From Nodosilinea sp. FACHB-141 (GTDB lineage Bacteria; Cyanobacteriota; Cyanobacteriia; Phormidesmidales; Phormidesmidaceae): a stretch of DNA of 64,000 bases. This document shows positions 1 through 64,000 of this stretch, piece after piece. The stretch's first letter is position 1. The number at the start of each line of letters is the position of its first letter. The position numbers and the translations under genes were made by a program. The stretch spans positions 1-64,000 of the forward strand of contig NZ_JACJPP010000019.1 of the NCBI RefSeq assembly GCF_014696135.1. The letters are read 5' to 3'. The notes beneath the pieces were generated by a model. The model did no database searches. It was not told the DNA's origin and saw only the letters and a program-made list of their open reading frames with translations.

Positions 1-541
1 ATCCTTGACAGGAACCTTGGCTTTGTTTCTAGACTATGTAGTTGTCGAGGTTCGCTTCAACCCTCGGTGAAAGACTCGTTCGAGTCGCTTCCCTCAGGCG
101 CTTTATCAATATAGGGCGGATTCCCTGTGGTGTCAACACCTTTGATGAAGATTTTCCAAAATCCTCAAACACCTTGTGTTGCAAGGGTTTCGCCCTTCCT
201 GAAAAGCCTCACAAACAGAATCCGTCAGCAATTTTCTAGAAAAGTTTCTCGCGTAGACACCGTATCTAGCGCAGATAACAACAGAAATGACAGCACCCCT
301 AGCGTCGCAAAATCCCTCTCGCTGAAGGACTTTGGGCTGTAGGCAACGCTAAACTCGCTCTGTAATTTGAAATACAGACATACCCAAAAAACCTTCTTTG
401 GTTTTACACGGGTGAATAGCGATGGGCTGCAAGTGGCTACAGGGAGACATCCAGTAGGAAATTTGTCAGCGCAGGGCAAGTCTGTTGAATACTATTTGAA
501 GGTTATGAGTATGAGTCTGGGTTAGTAACCGGGGGAGAGCT
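1..541. other. Upstream intergenic stretch, no supported gene
   Basis: Short overlapping reading frames occur here but none has a ribosome binding site, a recognisable domain or cyanobacterial protein character. The last bases before 542 hold a purine-rich Shine-Dalgarno sequence (gggggag) that serves glyQ. The stretch may hold the glyQ promoter or the remains of a neighbour lying outside the window; I cannot resolve which. Confidence 0.4.
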
Positions 542-1429
542 GTGCACTTTCAGGCTGTAATTGCGACACTGAATGATTTTTGGGCTAAGCAAGGCTGTGT
601 GATTATGCAACCCTACGATACGGAGAAGGGGGCGGGAACAAAGAGTCCACATACCTTTTTGCGGGCGCTAGGGCCAGAGCCTTGGTCAGTGGCCTATGCG
701 GAACCTTGCCGAAGACCGGCAGATGGGCGCTACGGAGAAAACCCGAACCGCTACCAGCATTATTTTCAGTACCAGGTATTGATTAAGCCATCGCCTGAGA
801 ACATCCAGGAGACTTATATAGACTCGCTTCGGGCGTTGGGGATTAAACCAGAAGACCACGACATTCGGTTTGTGGAGGACAACTGGGAAGATGCGGCGGT
901 GGGTGCTTGGGGCGTAGGTTGGGAAGTGTGGCTAGACGGGATGGAGATTACCCAGTTCACCTACTTCCAGCAGTGCGGGGGGATCGACTGCCGTCCAGTG
1001 TCAATTGAGCTAACCTACGGGCTAGAGCGGTTGACGATGTATTTGCAGGAAGTGGATGCGATCGCCAAAATCCGCTGGAACGATCAGCTCACCTATGGCG
1101 ATATCTATATGCAGGCGGAGGTTGAGAACTCGACGTACAACTTTGAGGCCTCAAATCCAGAACTGCTGTTCACGCTGTTTGATTTGTACCAGCAAGAGGC
1201 AGAGCAGCTTATGGATCGAGGGCTGGTGCTGCCGAGTTATGACTACGTGCTGAAGTGCTCACACACTTTTAACTTGTTGGATGCGCGAGGCGTAATTTCT
1301 GTAACAGAGCGCACCCGATACATTCGCCAGGTACGAGGATTAGCCAGGCGAGTAGCTCAGCTTTATCTAGAACAACGGGAGAAGCTAGGGTTTCCCCTGT
1401 TGGCAAGCCAGCAGCGGAGTGTGGTCTAG
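542..1429 (+). CDS. glyQ: Glycyl-tRNA synthetase alpha subunit
   Basis: Catalytic alpha chain of the bacterial alpha2-beta2 glycyl-tRNA synthetase, which charges tRNA-Gly in the cytoplasm. The 295 residues match the usual alpha-chain length. Class II signatures are visible: motif 2 around residues 51-72 ([18 protein letters not shown]) and motif 3 around 160-169 ([10 protein letters not shown]). The start is GTG, supported by gggggag about 8 bases upstream and by the conserved N-terminus [13 protein letters not shown]. The beta subunit gene glyS is not in this window, as expected in cyanobacteria where the two are often unlinked. A long perfect hairpin lies just after the stop. Family assignment is secure. 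Confidence 0.97.
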
Positions 1430-1433
1430 CAAG

Positions 1434-1490
1434 CGTGCAGACGAAGAAGGCGTCTCCACAGATAGTGGAGACGCCTTCTTCGTCTGCACG
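1434..1490. terminator. Perfect 26-bp hairpin between convergent genes
   Basis: Arms 1434-1459 and 1465-1490 are perfectly complementary (26 bp) around a 5-base loop. The hairpin begins 5 bases after the glyQ stop and ends 22 bases before the end of the minus-strand aminotransferase, so it could terminate both transcripts. No T-run follows on either strand, so it may act as an RNA 3'-end stabiliser rather than a classical intrinsic terminator. Confidence 0.65.
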
Positions 1491-1511
1491 GGTAGTCAGT
1501 AACTTAATGCG

Positions 1512-2687
1512 TTAAGTAGATTGGTGTAGCACTGTCCCCAGAGCATGTAGCAGGGTATCAACATGCTCTGGCTGACTGTTATAGCCCATGAGGCCAATTC
1601 GCCATACCTTGCCTCCAAGTTCTCCGAGCCCACCGCCGACTTCAATGTTGTAGTCGGTCATAAGTTGACGACCAACGGCTTTGGCATCGACGCCGTTGGG
1701 TACTCGTACGGTAGTCAGGGTCGGTAGACGAAGGGATTCTTCGACGTGACAGGTGAGACCAAGGTCCGCTAGCCCTTGCCAAAAGTAGGTGGCAGTTTGT
1801 TGATGACGCTGCCAACGGGGCTCTAGGCCTTCTTCGACTAGCAGACGCAGAGCTTCGCGCAGAGCATAAGTGAGGTTGACTGGTGCGGTGTGGTGATAGA
1901 CCCGCTCTGGTCCCCAGTATTTCCGCAGCAGGGCAGCATCAAGATACCAGTTGGCGACGGGTTGGCGACGGCGCTCTAGCTTGGCGACAGCTCGAGGGCT
2001 CATGGTGAAGGGGGAAATACCAGGGGCACAGCTCAATCCTTTTTGGCTACAGCTGTAAGCCAGATCAACCTGCCATTCGTCGAGAAAAATTGGCACACCG
2101 CCTAGGCTGGTGACAGTATCAACCAGCAGCAAACAGTCGTGGTCAGCACAGGCTGATCCTAATCCTTCGAGGGGTTGGCGAACTCCGGTGGAAGTCTCGG
2201 CGTGGACGATCGCCAACACCGCAGGCCGATGTTCCTTTAATGCGGCGGTAAGTTCCTCTAGGGTAAAAGCTTCACCCCAGGGCCGGTGAATGGTGACAAC
2301 ATCGGCTCCATAGCGCTGGGCCATATCGACCAAGCGGTAGCCAAAATAGCCTTTGACAGCAACTAAGACGCGATCGCCCGGTTCGACAGCATTTGCGATC
2401 GTTGCTTCCATCGCTGCAGACCCGGTACCGGCCACGGCATAGGTGAGGGGATTAGTAGTCTGCCAGGTATAGCGCAGCAGCTCTTGAACTTCATCCATCA
2501 TCGCTAGGTAAGCAGCGTCTAGATGGCCAATGGGCTGCTGATTCATGGCGGCAATGACACGGGGGTCAGCGTTACTGGGCCCTGGTCCTAACAACAACCG
2601 TTTGGGTACCGTTAGGGGGGACAGAGAGGCTGGCGGTGCCAGCCGAGCAGAGGTATTGGGGGATAGGGTGGTTGCCATGGGTAACAC
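1512..2687 (-). CDS. Class V aminotransferase (alanine-glyoxylate / serine-glyoxylate type)
   Basis: PLP-dependent aminotransferase of the AGXT family, long annotated in cyanobacteria as the 'soluble hydrogenase 42 kDa subunit'. Such enzymes transaminate glyoxylate with alanine or serine, fitting photorespiratory glycolate recycling. Visible features: LLLGPGPSNADPRV near residues 31-44, AGTGSAAMEA around 86-95 for phosphate binding, TVTSLGG around 191-197, and the PLP lysine at about K216 in SQKGLSCAPG. Length (391) is normal after a slightly extended N-terminus; a second in-frame ATG three codons in is an equally good start. Which substrate it prefers cannot be read from sequence. Confidence 0.9.
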   Translation of the reverse strand: MLPMATTLSPNTSARLAPPASLSPLTVPKRLLLGPGPSNADPRVIAAMNQQPIGHLDAAYLAMMDEVQELLRYTWQTTNPLTYAVAGTGSAAMEATIANAVEPGDRVLVAVKGYFGYRLVDMAQRYGADVVTIHRPWGEAFTLEELTAALKEHRPAVLAIVHAETSTGVRQPLEGLGSACADHDCLLLVDTVTSLGGVPIFLDEWQVDLAYSCSQKGLSCAPGISPFTMSPRAVAKLERRRQPVANWYLDAALLRKYWGPERVYHHTAPVNLTYALREALRLLVEEGLEPRWQRHQQTATYFWQGLADLGLTCHVEESLRLPTLTTVRVPNGVDAKAVGRQLMTDYNIEVGGGLGELGGKVWRIGLMGYNSQPEHVDTLLHALGTVLHQST

Positions 2688-2802
2688 CGAAGACGATGGA
2701 TTGCTGAACCTGATGAACAGACTGACTCCATTCTCCTATGGATGCGGCATTCCGTAGTGGGAAGCACAACGGTAGCACCTTAGCCCATCAATCTCGTTGG
2801 GT

Positions 2803-4335
2803 CTACACCTCACTGTCTAAGGCCCTTAGCCAAACCACAAACACAACGCCGGGGTTTTGAGGATAAGCTACAGCCTCTGGCGGCAGCCATGACGTGCCTT
2901 GAACAGGGCTGACTAGATCAATACGCCCCCCCATGCCCTGCACTAGGTCTTGGACAATGGCGAGACCTAGCCCCGTACCCGGAATGTCGCCCTGGGCCCG
3001 CACACCGCGAAAGTGACGGGTAAACAACTGGGGCTGGTCACTAGGGGGAATGCCTGCACCGGTATCGCCTACGACAATTCCCTGGAACATCTGCCTGCCA
3101 ATCCGCTGCACTAGCCCTGCGGTAATCCAGACTAAAGACCCAGCGGGTGCGTACTTTAGAGCATTGTCGAGCAGGTTGTGGAGCACTTCTCCTAGAGCAG
3201 CAGCATCAAGCCAAACCATGGGTAAAGCGGTAGGGATATGGTGCACCAGGTGCAGTCCCCGCTCATGAGCCAAGGGTGCAATGGACTGCACCAGTGGAAG
3301 GGCGATCTCAGCGATCGCGCCGGGCTGCACCCTTAGCGATCGTCCCAGCCCATGCCCTGTTGCTGAAACCAACTCTTCAAGGGGCTGACTTTGAGTCGTT
3401 GCCAATCTGCTGTTTAAGGTGTCTTCGTTGCTGTCGATAACAATACTGGGACGATCGCTCCATTCACTGGGTGAGCCTGGTAGCAGCAACCTACCCGCTG
3501 GTGGGGTAGTAGCCTGCGCCAAGGTTTCATCCCCTTCGGCAACAGCGGTATCAAAATGCTGAGCCAAATCCTGCAATCGTCGGCTCTCACGCACAATGCC
3601 TTCAGCAATCGGCCGATTGGTATCCTCAGGGGGTAACCGTTTGACCATCAATTTGCCAAAGGTCTGTAAAGCTGTGAGCGGATTGCGGAACTGATGCAGC
3701 AGATCGTGGAAAGTTTCGGACTGATCGGCTTGGATCAGCTGACGTTGGTTAAGCTGACACTGAAGCCATTGGCTACGCTGGTCCAGCACGTATGCGATCG
3801 CCAACGTGCTAGCGACCTGCTCAGCCCGTCGATAATCGTCCGCTGTCCACGGCAGTGCTTCGCGAGTACTGACGATCATGCCCAGCACCACTCCATCATG
3901 GGCCAACGGCAAAACTAGGGGATACGTGGTTAGATCAGCCCCCACACCCTGCGGTTGGGTTGCCGGTTCTATCCCAAACGGCATCGAGAGCAAACCCTTC
4001 TCTGAAGAAACACGAGCTGTGGATGGTAGCCCAACTGAATCTCGCTCTGAGTCAACGGGTTGCTGAAGCCACTGTTCTGGTTGGACGATTGGGGATTGCT
4101 TGCTGCCATCAACTTCTTCGGCTGTGTTGAATACTGCCGCTAGTCCCTCCCGCAAGTCGTGCCACAGGTTGGCGGTTTCTGGATAAGCCACCAGCGGTAT
4201 CAAAGTGGGATTTATTGTCTCAACGGTGGCTTCGACCAAGTACACCACTGTGGAAGCAGCCTCTAACGACTGGGTCAGCAGAAGTACCTGGGACTGACAC
4301 AATGTGGTGAATTCGGAGCTGGGAGAGCCAATCAT
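2803..4335 (-). CDS. GAF-domain sensor histidine kinase
   Basis: Soluble two-component kinase without transmembrane segments. A GAF-like sensory region covers about residues 10-190. The dimerisation/phospho-acceptor helix is around 205-270 with the probable phospho-histidine H214 in LLHQFRNPL; the residue after it is Gln where most HisKA kinases have Glu or Asp. The ATPase domain runs about 340-505, with N box NLLDNALKY (387-395), G1 DTGAGIP (424-430) and G2 GTGLGLAI (453-460). A variable linker (about 270-320) separates the two. No response regulator is adjacent, so it is an orphan kinase whose partner and ligand are unknown. Confidence 0.9.
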   Translation of the reverse strand: MIGSPSSEFTTLCQSQVLLLTQSLEAASTVVYLVEATVETINPTLIPLVAYPETANLWHDLREGLAAVFNTAEEVDGSKQSPIVQPEQWLQQPVDSERDSVGLPSTARVSSEKGLLSMPFGIEPATQPQGVGADLTTYPLVLPLAHDGVVLGMIVSTREALPWTADDYRRAEQVASTLAIAYVLDQRSQWLQCQLNQRQLIQADQSETFHDLLHQFRNPLTALQTFGKLMVKRLPPEDTNRPIAEGIVRESRRLQDLAQHFDTAVAEGDETLAQATTPPAGRLLLPGSPSEWSDRPSIVIDSNEDTLNSRLATTQSQPLEELVSATGHGLGRSLRVQPGAIAEIALPLVQSIAPLAHERGLHLVHHIPTALPMVWLDAAALGEVLHNLLDNALKYAPAGSLVWITAGLVQRIGRQMFQGIVVGDTGAGIPPSDQPQLFTRHFRGVRAQGDIPGTGLGLAIVQDLVQGMGGRIDLVSPVQGTSWLPPEAVAYPQNPGVVFVVWLRALDSEV

Positions 4336-4517
4336 GGCGGCGCAACATAAGAGTTTGACGGAAGAAAAATTAAAGTTTTGTCAATTTTTTAACAATTCTG
4401 TTCAGCTCTGATCTCCTTTGACACCCTTGCATCCTTTATAGCGCTTGGTGTTCGGAGGTTTTAGGCCGATTTTTAAGAGAAGTTGAAATTCTTATTTTGA
4501 GCCTATATACTTGGCCT

Positions 4518-4537
4518 GGTTAACAAATTTTGTAACC
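4518..4537. promoter_or_regulatory. Imperfect palindrome upstream of the DUF3155 gene
   Basis: ggttaacaaattttgtaacc is a near-symmetrical 20-base element about 40 bases upstream of the DUF3155 start, in an AT-rich gap between two divergently transcribed genes. It has the size and position of an operator, but I cannot match it to a known regulator. Confidence 0.3.
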
Positions 4538-4578
4538 GAAACTACATCCAAATATCCAATGAGAGGGAGGTAGGCAAC

Positions 4579-4914
4579 TTGGCAAGGAGACGCAAGCGTA
4601 AGAGTCGTCGTCGCTTAGAAGGCCGTCGCATTTTAGAAGCTGTTCCTCAGTATAGTATTGAGAGCGGCAACGAAAAACCCGTAACCGCAGCTCGGAATTT
4701 TATCCATTCCGAGGGCATTGCCCCCCCAGCCCTGCTGCTGGTTAAGCGGAACGAGCACACCACTGACCGGTACTTTTGGGCCGAGAAGGGTCTATTTGGT
4801 GCCCAGTATGTAGAAGAGAATCATTTTCTTTTCCCCAGTCTGCGGGTGCTGCTCGGTGAAGAAGGTGAAGAAGAAGAAGAGAACGCCTCAGTTTTAGAGA
4901 CCTTGACTCACTAA
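4579..4914 (+). CDS. DUF3155 family protein
   Basis: Small cyanobacterial protein of unknown function, 111 residues. It begins with a very basic stretch (MARRRKRKSRRR), has a conserved core containing NEHTTDRYFWAEKGLFG and YVEENHFLFPSL, and ends in an acidic run (EEGEEEEE). The TTG start is supported by gggagg 8-10 bases upstream and by the conserved MARRRKRKSRRR beginning. The basic head could bind RNA or DNA, but that is only inference. A bidirectional terminator follows. Confidence 0.88.
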   Translation: MARRRKRKSRRRLEGRRILEAVPQYSIESGNEKPVTAARNFIHSEGIAPPALLLVKRNEHTTDRYFWAEKGLFGAQYVEENHFLFPSLRVLLGEEGEEEEENASVLETLTH

Positions 4915-4980
4915 GGTAAGTATTCTGATAGCAGATATTTGCTTTACCAATGTCACTGTCAGAATTACCTTTCACATGCA

Positions 4981-5010
4981 AAAAGCTAGCCCAAGGGCTA
5001 GCTTTTTTTT
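4981..5010. terminator. Bidirectional intrinsic terminator
   Basis: aaaagctagccc and gggctagctttt form a hairpin (effective loop of 4) with a T-run on the plus strand and, read from the other side, a T-rich end on the minus strand. It separates the convergent DUF3155 and CCB1-like genes. Confidence 0.88.
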
Positions 5011-5013
5011 GCT

Positions 5014-5544
5014 TCAGCGGTCAAAGCCTTGCTCAAGGGCAATCAGCTCATCGCGGTGAGCTGTAACAGTAACCTTAGCAAGCGCACTCTCTAACGAGCC
5101 GCTGTCCGCAGCGTCGGGCCGAATTTCTAAGCAAATCTCCTCATCGCGCTCAGCGCCACGCCAATAGAACCAGCCGGCTAGCGGGCTCAGTGCTAGCAGA
5201 GCCAAAAAGATAGCGCCGTGGGCTGGCCATAGATTGGCGAGTACTAAAGCAAAACAGAGAGTCCCCACAGTGGCAAGCAGAGTTAAGAATCCAGCCAAAA
5301 ACAGGCTCGGACGTACTCTTCCCCGCAGGGTGATGCGTTGGGCCTCTTCTTCAGCCGCAATGATGGCATAGGCCCGTGCCTCAAAGTAAGTCGTCAGGTT
5401 TTGCAGTAACGTTATGGGATCAATAGGACGCGTTAGCGTCAGGGTTTCGATACGGTCTTTGGTAGAAGCCCGAATAAAAAAAACTAACCCCACTATCATT
5501 AGCAGGGTTAGGAACAGAGTCGAATAGAGAATAGTGTCAGTCAC
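5014..5544 (-). CDS. Cofactor assembly of complex C subunit B (CCB1/DUF3529-like)
   Basis: Resembles the CCB1 family, membrane factors that help attach haem c-i covalently to cytochrome b6 of the b6f complex (system IV, described in algae and conserved in cyanobacteria). The 176-residue protein has an N-terminal membrane helix (residues 5-24) followed by the family-typical FFIRASTKDR, a short soluble segment, then a two-helix hairpin (about 90-138) ending FYWRGAERDEE, and a soluble C-terminal tail. The match rests on the FFIRASTKDR motif and membrane topology, from memory. Just downstream of the PadR regulator on the same strand (72-base gap). Confidence 0.75.
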   Translation of the reverse strand: MTDTILYSTLFLTLLMIVGLVFFIRASTKDRIETLTLTRPIDPITLLQNLTTYFEARAYAIIAAEEEAQRITLRGRVRPSLFLAGFLTLLATVGTLCFALVLANLWPAHGAIFLALLALSPLAGWFYWRGAERDEEICLEIRPDAADSGSLESALAKVTVTAHRDELIALEQGFDR

Positions 5545-5616
5545 GCCGGACCATGCAAAGCTACTTCTCTAGGGTACGGAATGTTGCATCATTCAGGTAG
5601 GCCTTGCACTCCTAAT

Positions 5617-6006
5617 TCACCGATGCGGAGCAGAGTAGACTGGGCTTTGAGCGCAGGCCGGCCGGATTGGATCGCCCATATAGGTTTTCCAAAATTCGGC
5701 CAGTTCCTCGGCTTGAAGCCGCCAGTCAGGATTAAGACGGTACATGCGACGAGGACGACCCCGGCCTTCTACCTTTTTCCAGTAGCCGTCAATAGCATTT
5801 TCGTCCTCCAAAAACTTAAGTGCTCCGTAAAGCACCGTATCTGATAGACGATAGTGGGGATACTGGTGGGTTAACCGCTGGATCAATTCGGTGCCGTAGG
5901 AGTCTTGCTGGAGCAATACCGACAACACGTAGCAAACGGCAAGCTCTTTGTTCAAGTAAATTGGCGGTGGATCCTCGAAGAACTGATAAATATCCTCAAA
6001 TTTCAT
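5617..6006 (-). CDS. PadR-family transcriptional regulator
   Basis: Winged-helix DNA-binding protein of 129 residues. LAVCYVLSVLLQQDSYGTEL (about 22-41) and the wing region around GRGRPRRMYRL are classic PadR features. It begins MKFEDIYQFFEDPPPIYLNKE, a form conserved in cyanobacteria. PadR proteins usually repress their own and neighbouring genes; the nearest target candidates are its own upstream region and the CCB1-like gene behind it. The C-terminal helix for dimerisation is short, as in the group that includes the clock protein Pex, but I do not call it Pex. Confidence 0.87.
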   Translation of the reverse strand: MKFEDIYQFFEDPPPIYLNKELAVCYVLSVLLQQDSYGTELIQRLTHQYPHYRLSDTVLYGALKFLEDENAIDGYWKKVEGRGRPRRMYRLNPDWRLQAEELAEFWKTYMGDPIRPACAQSPVYSAPHR

Positions 6007-6034
6007 GGGATCGCTCCAGGTGTATTTAAAGTTT

Positions 6035-6052
6035 GCTTGCCTTGAGACAAGC
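6035..6052. promoter_or_regulatory. Short inverted repeat upstream of the PadR gene
   Basis: gcttg (6035-6039) and caagc (6048-6052) are mirrored across 8 bases, about 29 bases upstream of the PadR start codon. PadR proteins often bind such elements for autorepression. The arms are short, so this is weak. Confidence 0.25.
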
Positions 6053-6247
6053 CAGAGTTAAAAGCAACCTATTAGCAGCCGACAGATTTGTAGGTTAATT
6101 CTAAGCACAGGTGATCCCCACAGTATCGAAGTAGGGGCAGATGGTAACTATCTGCAAATTTTTTTAGACATTATTAAATATTCGCCACCGAAGTTAATTT
6201 AACTTGGATCCTTTTTACTTAGTTTTCCGAGAGGAGGTGCTCCAAGG

Positions 6248-7651
6248 CTATTCGCTTAGCAAGTCAGTGCTATCGTCCAGGGGATTATTGAATCCACTCG
6301 TTTGAAACAGAATGCGCCCGTCGCGCACTGCTGCTAGATGAATTTGAACCGGCCCTACCGTGAAAATATCAGTGGCAGCAATAGCCTGAAGATCGACAGC
6401 CTGCCCCGATTGCTGAACAGTCTCTAAGAAATTGAGCACCGTTTCAGGCCGGTTGTCGGCTACTTGTAGCGTGTCGCTGACAACGCCGTCCTGTCGGGCC
6501 CGAAATTGAGCGGCTGCCAACAGAAGGTTAAGTCGCTCAACTAGCTGGCGATCGCCCAGAGGAGGAGGGTCTAGCGTGACCGTTGCCAATCGCTCACCCA
6601 GAGCATAAACCTGCTGATTAGGGGTGGCATCGATAAAGACCTGCACGCAGGGTTCACCCTGCTGCACCACGCAGGGCTCGCCCGTTACATAGTTAGCCGC
6701 AGACAGCAGGCGCACGACGTAATCTTCACCTGTGGACAAACGCTCAATCAGCGCCTCGACCTCGCGATTACCAATCAGCAAAATTTGCTGGTCGATCAAA
6801 GCCCCAGGGGCAATGGCTCGAGACACCAGGCGGTTGGCTTCAAGTAAAAAGCCCGTCACAAACTCCTCTGCCTGCTCTCGATTCTCGGCACGACCTTGAC
6901 CGACTAAAATCTCTTGGTTGCGGTTGAGAGCAATATTGCCCCGAAACAGCCCTTGATACTGCGTTTGCAGAACGGCTACCTGCTGCTCTAAAAAGTCTTG
7001 CTCGGCCTCTAGGCTAGCCAGCCGCTGCTCTCGCTGGGCGATCGCCCGATCGCGATCGGCAATCTCCTCATCTAGTTTGGCAATTGCCCGATCGCGATCG
7101 GCAATCTGTTTGCCAATAGTGGCTTGCTGCGCCAGCAGGTTATCACGCTGAACCCGCAGAGCGTCCGTCGATTGGCGCAGCGCAGCAGCCTGCTGTGATA
7201 CGGCATCTAGCTGGCCTAGAGTTTGGCGTAGTTCACCCTCAGTCGCTTCCTGCTGAACCACCGCCTGGTTGAGCGATTGGTTAATTTCTTGTAATCGAGC
7301 TAGCGCCCGCTGCCGTTCGTTAGTTGCCGACTCCAGATCGGTCTCTACGCTCTCTTGGGTAGATTGAGCCTGGGCCAAATCAGCCTCGGCGTTGGCTAAA
7401 TCAGCCTGAATTTTACTCAACTCGAACACCCCAGTGCGCAGCTGACTGCTCACTCCAAACAGCAGGGCCAGTGTAGAGGCTGAAATGACGCTACCCGTGG
7501 CAATGCTGACTAAGGTAGCCGTTTGCCGGGGGCGTAGATTGAACAAGCTTAGACGTGCTTTGCCCACCCGCGTGCCGACGCGATCGCCGAGGGTAGCAAT
7601 AAAGCCCCCCAAAATTAAGACCGCCAAAATCAGTACGTAACCAGAAACCAT
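6248..7651 (-). CDS. DUF3084 domain protein with coiled coil
   Basis: Membrane-anchored cyanobacterial protein of 467 residues. Helices at about residues 3-20 and 45-66 flank a conserved segment (VGTRVGKARLSLFNLRPRQT). A long coiled coil rich in Gln, Ala and Leu follows (about 75-240), then a globular C-terminal half holding CVVQQGEPCVQV. The coil contains a near-repeat (KLDEEIADRDRAIA and GKQIADRDRAIA). Function is unknown. It follows ntcA on the same strand after 117 bases, an arrangement I recall from other cyanobacteria, which hints at co-transcription. Confidence 0.88.
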   Translation of the reverse strand: MVSGYVLILAVLILGGFIATLGDRVGTRVGKARLSLFNLRPRQTATLVSIATGSVISASTLALLFGVSSQLRTGVFELSKIQADLANAEADLAQAQSTQESVETDLESATNERQRALARLQEINQSLNQAVVQQEATEGELRQTLGQLDAVSQQAAALRQSTDALRVQRDNLLAQQATIGKQIADRDRAIAKLDEEIADRDRAIAQREQRLASLEAEQDFLEQQVAVLQTQYQGLFRGNIALNRNQEILVGQGRAENREQAEEFVTGFLLEANRLVSRAIAPGALIDQQILLIGNREVEALIERLSTGEDYVVRLLSAANYVTGEPCVVQQGEPCVQVFIDATPNQQVYALGERLATVTLDPPPLGDRQLVERLNLLLAAAQFRARQDGVVSDTLQVADNRPETVLNFLETVQQSGQAVDLQAIAATDIFTVGPVQIHLAAVRDGRILFQTSGFNNPLDDSTDLLSE

Positions 7652-7768
7652 GCACCAGCCACAGGGGAGTTTGCACTTACTCTACTGCATGGGTTGAAGC
7701 CTCGTACGCCCCAATATTGTCGATTGCTGGTTTGGCTACCAAAACCACCCCACCTAGCCAAACCTAAA

Positions 7769-8440
7769 CTAAGTAAACTGCTGACTCAGATTGACCGGAT
7801 CATGCACAGTAATTTTCTTTTTGTAGATGGAGATCATGCCTTCCTGGCGCAAATCTCCCAGCAGGCGAGTCACAGTCACCCGAGTGGAGCCGATGGCCTC
7901 AGCAATGGCCTGATGAGACAGTTTCAGGTCAATAGTGATGCCATCCTGGCTAGGCACCCCAAAATCGCGACAGAGAATGAGTAAGAAACTTACCAGCCGT
8001 GAGCCCATGTCTCGATGGGCCAAGGTTTCGATCATCATCTCGGTTTGCAAGATGCGAGAGGATAACCCCCTCAACATCAGCAAGGCCAGTTCAGGATTTT
8101 CCTCCAGCGCCTGCTCAACCTGCTCAATTGGAACAGACAATAGCTCTACTGGGGTGAAGGCCACGGAGTGATAAAAGCGATCAGAACGGTTGCCCGTAAT
8201 TAGCGACAAGACTCCAAACACACTGTTTTCGCGCAGCAGAGCAACTGTGATTTCTTCTCCAGCCTCGTACACCCGCGACAGCTTCACTGCCCCTTTTAGC
8301 AAGAAGTACACCCGTTCGGCTGGGTCTCCAGGGAAAAAAATTGTTTTTCCCCGCTCATAGGATTCGACTACAGGGGGAAACGCTCCTCCAGATAGCTGAC
8401 GAAAAACATTGGCAAGGGGCTTATCTTGGGTCACTACCAT
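7769..8440 (-). CDS. ntcA: Global nitrogen regulator NtcA
   Basis: CRP/FNR-family transcription factor that senses 2-oxoglutarate and activates nitrogen-assimilation genes in cyanobacteria. The 223-residue length is standard. The cyclic-nucleotide-binding fold spans about 20-130 ([38 protein letters not shown]) and the helix-turn-helix lies near 170-200 ([20 protein letters not shown]), with the recognition helix identical in style to known NtcA proteins. A perfect GTA-N8-TAC site lies 193 bases upstream, consistent with known autoregulation of ntcA. DUF3084 follows it. Assignment is secure. Confidence 0.97.
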
Positions 8441-8507
8441 AACGTTCTGCTAAGAGCATCACAGAGAGCATCTGCACTGAATTTACTGTTTTGCCGTTGC
8501 CATGACA

Positions 8508-8567
8508 GCCAGACCACAGCACAGACCACTTTGGGCATAAAGCATAAAGCAGTCTGACTGGTCTGGC
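8508..8567. other. Imperfect long inverted repeat in the ntcA leader
   Basis: gccagacca (8508-8516) and tggtctggc (8559-8567) are perfect complements, with a second nested pair cagac/gtctg inside and a short direct repeat (gcataaagcataaag) at the tip. It lies about 70-130 bases upstream of the ntcA start codon and could fold in the ntcA leader RNA or serve as a protein site. Confidence 0.35.
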
Positions 8568-8632
8568 ACGCTAACCAATGCAAACGTTCCATGACTTTAG
8601 ATCACTTAACCTCAACTGCAAGGCAAGCGTTT

Positions 8633-8646
8633 GTATAGCAAGTTAC
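8633..8646. promoter_or_regulatory. NtcA binding site (GTA-N8-TAC)
   Basis: The 14 bases gtatagcaagttac fit the NtcA consensus exactly. The site lies between divergent ntcA (193 bases away) and thrC (293 bases away). NtcA is known to activate its own gene through such a box, so autoregulation is the simplest reading. I do not see a convincing TAN3T -10 box at the ideal distance of about 22 bases, so the exact promoter is unresolved. Confidence 0.7.
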
Positions 8647-8824
8647 TTTATTGCTCCCAAGGCCGATCTTGGAACCCCTGAAGTGGTTTCACAGTGGTTA
8701 TTAGGGTCGGAACAACTGCGGATGAGGCTAAGAGCAACAGCAAACTCAGAACAACTTGGACCGTCGCTCTCAGCTAAGAATCGGCAGCTACCAGCGCAAA
8801 ATACTGACAGAAAAAGCCTTGTGT

Positions 8825-8851
8825 TATACCCGACTTTTTTGGTCGGGTATA
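8825..8851 (+). other. Hairpin in the thrC leader
   Basis: tatacccgac and gtcgggtata form a perfect 10-bp stem around the T-rich loop ttttttg, followed by tttgacc. It ends 87 bases before the thrC start codon. It could be a terminator-like attenuator or mark the end of an upstream short transcript. Confidence 0.45.
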
Positions 8852-8938
8852 TTTGACCAAGTATTGTCACCAGTGTTACGTTCTGGATAACTTAGCGAAG
8901 TTGACAACTGCTCCTCAGAAAATCTCAGAGAAAACGCC

Positions 8939-10243
8939 ATGACGCAGTCTATCGAACAAGCGATCGCCACCAAGCCCACATTTTCAGCATTGAAATGCCG
9001 AGAATGTGGTGAGACCTATGACTTAGGCGCCAAGCATGTGTGCGAAGACGTGTGCTTTGGCCCATTAGAGGTAGCCTACGACTATGACGAAATTCGCAGG
9101 CGGGTCACCCGCAGCAGTATCCAAGCAGGGCCGCTGTCAATTTGGCGCTACAAGGACTTTTTGCCCGTCAGCACCGATAACCCAATTGATGTGGGAACCG
9201 GCATGACACCCCTAGTGCGGGCCAACCGACTGGCGCGGCAGCTAGGGCTAAAAGAACTCTATATAAAGAATGACGCTGTCAACATGCCCACCCTGAGTTT
9301 CAAGGACCGGGTGGTATCGGTGGCGCTGACCCGAGCAAGAGAGCTAGGGTTTACTACAGTATCTTGTGCCAGTACAGGAAACCTAGCAAACTCTACGGCG
9401 GCGATCGCAGCTCATGCTGGCCTTGACTGCTGTGTATTCATCCCCGCTGACCTGGAAGCAGGCAAAGTGCTCGGCACCCTAATTTACAACCCTACAGTGA
9501 TGGCTGTGCAGGGCAACTATGACCAGGTCAACCGTCTGTGCTCTGAGGTAGCCAACACCCAAGGGTGGGGGTTCGTCAACATCAATCTGCGCCCCTACTA
9601 CTCCGAAGGGTCTAAAACCCTGGGCTACGAAGTAGCTGAACAGCTAGGTTGGCGCTTACCAGACCACATCGTAGCGCCGTTGGCATCGGGGTCACTATTT
9701 ACCAAGATCTACAAAGGCTTTCAAGAATTTGTGAAGGTCGGCCTCGTCGACGATAAGCCTGTACGCTTTAGCGGTGCCCAAGCCGAGGGATGCTCTCCTA
9801 TTGCCCAAGCCTTTAAAGAAGGCCGCGATTTTGTGACTCCGGTCAAACCCAATACGATTGCCAAGTCTATTGCCATTGGAAACCCCGCCGACGGTATCTA
9901 TGCGCTCGATATAGCTCGTAAAACCAACGGCAACATCGAGTCAGTAACCGATGCTGAAGTGATTGAAGGCATGAAGCTTTTGGCTGAAACCGAAGGTATC
10001 TTCACCGAGACTGCTGGCGGCACCACCATTGCAGTACTCAAAAAACTGGTAGAAGCCGGTAAGATTGACCCCGACGAGTCTACAGTCGTCTACATTACCG
10101 GCAACGGCCTGAAGACCCAAGAGGCTGTACAGGGTTACATTGGTGAGCCCTTTACCATTGAGCCTAAGCTCGACAGCTTCGAGCGTGCCCTAGAGCGCTC
10201 CCGCACCCTCGACCGGCTGGAATGGCAGCAGGTATTAGTCTAG
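8939..10243 (+). CDS. thrC: Threonine synthase
   Basis: Converts O-phosphohomoserine to threonine with PLP. The 434-residue protein has an N-terminal Cys-rich segment (residues 20-40, CRECGETYDL then CEDVC), typical of the plant/cyanobacterial-type enzyme, and a fold-type II core. The PLP lysine is in LSFKDRV (near 122), and the phosphate loop is CASTGNLANSTAA. GNPADG and ETAGGTTIA later in the chain are also family features. The ATG start is preferred, though the Shine-Dalgarno is weak. A ThiS/MoaD-like carrier gene follows 111 bases downstream on the same strand. Confidence 0.96.
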   Translation: MTQSIEQAIATKPTFSALKCRECGETYDLGAKHVCEDVCFGPLEVAYDYDEIRRRVTRSSIQAGPLSIWRYKDFLPVSTDNPIDVGTGMTPLVRANRLARQLGLKELYIKNDAVNMPTLSFKDRVVSVALTRARELGFTTVSCASTGNLANSTAAIAAHAGLDCCVFIPADLEAGKVLGTLIYNPTVMAVQGNYDQVNRLCSEVANTQGWGFVNINLRPYYSEGSKTLGYEVAEQLGWRLPDHIVAPLASGSLFTKIYKGFQEFVKVGLVDDKPVRFSGAQAEGCSPIAQAFKEGRDFVTPVKPNTIAKSIAIGNPADGIYALDIARKTNGNIESVTDAEVIEGMKLLAETEGIFTETAGGTTIAVLKKLVEAGKIDPDESTVVYITGNGLKTQEAVQGYIGEPFTIEPKLDSFERALERSRTLDRLEWQQVLV

Positions 10244-10354
10244 GGCTTAAGGTACGAGGTTCAAGGTTTAAGTTTTTGCTTTTCAGCTTGAACCTTACTC
10301 CCTATAACTCTTACTGACAGACCAATCTTATTTTCCAATTCATTTACTACACCC

Positions 10355-10630
10355 ATGGCTGTTAAAGTACTAATTCCAACCCCGCTGCAAAAATTCACCA
10401 ACAACCAGGCTGCCCTCGAATGTAGTGGTGGCAATATCGTAGATCTGCTCAATGATTTGGAGAGCAACTGCCCCGGCATTAAAGCCCGGCTGTGTGACGA
10501 TTCTGGCGAACTGCGCCGCTTTGTCAACTTCTACGTCAACAGCGAAGACATTCGCTTTCTCGATGGTAAAGAGACTGCCCTTAATGATGGAGACGAAGTC
10601 AGCATCGTCCCTGCCGTAGCTGGGGGCTAA
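10355..10630 (+). CDS. ThiS/MoaD-family sulfur carrier protein (CysO-like)
   Basis: A 91-residue ubiquitin-like fold protein ending in the Gly-Gly tail ([10 protein letters not shown]) that members of this family use as a thiocarboxylate. The AVAGG ending and length resemble CysO of mycobacteria, which donates sulfur for cysteine synthesis, more than MoaD of molybdopterin synthase. It follows thrC in the same direction, with a strong terminator behind it, so the two may form one transcript. Its activating E1-like enzyme and acceptor synthase are not in this window. Family is sure; the pathway is inference. Confidence 0.85.
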
Positions 10631-10661
10631 TGTTGGAGCTGAAGACTAGCTATTAAATCAG

Positions 10662-10698
10662 AAAACGCTGAACAAAGCTTTTGTTCAGCGTTTTTTTT
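10662..10698 (+). terminator. Intrinsic terminator after the sulfur-carrier gene
   Basis: A 15-bp stem (10662-10676 with 10680-10694) with a 3-base loop runs into eight T residues (10691-10698), 31 bases after the stop codon. Textbook rho-independent terminator. Confidence 0.92.
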
Positions 10699-11018
10699 GC
10701 AGCTCAGCAGGTTGGGTTGAGTAATCGCCTCTGTTTCTTTTCTTGCCAATTGATAGGTTGTGCGCGTTCAGGTTTCTCACTCACTGCAACAGCCACTACC
10801 TAAACAAAAAATTTGAATGGGCTTGCAAAAATGATAGATGCTACAAAAGTCAAAGTATTTTGAGAAAATTTTTGAATGGCTGTAAGCTTTCCATCTATTC
10901 TGATGAGCACAAATTGTAGAACCCATTCTTGGCTAGCTAGCCTTTCCATTAAACGTATAACTTCTACTACTCTCAATATTGAACTGATGGCGGCTTCTCA
11001 AATTTGCTTTAAAGAAGC
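10699..11018. other. Intergenic stretch, no gene seen
   Basis: AT-richer than its surroundings and without a reading frame that has a start signal or recognisable motif. It lies between the sulfur-carrier terminator and the 3' end of pilA, so no promoter is required here. Confidence 0.5.
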
Positions 11019-11056
11019 TTGGGATCAGCTACGTAAAAATAAGTAACTGATCCCAA
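11019..11056 (-). terminator. Probable pilA terminator hairpin
   Basis: ttgggatcag (11019-11028) and ctgatcccaa (11047-11056) form a perfect 10-bp stem, extendable inward with one mismatch. It begins 38 bases past the pilA stop on the minus strand and is followed on that strand by gcttcttt, a modest T-rich tail. Confidence 0.65.
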
Positions 11057-11094
11057 ATGTTATTAGGAACTAGAAGTTAAGCGCCATCAATAAT

Positions 11095-11637
11095 CTAGAG
11101 CTTCTTCCAGGTACCGTTTGTGCAAGCAGTAGCAGACTGGCTTGCAGAGGTGCTGAAGTTGGTGAGCGCACCGGCAGCAGCAGCCACGTTAGCTTGAGTC
11201 GATTCACAAATGATTGCAATCGTGGTTGCTTCCGTGGTTGCGCTACCCGAGTTTAGCTGGGCAGCACCGACATAGCTCTTTAGAGCGGTATCAACTCTGT
11301 CAGCAAAAGCCGTTGCGCCAAAAGGACCACTAGCGCCAATGGTGTAGTTGTAGTAAGTGGTGGCGGAAGGAATACCAATGGCCAGTTCCACAAAACCAGG
11401 AGCAAACGTAGGGTTTTCTAGACGGTAAGCTTGCTGACCACGGTTCATAGAACCAACGTAGGTTTTAGCTTCAGACTGACGGGCTTTGTTGGCTTGGTTG
11501 AGGAAGGAAGGTAGGGCAATAGCAGCCAGAATACCGATGATGATAATAACCACCAGCAGTTCAATTAGAGTGAAGCCGCCTTCTTCTTTTTTAGCAATGA
11601 AGTGCTTGAGCAGGTTGGCTTTGAGAGATGCTTTCAT
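11095..11637 (-). CDS. pilA: Type IV major pilin (PilA-like)
   Basis: Prepilin of 180 residues. The leader of 21 residues is basic and ends EEGG; PilD would cut before F22, leaving FTLIELLVVIIIIGILAAIA, with the conserved Glu at mature position 5. The mature protein is alpha1 helix plus a Ser/Thr/Ala-rich globular head (YYNYTIGASGPFG), with two Cys near the end (IICEST and SATACTNG) that could form the usual D-loop disulfide. Shine-Dalgarno ggagac lies about 8 bases upstream. Type IV pili give twitching motility and DNA uptake. The next gene upstream on this strand is a Wzy/O-antigen-ligase-like protein, a candidate pilin glycosyltransferase. Confidence 0.94.
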   Translation of the reverse strand: MKASLKANLLKHFIAKKEEGGFTLIELLVVIIIIGILAAIALPSFLNQANKARQSEAKTYVGSMNRGQQAYRLENPTFAPGFVELAIGIPSATTYYNYTIGASGPFGATAFADRVDTALKSYVGAAQLNSGSATTEATTIAIICESTQANVAAAAGALTNFSTSASQSATACTNGTWKKL

Positions 11638-11721
11638 AGGTGTATGTCTCCTTGGGTTAGGCGGCGGTAGAGGTGTTATTTGCGCCTGGGTCTAACTTAC
11701 CCACTTGCTCTGACTGAGCGA

Positions 11722-14343
11722 TCACACCTGACTAAAAAAGTTTTCGGGCAGTGGAGGCGGGGGTGTAATTTCAAAGCGATTCTTGACGGCACTAGGCAAG
11801 TTAAGCTGCTTGGTTTGAATCGTTTCTATAGCTTGGTCTAGCGCCACAAACTCCCTGGGCAGCTCCTCAAACAACCCAAGTAAGTTAGGGATAGCCCACT
11901 GCTCCATTTCCTCAATGGGTGCAATAAAGTTAATGCCCTGAGCGTATCGATTGCGATAGGTGAGCCCTAGCAAGCTACGGCCAGTTAGTTCAACCGGTTC
12001 TACTAGGGAAGTCAACCACGATCGCACATCTCGAAATTGCCCCAACGATTCGGTTAGCAGTACCTTCTCATGTGCAGGAAGCTCGGCTTGAGCAAAGTAG
12101 TTTTGGGCAGCGGCAGGCGAAAGCCATGCCCGAAGCAGCAACAGAGCCTGATCTTGGGGAGTGGCTTCTAGTGCTTGATTAACGATGGCTAGGGCTGCTT
12201 CGAGGCTTTGGTCTGTGGCTAAAAGCGCCTGCGTGATTGGTCTTAGCCCGTCACGGTTGGCGGTGAGAGGTTGTCTCTGCCACCAGCGAATCAGCGCTGT
12301 TTGGTCGTAAAAAGTGGAATATCCTGGGATCTTTGGCGATAGCCCGTTGAGTATGGACTCGTGGTAGGTTAACGCCTGATCTAAAACCTGCTGTTTAATT
12401 GGTGCTAAGGACTCTTGCTCCCACAGAGGCAAAGTCAAAAATTCGGGATGGCCAAGGCCTTGAAGGCTAAACGCGGTTACGGCGGCTTCGGTTTGGCCTT
12501 GGGCTAGGTAGGCTTGCCCCAGCACATAGCGGCTCAAGGCACTTTTTCTGGGGAGTAGCTGCACGGCACGGCGGCTATAGTCCGCTGCAGCAGCTGGGTT
12601 TTGAGGTAACAGCAGAACCGCCATGTTGTAATTAAACCAGGCATCGTTGGGGGCGATCGCAGCAGCGCTATACAGATTAGTCAAGGCATCGCGGCGCACA
12701 GCATCTTGCTCACCTGGAGACACGAGAGGCAGCAGTTGATAGATGATTTGTCCGGATAGGGCGGGGTAGGTTGGATCCCAAGGAACGAAAGTGGCAGCGG
12801 CAGATAGCTGTTGCAACGAGCTAGCTACATCGCCTCGTTCTGCACGGCTGAGGGCACGGTGGGCAAAAAAGAAGCCTAGGTCGGTCACAAACCACAAATA
12901 GGTTGTGATCGCCAACCAGGCTACCAGGGCCAGGCTAAGATAGCGGCGGGTTCCTCCACTTAGGGTAGGCAGCGAGGGCAGCTCTGTTTGATTTGCTAGG
13001 CTGAGCAACAGGAGTAGCAAGGCCCCAAGCGCCATGGAAATGCCAACGTTTTCAAGCTGGTAGTCAGTGAGGCTAGATACCCCGTAGGCTAAGAAGCTAC
13101 CGCCTGCGCCATACAGCAACCATCGACTAGCCGGCTCTTGTGCAGTTTGGTATAGACGCAGCCAGAGCGCGGCGACAAGTACCAGCCATGCCAGATCCAG
13201 CCCAAGACCCAGTAGCCCCATCTCTCCTAAAAGCTGAAACGGCGTACTGTGAAGCTGCTGAGAATGGTCTTGACCTAGGCCCGTTTCTATCGGGCGATAT
13301 AGATTTGAGACACGGCTCATCACCCCTGGCCCCACGCCCACCAATGGACGATGGCTAAAAATGTTAAGGGCAGTCTTAGCCAGGAAGTAACGATCGAGCA
13401 CCGGGCCATCTTGTACTACAAAGCCAGAAGGATCGTTAAAATCTAGACCGCCAAACAAGCTGCGAACCCTTGAGTTGCTGGCTAGAGCGCTAATCGCGAC
13501 GGCTAACCCCAGGCCGCCTAGCAACCAACGCTGGGTTCTGCCCTTAGCGGTGGGGTTGACAACAAAGGCAACGACTATAAGAAGCAACCACACCAAAATT
13601 CCCAACAACGCCCCCCGCGATCCGCTGAGGTAGAGAGCGATCGCAGCCAAGGCCGAGGCCGCCGCCATCAACCACCGCAGCCATCCCTTAAAGGCCACAG
13701 CACAGGCTGCAACAAACGGCAGCGCTAGAGCAAAGTAGCCACCCACGAAATTGTGGTGGCCAAAGGGCATGGCATTGCGCAGGGCAGTAGAAAAACTGTC
13801 GTCTAACTCTGCCCCTGACGTAGGTCGCCATAGAAGTAAGGAAATTAGGGTGGTGCCTAGCATCGTTGTGGCGATTGCTGCGGCTACCTGAGTAGCTTTG
13901 AGCTGGGCCTGGTTTATCCAATTGACGCCGCAGTACAACGCAAAAAAGTAGTACGTTGCTAAAACCACATTCCACAGGGCCACTGTTTTGAAGTCGCTGG
14001 CCAGGCTGCAAACCATTAAAACAATACCTGTGCCGGCTACAGCCCAATCGAGCCCGTAACCTAGGGGACGAAACGGCACGTGAAACTGGCGTAGCTGCCA
14101 GACCAGCCAGCCGCCAAAAGCTAGAAACCCCAGCTGCCACACCAAGGCCCATGGCCAACTCACCATGCGCAGGTAACTGTGAGGTAGCCAGGTCATGAAG
14201 ACAACAGCTACCAGGCCTACCCCTCCCAGCCACCAACCTTTAAAAACAGCATTGAGTTGTTGAGCAGAGGTTTGGGCCATGGGAGATGCCATCAGGTTAC
14301 AGAACTGCCAAGCAGATGAGGAGGCTGAGTTGAAGTGCCTCAA
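11722..14343 (-). CDS. O-antigen-ligase-like (Wzy_C) membrane protein with TPR-like tail
   Basis: Large polytopic protein of 873 residues. The first ~470 residues hold about twelve membrane helices with Wzy/WaaL/PglL-type landmarks: GHHNFVGGY (195-203), LSGSRGALLG (239-248) and the large periplasmic loop ending with HSTPFQLLGEMGLLG. The remaining ~400 residues are soluble and helical with TPR-like repeats (AWFNYNMAVLLLPQNPAAAA; YVLGQAYLAQGQTEAAVTAF). Such enzymes transfer lipid-linked glycans to lipid A or to pilin. It lies 84 bases upstream of pilA on the same strand, suggesting pilin O-glycosylation. ATGs at 14292 and 14280 are better start candidates than the first. Confidence 0.82.
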   Translation of the reverse strand: MRHFNSASSSAWQFCNLMASPMAQTSAQQLNAVFKGWWLGGVGLVAVVFMTWLPHSYLRMVSWPWALVWQLGFLAFGGWLVWQLRQFHVPFRPLGYGLDWAVAGTGIVLMVCSLASDFKTVALWNVVLATYYFFALYCGVNWINQAQLKATQVAAAIATTMLGTTLISLLLWRPTSGAELDDSFSTALRNAMPFGHHNFVGGYFALALPFVAACAVAFKGWLRWLMAAASALAAIALYLSGSRGALLGILVWLLLIVVAFVVNPTAKGRTQRWLLGGLGLAVAISALASNSRVRSLFGGLDFNDPSGFVVQDGPVLDRYFLAKTALNIFSHRPLVGVGPGVMSRVSNLYRPIETGLGQDHSQQLHSTPFQLLGEMGLLGLGLDLAWLVLVAALWLRLYQTAQEPASRWLLYGAGGSFLAYGVSSLTDYQLENVGISMALGALLLLLLSLANQTELPSLPTLSGGTRRYLSLALVAWLAITTYLWFVTDLGFFFAHRALSRAERGDVASSLQQLSAAATFVPWDPTYPALSGQIIYQLLPLVSPGEQDAVRRDALTNLYSAAAIAPNDAWFNYNMAVLLLPQNPAAAADYSRRAVQLLPRKSALSRYVLGQAYLAQGQTEAAVTAFSLQGLGHPEFLTLPLWEQESLAPIKQQVLDQALTYHESILNGLSPKIPGYSTFYDQTALIRWWQRQPLTANRDGLRPITQALLATDQSLEAALAIVNQALEATPQDQALLLLRAWLSPAAAQNYFAQAELPAHEKVLLTESLGQFRDVRSWLTSLVEPVELTGRSLLGLTYRNRYAQGINFIAPIEEMEQWAIPNLLGLFEELPREFVALDQAIETIQTKQLNLPSAVKNRFEITPPPPLPENFFSQV

Positions 14344-14435
14344 TTGCGATCGCAGCCACGGTGGGTAGACTTATTCTAGAACCACCCTAAAACCTGAAAC
14401 CCGCTCTATAGGTTTCTTACCCTTGCGCCCACATC

Positions 14436-15245
14436 ATGCAGCTCTCTTCAAGCAAACGCCGCCCGCCCTTGCTCTGGGCCAAACATTTGGCAATTTGGGT
14501 ACTGCCCGCTGCTTTGCTGCTGGCCTTAGTGCCCTTACAGCAGCAGCGCCTAGCTAACTTACAAGACCGCAGCATTACCGATCAAAGTCTTGAGCAACAA
14601 GACCAGGCAACGGCAGCGACCCTGGCGTTGGCGCAGAAAACGCCCACCTTTGGGTTTGACAATCTGGCGGCTGACTGGTTTTTTCTGCGATTTTTGCAGT
14701 ACTTTGGCGACGATGAGGCTCGAGCTAAAACGGGTTACGACCTAAGCCCGGAGTTCTTTCGGGTTGTTATCCCTAAAGACCCGTATTACCGAATGTTTTA
14801 TCTGTTTTTGTCAGGCAGCACTAGCAATTTCGCCGCCCAACCGGAGCAAAGCGTTGCGATTACCGCCCAGGGGCTAAAGCGGTTGACCCCAACGGTGCCA
14901 TCTGACGGGTTTTATATCTGGCGCTATCGCGGTGTAGATGAGCTGCTCTATCTGGGTGACGGGAAGGCGGCTCAACAATCTTTTCAAACCGCTGCAGAGT
15001 GGGGACGGCAATCGCCCGAAGCAGAGGCCCCAATAATTGCAGAAAACTCTCAGCGTACAGCCGATTTTTTGGCCAATAACCCCCTGAGCAAGCAGGCCCA
15101 GGTCAATGCCTGGGCCAGTGTTTTGGCCAATGCTTTTGACGATGCGACTCGCCAAAAAGCCATTGATCGAATTGAAGCCCTTGGTGGCAGCGTTATGATT
15201 AGCGAAACCGGCGAGCTTGGTCTACGGTTTCCGCCCGACGATTAG
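14436..15245 (+). CDS. Unknown membrane-anchored cyanobacterial protein
   Basis: 269 residues with one N-terminal membrane helix (about 14-32) after a basic head, then a soluble domain. The conserved-looking core is FGFDNLAADWFFLRFLQYFGDDEARAKTGYDLSPEFF, followed by helical repeat-like segments (SDGFYIWRYRGVDELLYLG). I recall similar unnamed proteins in other cyanobacteria but no function. It is divergent from the Wzy/TPR gene, sharing a 92-base promoter region, so it may serve the same envelope or pilus process. Converges on the cyclophilin gene with only 7 bases between stops. Confidence 0.7.
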   Translation: MQLSSSKRRPPLLWAKHLAIWVLPAALLLALVPLQQQRLANLQDRSITDQSLEQQDQATAATLALAQKTPTFGFDNLAADWFFLRFLQYFGDDEARAKTGYDLSPEFFRVVIPKDPYYRMFYLFLSGSTSNFAAQPEQSVAITAQGLKRLTPTVPSDGFYIWRYRGVDELLYLGDGKAAQQSFQTAAEWGRQSPEAEAPIIAENSQRTADFLANNPLSKQAQVNAWASVLANAFDDATRQKAIDRIEALGGSVMISETGELGLRFPPDD

Positions 15246-15252
15246 CGCCTGC

Positions 15253-15777
15253 TTACAATTGGCCGCAGTCGGCGATTACGACGGGCTCAGAGGTTTGGCC
15301 ACTACGGCTACCGACTTGCTCTATGGTGCTGACCACATCCATGCCTTCGACCACGCTGCCAAAGACCACGTGCTTGCCGTCGAGCCAGGGGGTAGCCACG
15401 GTGGTCAAAAAGAACTGTGACCCGTTGGTATTAGGGCCAGCATTGGCCATACTCAGGAGCCCAGGGGTGGTGTGCTTGAGAGTAAAGTTTTCGTCAGCAA
15501 ATTTCATGCCGTAGATCGACTCGCCGCCGGTGCCGTTGCCGCGAGTAAAGTCGCCACCCTGACACATGAATTCAGGAATGACGCGGTGAAAGCTAGAGCC
15601 TTTGAAGTGCAGCGGCACACCGGAGGTACCCATGCCTTTTTCGCCAGTGCAGAGGGCGCGGAAGTTTTCGGCGGTTTTGGGGGTGACATCGGCACGCAGC
15701 TCCATGACAATGCGGCCTGCGGGAGTGCCGCCAATGGTGATGTCAAAAAATACTCTGGGATTAGTTGCTTCAGTCAT
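15253..15777 (-). CDS. Cyclophilin-type peptidyl-prolyl cis-trans isomerase
   Basis: Catalyses cis-trans isomerisation of X-Pro bonds. The 174 residues are a single cyclophilin domain. Active-site and signature residues are visible: [15 protein letters not shown] (with catalytic Arg), [15 protein letters not shown], and W in [12 protein letters not shown]. It carries the ALCTGEKG insertion found in eukaryotic-type cyclophilin A and in many cyanobacterial enzymes. No signal peptide, so cytoplasmic. Confidence 0.95.
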
Positions 15778-15979
15778 AGCTAATTCTTAAAGTGCAAGAC
15801 ACAGGGATTGACCCTGCCATTAACCCATAGTTTGAGCCAGGTGAACACCTGCTCGCTAGGGCAGGGCAGGATGCTGTTTCACTATATCCATGAAATGCTT
15901 TGCTATGTCAGAGCTGCAAGCTTGTGTCGAGGGACTGCAATACTGGGTCTAGGGCTGGAGATAAGGTGCGGTTAACTAG

Positions 15980-16005
15980 TGCTGTGTTGCGATCGCAACA
16001 CAGCA
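15980..16005. repeat. Perfect 26-bp palindrome centred on HIP1
   Basis: Thirteen bases (tgctgtgttgcga) are exactly mirrored around the HIP1 core GCGATCGC. It sits in the 347-base gap downstream of putA and upstream of the cyclophilin gene on the same strand. Far longer symmetry than the 8-base HIP1 motif that is scattered elsewhere in the window. Confidence 0.75.
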
Positions 16006-16075
16006 ATATATTCAGGAAGTATCGGGGTTACAGCTTATCGCTGATACCTCCGGTGAGGAAGACCCTTTTTGTAAA

Positions 16076-16110
16076 CCGCTCTCGGGTTTTATTAAGAACC
16101 CGAAGAGCGG
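16076..16110 (-). terminator. Probable putA terminator
   Basis: Arms 16076-16088 and 16097-16110 pair over 13 bp with one bulged base and an 8-base loop, starting 15 bases after the putA stop on the minus strand. The minus strand then reads tttacaaaaag, only a short T-run. Confidence 0.62.
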
Positions 16111-16124
16111 CTCTGCTACGGGAG

Positions 16125-19100
16125 TTAATCTACGCCTTCAATCGGAGCAAAGCCCTGGCGCTGGACGTTTTCACTAACGTGGCGAGGTTCTAGAAATTGC
16201 AGCAGGTAGTCTGGGCCGCCCGCTTTAGAACCAACGCCCGACATCTTGAAGCCGCCGAAGGGCTGGCGAGAGACGATCGCCCCCGTAATCCCCCGATTGA
16301 TGTAGAGGTTGCCAACAGCAAACTCGTTCTGCACCCGCTCAATGTGGGAAGGAGTGCGGGAGTAGAGTCCGCCCGTTAACCCGTAGTCGGTATCGTTGGC
16401 GATGCGTAGGGCATCGTCGAAGTCTTGGGCTTTGATGACGGCTAGAACCGGGCCAAAGATTTCTTCTTGGGCGATCGCTGCATCAGGTTTCACATTAGTA
16501 AACACAGTAGGGCCAACGAAGTAACCGTCGGCGGGCGTTGGCATTTCCAGCGCCAGGGTAGCTTCGGCTTTGCCTTTCTCGATGTACTCCTTGATTTTGG
16601 CCTGGGCGTTGGCGTCAATCACCGGGCCGACCTTGGTGCTGGGTTTCACCGCTTCGCCCACATTGAGAGAGCGGGTGGCTTCTACCAAGCGATGGATAAA
16701 GGCGTCATACACCGAGGCCACCACGATCGCCCGAGAACAAGCCGAGCATTTCTGGCCGCTGTAGCCAAAGGCGGAGTAGACCACGCCCTGCACCGCTTGA
16801 TCTAAATCCGCGCTTTCGTCGATGATGATGCCGTTTTTGCCGCCCATTTCAGCGATCACGCGCTTCATGTGGCGCTGGCCAGGTCGCCATTGGGCCGCAT
16901 CGGCGTAGATGCGACAGCCCACCTCGCGGGAGCCGGTAAAGGCAATCAGGTGCACGTCCGGGTGGTTAACCAGGTGTGCGCCGACGGTAGAGCCTCGGGC
17001 CGGGAGGTACTGAAAAACGCCGGGGGGCATACCCGCTTCGATCAAAATTTCGGCGATCTTGGCGGCGATCACGGCGGAGTTTTCAGCGGGCTTGAGGATG
17101 GTGCAGTTACCGGTGACTAGAGCCGCGACGGTCATGCCGGTAGCGATCGCTAGGGGAAAATTCCAAGGCGAGATCACTACTGCGATGCCGCGCGGGAAGT
17201 AGCGATAGCGGTTGGTTTCACCGGGGTAGTCGTAGGCGTACCCAGCATCAAGCCGCTCCATCTCGTCAGCGTAGTAGCGGCAGAAGTCAATGGCTTCGGA
17301 GACTTCAGGGTCGGCCTGACCCAGGGGTTTGCCGACTTCGTACACCATCCAGGCGTTGAGTTCGTGGCGGCGCTCTTCCATGAGATCAGCGGCGCGACGC
17401 AGGATAGCTCCGCGCTCCTTTGCAGGTGTGGCGGCCCAGGCAGGGAAAGCCGCTTTGGCAGCGGCGATCGCCGCATCTGCTTGCTCTTGACTGGCCAATC
17501 CCAGCTTGCCGACCAGTTCCGCTGGCTTCGACGGGTTCACCGAATCTGCCGTAGCTTCGGTATCGACCGCTTCACCATTGATGATCGGGTTGTAACGCCG
17601 ACCGAGTTGGGCGTGGACGGTCTTAAGTGCTTCGGTGGCTTGGGATCGCTTGGTGGCGATCGCGAAGTCGAGGTCGGGGGCGTTGGGGTAGGGGGCGGGG
17701 GGTAAGGGATGCGCGGTGTTGCCGGGGGCGTCTTCTGGGGCAAACTCCGGTGCCGCCAGCAGGGTCTCTACGGGCACGTCTTCCTGGTTCTGCCGCAGGA
17801 ACGAGCTGTTGGCGGTATTTTCCAGCAGGCGGCGAATTAGGTATGACATCCCCGGAATCAGCTCGCCAAAGGGAGCATAGACCCGTACCCGGTAGCCTTT
17901 ATCAGCTAGGGTTTTGGCCAGCTTGTCAGCCATGCCGTAGAGCACTTGCAGCTCGATGTTGCGGCGGGGAATGTTGAGTTCTTCGGCGATCGCCATGGCG
18001 TGGGCCTGCGATCGCACGTTATGGCTGCCAATAGCGGCATAGAGGTATTGATGGTTCTCTAGCAGCAGCCGGGTCATGCGCTCAAAATTGGCGTCGGTAG
18101 AAACTTTTTGGCTATAGACCGGGCTACGCCAGCCGTTTTGCCGCGCAGTAATAGTCTCTTGATCCCAGTAAGCACCCTTCACCAGGCGCACGGTGACCGG
18201 GGTGCCGCGATTTTTCGCCCAAATCACCAGATCCTTCAGATCGTTGTAGCTGTCCTGTAGGTAGGCCTGCAGGGTAACGCCCAGGTCGTCGCGCTGGCGA
18301 AATTCAGCCTCCATCAAAATGTCTTTGAGAATTGCCAGGGTCAGGGCCTTGTAGCGGTACTGCTCCATATCGAAGTGGACAGCAACGCCTAGTTCCTGGG
18401 CGCGGCGCAGCAGGGTGCGAATGTGCTCGCTCACCTTGGCGCGGCTGCCTTCCGCATCCAGCGGGTCGAACTGGGAGTAGAAGGCGGTGAGCTTAACGGA
18501 AACCTGAACCTTGGCTAGTTCCTTGCCATCTGCCAGATCGATCGCGTCGACGGTCTTCCAGTTTTTCGCCGCATTAGACAGCTGCGCCATTAAATCCAGG
18601 TAGCGCTGAAGGTAGGCATGGGCTTCTTCCTCAGTGATCACCGCTTCACCCAGCAGATCCATGGTGAAGGTGAGCTTGTCTTTGCGCATGCGCTCGATCG
18701 CCCTGATCGCCTTCTCGATGGTTTCGCCCGAAATGTAGCGATAGGCGAGGGTTTCCACCGCTGGGGCAACGGTGGTAGCGGCGAGTTGGCCAGGCACCGA
18801 ATCGGGATTGGTAAAGTTCAGCAATCCCTTGAGCGCATTGGGCAGTTCGACTTCTTCCGCCGATAGATACTCCTGCAGGTGGCGGGCGATCTCAGGTTTG
18901 CTGCGCAGGGCAGGCAGCGCGTCGATGAAGCGAAACAGCTGCACCTTCAGCCCAGGGTTGCCCATGGCAAAATCCATAATTCTGTCGTCCCAGCGCATTT
19001 GGTCGCGCATTTGGGCGAAGAGGTTTTTCTTCTCGCGGGTGGCGCCGAGCAGGACGGTGGCGATCGCGAGGGTCTTAGCCTCGTACTGTAGTGAGTCGGT

Positions 19101-19127
19101 CTGAGGCTTAATTGCTGGGGCTACCAC
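16125..19127 (-). CDS. putA: Bifunctional proline dehydrogenase / L-glutamate gamma-semialdehyde dehydrogenase
   Basis: Oxidises proline to glutamate in two steps. The 1000-residue chain has an FAD-binding proline dehydrogenase barrel in the first half (VHFDMEQYRYK, RLVKGAYWD, YGMADKLAK, RVYAPFGELIPGMSYLIRRL) and an aldehyde dehydrogenase from about residue 500 (SPWNFPLAIATGM, FTGSREVG, catalytic Glu in EMGGKNG, catalytic Cys in GYSGQKCSACSR). It lacks the N-terminal ribbon-helix-helix repressor domain of E. coli PutA, so it should not autoregulate. Terminates near a stem-loop and is divergent from the Uma2 gene. Confidence 0.96.
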   Translation of the reverse strand: MVAPAIKPQTDSLQYEAKTLAIATVLLGATREKKNLFAQMRDQMRWDDRIMDFAMGNPGLKVQLFRFIDALPALRSKPEIARHLQEYLSAEEVELPNALKGLLNFTNPDSVPGQLAATTVAPAVETLAYRYISGETIEKAIRAIERMRKDKLTFTMDLLGEAVITEEEAHAYLQRYLDLMAQLSNAAKNWKTVDAIDLADGKELAKVQVSVKLTAFYSQFDPLDAEGSRAKVSEHIRTLLRRAQELGVAVHFDMEQYRYKALTLAILKDILMEAEFRQRDDLGVTLQAYLQDSYNDLKDLVIWAKNRGTPVTVRLVKGAYWDQETITARQNGWRSPVYSQKVSTDANFERMTRLLLENHQYLYAAIGSHNVRSQAHAMAIAEELNIPRRNIELQVLYGMADKLAKTLADKGYRVRVYAPFGELIPGMSYLIRRLLENTANSSFLRQNQEDVPVETLLAAPEFAPEDAPGNTAHPLPPAPYPNAPDLDFAIATKRSQATEALKTVHAQLGRRYNPIINGEAVDTEATADSVNPSKPAELVGKLGLASQEQADAAIAAAKAAFPAWAATPAKERGAILRRAADLMEERRHELNAWMVYEVGKPLGQADPEVSEAIDFCRYYADEMERLDAGYAYDYPGETNRYRYFPRGIAVVISPWNFPLAIATGMTVAALVTGNCTILKPAENSAVIAAKIAEILIEAGMPPGVFQYLPARGSTVGAHLVNHPDVHLIAFTGSREVGCRIYADAAQWRPGQRHMKRVIAEMGGKNGIIIDESADLDQAVQGVVYSAFGYSGQKCSACSRAIVVASVYDAFIHRLVEATRSLNVGEAVKPSTKVGPVIDANAQAKIKEYIEKGKAEATLALEMPTPADGYFVGPTVFTNVKPDAAIAQEEIFGPVLAVIKAQDFDDALRIANDTDYGLTGGLYSRTPSHIERVQNEFAVGNLYINRGITGAIVSRQPFGGFKMSGVGSKAGGPDYLLQFLEPRHVSENVQRQGFAPIEGVD

Positions 19128-19301
19128 GGTGTTTGTCTCCTTATTCCCTTACTCCATCTTGAGCGAAAAAAGTCGGGTTAAGGGGCCGTGTCAAGATTCT
19201 ATGGGAGACGGAGATGCTCGGTTCGCAAACAGGTCGTTGAGGGAATTCGCTTAGCCGGACTTCTATGATAAAAACAGCCAATTCTCTTCCTGGGTTCTGT
19301 G

Positions 19302-19877
19302 ATGACGGCTTACACCATTAAGCTCCAGCCTGCCCTAACCATGACCGATGAGCAGTTCTACCAACTGTGCATCACCAACCCCGACCTCAAGTTTGAGCGC
19401 AATGCCCAGGGAGATCTGCTGATCATGTCGCCAACGGGTGGAGAAACCGGCAACCGCAATGTAGAACTAGCCACAGAGTTTGTGCTGTGGAATCGTCAGC
19501 ATCGGCTAGGAGTTGTCTTTGACTCATCCACCGGGTTTAAGCTGCCGGGAGGTGGCGATCGCTCGCCCGATGTCGCCTGGGTCGAGCAATCTCGCTGGGA
19601 CGCCCTCAACTCTGAGCAAAGGCAAAAATTTCCACCCATCGCTCCCGACTTTGTGCTGGAGCTGCTGTCGCCCAGCGATCGCCTCTCAGTGGTGCAAACC
19701 AAAATGCAGGAATACATGGCTAGCGGCGTCCGGCTCGGCTGGCTGATTAACCCCAGCAGCAGACAGGTCGAAGTCTACCAACCGGAGCAAGTTGCCGAGT
19801 TGTTGAACAACCCAATCCACCTTTCAGGAGAACCCGTTCTGCCTGGCTTTGTGCTGGATATGAACTTAATCTGGTAA
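19302..19877 (+). CDS. Uma2 family (DUF820) putative endonuclease
   Basis: Member of the PD-(D/E)XK-fold Uma2 family, hugely amplified in cyanobacteria and of unknown cellular role. SPDVAWVEQSRW and FVLELLSPSDRL carry the acidic residues, followed by the family's KMQEYMASGVRLGWLI. It starts at a GTG-ATG pair (19299/19302); I prefer the ATG. 191 residues is the normal length. Not accompanied by a toxin or antitoxin partner, and no mobile element is nearby. Confidence 0.9.
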   Translation: MTAYTIKLQPALTMTDEQFYQLCITNPDLKFERNAQGDLLIMSPTGGETGNRNVELATEFVLWNRQHRLGVVFDSSTGFKLPGGGDRSPDVAWVEQSRWDALNSEQRQKFPPIAPDFVLELLSPSDRLSVVQTKMQEYMASGVRLGWLINPSSRQVEVYQPEQVAELLNNPIHLSGEPVLPGFVLDMNLIW

Positions 19878-19945
19878 CCAGCAATCCATTCCGGCAGAAT
19901 AAAGGTTCGGCGTAATTACCCGGCTGTAGATAGTTTTCTTGACCC

Positions 19946-20476
19946 ATGACCGAAGACCCACGCGATCGCGCCAAAACCCAGTACGCCTATGGCCAAGCTG
20001 CCTTTGAGCGGGGCAGCTACCGCGAGGCCGTGGAGTTTTTTGAGGAGGCCGTTAAGCTCGCTAAGGCCACCACACCCCTGGGCGGCGAAATTCAAACCTG
20101 GCTGGTGAATGCCTACAGTGCAGTGGGGCGACAGAACGATGCGATCGCCCTCTGCCAGGCCCTAGCTCGCCACCCCGACCTAGAGACCCGCAAGCAGGGC
20201 AAAAATCTTCTTTACATTCTGCAAGCGCCCCAGCTCCAGCGGCCGACGAACTGGATGACCGAAATTCCGGCTTTAGACAATTTGTCTCAAGATGGCTCCC
20301 AGAGTTCGGGCGGTTCGGGTTATTCAACAGCGGCAAAGGCGGCCCCGCGATCGCGTCCCAAGCCTGAGCCCGTTCCCCTTGACCCCAGCCAGATCAATAC
20401 TAAAGACAACGGCTTTTTGTGGGCTGCGCTGGTGGGGGTTGCCCTAGTGCTAGGCGGGCTGCTCTGGTTGAGCTAG
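19946..20476 (+). CDS. TPR protein with C-terminal membrane anchor
   Basis: 176 residues. Two TPR-like helix pairs (AYGQAAFERGSYREAVEFFE, about 14-33; GGEIQTWLVNAYSAVGRQNDAIALC, about 46-70), a proline- and serine-rich linker (about 110-150) and a single C-terminal membrane helix (WAALVGVALVLGGLLWLS). Looks like a tail-anchored scaffold with its TPR side in the cytoplasm. A conserved cyanobacterial type, function unknown. No evident operon partner; the transporter genes start 109 bases downstream. Confidence 0.72.
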   Translation: MTEDPRDRAKTQYAYGQAAFERGSYREAVEFFEEAVKLAKATTPLGGEIQTWLVNAYSAVGRQNDAIALCQALARHPDLETRKQGKNLLYILQAPQLQRPTNWMTEIPALDNLSQDGSQSSGGSGYSTAAKAAPRSRPKPEPVPLDPSQINTKDNGFLWAALVGVALVLGGLLWLS

Positions 20477-20585
20477 AACCTGGCAGCGTTGACCTAAGTC
20501 CTAGACATTCCCCAGGGAGAGCATTGCTTTGGGGGGGATCCGACCCGTATGATTTAGTGCTGCTGTTTAGGGCACTACTCAAGTC

Positions 20586-21536
20586 ATGGTAAGCATTCGT
20601 CGTTCATGGATTGCAGGGGTATCGAGCCTGCTGTTGCTCCTGCCTTTGGGAGCCTGTGCGCCCTCTGAGCCAAGGCAAGGGGCTTCCGGAGAAGACGGCG
20701 CTGCGACGGAGCAGAGCACCCTTCCCCTGACCGCCGGAGCTATTCCTGACCAAGATCCTGAGGTGCTTCAGCGGCTTTATACCAAGCTGGCCGACTACTT
20801 AGAGGCCGAGCTGGGTGTTCCCGTCGACTACAAGCCCGTGACTGACTACGCCGCCGCCGTTACGGCTTTTAAGGTCGGGGACCTCGATTTGGTCTGGTTC
20901 GGTGGCTTAACAGGGGTGCAGGCACGGTTACAGGTTCCGGGGGCTGAGGCGATCGCCCAGCGCGACATTGATGAACAGTTCCACAGCGTCTTTATCGCCA
21001 ACACCGCCGCTGGCCTTAAAGAATTCTCGGACATCCAAGACCTGACCCAAATTAAGGGCCGCACCTTTACTTTTGGCAGCGAGTCTTCCACCTCTGGACG
21101 ATTGATGCCCCAGCACTTTATGGAAGAGGCGGGCCTCGACACCGCCCAAGACTTCAAAGGGGAAGTGGGTTTCTCAGGCAACCACGACACCACCATTAAG
21201 CTGGTGGAGGCGGGCACCTATGAAGTGGGAGCCCTCAACGAGCAGGTGTGGCTCGATCGCGTCGCTGAAGGTGCAGTTGATACCACTAAAGTCGACGTCA
21301 TTTGGCGCACTCCGCCCTACTTTGACTACCACTGGGTGATTAGCCCCGAGGTGGATGAGCGCTACGGCGACGGTTTTGCCGACAAGGTGCAGGCTGCCCT
21401 GATGGCCCTCGACCCCGCCGTGCCCGAACACAAGGAAATTCTCGATCTGTTTGGGGCTGAGCGCTTTATTGCCACCGACAACGACAACTACGCCGAGATC
21501 GAAGCGGTGGGCCGCAAGATCGGCAAGATTCAGTAG
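20586..21536 (+). CDS. PhnD-like ABC substrate-binding lipoprotein (putative selenate type)
   Basis: 316 residues with a lipoprotein signal ending LLLLPLGAC (acylated C24) and a phosphonate-binding-like (PhnD) domain: DYAAAVTAFKVGDLDLVWFGG and GRTFTFGSESSTSGRLMPQHF are the family's ligand-loop regions. This subgroup, recognisable by the AGAIPDQDP start of the mature domain, is what databases name a putative selenate-binding protein. Its TAG overlaps the next gene's GTG by one base, so the two are co-translated. No permease gene follows. A selD fusion gene lies about 25 kb away. Substrate is inference. Confidence 0.82.
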   Translation: MVSIRRSWIAGVSSLLLLLPLGACAPSEPRQGASGEDGAATEQSTLPLTAGAIPDQDPEVLQRLYTKLADYLEAELGVPVDYKPVTDYAAAVTAFKVGDLDLVWFGGLTGVQARLQVPGAEAIAQRDIDEQFHSVFIANTAAGLKEFSDIQDLTQIKGRTFTFGSESSTSGRLMPQHFMEEAGLDTAQDFKGEVGFSGNHDTTIKLVEAGTYEVGALNEQVWLDRVAEGAVDTTKVDVIWRTPPYFDYHWVISPEVDERYGDGFADKVQAALMALDPAVPEHKEILDLFGAERFIATDNDNYAEIEAVGRKIGKIQ

Positions 21537-22291
21537 TGCCTGCGATGGGGGCGGGACCGATATTTCAGTTGGAGGGGGTGAGCTGTCGGTTTGGAGCGGT
21601 GGCGGCCCTCACTGATTGCAGCTTAGCAATCGCCCCCGGCGAACGGGTGGCGCTGATCGGCCCCAGCGGCGCAGGCAAAAGCACGTTGCTGAGTCTGCTC
21701 AACGGCAGTCAGACTCCCACTACCGGGCGAGTGGTGATTCTCGGGCAGGATGTCAATCGCCTCAGCCCCAGAAAGCGGCGGCGGATTCAGCGATTGGTAG
21801 GCACGGTTTATCAGCAGCACCACCTGGTGGGCAACCTAGCCGTGGTTCACAACGTCAATGCCGGTCACCTAGGGCGATGGCCGCTACTGAGGGCGCTGTG
21901 GTCACTGGTATGGCCCCAGCAGGTGCAGACTGCGGCCCAGGCGCTAGCCCAGGTGGGCATTGCCGACAAGCTCTACGCCCGCACCGATCGCCTCTCGGGC
22001 GGCCAGCAGCAGCGGGCGGCTCTAGCCCGGGTGCTGGTGCAAGACCCTGCTGCTATTCTGGCGGATGAGCCGATTTCAAGCGTGGATCCTGAGCGATCGC
22101 GCGCCCTGATGGATCTGCTGCGCCAGCTCAGCGAAACCACCGGCAAAACCCTGGTGATTAGCCTGCACGAGGTGGAATTTGCGGTGAAGTACTGCGATCG
22201 CGTTGTTGGCTTGCGCCAGGGCCAAATTCTGTTCGATGTCCCAACCACAGAAGTTAGCGAAACCATGCTGACTGACCTTTACCGCCTTTAG
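21536..22291 (+). CDS. PhnC-like ABC transporter ATP-binding protein
   Basis: 251-residue ATPase of the phosphonate/phosphite-type importer group. Walker A GPSGAGKST (about 43-51), Q-loop region VYQQHHL, signature LSGGQQQRAALAR, Walker B AAILADEP followed by ISSVDPERS, and the switch His in SLHEVEF. Start is GTG, in the one-base overlap TAGTG with the binding-protein stop. Normally a PhnE-type permease follows; here the next gene is an unrelated hydrolase, so the importer is incomplete in this locus. Confidence 0.9.
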   Translation: MPAMGAGPIFQLEGVSCRFGAVAALTDCSLAIAPGERVALIGPSGAGKSTLLSLLNGSQTPTTGRVVILGQDVNRLSPRKRRRIQRLVGTVYQQHHLVGNLAVVHNVNAGHLGRWPLLRALWSLVWPQQVQTAAQALAQVGIADKLYARTDRLSGGQQQRAALARVLVQDPAAILADEPISSVDPERSRALMDLLRQLSETTGKTLVISLHEVEFAVKYCDRVVGLRQGQILFDVPTTEVSETMLTDLYRL

Positions 22292-22434
22292 CTCAGCACT
22301 ATCCCCGCCAAAAGCTTTATCAAAGGCAGCAGCCAAGCAATTTTGTATTAAAGAATATATGCAAGAGGCAGACTTCCAAGATTAAGTAGTGGTTGCTACA
22401 GAGCCTCTCTGTTACGCCTGTCTACTGATCCTGA

Positions 22435-23172
22435 ATGAAAATCGCCACTTGGAACCTTGAGCGCGCGCTACCTGAGTCGGGGCGGGCTGAACGCCAGCGA
22501 CAATGGCTCAGCCGCATCGATGCCGACATTTGGATTTTGACCGAAACTCACCTGGGCATTACTCCAGGGGCAGATTACTACTCTGTGGCCAGCAGCCTGC
22601 CCGATCGCCCCGGAGCCGACGGTGAGCGCTGGGTGCAAATTTGGGTCAAGACCGGGGTGTTAACACCGTTAGAAACCTCTGATGAGGCTCGCACCGCCGC
22701 CGCCCTGCTGACGCTGCCCGACAGCCAGCAATGGGTGCTATACGGCACAGTGCTGCCGTGGTTAGGAAGCGGCTGGCGAGCCCACCCCGCCTCCAAAGGC
22801 CAAGCCTTTGCCGCTGCCTTAGCCGCACAGCAGGCCGACTGGCAAAAGCTGCGGACGATCTACCCAGAGGCAGCTTTGCTGGTCGCCGGCGACTTCAACC
22901 AAGATCTGGATAATCTGCACTACTATGGGTCACGCCAAAACAAGCAGGCCCTGCGACAGGCATTGGCCGATGTGGGGCTAGACTGCCTCACCGCTGGAGA
23001 AAACGACCCGGTGCATCAGTTGATCTGCGGGCAGCACTCCAACATTGACCACATCTGTTTATCCCAAAATTTGCCTGGGCAGTTTCGAAGTTCCTTTGCC
23101 TGGCCGCCACGCCTTGAGGATCTACGCGGTCTATCCGATCATTTTGGCGTTGGCGTAGACATTCATGTCTAG
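22435..23172 (+). CDS. Endonuclease/exonuclease/phosphatase family protein
   Basis: 245-residue member of the EEP superfamily of metal-dependent phosphodiesterases. Key motifs: KIATWNLE (residues 2-9, metal-ligand Asn and Glu), WILTETHLG, AGDFNQDLDN (catalytic Asp and Asn) and LSDHFGVGV (Asp-His at the end). No signal peptide. Substrate could be DNA, a nucleotide or a lipid. It converges on surE with 3 bases between them. Follows the ABC ATPase by 143 bases, probably a separate unit. Confidence 0.85.
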   Translation: MKIATWNLERALPESGRAERQRQWLSRIDADIWILTETHLGITPGADYYSVASSLPDRPGADGERWVQIWVKTGVLTPLETSDEARTAAALLTLPDSQQWVLYGTVLPWLGSGWRAHPASKGQAFAAALAAQQADWQKLRTIYPEAALLVAGDFNQDLDNLHYYGSRQNKQALRQALADVGLDCLTAGENDPVHQLICGQHSNIDHICLSQNLPGQFRSSFAWPPRLEDLRGLSDHFGVGVDIHV

Positions 23173-23175
23173 GCG

Positions 23176-23859
23176 CTACCACAGGCAAATTTTAGTCACG
23201 GCAATGTTGCCGCCAAAGCAGACAGCCACGTCTGAGTCGGGGTCGTGGCGGCGATCGCCATACTTGCCCGTATAGTAAAACTGGCCTTGGTCAACCTTGA
23301 ACTCAGTGGGCAGGGGCTGGGTACAGAGGGTGCAAAAGACAATCTCAGGGTCGGTATCACCCGGCTGCAAGTGGGGTAAATTCACGTTCCAAAAGCACCC
23401 CGGCGGCAGTGTCTCAGCCATCAGCACATCGACCACCTGGGCGGTCAGACGAGTCGCCAACCCCCAATCCACCGGACGACGATTCTCAATGTAGTGAGAA
23501 ATCGCCACCCCCGGCACCCGCAGCAGCGCCGCCTCCCGTACCGCAGCCACAGTGCCTGACAGGTGAATATCGGCCCCCATATTGCCCCCAGCGTTAATAC
23601 CCGAGAGCACCCAGGTGGCATCAGGGCACAGGTGGCTAAGGGCAACGCGGGTGCAATCGGCAGGGGTGCCGCCAATGGCAAAGGCGCGATCGCTGCGCTG
23701 GTCGATGGCGATTGGGCCGCCCCGGTTCATCTGATGGCTACAGCCCGAGAGATGCTGGTCAGGAGCCACCACCCAGGTAGGATAGTTAGCCAAGGCATTT
23801 CGTAGCGCCTGAATGCCCGGCGCATCAATGCCATCGTCGTTGGTGAGCACAAAGGTCAT
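23176..23859 (-). CDS. surE: 5'/3'-nucleotidase SurE
   Basis: Metal-dependent nucleoside monophosphate phosphatase, usually linked to stationary-phase survival. Metal ligands are in LTNDDGIDAPG (residues 5-15), the loop APDQHLSGCSH supplies the conserved Ser, and GINAGGNMGADIHLSGTVAA is the family hallmark. At 227 residues it is slightly shorter than many SurE proteins (about 250-260). The C-terminal region YTGKYGDRRHDPDSDV is conserved. Follows hemB on the same strand after 160 bases, with a hairpin between. Confidence 0.93.
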   Translation of the reverse strand: MTFVLTNDDGIDAPGIQALRNALANYPTWVVAPDQHLSGCSHQMNRGGPIAIDQRSDRAFAIGGTPADCTRVALSHLCPDATWVLSGINAGGNMGADIHLSGTVAAVREAALLRVPGVAISHYIENRRPVDWGLATRLTAQVVDVLMAETLPPGCFWNVNLPHLQPGDTDPEIVFCTLCTQPLPTEFKVDQGQFYYTGKYGDRRHDPDSDVAVCFGGNIAVTKICLW

Positions 23860-23892
23860 GGGTGCAGTAGCAGAAATTCTCTGCCTAAAATT

Positions 23893-23928
23893 TAGAGCGT
23901 AGCCCTGACATCATAGGACTACGCTCTA
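23893..23928. other. Hairpin between hemB and surE
   Basis: Arms 23893-23906 and 23915-23928 pair over 14 bp with one mismatch and an 8-base loop. Placed between two same-strand genes with no T-run, it could be a weak terminator or a processing site. Confidence 0.45.
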
Positions 23929-24019
23929 GGAATTTCTAACCGGTGGCGGAACCTGACTGAACAGACCTGCTTGAGGGCTTTCACCTAGTGGTGAGTAGTG
24001 CCCACCCTACGGCAAGGAA

Positions 24020-25000
24020 TTAACCTAGCCAACGGGCGACATCTTTGGCGTGGTAGGTCAAAATCAGGTCAGCCCCGGAGCGCTTGAAGCTGGTCATGGT
24101 TTCCATCACCACTTTTTGCTCATCGATCCAGCCGTTGAGGGCGGCGGCCTTGACCATGGCGTATTCGCCCGACACGTTGTAGGCGGCTACCGGCAGGTTG
24201 GTGGCCTGCTTCACCCGCCAGATAATATCCATGTAGGCCAAGGCGGGTTTCACCATTAGCATGTCGGCCCCTTCGGCGATGTCGAGCTCAATTTCCTTCA
24301 GAGCTTCGGTGCCGTTGGCGGGGTCCATCTGGTAAGTGCGGCGATCGCCAAACTGGGGCGCACTCTCCGCCGCATCGCGAAACGGCCCGTAGTAGGCCGA
24401 GGCGTATTTCGCTGCATAGGAGAGAATCGGCAGGTCTTCAAAACCGCTCTCGTCGAGCCCAGCGCGAATCGCTTGCACAAAGCCATCCATCATCCCCGAG
24501 GGCGCGATGATGTCAGCCCCGGCGTTGGCCTGGGCCACGGCAGTTTTCTTCAGCAATTCCAGGGTGGGATCGTTGAGCACCCGGCCGCTGAGATCGCCCA
24601 CCTCTAAATAGCCGCAGTGGCCATGGGAGGTGTACTCGCACAGGCAGGTATCGACAATCACCATCAGGTCGGGCACCGCCTCTTTGACGGCGGTGGTGGC
24701 CTTTTGCACAATGCCGCAGTCGTGCCAGGCCCCGGTGGCGTCGGTATCTTTCTCGTCAGGAATGCCAAACAGAATAATGGCGGGAATACCCAGGTCGTAG
24801 ACTTCCTTGGCTTCTTCTACGATCTTGTCGATCGAAAGCTGGTAGACCCCCGGCATCGACGAGACTTCCTTCGCCACCTGGTCGCCCGGTACCGCAAACA
24901 GCGGATAAATCAGGTCAGCCTGGGTCACCAGGGTCTCTTGCACCATGCGGCGGAGTTGCGGATGCTGGCGCAGACGGCGAGGGCGATGGGTGGGAAACAT
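24020..25000 (-). CDS. hemB: Delta-aminolevulinic acid dehydratase (porphobilinogen synthase)
   Basis: Condenses two 5-aminolevulinate molecules into porphobilinogen for haem, chlorophyll and bilin synthesis. 326 residues, standard. The active-site lysines are in [17 protein letters not shown] and [13 protein letters not shown]. The metal site reads [13 protein letters not shown], the three-Cys zinc form rather than the Asp-rich plant type. Start METs: the ATG giving [11 protein letters not shown] fits the family. tRNA-Lys lies divergently 364 bases upstream. Confidence 0.97.
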
Positions 25001-25364
25001 AGCCTGTAGTGTGATGAGGTTTTATCTAAAAATGAAGCTTCATTAAACTAAAGCTCTATTCAGGGCCTAAAACAAGCGCTTGGTAACGTTCCGTAACTAA
25101 GTTTGAGCTGGGCTAGAGTTCGCCCGGCAAGTGGTAAAGGGGTATGAGGGGATCCCGCTTATGGGTGCTGATCCAAATCGAATGGGAGCAAATGGGGAAA
25201 CTAAGGGCACAGGCGATCGCCCCACAATCGTTCTGCCCCGCTGGACAACCAAGCCAGCCAAAGCCGCAAGTTTTTTTTGAAAGCATGTTGCAAAATCCCC
25301 ACGGCGGTATGCTATGTTTATAAGCCGTGTCTGGTTCATAACCAAACACCACTTCCCCTCACGG
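25001..25364. other. Intergenic region between hemB and tRNA-Lys
   Basis: Must hold the hemB promoter (minus strand) and the tRNA-Lys promoter (plus strand). An AT-rich segment around 25305-25325 (tatgctatgtttataag) is the likeliest -10 area for the tRNA. No protein gene is supported. Confidence 0.45.
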
Positions 25365-25436
25365 GGGTCGCTAGCTCAGCGGTAGAGCACTCGGCTTTTA
25401 ACCGATTGGTCCTGGGTTCGAATCCCAGGCGACCCA
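25365..25436 (+). tRNA. tRNA-Lys (anticodon UUU)
   Basis: 72 bases folding as a cloverleaf: acceptor gggtcgc/gcgaccc, D-arm with agctcagcggtagagc, anticodon loop cttttaa giving UUU, T-arm ctggg-ttcgaat-cccag, discriminator A. CCA is not encoded; tttt follows directly. The UUU anticodon decodes AAA and AAG. Confidence 0.96.
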
Positions 25437-25684
25437 TTTTTATAGTTTGAGTTTTGTCTGCCTTCCGGTAACAGAGTTCACGGTTCCTGTCCCCCAGTGT
25501 TTTATGATGGGTCAAACAGCAGGGCAAACACACCCCAGCTGGGTGGGGAGTTCTTTTTAAGCTTGACTTTAGCTTGTCCAAACATTTCGTTATATATCCA
25601 TCGATCTATCCTAAGATTGATGAGTAAGGCTACCTACTAAAACGTCTGAAGGCCTAACGGCGAGAACACACTAGGAGGATTTTT

Positions 25685-26764
25685 ATGGCGCTTGTCTCAC
25701 TGAGGCTACTGCTGGATCACGCGGCTGAGAATGGCTACGGCATTCCGGCTTACAACGTAAACAACCTGGAGCAAATTCTGGCCATCATGAAGGCGGCGGA
25801 TGACACCGACAGCCCCGTGATTTTGCAGGCCTCTCGCGGTGCTCGTTCCTACGCTGGCGAAAACTTCCTGCGCCACCTGGTGCTCGCTGCGGTCGAAACC
25901 TACCCCCACATTCCCGTGGTGATGCACCAAGACCACGGCAACTCTCCTGCCACCTGCTACTCGGCGCTGCGCAACGGCTTCACCAGCGTCATGATGGACG
26001 GATCCCTGGAAGCTGACGCCAAAACCCCCGCCAGCTTTGAGTACAACGCTGCCGTTACCGGTGAAGTGGTGAAAGTAGCCCACTCCATCGGCTGTAGTGT
26101 AGAAGGCGAACTGGGCTGCCTCGGCTCCCTCGAAACCGGTGCTGGCGAAGCAGAAGACGGTCACGGCTTTGAGGGCACCCTCAGCCACGACCAGCTGCTC
26201 ACCGACCCCGACGAAGCGGTTCAATTTGTAGAAGCCACCCAGGTAGATGCTTTGGCCGTGGCCATCGGCACCAGCCACGGTGCCTACAAGTTCACCCGCA
26301 AGCCCACCGGCGAAATCTTGGCTATCAGCCGCATCGAAGAAATTCACCGCCGCCTACCCAACACCCACCTAGTTATGCACGGGTCTTCCTCCGTGCCCCA
26401 GAAGTGGCTCGATATGATCAACGAGTACGGCGGGAATATTCCTGAGACCTATGGTGTGCCCATCGAAGAAATTCAGAAGGGCATCAAGAGCGGTGTGCGC
26501 AAGGTCAACATCGACACCGACAACCGTCTAGCCATCACCGCCGCCATCCGCGAAGCGGCCTTTAAGGATCCCGCTAACTTTGATCCTCGCCACTTCATGA
26601 AGCCCTCAATGAAGTACATGACTGAGGTCTGTGCTGAGCGCTATGACGCCTTTGGCACTGCCGGTCAGGCCAGCAAGATCAAGCAAGAGCCCGTGGAAGT
26701 TTACGCTGCTAAGTACGCCAAGGGCGAACTTGACGCTAAAGTTTCCACCACCGCTGCGGTCTAG
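25685..26764 (+). CDS. fbaA: Class II fructose-1,6-bisphosphate aldolase
   Basis: Zinc-dependent aldolase of glycolysis and the Calvin cycle, 359 residues, of the FBA-B type typical for cyanobacteria. Zinc and catalytic residues: [10 protein letters not shown] (near 80-89), [22 protein letters not shown], and the phosphate loop region [12 protein letters not shown] strong Shine-Dalgarno (aggagg) lies 6-7 bases upstream of ATG. Codon use looks highly expressed. It is followed by a good terminator, so monocistronic. Confidence 0.97.
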
Positions 26765-26817
26765 TCACAAGCTATAGGTCAAATCCTTTACGGAATTGAC
26801 CTCACCTGAACCAACCC

Positions 26818-26851
26818 AGGGCTTCTTCGTTTGAGGAAGCCCTATTTTTTT
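26818..26851 (+). terminator. Intrinsic terminator of fbaA
   Basis: An 11-bp stem (26818-26828 with 26833-26843, one G-T pair) with a 4-base loop runs into atttttttag. Confidence 0.9.
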
Positions 26852-26975
26852 AGATTATTTTGCTATTCCGGCGCTGGTATAGCCGGTAAAGTCTGGGTTA
26901 GCCCAAAATACCAAAACTCAAGCCTATCGAGCGTTTTTTTCGCTCTTCTATTTTCGTTCTTTTGCTGCATCTCCT

Positions 26976-27854
26976 ATGGCCCCCACTACTCCCCGGCAAA
27001 TTCTAGCCGCGCTGCTGCCCTATCTCAAAACCGCTGGGGCCTATGCCCAGCAGGTTCAGGCTCAAATTGCGGCTCAGCCCGACAAAGACGGCAAGGGCGA
27101 CAACTTTTTTGCCTCGGCCCTCAGCGATGCGGATTTGTCGATTCAAACCATGATGGAGGTGGTGCTGCTGGGGCTGTTTCCCTCGGTGCGCTTCTACGGC
27201 GAAGAGCACGAGCAGACCTACAACACCAAATACTTTCGCGCCATTGACCTAGGGCCGCAGGGCGATTATCTAATCACCCTCGACCCCATCGACGGCACTC
27301 AGTTCTATTTAGATGGCCACTCAAACTACCAGATCATTCTGGGGATTCTCAACGCGGATGACTACGAAGCAGCGATCGCCATTACCCCTAGCCAAGACCT
27401 CTACTACTACACCCTACGAGGAGAGGGCACGTTTATGGGGAGTTTGGCACAGTCCCTCGACGATTGCACCCAGATCAAGGTGCAAAGCCCCAAGCCAGCT
27501 ATCTGTCTGGGGTGGCAAATGGGAGATCTGGTGCCCTATTTGAGCGATCGCTACCGGGTCTACCACACCAAAACCGACTATTCCAAAGAGACCCAAATTC
27601 CCAACTTTAACGGCCTGCTCAGCAGCGATTTAGCCGGGGCCGTGCTGGCCAAAGGGCAGTTTATTGACGGAGCCGTGCTGGCCTTTATGGCCCAAGAAAT
27701 GGGGTTTATTGTCACCACATTTACAGGCGAGCCGCCGCCGCCGTTGCACACTTGTAGCAACTACCTGAGACCGGGCATGGTGATCGGCAGTTCTAAAGCT
27801 GTGCATAGCGATCTGCTAGCCGCTGTCACCGCCGCTAGAGTAGTTGGCTCCTAA
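26976..27854 (+). CDS. Inositol monophosphatase family phosphatase
   Basis: 292-residue Mg-dependent, lithium-sensitive-type phosphatase. Metal-binding motifs: YGEEHEQ (the Glu pair, about 73-79), LDPIDGTQFYLDGHSNY (about 105-121, the DPIDGT signature), and a late Asp in SDLAGAVLAKGQF. These enzymes hydrolyse inositol monophosphate, 3'-phosphoadenosine 5'-phosphate or fructose/sedoheptulose bisphosphate; substrate cannot be told here. This form is longer than the minimal IMPase and has a variant second motif. A TTG/GTG alternative start is possible but the ATG reading MAPTTPRQIL is fine. Confidence 0.82.
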   Translation: MAPTTPRQILAALLPYLKTAGAYAQQVQAQIAAQPDKDGKGDNFFASALSDADLSIQTMMEVVLLGLFPSVRFYGEEHEQTYNTKYFRAIDLGPQGDYLITLDPIDGTQFYLDGHSNYQIILGILNADDYEAAIAITPSQDLYYYTLRGEGTFMGSLAQSLDDCTQIKVQSPKPAICLGWQMGDLVPYLSDRYRVYHTKTDYSKETQIPNFNGLLSSDLAGAVLAKGQFIDGAVLAFMAQEMGFIVTTFTGEPPPPLHTCSNYLRPGMVIGSSKAVHSDLLAAVTAARVVGS

Positions 27855-27884
27855 AGATTTAGCAGCTTAGAACAGAGAGTCCAT

Positions 27885-27919
27885 TGAGTTTTGAATTGCT
27901 CGGTTTAACTCAAAACTGA
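27885..27919. terminator. Probable hairpin terminator between convergent genes
   Basis: tgagttttgaatt (27885-27897) pairs with aactcaaaactga (27907-27919) with two mismatches. It lies between the IMPase-family gene and the large membrane protein, which converge. Confidence 0.45.
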
Positions 27920-27941
27920 GAACTCAAAACTTATCCCTTCC

Positions 27942-30900
27942 CTACTGCCAGGCATCTAAGTCTTGCCCCCAGTTTTGGGTAAGCTGCAGCCACTGACCGC
28001 GGCGACGCTCTACATCGGCGGCAATCCAGATCAGAGCGATGCCGACTAAAATGCCGGCCACCCACTTAATGAAGGGAAAGGCCGCGTTGAGCACTACCAG
28101 CTGATTAAGGGCGTTGAGGACAAAAACAACGGTGCCCACGTAGAGCAAAGCCCGAATGCGCAGCACGAGCCCTGCGGCGATCGCCCCCAGGGCCATGGTC
28201 CCAGCTGGCAGTCCGGTCCACCGCTCCGTAATTAGGGCAGTGAATAAAATGAGCGCCAAGGCCATCATCCGGAGCCAATGCCGCTGTTCTTTGCCCTCGG
28301 GCCGCTGCAACGCCGGGTCTAGTTGAGCAACGTAGAGCAGCAATAGCCCCAGGGGCAGCAACCAGGCCAGGCCATCGCGAATCGCTGCCTTTTCTAGCCA
28401 AATCCAGATCGCCCAAGCGGCACAAACTACAGATAGATAAGAAACGCGAATTTTGCCGCTGTGCCAGGCCAGCCAGCCGTAGAACCCTACTAGCACCCAG
28501 AGCGTCGGAATGTGGTCAACGCCGCCCGCGAGTAGCGTGATAGCCAGGGGTACCCCAACCGCCGTTACCCGCCAGGGGCGCTGAGGCCAGCCCCAGGTGG
28601 CCCAAGGTAGCCAATACACTGGCACCGCTACGACACAGGCCACCACGCCCCACCAGTTGTCGAGAAATGCCAAAACTGGGAACAGCGATCGGCCCAGGGC
28701 AAACCAGCCCACCAGCTCGACCAGGCCAGCGTAGACCCAGGCATGCTGTACCTCACCAGAGGCACCCAACCGGCCCTGGCTGAGGGCATAGAGCACCAGG
28801 GCGGTGGCGATCGCCAACCCCAACCACCCCAAGGTCGCCTCGGTAAACCCAAGGCCAATGCCGTACCCCAGCATGAGCAAACTACCAATAAACCAGTGCA
28901 GGTGAGCTGCCCAGATAAGCTCCACCTGGGGTAGACCCAGGGTGCGATCGAGCTGCCCTGCGGCCAGGCGATACACGAGCATGATTAATGCGGCAACTCC
29001 TGTCAGCACCAGCAGAGCATCTGCCGCCTCGCCGTCAGAGCCCTGCAACATCTGGTAGATCACCAGCTCATACCACCCCACCGACAGCAGCCCCAAGGCC
29101 AGCCAGCGAGCCAGGGCCGTTTGGGAACGTTGCCCCACTTCTAGCACCAGCAGGGCCGCGACTACGACTAGCCAGCCTGTCCAGGCTGTGGCCGTATAGG
29201 CGCGTAAAGCCAAAGCTATGCCGGCATAGAGCAGCGTCAGGGTCTGTAGGGGAGGAGCCAAGGCCGGGCGAGAACGTCCCACAACTGCGGCTAGGACCAG
29301 GGCGATCGCCCCCAGTCCCAGAGTTGGCACTGCCAAAGAAACCACCGCGGGATAACGCTCTACTGCGATCCCCGCTACCAGCAGTTCTATCCCCCAGCCT
29401 GCCAGGTAAATAGTGAGAGGCCGCAAGGTTCCCCAAAAGCGGAGGACCAAAGTCATCAAGAATGCAGCCAGGACAGCAACGATCAAGGGGCGAGGTTCTC
29501 GCCAGTCGAGGTAGTAGAGAGAGACTGCAATGGTTGAAAGGGTCAGTAAGCCAATGGCCAGGCTGTGACCCCAGCGATCGCAAGCCACCCGATACAGCCC
29601 CGGTAGCGAAGGCATTTCGGCCTCTTGGGGCGCGGGCAGCACTCGCCAGGCAATCCACAGCACTGCCATCAGCCCCACCGTCACCAGCCCCCAGTCGGCC
29701 AAATGGCGAGGAAAGCCCGTAACCCAATCGGCCAGGCTGCTATAAACCCAGCCCACGGCAAAGCCCACCGCCAAAAACGCTACCTCCGGCCGCCGGTAGA
29801 ACGTGCTATTTACCCCTGTCAGAGCCGTTGCCGAGCCCAGACCCACTAGCCGAGTCCACGGCAGCCCTAAGGTAAAGGGCAGCGCAATACCTGTAGTTAG
29901 CACGCTGGCGCGGTAGCGACCGATCAACAGCAACACCAGCGGTATCACCAGCCCCACCCAACTCGAGCTGACCCGCCAGCCGCTATCGATCAGGTCTGCC
30001 CACAGCAGCGCGTAGCTCAGAGCAGACAGTCCAATTCCGTAGAGCCAGGCCGTGCTACCCCAGAGGGCGCGCAGAGTCTTGCTCAGCACCAGCGCCACCG
30101 TTGCCAGGGCCACCATGACCACAACCCAGTAACTCAGGGTCAGATTTGGCCAGCGATCGCCAATGGCTGCCACAATACTTCCCAAGGCCAAGCCGTAGGT
30201 CACGACAATGCGCCACTGGGCTAGGGAAGGTCGCCGTAGCGTTACCACCAACGTCGTGATCGTAGAGGCGATCAGATTCACCACCAGCACCGGGCCGCTG
30301 GCCAGGCTGATCAGCGTCAATACAAAATTGCTAGCCAGGGCAATGCCGTCGCTAAATCGGCCCAGCTTCAGCTTGTCTCGCTGCCGATACCAATCGGCCA
30401 AAGCCACCATCCCCACCACATAGGGAAATAGCGAAATCCCTAGCAGTGGCCAGGTGCCAGCCGCAAATTCATCCAACCTAGCAAAGGGGGCGAGCATGGA
30501 CTGCCGCAACGACAGGGGCAGCATCTCCCAGCCGACGAAGCCGAGCTGTACGGCGATCGCATAGGCAATAAGCAGATCTCGCCGCTTACCCAGCTTGCCT
30601 AACGCCTGAACACGCAGCGCCAGCCCGAGCAGACCGATCCCAAACGCTTGAATGAGCCAGTCTGTAATCGCTAGCAGCCAGCCCCACCACAACAGTCCTC
30701 GCCCTGCAGCAATGCCCCAACGGGAGGTGCGATCGGCAGAAGACTCAACCCCAGGCGATACCTCTAGACTGGCTTCGCGCTGGGGCTGGGGCACCAGTCG
30801 CCGCTGACCCAGCCATACCCAGGTCGCGCCATACAGCCCAAAGGCCAAGCCCAGCTGCCCCAGTTGTTCAGCATCTAAGACACCTAGACCCCTCGCCAGC

Positions 30901-31886
30901 AGTAGCCCTAAGGCCGCTGTGATGGCTACCGTAGACCAGCGCAGCCCGGGCGATTTGCCCTGCTGTTGCTGACCATAGACCGTGGCCGCAGCAGTTCCCA
31001 AAACCCCGGCATAGACCGCCAGCAACGGCACCCCGCCCCACTCACTGCTTAAGCCCCAGCCAGTATGTAGGTAAGCCAATCCCAAAGCATTGGCCTGCTC
31101 TAAGGGAGTGCTTTGCTGCTGGCGCAGCACCTGCAGGGCCGTTAGGGTCAGAAGAATAGCGGCGATCGCCCCGACCAGCACTCCGCCCCCGCGCCACACC
31201 CCCAGTCCATCCAGCGCCCAAAAATTCAGCGGCCCCAGCAGCAGGGTAATCATTTGCAGGGTTTTAGCCGTCAGCTGCAAATTTGGGCGACGGTGACACC
31301 ACAGCCCCGCCGCCCAAAACACTAGGGTATAGGCCAGCAGCACCAGGTACTGTCCCACCCCGTTAAACCTAGCCCACTGGGTCGCCGCCAGCACCGCCGA
31401 CGACAGCACGACTAAAAACACCCCTAGCCCCAGCAGCCACACCACGCTCAGTTCGCTCATCAAGCGGCCAAGCCAAAGGTTTGTAGGGGATGGGCCTTGG
31501 GACTGTCGGGAGGTAGTTTGGCGAGGAGTGCGGGGCCGGGGCAATCGCTGGCGTCGAGGGCGATCGGCAGGCTCAGCGGGAATAAAATCCCTAATCGGAG
31601 TTGCTTCAGCGGGGATAGGGATTGGGGAGGGCGTCTCTCCCGCCGCTAAGACCCCTTCAGGCTCCAGGAAGGGATTGACCGCATCGGTCAAATCTAATTC
31701 TGAACCAGCTACGGTTGCCGCCTCTGGCAACCAGTCACAGCTGAGGCTGGCCTGCCCTAGGTCGCGCACCTGCTGGTCAGTAATCAGCCCCAGCCGTAGC
31801 CAAGTGTCTAGCCCTTCTAGCAGTCCCGGCTGATCGGGCGATAGGTCTAGCTGTAATCGAATAATAGGGTCTCGATCGTCAGCCAT
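27942..31886 (-). CDS. Very large polytopic membrane protein of unknown function
   Basis: 1314 residues. A soluble N-terminal part of about 140 residues (LLEGLDTWLRLGLITDQQVR, then an acidic and a Pro/Arg-rich stretch, PRRQRLPRPRTPRQ) is followed by well over thirty hydrophobic helices to the C-terminus, with no large loops. The start of the soluble part resembles DUF2157-type N-termini, but I cannot assign it with confidence. No enzyme motifs seen. It follows the GT2 and nadK genes on the same strand. Similar giant proteins occur in other cyanobacteria; role unknown. Long antisense frames within it are composition artefacts. Confidence 0.7.
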   Translation of the reverse strand: MADDRDPIIRLQLDLSPDQPGLLEGLDTWLRLGLITDQQVRDLGQASLSCDWLPEAATVAGSELDLTDAVNPFLEPEGVLAAGETPSPIPIPAEATPIRDFIPAEPADRPRRQRLPRPRTPRQTTSRQSQGPSPTNLWLGRLMSELSVVWLLGLGVFLVVLSSAVLAATQWARFNGVGQYLVLLAYTLVFWAAGLWCHRRPNLQLTAKTLQMITLLLGPLNFWALDGLGVWRGGGVLVGAIAAILLTLTALQVLRQQQSTPLEQANALGLAYLHTGWGLSSEWGGVPLLAVYAGVLGTAAATVYGQQQQGKSPGLRWSTVAITAALGLLLARGLGVLDAEQLGQLGLAFGLYGATWVWLGQRRLVPQPQREASLEVSPGVESSADRTSRWGIAAGRGLLWWGWLLAITDWLIQAFGIGLLGLALRVQALGKLGKRRDLLIAYAIAVQLGFVGWEMLPLSLRQSMLAPFARLDEFAAGTWPLLGISLFPYVVGMVALADWYRQRDKLKLGRFSDGIALASNFVLTLISLASGPVLVVNLIASTITTLVVTLRRPSLAQWRIVVTYGLALGSIVAAIGDRWPNLTLSYWVVVMVALATVALVLSKTLRALWGSTAWLYGIGLSALSYALLWADLIDSGWRVSSSWVGLVIPLVLLLIGRYRASVLTTGIALPFTLGLPWTRLVGLGSATALTGVNSTFYRRPEVAFLAVGFAVGWVYSSLADWVTGFPRHLADWGLVTVGLMAVLWIAWRVLPAPQEAEMPSLPGLYRVACDRWGHSLAIGLLTLSTIAVSLYYLDWREPRPLIVAVLAAFLMTLVLRFWGTLRPLTIYLAGWGIELLVAGIAVERYPAVVSLAVPTLGLGAIALVLAAVVGRSRPALAPPLQTLTLLYAGIALALRAYTATAWTGWLVVVAALLVLEVGQRSQTALARWLALGLLSVGWYELVIYQMLQGSDGEAADALLVLTGVAALIMLVYRLAAGQLDRTLGLPQVELIWAAHLHWFIGSLLMLGYGIGLGFTEATLGWLGLAIATALVLYALSQGRLGASGEVQHAWVYAGLVELVGWFALGRSLFPVLAFLDNWWGVVACVVAVPVYWLPWATWGWPQRPWRVTAVGVPLAITLLAGGVDHIPTLWVLVGFYGWLAWHSGKIRVSYLSVVCAAWAIWIWLEKAAIRDGLAWLLPLGLLLLYVAQLDPALQRPEGKEQRHWLRMMALALILFTALITERWTGLPAGTMALGAIAAGLVLRIRALLYVGTVVFVLNALNQLVVLNAAFPFIKWVAGILVGIALIWIAADVERRRGQWLQLTQNWGQDLDAWQ

Positions 31887-31974
31887 ACTCTGCCTTGGGG
31901 GACGGTTCTAGAATTATGGGCGTTGCCACAACAGGTAGATTCTCAATCCTGAGATTCTTAACCTTGGGGTGGGT

Positions 31975-32940
31975 CTACTCCATATCGGCATAAAGTCGCC
32001 CGTGTTTGCCCAAAGTAGTGGCCAGTGTGTAAACCGTATAGAACCAGCCCAACCCAAAAAACAACCCTCGGCTCAGAATCTTCAGCGGATGGCCGCTCTT
32101 ATTGCAAGGGGGGTGCCCCAGCACGTGGCAGTCAAACAGGCGGCCGTAGAGACGCAGGTTTTGCCCCAGGGTAAGATTTTTCAGCGCCAGCAGAAAATGG
32201 TTGTGGTAAAAGTTCATCTGGTAGCTGAGCGATCGCGTCGTGATGTCGTGACAGCCCCCTGTCTCTTCTCCCAGGTGCACCAGGTGCGCCTCCGGGTTGT
32301 ACCAAATGATGTAGCCGGTGGCGCGAGTGTGGAGGCAAAAGTCAGACTCCTCGCGCACGGCACTGCCGTAGAAGCGCTCATCAAAGCGCAGGCCGTGCTT
32401 GTCAAACAATTCTCGCCGAAACGACATGTTGCACCCCCGTGCCGTCAGCACCCGCTGGGGCTGCGTGGTGTGCACTAGGTCAATGTGGTACCAGGCAATT
32501 CCTGGATCCATCGCCTGGGGAGGCAGGTAGTCGATTTCCAGATCCGTCTGCTCTGCGAGCTTCATGCGGTCAAACACGCGCCCGGCCACCGCCCCAACTT
32601 CTGGCCGCTCCAGAAAAGTGCGGGCGTGGGCGTAGAGGTAGCCCGGAGGCAGCACCACATCGTCGTCGATGAAGAGGACGAGATCGGAATGCGATCGCTC
32701 TATGCCCCAATTTCGCGCCGCCGGTAGACTCGCCCAGGGCACTGAGTACCAGGTAATGTCCCCCGCATTTTGCCAAGCCTGAAGCTGCTGCTGGGTCTCC
32801 GGCTGGTGGGTTTGAGTCTGGTCTACCACCACCACTTCGTAGGCCGGGTAATTTTGAGCCAGCACACTACGCAGCGTCTCACACAGTACCGCCTCCCGCT
32901 GGTAAGTAGGAATAATTACAGCAATGGTGGGCCAATCCAT
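31975..32940 (-). CDS. Family 2 glycosyltransferase
   Basis: 321-residue GT-A-fold enzyme, probably transferring a sugar from a nucleotide sugar onto an envelope glycan or lipid. IAVIIPTYQREAVLCETLRS (6-25) is the GT2 start, VVVVDQTQTH and LVLFIDDDVVLPPGY give the metal-binding acidic residues, and GCNMSFRRELFDKHG with EESDFCLHTRATGY matches the acceptor-side region. A hydrophobic C-terminal segment (GLFFGLGWFYTVYTLATTLG) suggests membrane association. Between nadK and the giant membrane protein on the same strand. Confidence 0.9.
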   Translation of the reverse strand: MDWPTIAVIIPTYQREAVLCETLRSVLAQNYPAYEVVVVDQTQTHQPETQQQLQAWQNAGDITWYSVPWASLPAARNWGIERSHSDLVLFIDDDVVLPPGYLYAHARTFLERPEVGAVAGRVFDRMKLAEQTDLEIDYLPPQAMDPGIAWYHIDLVHTTQPQRVLTARGCNMSFRRELFDKHGLRFDERFYGSAVREESDFCLHTRATGYIIWYNPEAHLVHLGEETGGCHDITTRSLSYQMNFYHNHFLLALKNLTLGQNLRLYGRLFDCHVLGHPPCNKSGHPLKILSRGLFFGLGWFYTVYTLATTLGKHGRLYADME

Positions 32941-33089
32941 AGCAACAGGGAATGTAGGGCTCAGACCAGTATTCCCACCGATCTACCCCAAGTCGTCCGT
33001 CCACCCATTGATAGAACGCTGGGCAGACACATGGAGCTGTCCCTTACCCCCCACTCATCCACCCATCCACCCAACTACTCGACTACCCC

Positions 33090-34007
33090 TCACGGCAGCT
33101 CTACCGACGTTGGCTTAGCAATATGAGGCAGCCCCCAACCCAGCTTTTCCCTCAGCACGGTAAAAAACTCCGGCGGTTTTAGCCGAATGAACCGCGCTGA
33201 GTAAGGAGCGCGGCAGGTGCTCACCTCGTCTTTAGTCATGACGTAGCAGCCCGCGTTGCCGTCCACAATCAGCACCAGAGGGTCGGGGTTAGCCGAACGA
33301 ATCACTACCTGCTCGTGGTCAGGAAATACCAGCCCTCGAGAGGCCAGGGAGTGCGGGCAAATAGGGATGAGCTGAGTCACCGACACCCCAGGGGCAATCA
33401 CTGGCCCCCCCGCCGAAAGCGAATAAGCTGTAGACCCAGTGGGTGTCGACACAATGATGCCGTCGGCCGCAATATCTACCGGAGAATGGCAGCCGATCGC
33501 CACTTCAAAATGACACATGCTGGTCAGGGGCTCACGGTGCAGCACCATCTCGTTGAGGCAGAGGGCTTCCCAGACAAGGCTAGACTCGTGGAAAAGGCGC
33601 ACCGCTAGCATGCCCCGCTCTTCGACTTCGTAGTCGCCTGCCAGCACCTGGTCGATGGCCTGGGGCAACTGATTCAGGTAAGCCTCGGTCAAAAAGCCCA
33701 TGTGGCCCGTATTTATTGTCAACAGGGGCACCCCGATGGGGGCCAGTTGCCGACAGGCCGATAGCACCGTGCCATCGCCCCCCAGCACCACCGCGAAACT
33801 CATATCGGCATCGAAATTGGGCGGCACTAGACTGTCAAGGGGAGTATGGCAGACGGGGCGCTCGGGCTGAGAATAGCCCAGAATGCCGCCCATGCCGGTG
33901 GCCAGGCTGACGGTGTAGCCTCGACGAGTCAGTTTTTCCTCCCATTCGAGAGCGGCCTGGCAGGCCACAGGCTTAACGTCGTTGTAGATAATGCCAACCT
34001 TGGGCAC
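33090..34007 (-). CDS. nadK: NAD(+) kinase
   Basis: Phosphorylates NAD to NADP using ATP or polyphosphate. 305 residues with the GGDGT motif ([13 protein letters not shown], about 75-87), [12 protein letters not shown], and [18 protein letters not shown]. Cyanobacteria usually carry two nadK paralogues; this is one of them. First gene of a possible run with the GT2 gene (149-base gap). Confidence 0.95.
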
Positions 34008-34302
34008 AGGCAGGGTCCAACCTTACAATCGGGGAAATCAGGTAAACAAAACGTGCCCTACACCCGCTAAGATGCCGAACACGCTGGGGATCACAATTTA
34101 GCTTCTCCCTAGGCTACCGTTTTTTCGTCTAGGGTAAAACAGCCCGTGACCGAATTGCTCGATCGCAGAGTGCTGAGCCGTATCGTTGCCCACAGTATCG
34201 GGGTAGACCACAGCCTACGCTACGGTTATCTTACCTGTGGGGGTGTTGCCCAGCCCTTAACCTCGATCACGATTGTTTTGTTATCGCTTTGCTTTTGCCG
34301 CC

Positions 34303-34563
34303 GTGACCCGTCGCCCCTCTGAAACCACCGCCTACGTTCGCATTACCCACCAGTCGTGGAGCCAGGGCCGCATCGAAGGCGAAGTGCGGGCCAGCACCTA
34401 CGAATGGCAATTTCAGTGGCGCTTTCGCCAGGGCAACCTTCGAGTAGAGCCATCCCTGGGGCGAGCGCTGATTTGCGAACCCCTCAGCCGCTTTCTGGAA
34501 CGCTTCGACTACCAGCTCGAACCCGGCGGTGACTACTCGTTCACCATTCGGGCAAAGCTCTAG
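34303..34563 (+). CDS. DUF3146 family protein
   Basis: Small cyanobacterial protein, 86 residues when read from GTG at 34303 (TRRPSETTAYVRITHQSW). The conserved core is EVRASTYEWQFQWRFRQGNL and PSLGRALICEPLSRFLE, ending in GDYSFTIRAK. An upstream TTG would add 10 residues that look non-conserved. Function unknown. Converges on the YqgF gene with a 20-base gap. Confidence 0.83.
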   Translation: MTRRPSETTAYVRITHQSWSQGRIEGEVRASTYEWQFQWRFRQGNLRVEPSLGRALICEPLSRFLERFDYQLEPGGDYSFTIRAKL

Positions 34564-34583
34564 ACCAAGAGACAGTTCATGCC

Positions 34584-35105
34584 CTACTCGCCTGTCAGGC
34601 GGTTCAGATAGCGCTCGATCAACAAAATGGCCACGATGTCGTCTATGGGACGAGAAATTTTGCGCAGCGATTGGGGAATGATCCCTGCTAGTCCCGATGG
34701 AGGATACATCTGCCAGTAGCGATCGCGCGCCTCCAGCGTGGTATATCGTTCATCCACCAACATGATCCGAGGCGGGTCAGGCAGCTGGCTGAGGGTATCT
34801 TTCCAGTTCCCCGAGGCAGTCTGATCGCCCAGCACGATGGTTGAAATTGGAAATCGCTGGCGCAGGGCTGTAATCTCATCGATCACCGCATCGGCGGCAA
34901 CCACCTGCTGATAGCACAGTAATCGGTCTAGCCCCATGACGGCCAAGCCACATTTTTGCCGTCCGGGGTCAAAGCCTAAAATCATCGGCTGGGACAGAGG
35001 GGGGGGAGTGGTCTGGCTCACGGGGGCTGGGGGTAGATTTTCCCCTTCATTGTGCCATCCTGGATCAGTTTTCTTGGGAAGGTGCAGTTCTGGCTGCAGA
35101 GCCAA
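34584..35105 (-). CDS. YqgF/RuvX-type pre-16S rRNA-processing nuclease
   Basis: RNase H-fold protein. The conserved part starts at MILGFDPGRQKCGLAVMG (residue 41; catalytic Asp in FDPG), with IVLGDQTASG, LVDERYTTLEARDRYW and RPIDDIVAILLIERYL supplying further acidic residues. The first 40 residues are proline-rich and may not be translated; ATG at 34985 is a good alternative start. The family matures 16S rRNA or resolves Holliday junctions. smc lies divergently upstream. Confidence 0.85.
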   Translation of the reverse strand: MALQPELHLPKKTDPGWHNEGENLPPAPVSQTTPPPLSQPMILGFDPGRQKCGLAVMGLDRLLCYQQVVAADAVIDEITALRQRFPISTIVLGDQTASGNWKDTLSQLPDPPRIMLVDERYTTLEARDRYWQMYPPSGLAGIIPQSLRKISRPIDDIVAILLIERYLNRLTGE

Positions 35106-35293
35106 GAAACTCGAAGTGGTTTGCCCGGAATGTGGATGCCTTCTTCGCTATCTAGCGTACAAATCCTTTTCTTTGCACTAAACTTAGGCGGCATCAGCCT
35201 AGCTAATAGGTATGGATCCTAGCTGTCTAAGTTAGATAGCCAAAATCTCTGCCCTGTAGTACACTTGTTTCAACCTTGAGGTAACGCTGGCCA

Positions 35294-38200
35294 GTGCACA
35301 TCAAGCGTGTTGAGCTGTCCCACTTCAAATCGTTCGGGGGTACAACCCAGGTTCCATTGTTGCCTGGGTTTACTGTCATATCTGGACCTAACGGCTCAGG
35401 CAAATCGAATATTTTAGACGCGCTACTGTTTGGTTTGGGGTTGGCCAGCTCTAAGGGCATGCGGGCCGATCGCCTGCCCGACTTGGTGAACCAAAACCAG
35501 ATGAGCCGTCGCGCGACCTCTGAAGCCAGCGTTACAGTCACCTTCGACCTCAGCGACGTGGCTGCCGATTTGATGATCGATGGCGACACGGAGGTTCAGG
35601 AGAAGAATGTTAGTGGGAACGGTGCGATCGCTAATACCAACGGCCGCAACGGCAATTCTCCCACCCTTGCAATTTCTGAGTCAGACGCCGCCAATGTGGT
35701 CACGTTACCCACGGGCCGCGAGTGGAGTGTGACCCGGCGGCTGCGGGTGACCAGTCAGGGTACCTACACCTCTAATTACTACATCAACGGCGAGCCCTGC
35801 ACTCTCAACCAGCTCCACGAGCAGCTGCAGCGGTTCCATGTTTACCCCGAAGGCTACAACGTGGTGCTGCAGGGGGATGTCACCAGCATTATTTCGATGA
35901 ACTCCCGCGAGCGCCGGGAAATCATCGACGAACTGGCCGGAGTCGCCGCCTTCGATCGCAAAATTGACCAGGCCCGGGGCAAGCTGGAGGCCGTGCGCGA
36001 CCACGAAGATCGCTTTCGCATTGTTGAGCGCGAGCTGCAAACCCAGCTTGAGCGCTTGGTTCAAGATCGGCAAAAGGCTGAGAAATACCAGCGCCTCAAG
36101 GAAACCTTTCAGACCAAAAGCCAGTGGGAGGCAGTGCTGCTGTGGCAAAGCCAGCAGCGGGCGATCGCTGCCCTGCACCAAACCCTAGAGCAGGGCGAGG
36201 TCAAGTCGACCCAGCTAGCCGAGGCAATTACCCAGGGGCAGGGGGCGATCGCTGCCCTAGAAGCTGAACTTGCCACCCTCAATGCCCGCATTCGAGCCAT
36301 GGGCGAAGACGAGCATCTGGCCCTGCAATCCCAGGTGGCCACCCATGAGGCCGAGCTACGCCAGCGCCAGCGCCAGGAACAGGAAAACCGCAACGCTACC
36401 AACCAGGGAGCTGCCCTGCGTCGCGACACTGAGATCGCCCAACTGCAGCAGCAGCGAGATTTGGAGCAGGTGCGGCAATCCATTGCCTCTCTAACCACGG
36501 GAGAGCTAGTCGCCCTTACCGAGGCCAAGAACCAGGTGCAGCAGGCCCTAGAAGAACGCCGCCAGGCAACATTGGCGATCGCCTCTGAGTCCCAAGCCAG
36601 CGTTCAGCAGCAGACCCAGCTGCGCCAGGCGATCGAAACGTTACGGGGCGATGTCGAACCCCAGCGGGCCGAGCAGATTCGCCTGCAAGAGCGCCTGCGT
36701 CAGCTCGAACAGCAGATCGAGACGTTAAGCGAGCAGCGCCGCGCCTTAGGGTCTGCGCCAGCCGCCTCGGAAGCCGACACTGGGTTCGCCCAGCGTTTAG
36801 CGGCAGCGGAAAAAGAAATTCAGGCGATCGCCGCCAAGATTGCCGCTGCCGAGGCAGAACTCTCTGTCCAGCGCGACACCCAAACCCGCTTGCTCAAAGA
36901 ACAGCGCGACAAGCAGCGCGAACTCGATAAGCTCGAAGCCCAAACCCAGGCTCTGCAAGAGAGCCAGGGCACCCACGCCACCAAGCTGCTGCTCGACAGC
37001 GGCCTAGCGGGTATCAGCGGCTTAGTAGCTCAACTGGGCAAAGTAGACCCCAAATATCAACTCGCGCTAGAAATTGCTGCCGGGGCGCGCCTCGGCTACC
37101 TAGTGGTCGAGAACGACCAGGTAGCCGCTAAAGGCATTGAGTTTCTCAAGCAGCGCCGGGCCGGACGGGCTACTTTTTTGCCTCTCAACAAAATTCGCGC
37201 CCCCCGGTTTACTCCCGTGCCCGACTGGAAGCGCCCCGACGGATTCCTCGACTACGCCGTTAACCTAATCGATTGCGATCCCCGCTACCGCGATATTTTT
37301 GGCTACACCTTTGGCAGCACCGTGGTGTTCGACAGCCTCACCTCGGCCCGGCAGTACCTCGGCGACTACCGCATCGTCACATTGGAAGGGGAAATTCTCG
37401 AAACCAGCGGGGCGATGACCGGGGGGAACGTGTCGTCGCGCTCCAGCGGCCTGCACTTTGGCACCGTAGAACCGGCAGAATCGTCAGAAGCCCAGGCCCT
37501 GCGCCAGCGGCTGGGAGATATTGAGGTGATGCTAGAGCGCTGCGATCGCGACCTCAACAACACCTCCGAAACCCTGAAAACCCTCTCCCAAAACTTAATT
37601 GCCCAGCGCCAGCAGTACCGCGAACTCCAGCTAGCGAACGAGCAGCAGCAGAGCCAGCACCAGCAGCAGGCCCAGCAGGCAGCCCAGCTCGAAACCCAGC
37701 TCAGTCAGCACCAGCAAGAACTGACCAGCACCCAGGAGCACCAGCAAGAACTCGCAGAATCTTTGCCCGCCCAGGAAGCTGAAATCGCCCGTCTGCAGCA
37801 GGCTCTTAGCGAGCTAGAGCAGTCCCAGGCCCACAGCGAGTGGCAAACTGCCCAGGCAGCGGTGGGGCAGCTGGAGAGTCAGTTGAGCGATCGCCAGCAG
37901 GCCCTCCAAGATGCCGAGCGCTACCTGCAAGATCTGCACAACCAGCGCCAGCAGCTTGAGATTGCCCTTACCCAAGCCCAGCAGACCCTCACCACCCAGG
38001 CCCAGCAGCAGACTGAGCGCGATCAGCAGCTCACCCAGCTCCAGCAGCAGCAGGCCGGGCTGAATGGTGAAATTGCCCAGCTGCGCCAGCAGATGGCTGC
38101 CCTCGATCAAACCCTAGCTGCCGAAAAAGCCGTCCGCGATGAGCTAGAGGGCCGTCTGCGCACCCGGCGTACCCAGACCCAGCAGCAGGAGTGGGAGCGG

Positions 38201-38980
38201 CAAAAGCTGCTCGAAACCCAGCAGGAACGCCGTCAGCAGTTGGCCGAGGCCCAGGAACTGTTGTCAACCCAAGCGGCTGAGCTACCCGACCCACTGCCCG
38301 AGATTCCCGCCGAGACAGATTTGGAGGAGTTGCGGAAAGAGCTGCGATCGCTCCAACGCCGCATGGAGGCCATGGAACCCGTCAACATGCTGGCCCTTGA
38401 AGAATACAACCGAACTGAAGAGCGTCTCACTGAGCTGACCCACAAGCTCACCACCCTCGAAGAAGAGCGCACCGAGCTGCTGCTGCGCATCGAGACCTTT
38501 ACCACCCTGCGTCGCCAGGCCTTCACCGAAGCCTACGACGCCGTCAACCTCAACTTCCAGTCAATTTTTGCTGAACTCTCCGATGGCGACGGCCACCTAC
38601 AGCTCGAAGACCCCGAAGACCCGTTCAACGGCGGCCTCAACCTAGTCGCCCACCCCAAGGGCAAGCCCGTGCGCCGCCTAGCCTCCATGTCCGGAGGCGA
38701 AAAATCCCTCACGGCCCTCAGCTTCATCTTTGCCCTCCAGCGCTATCGCCCCTCTCCCTTCTACGCCTTCGATGAGGTTGACATGTTCCTCGACGGGGCC
38801 AATGTAGAGCGACTGTCGCGTATGATCAAGCACCAGACCGAACAGGCCCAATTTATCGTGGTGAGCCTACGTCGCCCAATGATTGAAGCCGCCCAGCGCA
38901 CCATCGGCGTCACCCAGGCCCGTGGAGCCTACACCCAGGTACTCGGCATCGATCTGGAGACCCAAAGTGCAACGCTATAG
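35294..38980 (+). CDS. smc: Chromosome segregation protein SMC
   Basis: ATPase that compacts and segregates chromosomes with ScpA/ScpB. 1228 residues. Walker A GPNGSGKSN (31-39), N-terminal head with a linker-rich insertion at about 97-137 (NTNGRNGNS...), Gln-rich coiled coils, hinge at about 565-700 (SGLAGISGLVAQLG, GARLGYLVVE), C-terminal signature SGGEKSLTALS and Walker B FYAFDEVDMFLDGANVE near 1130-1165. GTG start, with MHIKRVELSHFKSFGG as the classic SMC beginning. scpA and scpB are not in this window. A PRC-barrel gene follows 268 bases on. Confidence 0.97.
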   Translation: MHIKRVELSHFKSFGGTTQVPLLPGFTVISGPNGSGKSNILDALLFGLGLASSKGMRADRLPDLVNQNQMSRRATSEASVTVTFDLSDVAADLMIDGDTEVQEKNVSGNGAIANTNGRNGNSPTLAISESDAANVVTLPTGREWSVTRRLRVTSQGTYTSNYYINGEPCTLNQLHEQLQRFHVYPEGYNVVLQGDVTSIISMNSRERREIIDELAGVAAFDRKIDQARGKLEAVRDHEDRFRIVERELQTQLERLVQDRQKAEKYQRLKETFQTKSQWEAVLLWQSQQRAIAALHQTLEQGEVKSTQLAEAITQGQGAIAALEAELATLNARIRAMGEDEHLALQSQVATHEAELRQRQRQEQENRNATNQGAALRRDTEIAQLQQQRDLEQVRQSIASLTTGELVALTEAKNQVQQALEERRQATLAIASESQASVQQQTQLRQAIETLRGDVEPQRAEQIRLQERLRQLEQQIETLSEQRRALGSAPAASEADTGFAQRLAAAEKEIQAIAAKIAAAEAELSVQRDTQTRLLKEQRDKQRELDKLEAQTQALQESQGTHATKLLLDSGLAGISGLVAQLGKVDPKYQLALEIAAGARLGYLVVENDQVAAKGIEFLKQRRAGRATFLPLNKIRAPRFTPVPDWKRPDGFLDYAVNLIDCDPRYRDIFGYTFGSTVVFDSLTSARQYLGDYRIVTLEGEILETSGAMTGGNVSSRSSGLHFGTVEPAESSEAQALRQRLGDIEVMLERCDRDLNNTSETLKTLSQNLIAQRQQYRELQLANEQQQSQHQQQAQQAAQLETQLSQHQQELTSTQEHQQELAESLPAQEAEIARLQQALSELEQSQAHSEWQTAQAAVGQLESQLSDRQQALQDAERYLQDLHNQRQQLEIALTQAQQTLTTQAQQQTERDQQLTQLQQQQAGLNGEIAQLRQQMAALDQTLAAEKAVRDELEGRLRTRRTQTQQQEWERQKLLETQQERRQQLAEAQELLSTQAAELPDPLPEIPAETDLEELRKELRSLQRRMEAMEPVNMLALEEYNRTEERLTELTHKLTTLEEERTELLLRIETFTTLRRQAFTEAYDAVNLNFQSIFAELSDGDGHLQLEDPEDPFNGGLNLVAHPKGKPVRRLASMSGGEKSLTALSFIFALQRYRPSPFYAFDEVDMFLDGANVERLSRMIKHQTEQAQFIVVSLRRPMIEAAQRTIGVTQARGAYTQVLGIDLETQSATL

Positions 38981-39248
38981 TCTTAATCGAGGTAGACACA
39001 ATATGTAGCAAAAAGCATGTCAGGTTTAGGCATTTCCCCGTTCCCCTAAACCTTAGATTTACAGAGCAAATCAAGCTAGTGACCAACCGAATCCGTCTAG
39101 TAGTTCGGTCTTCCCTCCTGTAGAATTAGACGATTCTGGTTAAGATAGCTATTCAGGTTAAGGAATCGTTTTACCCCGGTAACGCGGTCTGCTACCGGCC
39201 TGGCTTGTACCAGCGCTCTGTTGTCTCGGTCCACGAGATGGATTAAAC

Positions 39249-40172
39249 ATGACCTTAGACAAATATCGTCTTCGCTCCGACTTCTTGGGTACCCAGGTAA
39301 TTACCCGCAACTCAGGCCAGCGACTGGGAATTGTCAGCCAGGTTTGGGTCGATGTAGACCAGCGAGAAGTCGTGGCCATTGGCCTGCGCGAAAATATTAT
39401 GTCTGGGTTGGTATCGAGCACCCAGCAGGTCATGGCGCTCACCAACATTCGCCAGATTGGCGACGTCATCTTAGTAGATGATGAAGCCGTTTTAGACGAC
39501 GAAATGAGCGTGGCTTCCTACAGCACGCTGGTCAACTGTGAAGTCATTACTGAGACCGGGGAACCCCTGGGCCGAGTGCGTGGGTTTAAGTTCGACGTCA
39601 CCACTGGACGGCTAGAAACCATTGTGATCGCCTCCTTTGGACTGCCTCAGATTCCTGACCAGGTGATTAGCACCTACGAACTTTCCATTGACGAAGTAGT
39701 CAGCAGTGGCCCCGATCGCCTGATTGTTTTCGAAGGCGCTGAAGAAAAAATGGTGCAGCTCAGCGTGGGCCTGCTAGAGCGCCTAGGTATCGGCAGCGCC
39801 CCTTGGGATCGCAACGACGACAGCGAATACATTATGCCGGTGTCAACCGCCAACCAGCTGCCCTCAGGGGTTCAAGTACCTGCCGAGTTTAGCAAAGCTC
39901 GTCCGGCTACTACTGAAGAGCGCTGGAGCGACGACGACTGGGGCGAACCCGAGCGGGTTGAAGCCCCCCTCCAGGCCCAGCAGCCTGCGGAACGCTACCA
40001 GGCTGCTACCCTAGATGACCAGAGCACCTACAAAGCTTACGACGCCGACTTCCAAGACGTCACTGAAGACGTTTGGACAGAGGAAGACGAGGGCGCGCCC
40101 TACGAGGCCAAGCCCCTCAACATTCCCCAAAAGAAAAAAGTCACCGAGTACGAAGAAGAACTGGACTATTGA
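39249..40172 (+). CDS. Double PRC-barrel protein with acidic tail
   Basis: 307 residues. Two PRC-barrel domains in tandem, about 8-80 (SDFLGTQVITRNSGQRLGIVSQVWVD) and 92-170 (LVNCEVITETGEPLGRVRGF). A long disordered acidic tail from about 200 ends KKKVTEYEEELDY. The barrel is the RimM/photosynthetic-reaction-centre-H fold that binds proteins or RNA. Cyanobacterial examples are unassigned. Its position after smc is likely conserved, but a joint function is not shown. A nested palindrome closes the gene. Confidence 0.82.
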   Translation: MTLDKYRLRSDFLGTQVITRNSGQRLGIVSQVWVDVDQREVVAIGLRENIMSGLVSSTQQVMALTNIRQIGDVILVDDEAVLDDEMSVASYSTLVNCEVITETGEPLGRVRGFKFDVTTGRLETIVIASFGLPQIPDQVISTYELSIDEVVSSGPDRLIVFEGAEEKMVQLSVGLLERLGIGSAPWDRNDDSEYIMPVSTANQLPSGVQVPAEFSKARPATTEERWSDDDWGEPERVEAPLQAQQPAERYQAATLDDQSTYKAYDADFQDVTEDVWTEEDEGAPYEAKPLNIPQKKKVTEYEEELDY

Positions 40173-40178
40173 ATATCC

Positions 40179-40228
40179 ATGGGAGCAAGTGGCGCAGTAA
40201 TCCTGGCCAGGAACAGAGCCGCTCCCAT
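40179..40228. terminator. Nested palindrome between convergent genes
   Basis: Outer arms atgggagc (40179-40186) and gctcccat (40221-40228) enclose a perfect 12-base palindrome tcctggccagga (40201-40212). It fills the gap between the PRC-barrel gene and the pentapeptide gene and may act as a shared terminator. No T-run. Confidence 0.45.
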
Positions 40229-41232
40229 CACTCATGAATACTGCCATCAGGCATAGTAGTTCCGGCCAGCATGACGTTGACTAGGGTGGTGCTGCTAATT
40301 TCAGCCCGCTCTAAAATAGCCTCGCTTAAGTCAGCATCGCTAAGATCGGCTCGACCTAAATATGCTTCAACTAGCAGAGCTTTAGTGAGAATAGAGCGGC
40401 GTAGACTCACACGAGATAGGTCAGAGCGACTAAAGCGAGCGTCGGCCAGATTGCAGTCATCCATCTGGGCTAGAGCCATAGTGGCTTCAGTGAAGTCGAC
40501 CCCTTTGGCGCTGACGCGGTTAAGGTTAGCCTGGCTGAGGTTGCTACGGGGGAAACGGCTCTGGGTAAGATCGGCAGACTCTAAACAGCTTTGGCTAAGG
40601 TCGACATCGCTGAGGTTGGCATTGCACAGCAGCGCCCCCTGCAAATTGGCTCCCTTGAGGTTGGCATCGCGTAGCACCGCCTCGCTGAGATTAGCGCCGC
40701 TGAGGTCAACGTAGGCCAAATCGGCCCCCGAGAGATTGGTGCCCCGTAAATCAGCCAGGTGTAGCTTAGCTCCCCGCAGATTGGTGGCGTACTTGCGGTT
40801 TTCTTGGCGTAGATTAGCTCCACGTAGGCAAGCACCGGTGAGGTTAGCGCCGCTGAGATCAGCGTTGCGCAGGTCAGCTCCGGTGAGATTGGCATCGAGC
40901 AGATCGGCCAGGGTCATATTGGCGCTGCGCAGATCGGCCCCCTGTAGGCTAGCCCCGTGCAGATCAGCATCGCGCAGCATGGCAGCCGACAGATCGGCCT
41001 GGTTGAGGTTAGCTCCCCCCAGGCGCGCCCGCGACAAATTAGCCTGGCGAAAGCGCACCCGCGTTAAAAACGCCAGCATGAGGTTGGCATTCTCGAGATC
41101 TGCCTGCATCATATCGGCCCCAATCAAATCAGCCCCAGCGAGGTCGATGCCCACCAGGGTCTTACCCTTAAAGTCCATATCGCCGCGGGCATAGGCGTCG
41201 AGCAGTTCGCGGGCATTCATATCGAAGACCAA
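40228..41232 (-). CDS. Pentapeptide-repeat protein
   Basis: 334 residues made almost wholly of A(D/N)LXX pentapeptides, folding as a long right-handed quadrilateral beta helix. It begins MVFDMNARELLDAYARGDMDFKG, with MNAREL the likely true start and RELLDAYARGDMDF typical of cyanobacterial members. One interruption (RQENRKYATN) breaks the helix after about residue 140. Pentapeptide proteins can mimic DNA or act as scaffolds; cyanobacteria have many of them with no known role. It begins 5 bases after the cyclase stop, so the two genes form an operon. Confidence 0.9.
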   Translation of the reverse strand: MVFDMNARELLDAYARGDMDFKGKTLVGIDLAGADLIGADMMQADLENANLMLAFLTRVRFRQANLSRARLGGANLNQADLSAAMLRDADLHGASLQGADLRSANMTLADLLDANLTGADLRNADLSGANLTGACLRGANLRQENRKYATNLRGAKLHLADLRGTNLSGADLAYVDLSGANLSEAVLRDANLKGANLQGALLCNANLSDVDLSQSCLESADLTQSRFPRSNLSQANLNRVSAKGVDFTEATMALAQMDDCNLADARFSRSDLSRVSLRRSILTKALLVEAYLGRADLSDADLSEAILERAEISSTTLVNVMLAGTTMPDGSIHE

Positions 41233-41237
41233 GGGGC

Positions 41238-43130
41238 TTAGGCAGAAAATCGGGCGGATACAGGGGCAGCCACAGCGGAACGATCGCCAGCGTTAGACGT
41301 CTCAGAGACAACTTCAAGATGGGGGGTTGGGCTTTGGGCCACTGCCTCTGCCGACTCTAGCAGACCATTGGGGTCTTGGGGATAGTAGGCGCGCATTGCC
41401 TGAGCAATGGCGCTGGCCACCTGCCCCCCGTCGCCGACCCGGCCGAGACAGTGGGCAATAATGGATAGCTTACTGTCTAAGTCAGAGTAGGTGGGACAGT
41501 ATTCGAAGGTTTGCTGCAATAAGTCGTCGAGAGTGCGTCGGCTGAGGCTAGACCAGTCTTGGGTTGTGTAGCCGAAGGGGCCGTGGAGACAGGAGTACAG
41601 CAAAATTTTGGCCCGCAGCGGATTGGCATACTGAACAATCTCGCCCCGCAGGTCGAATAGAGACGAGCGATCGCGCCTCGGGCCTCCTGGCTCAGACCCG
41701 CCACCTATGGGGTTAGAGAGGGTGCCATGGAGAGTGGTCAAATCTGCTGGCTGGTCATAGCCGCCGCTGGACAGGGTGGTATAGGCTTCGGCGATCGGAC
41801 TGGAGGGTCCAGAGGGCTCGGCCAGGACGGTGGCCTCGGCCAAAACCGTTTGTTCTACCAAGGCGGTGGCCTCGGCTAGGGCCTCAGGCTGGGTTTGGTA
41901 GAGGGGCTGGAACCCCACCATGATCTGATTGGCCAAGCGGGTGTACTGCTGGCGTCGGTTGAGATACTTAACAACGCGGCTCAACCGATAGCGCAGGTCT
42001 TGGGGCCTAGGGGCCAGGGTAAGCGTCTGTTGAATTAGCCCCGGCAAATAGGTTTCGCTGAGACGGCTGGGGTCATTTTCCCAGCCACCGTGACAAAGAC
42101 AGTGCAGCAGCTTGCGCAGTCGTAGGGCCTCGGGGCTGCGGTCAAACTGGTCGGCGATGGCCTGGCAGCGCTCCTCTAGAGAACGCGGAGTGAGCTGGGT
42201 GAAAACTTCGGAAGTAGCCTCAGGGTTTTGAAACAGCGATCGCCCGTACCAGGGCTGGAGCTGTTTGACGATGGTTCCGGCAATTTCACTGTAAAGATCT
42301 TGGCGGTTGAGCCCGGCCACTACCCGCTTTAGCTGATCTTCAAATTCAGCCAAGGTCGGGTAGCGATCGCGCAGCGACAGCAGCAGCGATCGGAGGTCAA
42401 ATTGATCTAGCACCGCAGGGTCATTTTCCCAGGCCTGCTGATAGGTAGCAAACACCAGTTTCTTAATGCGCAGGTTATGGGCGTGGGTGCCCAGGTGGCG
42501 CAGGGCATTGTCTAGCAGAGCCTCCGTGGTCATAGGTAGGGTGCAGGTGTGGTCCTCAGATCCTTGGGGGCCAGACTCAGTGTCTTCAGCGTGGAGCGCC
42601 AGCTGGTAGGCAGGTACTGCCTCCTCAATATTCTTGAGTTGCAGAGGGCCTAAAAAGGTAGCGTGAAGATTGAGCCGCGCCTTGACCACATCGTAGATAG
42701 TGCGCGACACGCACAGGCCGCGGGGTTTGGCAAAGGTTTGCAGTCGGGCGGTGATGTTGACCCCATTGCCCATCACATCCTGCTCGCTGACCAGGATATC
42801 GCCGAGGTGCACGCCAATGCGGTGATCGAGATACTGGTTGGGCTCCAAGCCCTCGGCTAGATCGACTAGCCGCCGCTGCATCTCTAACCCACAGGAGACC
42901 GCCTCTACAGCGCTGAGAAAGTAGATTAGCAGACCGTCACCGGTCGATTTGAGCACAGTGCCGCCAAACTCTCGGCAGATATCGCCGATCAGCGTCAGGT
43001 CGCGATCGATCAACCGCAGAGTGCATTCTTCATCGGTTGACATGCGGGTGCTAAAGCCTACCGCATCAGTAATCATGATAGCGGCCAGCAGGCGTTGCCC
43101 CTGGGATAGCGATGACACTCGACGTTCCAT
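41238..43130 (-). CDS. Class III adenylate/guanylate cyclase with three unknown C-terminal modules
   Basis: 630 residues. Cyclase domain about 10-175: metal ligands D22 (ITDAVGFS) and D65 (KSTGDGLL), purine-selecting Lys probably K61, and GNGVNITARL (121-130) with the transition-state Asn and Arg, so it looks active and adenylate-selective. From about 220 a ~78-residue module occurs three times (220-297, 337-413, 505-584), sharing the pattern WENDP...VV..LNR..Y...A..I....QP.Y; the third copy is the most diverged. I do not recognise this module. A Gly/Ser/Ala-rich linker (415-490) precedes copy three. In one run with chlD upstream (131-base gap) and the pentapeptide gene downstream. Confidence 0.88.
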   Translation of the reverse strand: MERRVSSLSQGQRLLAAIMITDAVGFSTRMSTDEECTLRLIDRDLTLIGDICREFGGTVLKSTGDGLLIYFLSAVEAVSCGLEMQRRLVDLAEGLEPNQYLDHRIGVHLGDILVSEQDVMGNGVNITARLQTFAKPRGLCVSRTIYDVVKARLNLHATFLGPLQLKNIEEAVPAYQLALHAEDTESGPQGSEDHTCTLPMTTEALLDNALRHLGTHAHNLRIKKLVFATYQQAWENDPAVLDQFDLRSLLLSLRDRYPTLAEFEDQLKRVVAGLNRQDLYSEIAGTIVKQLQPWYGRSLFQNPEATSEVFTQLTPRSLEERCQAIADQFDRSPEALRLRKLLHCLCHGGWENDPSRLSETYLPGLIQQTLTLAPRPQDLRYRLSRVVKYLNRRQQYTRLANQIMVGFQPLYQTQPEALAEATALVEQTVLAEATVLAEPSGPSSPIAEAYTTLSSGGYDQPADLTTLHGTLSNPIGGGSEPGGPRRDRSSLFDLRGEIVQYANPLRAKILLYSCLHGPFGYTTQDWSSLSRRTLDDLLQQTFEYCPTYSDLDSKLSIIAHCLGRVGDGGQVASAIAQAMRAYYPQDPNGLLESAEAVAQSPTPHLEVVSETSNAGDRSAVAAPVSARFSA

Positions 43131-43261
43131 GGCGACTCGCGATGGTGCACATTAGGGATAGGCTGACTCTAGAGCGAGGACCTACCTCTAGAGATTCATA
43201 CCTTACATATTGCCCGTCTAGACCTTAAGATGCGCCAAATAGAGGCCGGAAGTCGAACGGT

Positions 43262-45304
43262 TCACCCAGTCTTCATATCTGCGATCGCCCCTCGGGCCAT
43301 AGAAGCAATGGCTTGATCGGTGGCTTTAGGCAGTTGGTAGTAGCGGCCCCCGGCAGTCTTAGCCAACTCTTTACCAAACCCAGTCGAGACAAACTTGCGC
43401 TCAGTGTCGATAATTAGCAGTTGATAGCCCACTCCACGAATGCGCCCGGCGATCTCCAGCAGCTCCTGCTTGATGTCGGACTTAGGGGCATCGGGCTCAG
43501 GAATGTCGCCCAGGGAGCGCGACAGCGGCACGTTGCCCCGACCATCGGTAATCGCCACAATCACCACGCTGCCCACATCCCCTGATTGCTGGGCGTTGAT
43601 GCCCACCCGCACCGCTTGAGTGAGGCCATGGGCTAACGGCGAGCCGCCGCCGCAGGGCATGCGCTCTAGCCGCCGCCGAGCCATGGCGATCGAGCGGGTA
43701 GGCGGCAGCAGCACCTCTGCCTGCTCGCCCCGAAAGGGGATCAGCGCCACCTGGTCGCGGTTTTGGTAGGCTTCGGTCAGTAGCTCTAGCACCGCCCCCT
43801 TGGCACTCTGCATGCGGTTCAGGGCCATGGAGCCCGAGGCATCGACCACAAAAATAATCAGCGAACCGGCCTTGCGGGCCAATCGCTTGGCGCGAATGTC
43901 CCCCTGCTCAACAATGACTCGGCGACCGGGCTCACGCTCGCGACGAGCCTTTTGGTAGGGGGCAGCAGCCCGCAGGGTGGCATCTACCGCAATGCGGCGC
44001 ACCGGCCCCTGGGGCAAGAAGGGCTTGATATAGCGGCCCCGTTCTTCAGAAAAAATTAGGTTGGCATTGCCCGATTTCCCCTGACGGCCCATGGTTTGGG
44101 CAAACAGCAGCATCGACGGGTCAATGATCACGCCCTCGGGGTCGAAGACAAACTCCTCCGGAATGCTGGGGGGGCTGTCATCCTCGTCGGGGGTATCGTC
44201 CTCTTCGTCTTCCTTGTCTTGATCTTCCGTGTTGTCCTGGGGCTCGTCTTGATCCTGATTGGAGGGCGGCGGTGGCGGCGGTGGCGGCGGCTCTTCGGGC
44301 ATGTCTTGGGGCAGCAGGGAGCGGGGCACAATCACCAGCTCCACCGCCACCCGCAGGTCGTCGGCATTGACCTCGGCGCGCCCCTCTAGGGCGGCGTGGG
44401 CCTTGGCTACTCGCACCGCAAACAGCTCGGCCCGGTGACCCTGAATGCCACCCCGCAGGGCTTCGGTCACCAGGTACTGGATCTGCTCCCGGCTGATGGT
44501 GACCTCTTTGAGCCATTCGCGGGCCAGAATAATCTGGGTTCTGAGGGCATCGATCTCGTCGGCGTAGGCGGCAATCACCGCCTGAGGATCGTTGGCGAAC
44601 TGGGTGGACTGTTCTACCGCGGCCACTCGGTCTTCAAGGGCCATGGCGCTATCGGCTGACAGGGCGATCGCAATGCGATCGAGCAGGTGCTGTCGCAGCG
44701 GCCCGGCCTCTGGGTTGTAGGTGGCGATCAGCAAAGGCTCACAAGGGTGCTGAAAGCTCAGGCCCTCGCGCTCGATCTGGTTGCGGCGGGCGGTGAGGGC
44801 AGCCAGCAGCAGGTTCGCCACCTGGTCATCAAGCAGGTTGATGTCATCGACGTACAGCACACCCCGATTAGAGGCGGCCAGCAGCCCCGGCTGAAACACG
44901 CTTTCCCCCGCCTGGATGGAGCGGGCCACATCCACTGAGCCCAGCAGCCGGTCTTCGGTTACCCCCAGGGGAATTTGCACAAAGGGGGCGGGCACCACGC
45001 GGGTGGGCAGATCAAGATGGTGACTGGAGTCGCTGAAGCGATCGCGGGTTTGGTCATCCCACAGCTGAGGGGCAGCGGGGTCAGCGTTGCAGCAGGAACC
45101 CTCGACTACTTCAATGGGGGGCAACAACTGGTGCAACGCTCGCGCCATGACAGATTTGGCGGTGCCGCGCCGCCCGGCAATCACGACCCCGCCCAGGTTA
45201 GGGTCCACCGCCGCCAGCAGCAGGGCCATTTTGATCGCCCCCTGCTCGACAACCGCCGCCAGGGGAAATACAACCGGAATTGGGGAATCTACTGTGGCCA
45301 TCAT
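43262..45304 (-). CDS. chlD: Magnesium chelatase ATPase subunit D
   Basis: Part of the ChlD-ChlI-ChlH complex that inserts Mg into protoporphyrin IX, the first committed step of chlorophyll synthesis. 680 residues: AAA+ domain with Walker A-like [14 protein letters not shown] (about 44-57), a Pro-rich then acidic linker (about 340-395), and a C-terminal VWA integrin-I domain with [15 protein letters not shown]. The start [18 protein letters not shown] is in line with the family; the second Met could be the real one. Chelation activity needs ChlH and ChlI, encoded elsewhere. Confidence 0.97.
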
Positions 45305-45584
45305 GGCGTGGTCAACGTACTCAAAAGGGGCAATGGTTCAGTCCTTCACCATATCAGGAATTGCCAAACCCTAGCCCGGCATGGCTTACCAACGGTGGAG
45401 TATTCTGCCCCGACGCGCGATCGCGCTACTGCCGCCGTCGCCATCTTGTGTTGCATTTTGTTGCAAATCGCAGAAAGCGTCCGTATTTTCCCCGGTCGAT
45501 GCTCTTTTTAATCAGCCAAACCTCCGTTATTTCAACATTGGGAAAATACTGACCATCCCCCATGCTATTGAGTAAACCTACTGT

Positions 45585-45609
45585 GTTACTGGGGGCAATC
45601 TCCAGTAAC
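45585..45609 (+). other. Hairpin upstream of the duplicated-domain gene
   Basis: gttactgg (45585-45592) pairs perfectly with ccagtaac (45602-45609), about 30 bases upstream of the preferred start codon at 45640. It argues that translation starts downstream of it, and could fold in the leader. Confidence 0.35.
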
Positions 45610-45639
45610 GGCCCCACCCACTGCAACTTCTACTGCCCT

Positions 45640-46239
45640 ATGAGCGTTTCCCCTCGCCTCGATCAGGTTTCTCTGGCCCCCGCCCCGGCCATGGCCTGTA
45701 AGCTGCTGTTTGACCGCGACCTGTACACCCCCTGCCATGTTCGGGTGCCCGATATCGACCATCGGCTGTCAGCGATCTATGTCGACAACCAGTTCTACAG
45801 TTTTCTCAAGATTGTGCCTGAGGCTCGCAAGGCTTTAAATGTGGTGGCCCGCCTAGGGAAGCGAGACTATACGGCGGCAATTACACAAACTCGGCAGGGC
45901 TACGCTGTGTGGGCCCACGAGCCTCAGGCTGTCTACGCCGCCCCAGCTAGAAAGCCGGACTACACGATTCGCCCAGTATTTGGACCCCAGGCCTGCCTAG
46001 TAGTGACGGACGAAACCACCTATCAGACCTGTCGGTTGCAGGTGCCCGACGTGACTAAACCGCTGATGGCGCTTACCCATAACGATCGCTACTACAGCTT
46101 CTTTAAGCAAGATACCGATGCGGCGAAGGTGCTCGACATTGCCGCTAAACTAGCCCGTCGCGGCGATGAAACCCTACTGGTGATTGAGCCACCGACGTTT
46201 ACGCTGGCGCTGCTAGAGCCCAACGGCCGATTGGTCTAG
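45640..46239 (+). CDS. Unknown protein made of two homologous halves
   Basis: 200 residues from ATG at 45640 (SVSPRLDQVSLAP). The two halves are related: CKLLFDRDLYTPCHVRVPDI ... YVDNQFYSFLK ... A..VVARLGKR matches ACLVVTDETTYQTCRLQVPD ... HNDRYYSFFK ... A.DIAAKLARRG. Each half would be a small alpha/beta domain of about 75 residues. No catalytic motif and no known domain recognised. A start at 45562 would add 26 weak residues overlapping a hairpin. Cyanobacterial, function unknown. Confidence 0.7.
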   Translation: MSVSPRLDQVSLAPAPAMACKLLFDRDLYTPCHVRVPDIDHRLSAIYVDNQFYSFLKIVPEARKALNVVARLGKRDYTAAITQTRQGYAVWAHEPQAVYAAPARKPDYTIRPVFGPQACLVVTDETTYQTCRLQVPDVTKPLMALTHNDRYYSFFKQDTDAAKVLDIAAKLARRGDETLLVIEPPTFTLALLEPNGRLV

Positions 46240-46346
46240 TCAACGGTGGTGGACTGTATACAAAAAACTGTGTTGGGGTGGCGTGATCCTCTAAGGTGAT
46301 AATTTGAAAACCTTTTCACGCTCTCTCCGGCACTGGAATGCTCGCC

Positions 46347-46745
46347 ATGACTGACAACACCGAAAACATTACGGTCTTTATTTGTGGCTCGGCTCTGCGC
46401 GGCCAGCCTGACAACCAAAACCTCCAGGATGCAGATTTTCTCGGAGCGGCGGCAACGACTCCTATCTATCGGCTGCATGCGGTGAAGGATGGCTGGCACC
46501 CAGGCATTTACCAGGTTGAGACGGGGGGAATTTCGATTCCCGGTGAGCTGTACGCCATGACCCCAGAGCAGTACGCCTATTTGAAAGACAATGAGCCGCC
46601 GCACATGTATCCCCACGAGGTGCAGCTGGCAGACGGGGGAACGGCGATCGCGTTTCTCTACCCCAAAGCACTGATCGACGAGCACGGCTGGCCCGATATC
46701 TCGGCCCACGGCGGCTGGGCAGCCTATAAAGCGGCAGCAGTCTAG
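46347..46745 (+). CDS. Gamma-glutamylcyclotransferase / allophanate hydrolase C-terminal-like protein
   Basis: 132 residues from the ATG reading MTDNTENITVFICGSA. FICGSALRGQPDN is the nucleotide-loop-like start of the GGCT/AtzF-C fold, with PGELYAMTPEQYAYLKDNEP holding the expected acidic residues. In allophanate hydrolase this domain is C-terminal; here it stands alone, so it is either a free-standing cyclotransferase-like enzyme or a binding domain. Converges on the SelD fusion gene. Confidence 0.75.
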   Translation: MTDNTENITVFICGSALRGQPDNQNLQDADFLGAAATTPIYRLHAVKDGWHPGIYQVETGGISIPGELYAMTPEQYAYLKDNEPPHMYPHEVQLADGGTAIAFLYPKALIDEHGWPDISAHGGWAAYKAAAV

Positions 46746-46781
46746 CTCAACCCGAGATTTCCAGACTAAATCTTTGGAAGC

Positions 46782-46811
46782 GGCATTGTCTAAGACCACT
46801 TAGGCAGTGCC
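46782..46811. terminator. Hairpin between convergent genes
   Basis: ggcattgtctaa (46782-46793) pairs with ttaggcagtgcc (46800-46811) over 12 bp with two G-T pairs and a 6-base loop. It lies between the cyclotransferase-like gene and the selD fusion. The T-run is poor. Confidence 0.55.
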
Positions 46812-46825
46812 ACTTTACCCTAAAA

Positions 46826-49111
46826 TCACCCTTCTTCAAGGTCCAGCACTAGGGCATGGGCAGTATCAGCGGCGGGTGTCACGCGGCCTACCACCGCAGC
46901 GGTTTTATAGCCCTGGCGATGTAGGTCGGCCAGGCAGCTGTTGGCCGCAGCATTTGGCACGGCTGCTAAGAGCCCCCCGGCAGTTTGGGGATCGAACAGC
47001 AGGGGATAGATCGGGTGGTCGCTCCAGGTGTGATCGACAAAATCCGCAGCTTGGAGGTTTTGGGGGTGGAGGCTGCTGAAGAGGCCCACTTTTAGCGTTT
47101 CGATCGCACCAGGCAGCACCGGCAGAGCATCAAGGGTTAGAGCAGCGGCAACACCCGAGGCTCGCACCATTTCGAGCAGGTGCCCGGCGAGGCCAAACCC
47201 AGTGACATCGGTGCAAGCGGTGGCCCCATGGGTGCGAAAGATATGGGCAGCAGCCTGGTTGGGGGTGAGCATGTGGGCGATCGCATCCTCAATCCACCTC
47301 CCCTTAGCTTTGCCCTGCATGTCGGCGGCAAACAACGTCCCGGTCCCTAAGGGCTGAGTGAGAATCAGAGCGTCACCGGGCTGCATGCCACCTTTGCGCA
47401 GCAGGGCATTGGGGCTGGCCACACCGTTGCAGGCGAAGCCTAGGGCCAGTTGAGGACCAACAACGGTGTGGCCGCCCACCAGCGGAGCATTGGCAGCCAG
47501 CAGGCCTTTAAAGGTGCCGGCTAAGATTTGGTAGAGCATTTCAGCCTGCTTGGCTGGGGTAGCGTAGGGCACCTGCACCAGGGCCAGTACCGTGTGGGGC
47601 TGGGCACCCATGGCGTAGAGATCTCCCAAGCAATGCTTGAGGCAGATTTGGGCAAAAGTAAATGGGTCGTCTATTAGCGCGGTGAAGTAATCGACGGTCT
47701 GCACCATGACCTGCCCCGGCGGCACGGTGACTACAGCCGCATCATCGGGGGCATTTAGGCCAATCAAGACGGCCTCGCTATCGACTTCAGGAAAGTCTTG
47801 GCGCACCCGGCGAAGGGCTTCGGCTAGGGCAGTGCTGCCTACCTTAGAGCCACAGCCCGCGCAGGGGAGCGAGGGGGGAACGGCAGGAGTTTTAACCGCA
47901 GCTTGAGCCATTCCCCCAACCGGTAGGTCGCGGAAGCGGGCCATGAACTTGCGATCGATGTGGTCTTTCCAACGGTGGGCCAAGGGAGACTCGATCGCAA
48001 CCGGGCCGCGATCGGCAATAGCTTTGCCGTTGCCGGTTTCGATTAGGCTGAGAAACTGGTGCTGGGGGCGAAAGGGTTTGAGCGGCTGACCCTGCACAAA
48101 GCAGCGCAGGTTATGGGCTAGCGGCGGTCCTTGGCGCACTGCAAACACCCCGGCTTTGGGGCGGGGGTGGCGCGCCATGGTGGCTACATCCCCAGCGGCA
48201 AAGACGTTGGAATGGGAGAGGGTTTGCAGGGTATCACCTATCTGAATAAAGCCCTCGTCAGTGAGGGATAGGCCAGACTCTTGCAGCCAAGCGGGGGCAC
48301 TGGCACTGGTGACCCAGAAAACGCGATCGCACTTTACTGCCAGCCCCGACGAGCCCCTCACCACCCGCTGACCGCTGCCTTCATCCAGGCAAATTTCCTT
48401 GACTGCTTCGCTGAGGTGGAGGTGAATGCCGCGATCGCGCAACACCCGCTCCAATCGGCGGCGCGTCCATCGATTGCGCTCGGGGGCCAGTTCTTCGCCC
48501 CGATGGAATAGGTGCAGCGCCAGGTTAGCCGCCGGTTGGCCCAAGGTGTCTAGTAGGTTCACTAGCCGTTCGTGTATGCCGATAGCTAGCTCTACACCCC
48601 CAATGCCCCCACCTACCACCGCCAGGGAGACTGGTTTTTGAGGATTTGCTGCGACATTTTCAACTAGCTGTTGCCACTGGCGCAGCAGAGCGGGCACTGG
48701 CTTGGCGGCAATAGCATATTCCGCTGCCCCCGGTACCGATAGCGTCGCGGGGGTGCTGCCCGTATCAATAGACAGCACATCGTAGGCCAGGGGCGGATGG
48801 TTGGCACACAGCACTCGCTGCTGGGCTAAATCGAGCCCCACGGCGCGATCGACCACTAGGCGGCACTGGGCAAAACGAGTCAGCGGCCGCAGGTCAATGT
48901 GAGCCTCGTCGAAGCTGTAGCGCCCGGCCACATAGCTGGGCAACATGCCCGAGTAGGGCGTATCAACTAGGTCGGTCAGCAACGTCAGCCGCACCCCCGG
49001 CATAGGAGCCATGCCCCACTGCCGCAGCACCAAGGCGTGGGTGTGGCCCCCGCCCACCAGCACCACATCCATCACAATTGTCGGTTCAGCCTGCATCATG
49101 CCTATGTCCAC
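46826..49111 (-). CDS. selD: FAD-dependent oxidoreductase - selenide, water dikinase fusion
   Basis: 761 residues in two parts. The first ~400 are an NDH-2/sulfide-quinone-reductase-like flavoprotein (VLVGGGHTHALVL near 17-29, a second Rossmann loop VVGGGIGGVELAIG near 165-178, and SNVFAAGDVATM near 301-312). The rest is SelD, which makes selenophosphate from selenide and ATP: the catalytic Cys is C420 and Lys K423 in PCAGCGSKVG (E. coli Cys17 and Lys20). The E. coli second Cys is a Ser here. The fusion is known in several bacteria; the oxidoreductase may reduce selenium or supply electrons. A PhnD-like gene of the putative-selenate group lies about 25 kb away. Confidence 0.92.
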   Translation of the reverse strand: MDIGMMQAEPTIVMDVVLVGGGHTHALVLRQWGMAPMPGVRLTLLTDLVDTPYSGMLPSYVAGRYSFDEAHIDLRPLTRFAQCRLVVDRAVGLDLAQQRVLCANHPPLAYDVLSIDTGSTPATLSVPGAAEYAIAAKPVPALLRQWQQLVENVAANPQKPVSLAVVGGGIGGVELAIGIHERLVNLLDTLGQPAANLALHLFHRGEELAPERNRWTRRRLERVLRDRGIHLHLSEAVKEICLDEGSGQRVVRGSSGLAVKCDRVFWVTSASAPAWLQESGLSLTDEGFIQIGDTLQTLSHSNVFAAGDVATMARHPRPKAGVFAVRQGPPLAHNLRCFVQGQPLKPFRPQHQFLSLIETGNGKAIADRGPVAIESPLAHRWKDHIDRKFMARFRDLPVGGMAQAAVKTPAVPPSLPCAGCGSKVGSTALAEALRRVRQDFPEVDSEAVLIGLNAPDDAAVVTVPPGQVMVQTVDYFTALIDDPFTFAQICLKHCLGDLYAMGAQPHTVLALVQVPYATPAKQAEMLYQILAGTFKGLLAANAPLVGGHTVVGPQLALGFACNGVASPNALLRKGGMQPGDALILTQPLGTGTLFAADMQGKAKGRWIEDAIAHMLTPNQAAAHIFRTHGATACTDVTGFGLAGHLLEMVRASGVAAALTLDALPVLPGAIETLKVGLFSSLHPQNLQAADFVDHTWSDHPIYPLLFDPQTAGGLLAAVPNAAANSCLADLHRQGYKTAAVVGRVTPAADTAHALVLDLEEG

Positions 49112-49223
49112 CCGTTCCCTTAATGTATGCCTACTGGGGTTATACCCGTCCCTCTATTGAGCGATGGGGAAGAAGATTATTCTCGTTAGCTTTTGAACAG
49201 GACGAATTAAAGGAGGCGTTAAA

Positions 49224-49934
49224 GTGCCTTTACATCGGCTTAAAAGCTATTATCCTAATTACCGTGAGACTCTTGCTGACGGACAAATGGATAAAATTAG
49301 TTCTTACGCTGTCTATGCCCAAGGCGAAGACAAAGTAGGTTCTGCAAAAGATTTGTTAGTAGATGATTCTGGTCATTTTCGCTACTTAGTAATTGATACT
49401 GGGCCGTGGATTTTTGGGAAAACCGTCCTGCTGCCCGTTGGCTTAGCCCGGTTTGACTATGACAATACCCGTATCTACGTCGATGGCCTGACCAAGGGCC
49501 AGGTCGAGCACCTGCCAAAATATGACGACGATATGGTGGTAGACGAGCATTACGAAGAGCGCATCAGAGGAATTTATCAACCGATCGCTCAAGGGCGTTC
49601 TAGTCGTCAATTTCTGGGCAACACCACCTACTCCACTGAGGCTCAAAACGACTCTCGTGCTGGCGATTTGCGACGCATGCCTCCCATCGGCAACACGGCT
49701 AGCGCGACGGCTACCCGCAATGACTCCGTAGCAGGAGACCTACGACGTATGGGTCCGATCGGCGCTCCTGTGGGCACGCTGACAGAAAACCATCCTGGCA
49801 GACCTGACCACAGTGCCAATATTTACGACCAAGAAACTGGCTTCTATGGATTGAGCAACGAAGACAACCATGGCTTACTTCGCTCCTACGAGGAGCGTTT
49901 AGCTGCCCATCGCAGCCGCAACTGGGTTGAGTAA
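49224..49934 (+). CDS. PRC-barrel stress-type protein with tandem GDLRRM motif
   Basis: 236 residues, GTG start with a strong aggagg 8 bases upstream. The N-terminal PRC barrel (about 25-100: DKISSYAVYAQGEDKVGSAK, SGHFRYLVIDTGPWIFG) is followed by a low-complexity region with two copies of a ~15-residue unit, NDSRAGDLRRMPPIG and NDSVAGDLRRMGPIG. The C-terminus (SYEERLAAHRSRNWVE) is typical of cyanobacterial PRC-barrel proteins induced by stress. Different from the smc-linked PRC protein. Confidence 0.8.
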   Translation: MPLHRLKSYYPNYRETLADGQMDKISSYAVYAQGEDKVGSAKDLLVDDSGHFRYLVIDTGPWIFGKTVLLPVGLARFDYDNTRIYVDGLTKGQVEHLPKYDDDMVVDEHYEERIRGIYQPIAQGRSSRQFLGNTTYSTEAQNDSRAGDLRRMPPIGNTASATATRNDSVAGDLRRMGPIGAPVGTLTENHPGRPDHSANIYDQETGFYGLSNEDNHGLLRSYEERLAAHRSRNWVE

Positions 49935-50022
49935 AAACGGCTAGCTGTCCTAGAGCGGACTAATAGATTCTATAGTTGCGTTACCCCAGCTTACGAGATG
50001 ACCTTAACGAGATTCTAGAGTG

Positions 50023-50064
50023 ACAAAATACTGATTAAAGTCACGGCTTCGATCAGTGTTTTGT
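50023..50064. terminator. Bidirectional terminator hairpin
   Basis: acaaaatactgat (50023-50035) pairs with atcagtgttttgt (50052-50064) over 13 bp with one G-T pair. A-rich on one side and T-rich on the other, between the convergent PRC-barrel and CobO-like genes, so it can stop both transcripts. Confidence 0.72.
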
Positions 50065-50124
50065 GCTTTAAACTGCGAATTTCTGCTTTATTCCTTCCTT
50101 GAGCCTTAACGAAAATAACCTTCT

Positions 50125-51255
50125 TTAAAAGTCGACGCCGCGCTTCAAATCAATGCCTTTTTCAGCATAGTGTTTGTGGTTGAACACCTCCGAGTGGGTA
50201 CTGGCCAACTCAAAATAAGCGGGGCGATTTTTACAGCGCCCGGTGATAATAACCTCAGTGCCACGAGGCTTACGCAGCAGCGCCTGGAGAATTGGCTCCT
50301 CGGGCAGCAATTCTAAATCGACTGTGGGGTTAAGCTCGTCGAGGATGATGGTTTTGTAGAGACCTGAGGCGATCGCCGTCCGAGCAATTTCCCAACCCCT
50401 TTCAGCCTCCACATAATCAATCTCTTGCTGCTGTCCGCGCCAGACGATCGCATCGCGGCCGCAGCGCTGGTGGTCAACCAGGTTGGGATAAATTTTGCGC
50501 AGAGCTGCGATCGCCGCGTCTTCGGTATAGCCATTGCCCCCCTTCAGCCATTGAATAATCAGCACCCGGTGGGAGAGATCTTGGCTGATGCCTCGACCGA
50601 TAGCCTGGAGAGCTTTGCCCAGGGCGCTGGTCGACTTGCCCTTGCCCGAACCCGTGTAGATCTCAATGCCCTCAATGCCCTCAATGCCCTCGGGCCGAGG
50701 TTGTGGCTTCATTTCTGAGTGCAAGTTGGCTACGTCGAGAAGGGGCTGGGGGGCACCGCGTCCAGTGGCGATAATTTCCAGGTGGTCAGGCTTATTCAGC
50801 AGGGTTTTGGCCACCTCATTGACATCGAGCAGACTCAAGTCGAGCACCGGGTTGATTTCGTCGAGCACCACGACGGAGTAGAGGCCCGAGGCGATCGCTC
50901 CCTTAGCCACATCCCAGCCCCGTTGGGCCTCCTGCTTGTCAAATTTGGTGATCTCCTCTGGCCCAAAAAACTCGGCCCGCCCGGTGCGCACCTGGTCGAT
51001 TAGGTGGGGAAAGCCTCGCTGGAGCGCCTCAATCGCGGCATCTTCGTCGTAGGTGCGGCCCGGCCCCTTCAGAAACCGCAGCAGCAGCACCCGGCTCTCC
51101 AAAAAATTTTGAATGCCCAGGCCAATGGAGCGCAGCACCACCCCCAGGGCCACCTGGGACTTGCCCTTGCCCTCACCGTCGTAGACGTGAATCTGCCCTG
51201 TGATCCGCTCGTTGCCCTGCTGGGCAGTGCGGATGCCGATGCCGGTTCTAACCAT
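50125..51255 (-). CDS. Tandem CobO/BtuR-like P-loop ATPase (cob(I)yrinate adenosyltransferase family)
   Basis: 376 residues consisting of two homologous CobO-type domains. Walker A loops are GEGKGKSQ (27-34) and GSGKGKST (202-209); the family LDEINPVLDL and LDELNPTVDL motifs follow in each half. Between them is a linker GIEGIEGIEI encoded by a 9-base tandem repeat. Single-domain relatives adenosylate cobalamin precursors; the duplicated form occurs in cyanobacteria and may do the same or have a new role. The second loop has the canonical Ser/Thr, the first is KSQ. Divergent from fraC. Confidence 0.85.
   Translation of the reverse strand: MVRTGIGIRTAQQGNERITGQIHVYDGEGKGKSQVALGVVLRSIGLGIQNFLESRVLLLRFLKGPGRTYDEDAAIEALQRGFPHLIDQVRTGRAEFFGPEEITKFDKQEAQRGWDVAKGAIASGLYSVVVLDEINPVLDLSLLDVNEVAKTLLNKPDHLEIIATGRGAPQPLLDVANLHSEMKPQPRPEGIEGIEGIEIYTGSGKGKSTSALGKALQAIGRGISQDLSHRVLIIQWLKGGNGYTEDAAIAALRKIYPNLVDHQRCGRDAIVWRGQQQEIDYVEAERGWEIARTAIASGLYKTIILDELNPTVDLELLPEEPILQALLRKPRGTEVIITGRCKNRPAYFELASTHSEVFNHKHYAEKGIDLKRGVDF
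50662..50688. repeat. 9-base tandem repeat x3 inside the CobO-like gene
   Basis: ctcaatgcc occurs three times head to tail, encoding repeats of Gly-Ile-Glu in the linker between the two ATPase domains on the minus strand. A slippage-prone microsatellite whose copy number can change linker length by three residues without frameshift. Confidence 0.9.
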
Positions 51256-51304
51256 GGATGTTGCGGATTGCGTACTAGGTGTGCGTATTCTTGAGCGGCC
51301 CGAT

Positions 51305-51316
51305 CTAAGATCTTAG
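51305..51316. promoter_or_regulatory. 12-base palindrome in the fraC/CobO intergenic region
   Basis: ctaagatcttag is a perfect palindrome midway between the divergent CobO-like gene and fraC, 87 bases before the fraC start. Position fits an operator; regulator unknown. It is not an NtcA box. Confidence 0.35.
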
Positions 51317-51402
51317 CGAAAGCCGGGCCGAGGTTATACCCTTGAGAGTGCACCGGGAACCCCCCATCAGGGGTCGAGATTTGCGACCCACCCTCAGCGC
51401 CC

Positions 51403-51996
51403 ATGCCCATCAACGATTTGCTATCAGAACTTGGCATTTTGCCGCTGCGGGCGATCGCCGTGCAGAGCATGCTGCTCATGGTGGCCATTGTGCTAGAAGC
51501 CATGGTGCTGCGTCAGCAGCTGCGCCTGGGCTACCGCACCAGTATGCAGTATGCCGCCACCCTTAACCTGCTGGCCACCAGTTTGGGCTGGATTGCGTTT
51601 TTGGCCCTTGAGGCGGTGCTGCCCCTAGCGCTGCGCAGCCAGGTGATTAGCTACGTGCTGTTCAATCGGTTTTACACCAACAGCTGGCACGACGCGCTGC
51701 CGGTGGTGGTGGTGGTGGTGGCGATCGCCGCCTTCTTTGTCACCTACTGGATTAAGCTCCAAGGGCTGCTCTGGCTGCTGCAACTGCTCGGCCAAAAGCC
51801 CGCAGAAAACACTCCAGAGGCGATCGAAGGCGATCGCCGCCAGCGCTACGAGCGGGCCCGGCGAGCCCAGATTGAAGGACGACAGGGCGGCACCTCGCCT
51901 CGGGCGTTGGCCATGCTCCAGGCCAACGCCGCTAGCTTTACCGCGATCTTGGTGCTGCTACTGCTGATCAACCAGAGCGGAGTACTGGGATGGTAG
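51403..51996 (+). CDS. fraC: Filament integrity protein FraC
   Basis: 197-residue membrane protein with about three helices near the start and a final C-terminal helix (FTAILVLLLLINQSG), separated by a charged cytoplasmic-type loop (GDRRQRYERARRAQIEG). It resembles FraC, which with FraD sits at the septa of filamentous cyanobacteria and is needed for intercellular continuity. First gene of fraC-fraD-fraE; its stop overlaps the fraD start by 7 bases. Confidence 0.85.
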   Translation: MPINDLLSELGILPLRAIAVQSMLLMVAIVLEAMVLRQQLRLGYRTSMQYAATLNLLATSLGWIAFLALEAVLPLALRSQVISYVLFNRFYTNSWHDALPVVVVVVAIAAFFVTYWIKLQGLLWLLQLLGQKPAENTPEAIEGDRRQRYERARRAQIEGRQGGTSPRALAMLQANAASFTAILVLLLLINQSGVLGW

Positions 51997-53012
51997 GTTT
52001 TTTCGGTTTTTTGCGTCAAACCCTGGTTGAACTGTGGCAAGCGGTGCTGCCGCCGCGTTACTTTTCCTGGCAAACCGTCATCTACATGAGCTTGTTTTCG
52101 TGGCTCATGTCGCTGCTGGCGCGCCTCTTGGCAGCCACACCCTTTACTGTAGGGCTGCTGGCCACCATCAGCTGGATCTGCCTAGCCCTAGGGGTGGGTT
52201 GGGCGCTAGAAGCCAATAAAGTCCGGTTTTTCGGTATTCCCGTTGCCCCCTGGGTATCGGGGGCAATTATATGCATCTTTTTGTTTGGGTCGTGGGGCGG
52301 GCGGTGGTTACAGCCCGCCCTGGTATCCTGGCCCCTAGTGTCCTTTGCGGTAATTGCTGTGCCCAGTCTATTGAGCTGGGATTTTGACCTAAAAACGCCG
52401 CCGCCGATGGTACGCCAGCAGTTGGCGCTGCTGTTTTGCCTCAGCCTGCTGTTTAGCAGCTGGTTTCAGTTCTACTTCCGCATTCAATCCTGGGTGCGCG
52501 ACTACCCCAGCCTAGTGGCCGACAGCGTAGACAACAGCGCCTTTGTCTACCGCTTTCCGGGCCAGGAGGTGGCCTTGCCCGCCGGGGTCACCCACCTCAC
52601 CATTGCCGAAGAAGTGCTGCGGGAGCAGATCGATAACAAGCCCTGGCCTTCGGTAGAGCGGTGGCTACTCAACCTTGAAGGCCAACGTCAGGCTCTGCAG
52701 CGGCGGGTACAATCCCAGATGGGTCGCGGCGCATCCTTAGAAAATTCGCTGTGGCGGCTCGATTTTCAGCCCCTGTCTAACGCCGATGGCTACACCCTGA
52801 AGCTGTGGGCAATTTGGTCAGGGCCAGCCGCCAACCAAAACGGCTACTACCTAGAAAAAACCTGCCTACTGATGCCAGTCAACCGAGGTGGCCTAGTAGA
52901 TACCGAAAATGCCGCGCCCGGGTACACCACAACCCAGTGGTCTACCCTCACCTGCGACCTGCAAACGCCGCGGCAGGCAGGGCATCCTAGGGGCACACAA
53001 CAGCAAGGCTAA
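51990..53012 (+). CDS. fraD: Septal-junction protein FraD (DUF5357)
   Basis: 340 residues. Five predicted membrane helices in the first ~170 residues are followed by a periplasmic-type soluble domain (RIQSWVRDYPSLVADSVDNS, RVQSQMGRGASLENSLWRLDF). In Anabaena FraD is a septal-junction component. It overlaps fraC by 7 bases and precedes fraE by 17 bases when fraE starts at 53030, so translation is coupled. Confidence 0.86.
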   Translation: MVGFFGFLRQTLVELWQAVLPPRYFSWQTVIYMSLFSWLMSLLARLLAATPFTVGLLATISWICLALGVGWALEANKVRFFGIPVAPWVSGAIICIFLFGSWGGRWLQPALVSWPLVSFAVIAVPSLLSWDFDLKTPPPMVRQQLALLFCLSLLFSSWFQFYFRIQSWVRDYPSLVADSVDNSAFVYRFPGQEVALPAGVTHLTIAEEVLREQIDNKPWPSVERWLLNLEGQRQALQRRVQSQMGRGASLENSLWRLDFQPLSNADGYTLKLWAIWSGPAANQNGYYLEKTCLLMPVNRGGLVDTENAAPGYTTTQWSTLTCDLQTPRQAGHPRGTQQQG

Positions 53013-53029
53013 TTTTGAGAGGTACAGAA

Positions 53030-53821
53030 GTGGTTAAGCCAATGGTGCTATCGCGGGTAGGGGTCATTGCCCGCACCGTGTTTTTAGAGGTAATTCGCGA
53101 TCGCATTCTGTATCTGGTGGCCCTGTTCGCCCTGCTGCTGGTAATCGCGCGGGTGCTGCTGCCCGACATTTCTGCCGGGGCAGAAAACAAAATTTTGATG
53201 GACCTGGGTCTAGCAAGCATTCATCTGCTGAGCGTGGTAGTGGCTGTGTTTGTGGGCACTGGGCTCATCAACAAAGAAATCGAGAAGCGCACGGTGCTGG
53301 TGCTGATTGCCAAGCCAGTCAGTCGAGCCGAGTTTATCATAGGCAAGCATTTGGGCCTTACAGCGGTGCTGGCGGTGCTGATTGCTGCCCTCGGAGCAAT
53401 TTTTGTGCTGGTGCTAGCCGCTAGCGGCGTGCCCTTTTCGCTGGGAAGCTTAGTACTAGCGCTGCTCTTTACAACTCTGGAAGCGGCGCTGCTGGTGGCC
53501 GTAGCCATCGTATTTGGAGTATTCACCAGTTCCCTACTGGCCACAATGCTCACCTTCGCAGTGTATTTGATGGGCCACCTGAGCCAGGACTTGGTAGCCT
53601 TTGGCAAACTCAGCGAGACCCCAGCGGTGCAGCGGCTCACCAACGTCCTATACCTGGTGCTGCCTGACCTAGAACGCCTCAACCTGCGCAACGCCGCCGC
53701 CTACGGCATAGAACTATTGCCCACCCCTCCAGAGCTTTTTGGCCATGCCCTCTACGGCTTACTTTACACAGCGCTACTGCTGTCAGTATCAATCATAATT
53801 TTTTCGCGCCGTCAGTTTTAA
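53030..53821 (+). CDS. fraE: ABC-2 type permease FraE
   Basis: 263 residues read from GTG at 53030, preceded by gagagg; a TTG at 53015 would add five residues and is less likely. Six membrane helices in ABC-2 style (RTVFLEVIRDRILYLVALFA; VGTGLINKEIEKRTVLVLIAKPVSRAEF is the coupling-helix region). In Anabaena fraE is needed for filament integrity and heterocyst maturation. Its ATPase partner is not adjacent. A large stem-loop closes the operon. Confidence 0.87.
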   Translation: MVKPMVLSRVGVIARTVFLEVIRDRILYLVALFALLLVIARVLLPDISAGAENKILMDLGLASIHLLSVVVAVFVGTGLINKEIEKRTVLVLIAKPVSRAEFIIGKHLGLTAVLAVLIAALGAIFVLVLAASGVPFSLGSLVLALLFTTLEAALLVAVAIVFGVFTSSLLATMLTFAVYLMGHLSQDLVAFGKLSETPAVQRLTNVLYLVLPDLERLNLRNAAAYGIELLPTPPELFGHALYGLLYTALLLSVSIIIFSRRQF

Positions 53822-53855
53822 GAGGACGGTTGAAAAGCCCTACTTTTGGCAGTAA

Positions 53856-53908
53856 AAGCGAAGAGCTCCCTAGTACACCTTTTAAGGGTATTAGGAAGCT
53901 CTTCGCTT
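53856..53908. terminator. Large terminator-like stem-loop after fraE
   Basis: Arms 53856-53879 and 53886-53908 pair over about 23 bp with one mismatch, one G-T pair and one bulge. The T-rich side on the minus strand also suits the convergent membrane-protein gene. Confidence 0.68.
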
Positions 53909-53977
53909 AAGGGAAGCAGAGGGGAGCAGCAGGAGACTAAAGCTACAGAAAACGCGTATCAGACGCCCTCTAAAACC

Positions 53978-54484
53978 CTACATAGCGGCAGGGTTGATGC
54001 CAAACACAATTACCGCTGCCATCGTCCCAGCTAAAACGCCATAGCAACAGGCCACCAATGCTTTAAATTGGCCTCGATATTTGTAGCGCCAGAGCATGGC
54101 GGCCAAAGTCAGGGAGTAGAGCAGTTCTTCGATTGGGAAATAAGCGGTTTCATTAGTAATATCAACACCGAGCACCAGCATCGTCCACAACAGAAAGACG
54201 ATAAAGCTGTTAATAATGGGAGCGCGACTCTCCCGAGTAGGGATTTGAATTCGCGCAATGAACCCTAGATAAATTAAGACTGTTAACGGAAATAGTGCTG
54301 CAGCAAGACTTCGGGCTCCAGCGCCAGAGGAGTAACTCATGGCAAACAGCACGCTAGAAGAAAGCTGGTACAGCAAAAAGCCAACGGCTAAAAAGAGCAC
54401 AAAAAAACTGGCTATGCCCTTTGACCCTTTAGTCCAGTCATTAGAAGGTTGCCTTCGACGAGTTTGCATAGAGACCCCAAACAT
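53978..54484 (-). CDS. Small unknown membrane protein
   Basis: 168 residues with about five membrane helices (ASFFVLFLAVGFLLYQL; LAAALFPLTVLIYLGFIA; SFIVFLLWTMLVLGVDI; LLYSLTLAAMLWRY; VACCYGVLAGTMAAVIVFG). An in-frame ATG at 54469 (MQTRRRQPSNDW) is a good alternative start. I recognise no family. It converges on fraE across a terminator-like stem-loop. Confidence 0.6.
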   Translation of the reverse strand: MFGVSMQTRRRQPSNDWTKGSKGIASFFVLFLAVGFLLYQLSSSVLFAMSYSSGAGARSLAAALFPLTVLIYLGFIARIQIPTRESRAPIINSFIVFLLWTMLVLGVDITNETAYFPIEELLYSLTLAAMLWRYKYRGQFKALVACCYGVLAGTMAAVIVFGINPAAM

Positions 54485-54849
54485 GAATTCGTATATTAAA
54501 GATGCCGTCGCTGCGGGCCACGCAAATGTTTAGCGCTGCGTCTAGGGCAGATTTAGGCGGTGAAAGTTTTGACTGGGGCGCGATCGCCGCCAACCGGCGT
54601 TAAAACACCTTGTTTCACCCACCATCACAGTCCAAACGGTATAAGTTAACTCTGGACTTGTAATAATAGCTTATTACCTAATTTGATTGCTTAAGACTAT
54701 CAGGGCTGTAGGATCACCTCAATCGCCCCCAGGAAGGATTTTTCTCCTACTAGCTCGTTCTCAAGGATGAAAATAAAGCTATTGGAGGGTGGGGGTTAAA
54801 GCCGCAATTCTCTTCCTCAGAGGGTCTCCAACGGAGGTAACGCCTGCAT
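54485..54849. other. Intergenic stretch with no supported larger gene
   Basis: Contains runs of T and A and a HIP1-like core but no long frame with a start signal. It must hold the promoter of the minus-strand membrane protein. Near its right end is a purine-rich ggagg followed by a possible very short frame, listed separately. Confidence 0.4.
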
Positions 54850-54912
54850 GTGAAAAAATTCAGCGTCATCGGTCCTAACGCTGCACGCAATGCCAATCAA
54901 CAACCAAAATAA
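54850..54912 (+). CDS. Possible 20-residue small ORF
   Basis: A frame from GTG encodes MKKFSVIGPNAARNANQQPK, 12 bases after ggagg. Basic and Asn/Gln-rich, ending exactly where the convergent DoxX gene ends. No homolog known to me; may be chance. Confidence 0.2.
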   Translation: MKKFSVIGPNAARNANQQPK

Positions 54913-55314
54913 TTATTGAGAAGTTTGCGGTAGCTCTGGACGGGTATACCAATAGGCCCAGGCAATCAGCACAAACTGAAACGGTAGTCGAATCGCCTGA
55001 AACCACCAGGTGTTGGGGATGCCCTGGATTTCAATGTGATTGATGGCCATGTTGAGGTTGGCCGGAAACACCGCAATGAACAATGCAACCAGCCCCCATG
55101 CTGAAGCTTGGCGCAGAGCGGGCACCAACAGACCAATCCCCAGCATAATTTCGATCACTCCGCTGATGTAGACCAGGGCAGCCGGGGCAGGCAAAAAGTC
55201 CGGCACAATCCGAATAAACGGTTCTGGCTGGGCGAAATGCAAAACCCCTGCCACAATTATGCAGACGGCCAAAATGCCCCGAAGGGTAGTTTTGCTGTGC
55301 TCAAGTCGATGCAT
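54913..55314 (-). CDS. DoxX-like membrane protein
   Basis: 133 residues with four membrane helices, in the style of the DoxX family of small redox-linked membrane proteins: GILAVCIIVAGVLHFAQPEPF, ALVYISGVIEIMLGIGLLVP, GLVALFIAVFPANLNMAINH, and WFQAIRLPFQFVLIAWAYWY. Families like this associate with thiol or quinone redox, but no function can be assigned here. Confidence 0.8.
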   Translation of the reverse strand: MHRLEHSKTTLRGILAVCIIVAGVLHFAQPEPFIRIVPDFLPAPAALVYISGVIEIMLGIGLLVPALRQASAWGLVALFIAVFPANLNMAINHIEIQGIPNTWWFQAIRLPFQFVLIAWAYWYTRPELPQTSQ

Positions 55315-55415
55315 AGGTCAGAGAGTGATTGCTGCGGGGCAAGGTAATGGCCACCATCGTATGGGGTGGAAGGATCGCGATCGGAATATATCCGTGCTCT
55401 GGCGCAACGGATTGG

Positions 55416-55703
55416 CTACGCCTGGGGGGTTGGGCTCTGTTGCAGTTTGTAGTCTGGGTTAGTCCAGCACTCGGGTAGGGCCTCGCCAGAGGGAAACTGA
55501 AGGCGCGATTTTTCGTAGGCTTGGGGTGGCTGTTCTTCTTCACCAGCCTGCTGCTGACCCTGAATCTGGTTGTTCTGCGGATCAATTAAGTCAGTGACGT
55601 CGAGTACTTTAATTAGCGTTTGATCTTGGGCGTCTTTAACAAACATAGTTTTACAATTGAATTGAGTAGGGCCGACATTTGAGCCGTCGCCGTTTATGGC
55701 CAT
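55416..55703 (-). CDS. Small soluble unknown protein
   Basis: 95 residues, hydrophilic, with a conserved-looking beginning (TQFNCKTMFVKDAQDQTLIKVLDVTDLI), a Gln/Glu-rich middle and SGEALPECWTNPDYK near the end. Similar proteins occur in cyanobacteria and are sometimes mislabelled acetyltransferases. No catalytic motif seen. Confidence 0.55.
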   Translation of the reverse strand: MAINGDGSNVGPTQFNCKTMFVKDAQDQTLIKVLDVTDLIDPQNNQIQGQQQAGEEEQPPQAYEKSRLQFPSGEALPECWTNPDYKLQQSPTPQA

Positions 55704-55911
55704 AGATTATCTAATTAGAGGGGCTGAGGCTTCTGTCTAAATAAGTAACTATTGCGCCGCTGCGATTCTTCAGGAGCTTACCCACAAGCGGCGGGGCTGT
55801 TAGAACAAAGTTGTTGGAACCAATAGCTGACTCGCAGCTACGTTGGGGATGGCCGGTTAGGCGATCGCTCTGTTACAGGCTGCAAGTCGCCGGTTTAATT
55901 AGGAGATATCT

Positions 55912-56895
55912 ATGGCACGGCTAGACGGACAGGTGGCGGTGGTGACTGGGGCCACTAGGGGGTTGGGGAAGGGCATTGCCACTGGACTGGGGGAAGCCGG
56001 GGCGGTAGTTTATATCACCGGGCGCACCCTCACTGCCTCGACCGACTCGATGGGGTCGCTGGAAGAAACTGCGGCGGCGGTAGATCAGGCAGGCGGAACG
56101 GCGATTCCGGTACAGGTAGACCACAGCGACGATGATCAGGTTAAGGCCCTCTTCGATCGCATTCGAACCGACCAAAATGGCCGGCTCGATCTGCTGGTGA
56201 ACAACGCCTACGCTGGGGTGTCAGCGCTTAAGGCGGCCTACGGCAAGCCTTTTTGGGAGGCTGACCCCGCCGAGTTTTGGGACGCGTGCAACGCTGTGGG
56301 ACTGCGGAGCCACTACCTGGCCAGCGTTCATGCCGCTCGCCTGATGGTGCCGCAGCGGCGAGGGTTAATCTGCACCCTGTCGTCGTGGGGCGGGTTGTCG
56401 TACATTTTTGGGGTGCCCTACGGGGTGGGCAAAGCAGCCTGCGATCGCCTGGCCGCAGACATGGCGGTAGAACTCAAACCCCACCAGGTAACCTCGCTCT
56501 CGATTTGGCCGGGAATCGTTGGAACCGAGTTGATGACCCAGTTTGCCGCTGAGATGGGGCTGGGCAATAGTCAACCTGCTGGTGCTGGGGAAGATAGCTC
56601 GGCACCCGATCACTACAACTGGGAAACGCCGCTGCTCACCGGCCGGGTAATTGCGGCACTGGCGAGCGATCGCAACCTGCTGCGCCGCACTGGGCAGGTG
56701 CAAATTGTTGCCGAACTAGCCAGAGAGTACGGCGCAGTCGATGCCGAGGGCAATCGGCCGGCGTCGCTCAGGTCGCTGCGGTTTGTGCTGCCCTACGCGG
56801 TGCCGGGGCTGCGACCCTACGCCGAGCTGGTGCCCGATCTAGAGCTGCCCTGGCCATTTTTGCTGCTGGGGCCACTGGGCTCTCCTAAGGCTTAG
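55912..56895 (+). CDS. Short-chain dehydrogenase/reductase, DHRS1-like
   Basis: 327 residues, preceded by taggagatatct as Shine-Dalgarno. TGATRGLGKG (13-22) is the NAD(P)-binding loop, NNAYAG stands for the usual NNAG, and Tyr/Lys of the YxxxK pair are in FGVPYGVGKAACDR. The tail after residue 230 (long relative to ordinary SDRs) matches DHRS1-type reductases. Substrate unknown. Confidence 0.88.
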   Translation: MARLDGQVAVVTGATRGLGKGIATGLGEAGAVVYITGRTLTASTDSMGSLEETAAAVDQAGGTAIPVQVDHSDDDQVKALFDRIRTDQNGRLDLLVNNAYAGVSALKAAYGKPFWEADPAEFWDACNAVGLRSHYLASVHAARLMVPQRRGLICTLSSWGGLSYIFGVPYGVGKAACDRLAADMAVELKPHQVTSLSIWPGIVGTELMTQFAAEMGLGNSQPAGAGEDSSAPDHYNWETPLLTGRVIAALASDRNLLRRTGQVQIVAELAREYGAVDAEGNRPASLRSLRFVLPYAVPGLRPYAELVPDLELPWPFLLLGPLGSPKA

Positions 56896-57012
56896 AGAAG
56901 GGAGGCAAGGGAGAAACCGTGGCTGTGAATGCAAAAAAACAAAAGAAAAGCTGAAGAGCGAAAATCAAAACTGCTTGATAGTCTTGAATGTCGCACTCTA
57001 CGTTGAAAAGCT

Positions 57013-57537
57013 GTGCATAAGTTGCTGCTGGTTCTTAGCCTCGTTGCTTTCAGTATTGCCGGTGGAATTACAACTGCATTGACGGTTTTTGTGGCTGTCA
57101 TTTCTTTTTTGGCGTCAGTGGATAACTTGGCCTATAGAAATTGGCTTTCAACCTCAGCCACAGTGGTGCAGGTAGACAATTCCGAGCAATCCGCCACGTC
57201 CAACCGCTCTAGAAGCATCAGGTCTTGCCCGGTGATTCGCTTTAGCGATCGCACTGGGCAAGCTCATGAGGTTAGCAGCGCCTGTGCAGAAACAACTCCC
57301 TCTGGCGATCGACAACGAGAAAATAGGCTCAGCCCTGCCTTTTGGCGCGGTGAAACCGTCACTGTCTGGTATGACCCAGAGCATCCCTCGCGCACCTTAA
57401 TTGCCAAACGCAAGCCCCGATTCAACCCGCTGGCTGCCGTCAATATGACGTCTTTGTTGTTTGCAGGCATGGCGACGGGGTTTTGGGTAGGGGCTAAGCT
57501 AGCGAGGGATAAACTACGGCAATCCAATCTCGATTGA
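57013..57537 (+). CDS. DUF3592-type membrane protein
   Basis: 174 residues. Two membrane helices (about 3-34 and 142-162) flank a soluble loop with two cysteine-containing strands (RSIRSCPVIRFSDRTGQAHEV, AFWRGETVTVWYDPEHPSRT), the layout of DUF3592. The GTG start lacks an obvious Shine-Dalgarno, so the N-terminus is uncertain. Converges on the alcohol dehydrogenase gene after 12 bases. Confidence 0.68.
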   Translation: MHKLLLVLSLVAFSIAGGITTALTVFVAVISFLASVDNLAYRNWLSTSATVVQVDNSEQSATSNRSRSIRSCPVIRFSDRTGQAHEVSSACAETTPSGDRQRENRLSPAFWRGETVTVWYDPEHPSRTLIAKRKPRFNPLAAVNMTSLLFAGMATGFWVGAKLARDKLRQSNLD

Positions 57538-57549
57538 CCGACTGCGTGC

Positions 57550-58605
57550 TTATTCCTTCAGCGAAGCCATATCGATTACAAATCGGTACTTCACGTCGCT
57601 TTTCTGCATGCGCTCGTAGGCTTGATTAATATCCTGAATGGCGATCACTTCTACATCTGAGGTGATGCCCTGTTCACCACAAAAATTGAGCATTTCCTGA
57701 GTTTCAGCGATGCCGCCGATCAGCGACCCCGCCACCGATTTGCGCCCCATGATTAGCGGCACAGTGTTTAATGTCGGCATCAGATTCCCTAGAAATCCGA
57801 CCAGTACCAGCGTGCCATCAAGCGCCAGCGCTGGCAGATAGGGGTTGAGGTCGTGCTCGATGGGTACGGTATCAATAATCAAGTCGAACTGTCCCTCCAC
57901 GGCTTTCATTTGCGCTTCATCAGTAGAGATCACGATGTGGTCTGCTCCCAGACGGCGGGCATCTTCCTCCTTGCCGGGGGAACGGGTAAACAGCGTGACA
58001 TCTGCGCCCAGGCCCTTGGCCAGTTTCAGCGCCATATGCCCCAAACCGCCAAGACCAACAACAGCCACCCGGCTACCCTCACCCACCTGCCAGTGACGCA
58101 GGGGCGACCAGGTGGTGATTCCGGCGCATAGCAACGGCGCAGCCCCTTTGAGGTCGAGCCCGTTGGGAATTTGCAGCACAAATTTATCTGACACGACGAT
58201 GTTCTGGGAGTAACCGCCAAAGGTGGGCGTGTGATCTTGGCGATCGCTGCCGTTGTAGGTAAACGTGGCAGGCCCCTCGCAGTATTGTTCTAACCCCTGT
58301 TTGCAGGGTGCACAGTGCTGGCAAGAATCGACCATACAGCCGACACCGACGCGATCGCCCAGTTTGAACCGCGTCACCTCTGCCCCCACGCCAACCACGC
58401 GACCGATAATTTCGTGGCCAGGCACCACCGGGTACATAGTTCCGCTCCAGTCGTTGCGAGCCGTGTGCAAGTCGGAGTGACAGACGCCACAGTAGAGAAT
58501 TTCGATCGCCACATCGTCGGCGCGAGGCTCGCGACGGGTAAAACGATAGGGGGCTAGATCATCTGTAGCAGACTTTGCGGCGTAGCCAAGTACATTTGTG
58601 GTCAT
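57550..58605 (-). CDS. Zinc-dependent NAD(P) alcohol dehydrogenase (YahK/CAD type)
   Basis: 351 residues of the medium-chain dehydrogenase class. Catalytic zinc: Cys in CGVCHSDLH and GHEIIGRVV; structural zinc by the four Cys of GCMVDSCQHCAPCKQGLEQYC; Rossmann loop GLGGLGHMALKLAKG. Such enzymes reduce aldehydes to alcohols with NADPH. Last gene of a minus-strand run that also holds an aldo/keto reductase remnant, an SDR, a hydrolase and a cupin. Confidence 0.93.
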   Translation of the reverse strand: MTTNVLGYAAKSATDDLAPYRFTRREPRADDVAIEILYCGVCHSDLHTARNDWSGTMYPVVPGHEIIGRVVGVGAEVTRFKLGDRVGVGCMVDSCQHCAPCKQGLEQYCEGPATFTYNGSDRQDHTPTFGGYSQNIVVSDKFVLQIPNGLDLKGAAPLLCAGITTWSPLRHWQVGEGSRVAVVGLGGLGHMALKLAKGLGADVTLFTRSPGKEEDARRLGADHIVISTDEAQMKAVEGQFDLIIDTVPIEHDLNPYLPALALDGTLVLVGFLGNLMPTLNTVPLIMGRKSVAGSLIGGIAETQEMLNFCGEQGITSDVEVIAIQDINQAYERMQKSDVKYRFVIDMASLKE

Positions 58606-58684
58606 GGATTATCTCTACTATTAGTTGCGTATTGATGAGCCTGCTTTGTTTCTAATACGGCATTAGCAGGTTCCAAAAAAGCAT

Positions 58685-58900
58685 CTAAGGAACCATCTTT
58701 GCCGTTGGGTAACCGGTGATGTGCTCTAATTCTTCGGGATACTGAGCCTCTAGCCCCGTGATCTTGGTGGCGGCCGTATCAATAGCACGCAGATCATCAG
58801 GCTTGAGTTTGACGGCGATAGCCCCTATGTTTTCCTCTGGGTGATGTAGCTTCGTGGTGCCTGGAACTGCTTCTGGGCCAGCAGCCAGGCGTCGCGATCG
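58685..58900 (-). pseudogene. Remnant of an aldo/keto reductase gene
   Basis: On the minus strand, 58685-58864 reads PGTTKLHHPEENIGAIAVKL...ITGYPTAKMVP and stop, a clear C-terminus of an AKR. Just upstream, in another frame, AWLLAQK (58870-58890) is intact. The normal spacer (about 18 bases for PWIVPI) has shrunk to 5, so a 13-base deletion causes a frameshift. The first ~230 codons are missing. Decay within an otherwise intact redox cluster. Confidence 0.8.
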
Positions 58901-58982
58901 CTAGAACGAACCGTCCGTAGACTTAGACAGCGCCTCATGGTCTTGGATCTCTTGCAGCCGCGCATCAGGTTGGCGACAAACA

Positions 58983-59759
58983 TCACTGCACCGTTTGTCC
59001 ACCGTCGATGACCATGGCGTGTCCAACCATGAAGGCCGCCGCGTCCGAGCACAGCCAGACGACAGCCGCTGCAATCTCCTCAGGCTTGCCCATCCGTCCA
59101 ATCGGCTCCTCCGCAATGACCTGCGATCGCCCTTCGTCCGTGCCGCCCGTGAACCGACCCATCATCGGGGTGTCGATGTAGCCGGGACAGACGGCGTTGA
59201 TGTGGATGTTCTGTGCAGCGTAGTCGAGGGCTGCGGCCTTAGTGAGACCAATCACCCCATGCTTTGCAGCAGTGTAGGCAGGACTGCCCTTGATGCCGAT
59301 GATTCCAGCCCCAGATGAGGTGTTGACGATCGCACCACCGCCCTGCTCAAGAATCAGCGGGATCTCGTGCTTCATGCACAGGAAAACGCCGCGGAGGTTG
59401 ATGTCGATGATCCGGTTCCACTCCTCTTCCTCGTATTCCGCAGTCGGAGCCGGATTTCTTGGCTCAATACCTGCATTGTTGAAAGCGAAGTCCAACCGAC
59501 CGAAAGCCTCAATAGTCTTGCCTAGAGCCGCCCTTATGTCTTCGCTTCGTGTTACGTCGCACTTGACTGCGATCGCCTGTCCGCCCTGATTTTCGATTAG
59601 GTGTACCGTTTCTTGATTACCCTGTTCAGAAATGTCAGCAGCTACGACCTTAACGCCTTCACGGGCAAATGCCAGCGCCGTCTCGCGACCAATACCGCTT
59701 GCTGCTCCAGTCACAAACGCAACTTTTCCTGTGAAGCTTCCATTCAAGTTAGACAGCAT
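58983..59759 (-). CDS. Short-chain dehydrogenase (glucose 1-dehydrogenase-like)
   Basis: 258 residues. NAD(P)-binding TGAASGIGRE (about 18-27), NNAG at about 93-96, catalytic Ser in NTSSGAG and YxxxK in PAYTAAKHGVIGL, and C-terminal CPGYIDTPM. Family length is standard. Its neighbour downstream is the AKR remnant and upstream the hydrolase, all on the minus strand. Substrate unknown. Confidence 0.93.
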   Translation of the reverse strand: MLSNLNGSFTGKVAFVTGAASGIGRETALAFAREGVKVVAADISEQGNQETVHLIENQGGQAIAVKCDVTRSEDIRAALGKTIEAFGRLDFAFNNAGIEPRNPAPTAEYEEEEWNRIIDINLRGVFLCMKHEIPLILEQGGGAIVNTSSGAGIIGIKGSPAYTAAKHGVIGLTKAAALDYAAQNIHINAVCPGYIDTPMMGRFTGGTDEGRSQVIAEEPIGRMGKPEEIAAAVVWLCSDAAAFMVGHAMVIDGGQTVQ

Positions 59760-59792
59760 ATTTTCTCCTGCATTAAAACGACAGTTTTTGGC

Positions 59793-60881
59793 TTACTGAC
59801 TGAGGTGCTGATTGAAAAAGGACGCAAGCCTATCGAACGGGATCAGGTTCACGCGATCGTACAAATCGACATGTTCTGCGTTTGGCACGATGTAGAGTTC
59901 CTTTGGCTCAGCGGCGCGTTGATAGGCATCTTCGCTGAACTCTTTGGAATGGGCATTGTCACCGGTGATGAACAGCATGGGACGAGGCGAAATCGTCTCA
60001 ATGTCATTAAACGGGTAGAAGTTCAGGAATTTGACGTTGCTGGTCAGGGTCGGATGGGTTGTCAGTTGCGGCGACGAGCCTTCGGGGGTGTATTCGCCCC
60101 TGGGAGTGCGGTAGAAGTCATAGAACTCACGCTCGATCGCGGTGGAGTTTTCATTCAGTTGATGCACGGTGCCGCTTGTGTATTCGGTCTCTCCGCCTGT
60201 GAACTCCGCATAGCGTTGTTCAGCCGCCGCTGCAATAACTTCCTTCCTCTGTTCGAGGGTCGCAGCATGTCTCAGCCCATCACGGTTGACGGCCCCCATG
60301 TCATACATGCTGACCGTTGCGATCGCCTTCATGCGCGGGTCAATCTTGGCGGCGCTGACGACGAAGCTACCGCTGCCGCAAATCCCTAGAACGCCAATTC
60401 GCTCTCTGTCAACGACTGACTGGGTGCCCAGAAAATCGACTGCCGCACTGAAATCTTCAGCATAAATATCCGGTGCAACAGCGTTGCGGGGCTGCCCTTC
60501 ACTCTCGCCCCAGAAAGACAAATCGAGGGACAAGGTGATGAATCCCCGCTCAGCCAGCTTTTGAGCATACAGATTTGAACTTTGTTCTTTGACTGCGCCC
60601 ATGGGGTGCCCGACAATAATGGCCGGATGATCGGTATTTTGATCCAAGTCTTTGGGAATGAAGAGATTCCCAACAACCTGCATGTTGTATTGGTTTTTGA
60701 ACGTAACTTTTCGCATAGTCACCTGGTCACTTTGATAGAAATTGTCTGCCCCCTCTACCACACCAGACTGCTGCACAGGTGCTTGGGGGCTCTGACCCGA
60801 TACGTATGTTTTGTCGAGTGCGAATGCCGCCGTTGCAATTGCACTCATCAAGAGGGTTGGTATGAAAATGCGGTGTTTCAT
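59793..60881 (-). CDS. Secreted alpha/beta hydrolase (dienelactone-hydrolase-like)
   Basis: 362 residues with a signal peptide (MKHRIFIPTLLMSAIATAAFA). The nucleophile elbow reads GICGSGSF, placing a Cys or Ser where dienelactone hydrolase has its Cys nucleophile; Asp and His are in FITGDNAHS and VPNAEHVDLYD. Likely an esterase acting in the periplasm. In the AraC-linked redox cluster, 33 bases upstream of the SDR. Confidence 0.85.
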   Translation of the reverse strand: MKHRIFIPTLLMSAIATAAFALDKTYVSGQSPQAPVQQSGVVEGADNFYQSDQVTMRKVTFKNQYNMQVVGNLFIPKDLDQNTDHPAIIVGHPMGAVKEQSSNLYAQKLAERGFITLSLDLSFWGESEGQPRNAVAPDIYAEDFSAAVDFLGTQSVVDRERIGVLGICGSGSFVVSAAKIDPRMKAIATVSMYDMGAVNRDGLRHAATLEQRKEVIAAAAEQRYAEFTGGETEYTSGTVHQLNENSTAIEREFYDFYRTPRGEYTPEGSSPQLTTHPTLTSNVKFLNFYPFNDIETISPRPMLFITGDNAHSKEFSEDAYQRAAEPKELYIVPNAEHVDLYDRVNLIPFDRLASFFNQHLSQ

Positions 60882-60972
60882 TGGTTCTCAATCTGTGGTT
60901 TTACCTAGTGGATTTAGCTTCGATTCGACGCCTTTGTGTTCAGCGAAACCCTATGAATCACGGAGCGTTACT

Positions 60973-61476
60973 TCATATAGGTGCTGGGTATTGCTCGTCG
61001 CTGACCTGTTCCATCCAGTCCACAGGGCTGCCGTTGAGCGCCTCCTGAATGGCAATATGAGTCATGGCTGTCGTGGCTGTAGCGCCGTGCCAGTGTTTTA
61101 CGCCGGGTGAAATCCAGACGACATCACCAGGTCTAATTTCCTGAATTTGACCACCCCACTGCTGAACCCAGCCAATTCCATCCGTCACAACCAGGGTTTG
61201 CCCCAAAGGATGGGTGTGCCATGCGGTGCGGGCACCCGGCTCGAAGGCGACACTTGCGCCAGATGCCCGTGACGGCTCGTGTACTGAAAAAAGAGGATTG
61301 ATGCTTACAGAACCCGTGAAATAGTCGGCTGAGCCTTCAGTGGAAGGCTGCGAACCGTTCCGCATGATTTCTACACTCTGTAGGCGATCGCCCAATGAGA
61401 CTTGGGCATGCCCTGCCTGCGCCAACCCTAAAGCCAATAGGGAAAATGTTATGGCAGGTATTGTGAGTCGTTTCAT
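60973..61476 (-). CDS. Secreted cupin-domain protein
   Basis: 167 residues from [20 protein letters not shown], with gttcctcc (Shine-Dalgarno ggaggaac) just upstream; a longer frame to 61560 adds an implausible head. Cupin metal ligands are in [14 protein letters not shown] (His-His, Glu replaced by Gln) and GVKHWHGA (His). Of the (R)-mandelonitrile-lyase-like/carboxymuconolactone-type cupins that often ride with AKR and SDR genes. Confidence 0.84.
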
Positions 61477-61829
61477 CTCTGTTCCTCCGTATTGGTGCAA
61501 CGCCCATGCAAAACTTTTCCACAGCGGTCCGCTGTGAATTTGATGATGCTTCTCGTGCAATTTTGAGAAGCGCTTGACCGAACAAACTTGAATGTTCTCT
61601 TGAATAGAAATCCAGATGCTTACGAGCAGCCGGAATTGCTTTTCATCGCTTTAACCTCATTCTAGGCATCCTGAAAGGCAAGCCATAGGACGATCGTCTA
61701 GGATGGTTGTACAATCCTGCAAACTTGCACTAGCTTCCGCCTAAGTCGCGCTAGATTTCTATACAGGCTTAGCGGCCACCCCTTTTTAGACCTTGGATGG
61801 TCTAGAAAACGATTTGAAGGGCATTAGAA
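61477..61829. promoter_or_regulatory. Divergent control region of the cupin cluster and araC gene
   Basis: Between divergent genes. Contains two short perfect palindromes, gacgatcgtc (61690-61699) and ttgtacaa (61707-61714), the latter inside aggatggttgtacaatcct. Either could be an AraC-type operator half. No protein gene is supported. Confidence 0.45.
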
Positions 61830-62813
61830 ATGAACGCGGCAAGAACGAGTGAAAAGTCTGATCGAGCTTTAATCAACAACCCACAGGCAAGGCGCGAGGT
61901 AGCGCGATCGCAAGCCAACCGAGAGGAACTGACCGAGCGAATTGCAGGGGCGATTGCTCACGATGGCGTGATCGAGCCGCTGAAAGGATTGTTCTTCTAT
62001 CGCACCTCCTTCCCTTCAGAGTGCTTGCACAGCGTCTCAATTCCGTCCTTTTGTGTGATTGCTCAGGGCAGTAAAGAAGTGCTGTTGGGCAGCGATCGCT
62101 ATCAGTACGACCCGATGCATTATTTGCTGGGGACGGTCGAACTGCCGATTGCCAGCCGAATTTTAGAAGCAACTCAGGAAAAACCGTACCTCGGTCTTCG
62201 TCTCGATCTCGACTCCACCCTGGTGGGTTCAGTCATAGTTGAGGCAGGCTATCCCTCAGCCCAGAGGGGAGTGAGTGTCAAAGCGATCGATGTCAGTCCA
62301 TTAGATACAGATCTGTTAGATGCCACCGTGCGGCTCGTCAGGCTGCTCGATTCCCCAGCTGAAGCGCCTGTGCTCGTACCCCTGATTAAGAGAGAGATTA
62401 TCTACCGACTGCTGGTGGGAGCGCAAGGGAATCGGCTGCGTCAGATTGCCATTTTGGGAGGCCACACCCACCACATTGCTAAAGCCGTCGATCGCCTGCG
62501 GAAAGACTTTAACCAGCCGCTGCGGATTGAAGACGTTGCCCAAGAGCTAGGTATGAGCGTTTCAGGTTTTCACCATCACTTCAAATCGGTCACGGCCATG
62601 AGTCCGTTGCAGTTCCAGAAGCAGTTGCGGCTCCAAGAGGCCCGCCGTCTGATGCTGGGGCAAAACCTGGACGCTAGTAGTGCGGCCTACCAAGTAGGGT
62701 ACGACGATGCCTCGCACTTTAACCGAGAGTATAAGCGGCTCTTTGGTAACCCTCCCATGCGCGATGTGGAGCGACTGCGAAAAGCGGCGCGGGAGACGGC
62801 TAATTCAGTCTGA
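61830..62813 (+). CDS. AraC-family transcriptional regulator
   Basis: 327 residues. N-terminal sensory domain of the AraC_N type (about 45-190; SVSIPSFCVIAQGSKEVLLG) and a C-terminal pair of helix-turn-helix motifs (about 235-320: IEDVAQELGMSVSGFHHHFK and AYQVGYDDASHFNREYKRLFG). It is divergent from the cupin-hydrolase-SDR-AKR-ADH cluster and most likely controls it. Such regulator-cluster pairs are common in proteobacteria. Confidence 0.9.
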   Translation: MNAARTSEKSDRALINNPQARREVARSQANREELTERIAGAIAHDGVIEPLKGLFFYRTSFPSECLHSVSIPSFCVIAQGSKEVLLGSDRYQYDPMHYLLGTVELPIASRILEATQEKPYLGLRLDLDSTLVGSVIVEAGYPSAQRGVSVKAIDVSPLDTDLLDATVRLVRLLDSPAEAPVLVPLIKREIIYRLLVGAQGNRLRQIAILGGHTHHIAKAVDRLRKDFNQPLRIEDVAQELGMSVSGFHHHFKSVTAMSPLQFQKQLRLQEARRLMLGQNLDASSAAYQVGYDDASHFNREYKRLFGNPPMRDVERLRKAARETANSV

Positions 62814-63186
62814 CGCCAGATCGATTAGGACAGTCTCACCCTAAGTAAAGGCTATAGGCTAGGGCGGCTCTTCATTTCTACTAAAATAGTGACCTTTTGA
62901 GCACGGTAGCTGTGGCTATATCATCTGTGTTCAAAATCACAACTTGTAAACCGGTAGCGATTGTCTCAGCCTGGCTGGGCATTTCTACGGATAACGGCAT
63001 CTATCTTTAATTAATTGATGCCAGCCCAAAAATCTCGGCGATCGCGCCCTTGTTTGCCCTAGGACACACGAGGCCTTTGCCGATTCAGCCAAGACTTTGC
63101 GTTGCTAGGAGGATGCTTCTACAAATTATTGCCTAAGCCGCAGCTTAGGGACAGTCCTTCTTCACGCCTTTGGAATCGGTTTAGCG
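62814..63186. other. Intergenic region before the sensor gene
   Basis: AT-rich, with a small perfect hairpin cctaagc/gcttagg (63131-63148) and taggagg (63104-63110) preceding a short frame that I do not support as a gene. It probably holds the promoter of the downstream sensor. Confidence 0.4.
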
Positions 63187-64000
63187 ATGAAAATTCCCCT
63201 TCGGTTGTTGCTGATTGTGCCGTTCATCCTCGAAATTGGAGCGGCGGTCGGGTTGACGGGATGGCTCTCGCTCCGCAACGGGCAAAAGGCGGTGAATGAT
63301 GTGGTCTCGCAGCTGGAACAGGAAGTCACCAACCGCATTCAGGTGACGCTGGACGAGTATTTGACGGTGCCGCACCGCATCAATCAAATCAACGCGGATC
63401 TGTTTGAGTTAGATCTGCTGAGCTTTGAGCAGCAAGCTACATTTGAGCGCCACTTCTGGCAGCAAATGCAGGAATTTGAAGAGGCCAGCTATATCTATGT
63501 CAGCAGCGAAACCGGCGGATTTTGGACGGCGCACCGCAATGCTCAAGCTGGCCCCATCACCTACTACGTGACAGATAACCCTGGCGACGGGGTGATGGTG
63601 CATTTTGGCGTAGATGCCCAAGGCAACCGCGCCCAGCAGCTCGACGTCACCACCGACTACGACCCCCGCATTCGGGACTGGTATACCGACGCCAAAAAGG
63701 CGGGCACTGCCCGCTGGACAGAGGTCTATCAGCTGGTGCCAGAACTCACCCTGGCAATTACAGCCAATGCGCCGATTTACAACGCCGCCGGGCAGCTCGA
63801 AGGCGTGCTGGGGGTGGACCTGGTGCTAGCGGATATCGGCGACTTTTTGAGCACGCTGAAAATTGGCCAAACCGGGCAGGCGTTTTTGATCGAAAAAGAC
63901 CAGTCGCTGATTGCCAGCTCGACCCAAGAGAATCCGTTTGTCAAACCCAGGGCGGATGGGCCGGAGGAGCGACTGCATGCGATCGCTAGTACTAACCCCA
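63187..64000 (+). CDS. dCache-domain membrane sensor (partial at window end)
   Basis: 271 codons are present and the gene runs off the window. Starts MKIPLRLLLIVPFILEIGAA, a membrane helix, followed by an extracytoplasmic dCache domain: DYDPRIRDWYTDAKKAGTA, TEVYQLVPELTLAITANAPI and GVLGVDLVLADIGDFLSTL are typical. Cache sensors are usually histidine kinases, diguanylate cyclases or chemoreceptors; the output domain lies beyond the window. No closed frame was needed to see it because it lacks a stop here. Confidence 0.85.
   Translation, partial: MKIPLRLLLIVPFILEIGAAVGLTGWLSLRNGQKAVNDVVSQLEQEVTNRIQVTLDEYLTVPHRINQINADLFELDLLSFEQQATFERHFWQQMQEFEEASYIYVSSETGGFWTAHRNAQAGPITYYVTDNPGDGVMVHFGVDAQGNRAQQLDVTTDYDPRIRDWYTDAKKAGTARWTEVYQLVPELTLAITANAPIYNAAGQLEGVLGVDLVLADIGDFLSTLKIGQTGQAFLIEKDQSLIASSTQENPFVKPRADGPEERLHAIASTNP

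Follow-up and report, generated by a model that had tools for sequence, protein, structure and literature searches.

What does a nucleotidyl cyclase gene do with a C-terminal module that occurs three times and resembles no named domain? The gene in question lies in a 64,000-nucleotide stretch from the cyanobacterium Nodosilinea sp. FACHB-141 (contig NZ_JACJPP010000019.1, positions 1 to 64,000; hereafter the window). A first-pass annotation, made from the sequence alone, described an apparently active cyclase followed by a triplicated module of about 78 residues, and offered two ideas for the latter: a cyclic-nucleotide-output repeat, or a protein-docking repeat specific to cyanobacteria. The features under discussion are collected in Table 1.

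Table 1. Features of the module gene and its two neighbours (window coordinates)
Feature	Position	Strand	Evidence or remark
CDS, class III cyclase with three helical modules (cyclase-N-N-T), 630 aa	41238..43130	minus	
Class III nucleotidyl cyclase domain, residues 10-180	42591..43103	minus	PF00211, 3mr7, invariant residues
Module copy 1, N-type, residues 200-300	42231..42533	minus	WENDP / VVAGLNR
Module copy 2, N-type, residues 314-416	41883..42191	minus	six-helix bundle in model, pLDDT 93.3
Linker, residues 417-483	41682..41882	minus	varies among orthologs, low model confidence
Module copy 3, T-type, residues 484-590	41361..41681	minus	
Partner CDS, 330-aa HetL-like pentapeptide-repeat protein	40228..41220	minus	PF00805, PDB 3du1
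Magnesium chelatase subunit ChlD	43262-45304	minus	TIGR02031, 783.9 bits; directly upstream

The cyclase domain matches PF00211 with an E-value of 1.1e-6 (28.8 bits against a Pfam cut-off of 21.9). Its closest solved chain is PDB 3mr7 (E 1.4e-26), with which six catalytic residues align identically, and the next-closest solved cyclases are Ma1120 and LipJ. The ortholog set comprises 20 loci, 18 of them complete; L026 (frame break) and L029 (contig end) were left out. Across the 19 aligned sequences, i.e. the window protein and the 18 complete orthologs, D22, K61, D65, D118, N125 and R129 are invariant, in keeping with the active cyclase initially proposed on the basis of these residues except D118. 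In class III cyclases, two aspartates serve metal binding, a lysine and an aspartate select the base, and an asparagine and an arginine act on the transition state. Because the D/K/D/D/N/R pattern is that of adenylate cyclases, cAMP is the likely product. The cyclase tree resolves little of its branching, and the cyclase fusion may have arisen once or more than once. A second protein of the same genome (L002/L165, in the region C7 591301-591936) has a cyclase domain 55-61% identical to that of the window; in the module's place it carries a Ser/Thr kinase domain and a C-terminal segment that, judged by eye, occurs twice.

The repeats themselves are real. Local alignment scores reach 109 for R1/R2 (shuffle maximum 53) and 88 for R2/R3 (shuffle maximum 45), with none of 2000 shuffles as high in either case; the score of 50 for R1/R3 is equalled in 3 of 2000, and a blastp of the protein against itself returned its full-length self match only. 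The 18 complete orthologs each retain the three copies in the same sequence. The triplication therefore stands, whereas the length has to be corrected to about 100 residues, with a start 20-23 residues earlier, because a further N-terminal helix belongs to the module. Likewise, the WENDP / LNR pattern ascribed to all copies holds for the first two, whereas the third has QYxNPLRAKILL...DW instead. For 57 copies from the window and its orthologs, AlphaFold2 predicts a compact six-helix bundle (pLDDT 93.3, pTM 0.84). The full-length model, which is of low confidence beyond the modules (mean pLDDT 57; 56-83 in the third module), gives every copy six helices in identical order, with less certainty for the third. 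Structure prediction, which had been suggested as a check on the repeats, thus gives the copies a common fold, and an ordinary helical linker is ruled out by the predicted bundle (pLDDT 93, pTM 0.84). In the true linker between copies 2 and 3, inspection by eye suggests a short LAE(S/A)T-like tandem repeat, present in varying numbers from one ortholog to another.

Searches with 100 diverse module members against Pfam and NCBIfam yielded single-member matches only (best E 0.0017 and 0.0079); nine Pfam families were each matched by one member. In PHROGs, the same members found no match at E 0.001. A profile search of the PDB retrieved a designed coiled coil only (E 0.0017 over 33 positions), and Foldseek of the module model in the PDB gave no convincing fold (best E 1.6). 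VIA-align in the PDB reached a Z of 4.1 at best; its rows are mostly bromodomains (Z 3.3-3.7), which we take as shared helix packing. In BFVD, Foldseek listed a pox pyrin-domain protein at E 2.8, below significance. Judged from sequence profiles and the predicted model, the module would represent a domain family absent from Pfam, NCBIfam, PHROGs and the PDB, as the first-pass annotation supposed when it knew no fitting name; the fold may or may not be new.

In a sample of 386 cyanobacterial genomes, a first profile built from the three window copies matched 96 at E <= 0.01. A better profile, built from 100 diverse copies, matched 93 genomes in 52 of the 143 genera at E <= 0.001, remnants included, which indicates a missing domain family; four weak matches of the first profile (G132, G201, G276, G285) are not listed at this stricter limit. 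All 93 genomes belong to the window's class, in agreement with the suggested cyanobacterial specificity within a sample that covers the window's phylum only. A tblastn of one two-module protein against plasmids found no match. Most of the 93 genomes contain one to three module matches, as from a single gene; in the window's own genome only the three window copies are significant, the next two matches having E-values of 0.24 and 0.44.

The tree and subtype models distinguish two module types: N (WENDP...LNR/LNK) and T (QYTNPLRAKILL...DW). Out of 87 last copies in the census, 83 form one clade (support 1.0) that contains none of the 117 other copies. The greater divergence noticed earlier in the third copy is thus that of a distinct old subtype with its own clade. 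The four last copies outside this clade are N-type, each the only copy in its protein and with a ComFB domain after it (L075, L086, L087, L102, all family f6; Pfam E 1e-14 to 1e-19); they link the module to cyclic-dinucleotide receptors. A usual module gene encodes one or two N copies and then one T (range one to four copies), and the majority of the proteins retrieved are stand-alone arrays of two or three copies. Apart from ComFB, the module is joined to cyclases (cyclase-NNT in the window family, G170 and G286; cyclase-NNNT in G060) and to Ser/Thr kinases (kinase-NT in L082, L115 and L119, family f12; kinase-NNT in L171 and L172, family f26); in the cyclase and kinase fusions seen, the enzyme is N-terminal to the modules. 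Long C-terminal extensions of L111, L132, L135 and L141 (families f11 and f2) appear by eye to share a further domain; those of L111 and L132 have no match in Pfam.

Apart from the window family, a cyclase is found on only 3 of 102 module ORF rows, remnant pieces included. Of the 93 module genomes, 62 were searched for a cyclase of the window type at E <= 1e-15: 48 have none, and in 10 of the 14 that have one it resides on other proteins only. These numbers rule out a cyclase-specific module and give no support to the idea of a cyclic-nucleotide-output repeat; they also imply that the basic unit works without a cyclase of this type. Nine scanned cyclase proteins lacking the module carry Ser/Thr kinase, NACHT, TIR or NB-ARC domains. 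Among the cyclases related to that of the window, L153, L154, L157, L158, L160 and L170 are fused to NACHT, TIR/AAA_35 or NB-ARC, and these are possibly cyclase-bearing cyanobacterial conflict proteins.

If not the cyclase, what accompanies the module? The first-pass annotation missed the T and N subtypes and the kinase and ComFB fusions, and also the neighbouring gene for a pentapeptide-repeat protein (PRP). On the same strand, the ATG of this gene lies 17 nt past the stop of the module gene (the mechanical ORF starts at a TTG, 41232). The protein matches PF00805 in 8 stretches (E 2.3e-71), with tandem A(D/N)LXX repeats, and PDB 3du1, i.e. HetL, at E 1.5e-32. Against the HetL equivalog NF047416 it scores 210.7 bits, under the cut-off of 260; its 161.5 bits against NF052603 (Alr5209 family; cut-off 125) are a sum over 4 stretches, the model being a repeat of 113 positions and the protein 330 aa long.

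The PRP gene follows the module gene in 18 of the first 20 neighbourhoods, and the first census counted 74 of 86 module genes with a PRP within the next 600 bp. In a fuller census with 17 more regions, 91 genomes have a module ORF, with the PRP downstream in 77, upstream in 3 and neither in 11; together with the window, 78 of 89 intact genomes have the PRP on the same strand no more than 600 bp downstream. Most of the 77 downstream PRPs (64) measure 329-335 aa. The gap ranges from -4 to 498 bp in 74 pairs, which fits co-transcription; a promoter and terminator scan gave results at chance level. The 11 genomes without an adjoining PRP include three module remnants (G022, G159, G235), one with a PRP frame about 1 kb downstream that is broken by an internal TAA (G320), and seven whose PRP is unlinked, elsewhere or on another contig (G056, G076, G089, G093, G143, G179, G247). 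In the 77 loci, chosen for their downstream PRP, gene grouping recovers a PRP-like gene in 76 (one was missed) and in 24 of 24 families; no other neighbour is widely shared, the next clusters reaching 5 families. In G054 (L081) the module gene is flanked by two PRPs (PRP, two ORFs, module gene, PRP), possibly a duplication of the partner. A wider operon was considered as well and rejected: ChlD upstream is common only to two loci of the same family (L064, L065) among the 20 neighbourhoods.

These neighbours also bear on whether the locus might be a Pycsar-like anti-phage cyclase system. PADLOC models of PycC do match the cyclase domain, but weakly (E 6.1e-6 and 0.0041); at E 0.01 no PADLOC model matches the partner PRP, and the gene on the other side encodes ChlD. 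Furthermore, the unit is kept across many families, mostly without any cyclase. We regard membership in such a system as extremely improbable.

Co-occurrence extends the linkage to whole genomes. Since PRPs resemble one another, the PRP profile matches 127 of the 386 genomes at E <= 1e-40, of which 89 were taken to contain orthologs: 86 score at least 310 bits, on the upper side of a chosen score gap, and three genomes of family f2, with 262-272 bits, were included since their PRP gene lies next to the module gene, although unrelated PRPs reach 264. With the first module profile, 88 genomes have both genes, 8 the module only, 1 the PRP only and 289 neither (Fisher p 2e-76, a value that takes no account of shared ancestry). 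The sole PRP-only genome (G089) gains a module with the better profile, under which all 89 PRP genomes hold the module. Conversely, the module occurs without a PRP ortholog only in four genomes, and there in fragmentary form, with in-frame stops in three: 53 positions with a TAA inside in G022, 31 positions in G121, pieces with several stops in G159, and in G235 two pieces of 50 and 40 positions, of which one contains a TGA. The two genes thus decay jointly. Within the genera g16, g23 and g47 the two genes are either both present or both missing, depending on the genome, and in g31 and g18 a single genome carries a module remnant while lacking a PRP ortholog; this variation within genera argues that the pattern does not reflect one deep split.

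Which part of the module array belongs with the PRP is suggested by the subtypes. A T copy is present in all 80 PRP-adjacent module genes of the census, and in five of them, all of family f2, it is the only copy; no PRP adjoins any of the four N-only ComFB proteins. We therefore propose the T copy as the docking part. Another fourteen genes that combine N and T copies lack an adjoining PRP; the kinase- and ComFB-fused paralogs have none either, and their genomes carry the PRP elsewhere.

What linkage and co-occurrence demonstrate is a joint function rather than contact. Inheritance with one PRP, usually encoded next door, nevertheless suggests that the module docks signalling enzymes onto it, and of the two original ideas the protein-docking repeat is the better one. 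We consider it rather probable that the module protein is a dedicated PRP binding partner within a conserved two-gene cyanobacterial unit, to which a cyclase was added in some families. The first gene would provide an array of six-helix modules and the second a HetL-like beta-helix of about 330 aa; the T copy, as the presumed adaptor, would dock on the rigid tower of the PRP, and a further partner may be bound by the N copies, unless these bind one another. In relatives of Nodosilinea, as in two further families, a class III cyclase would have been added at the N-terminus, conferring a putative cAMP output, with cAMP made at the PRP complex or under its control; on paralogs of two other families a Ser/Thr kinase would take the cyclase's place. 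As a broader, tentative reading to which we give somewhat less than even chances, the PRP tower and its T-docked tandem adaptor might constitute a new cyanobacterial scaffold with pluggable cAMP synthesis and Ser/Thr phosphorylation, and with a cyclic-dinucleotide receptor on the N-only paralogs.

The position of the enzymes N-terminal to the modules would also suit a module that senses a ligand or stress and gates the cyclase or kinase to which it is attached, and the PRP linkage would fit a signal and its downstream target. Most module genes, however, have no recognised enzyme to gate, and a T copy alone beside the PRP in five genes is better explained by a binding part than by a gate; this reading is doubtful.

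Slightly less doubtful, yet still unlikely, is that the module is a homotypic adaptor like the effector-associated domains (EADs) or bacterial death-like domains, pairing with copies on other proteins and so gathering signalling enzymes in a conflict or cell-death system, of which the PRP would be a fellow component instead of the docking partner. A bundle of six helices and some 100 residues that is found fused to cyclase, Ser/Thr kinase or ComFB has the right appearance: in multicellular bacteria, alpha-helical EADs are described from systems that also comprise cNMP cyclases and S/T/Y kinases (PMC8195603), and related cyclases in module genomes reside on NACHT, TIR and NB-ARC proteins. Nevertheless, none of the nine single-member Pfam matches is an EAD or death-like family; the copies stand in tandem beside one PRP, with no second gene family widely shared nearby; and one to three module matches in most of the 93 genomes leave no second protein for pairing.

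What is new here is not the cyclase but an unnamed domain family and its near-obligate partnership with a PRP. One PRP lineage thereby gains a partner, as none of the 386 sampled genomes was found to have this PRP without the module. In its minimal form, the single T module of family f2, the partner is small enough for direct testing. In the accessible portions of one library of open-access literature, no description of the module or of the module/PRP pair was found.

With the class III cyclases 3mr7, Ma1120 and LipJ, the window protein shares the catalytic domain and its residues; its module array has no match in any solved chain. ComFB, a receptor of c-di-AMP and c-di-GMP (PMC12313861), lies C-terminal to one N-type module in four paralogs and is absent from the window protein according to Pfam. 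The EADs and bacterial death-like domains are likewise small, helical and non-catalytic, and belong to systems with cyclases and Ser/Thr kinases in multicellular bacteria (PMC8195603), but the module differs from them by its tandem copies of two fixed subtypes, its dedicated adjoining PRP gene and the lack of a Pfam match.

For the partner itself, slr1819 may be the Synechocystis counterpart. The name slr1819 appears in PMC4094844, and a 2021 review calls the biochemical functions of cyanobacterial PRPs almost completely unknown (PMC8145042). A co-occurrence module of a PRP, a Ser/Thr kinase and glutamate-semialdehyde dehydrogenase has been reported, whose PRP may or may not be the present one (PMC5862535); the PRP named in PMC7464499, which has a signal peptide and 8 repeats, is taken as a different protein. 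Kinase-pentapeptide fusions are listed in PMC1262709 and PMC2176072. Among the closest known systems is HetL of Nostoc, which has the same repeat type. HetL measures 237 aa as against 330 aa, and the partner PRP, under the cut-off of the HetL equivalog, occurs in 89 of 386 sampled genomes and in many families, unlike HetL. HetL reportedly works by contacting the protein HetR with faces of its tower (PMC7476756), and docking of a protein would accordingly be a natural role for the partner PRP as well.
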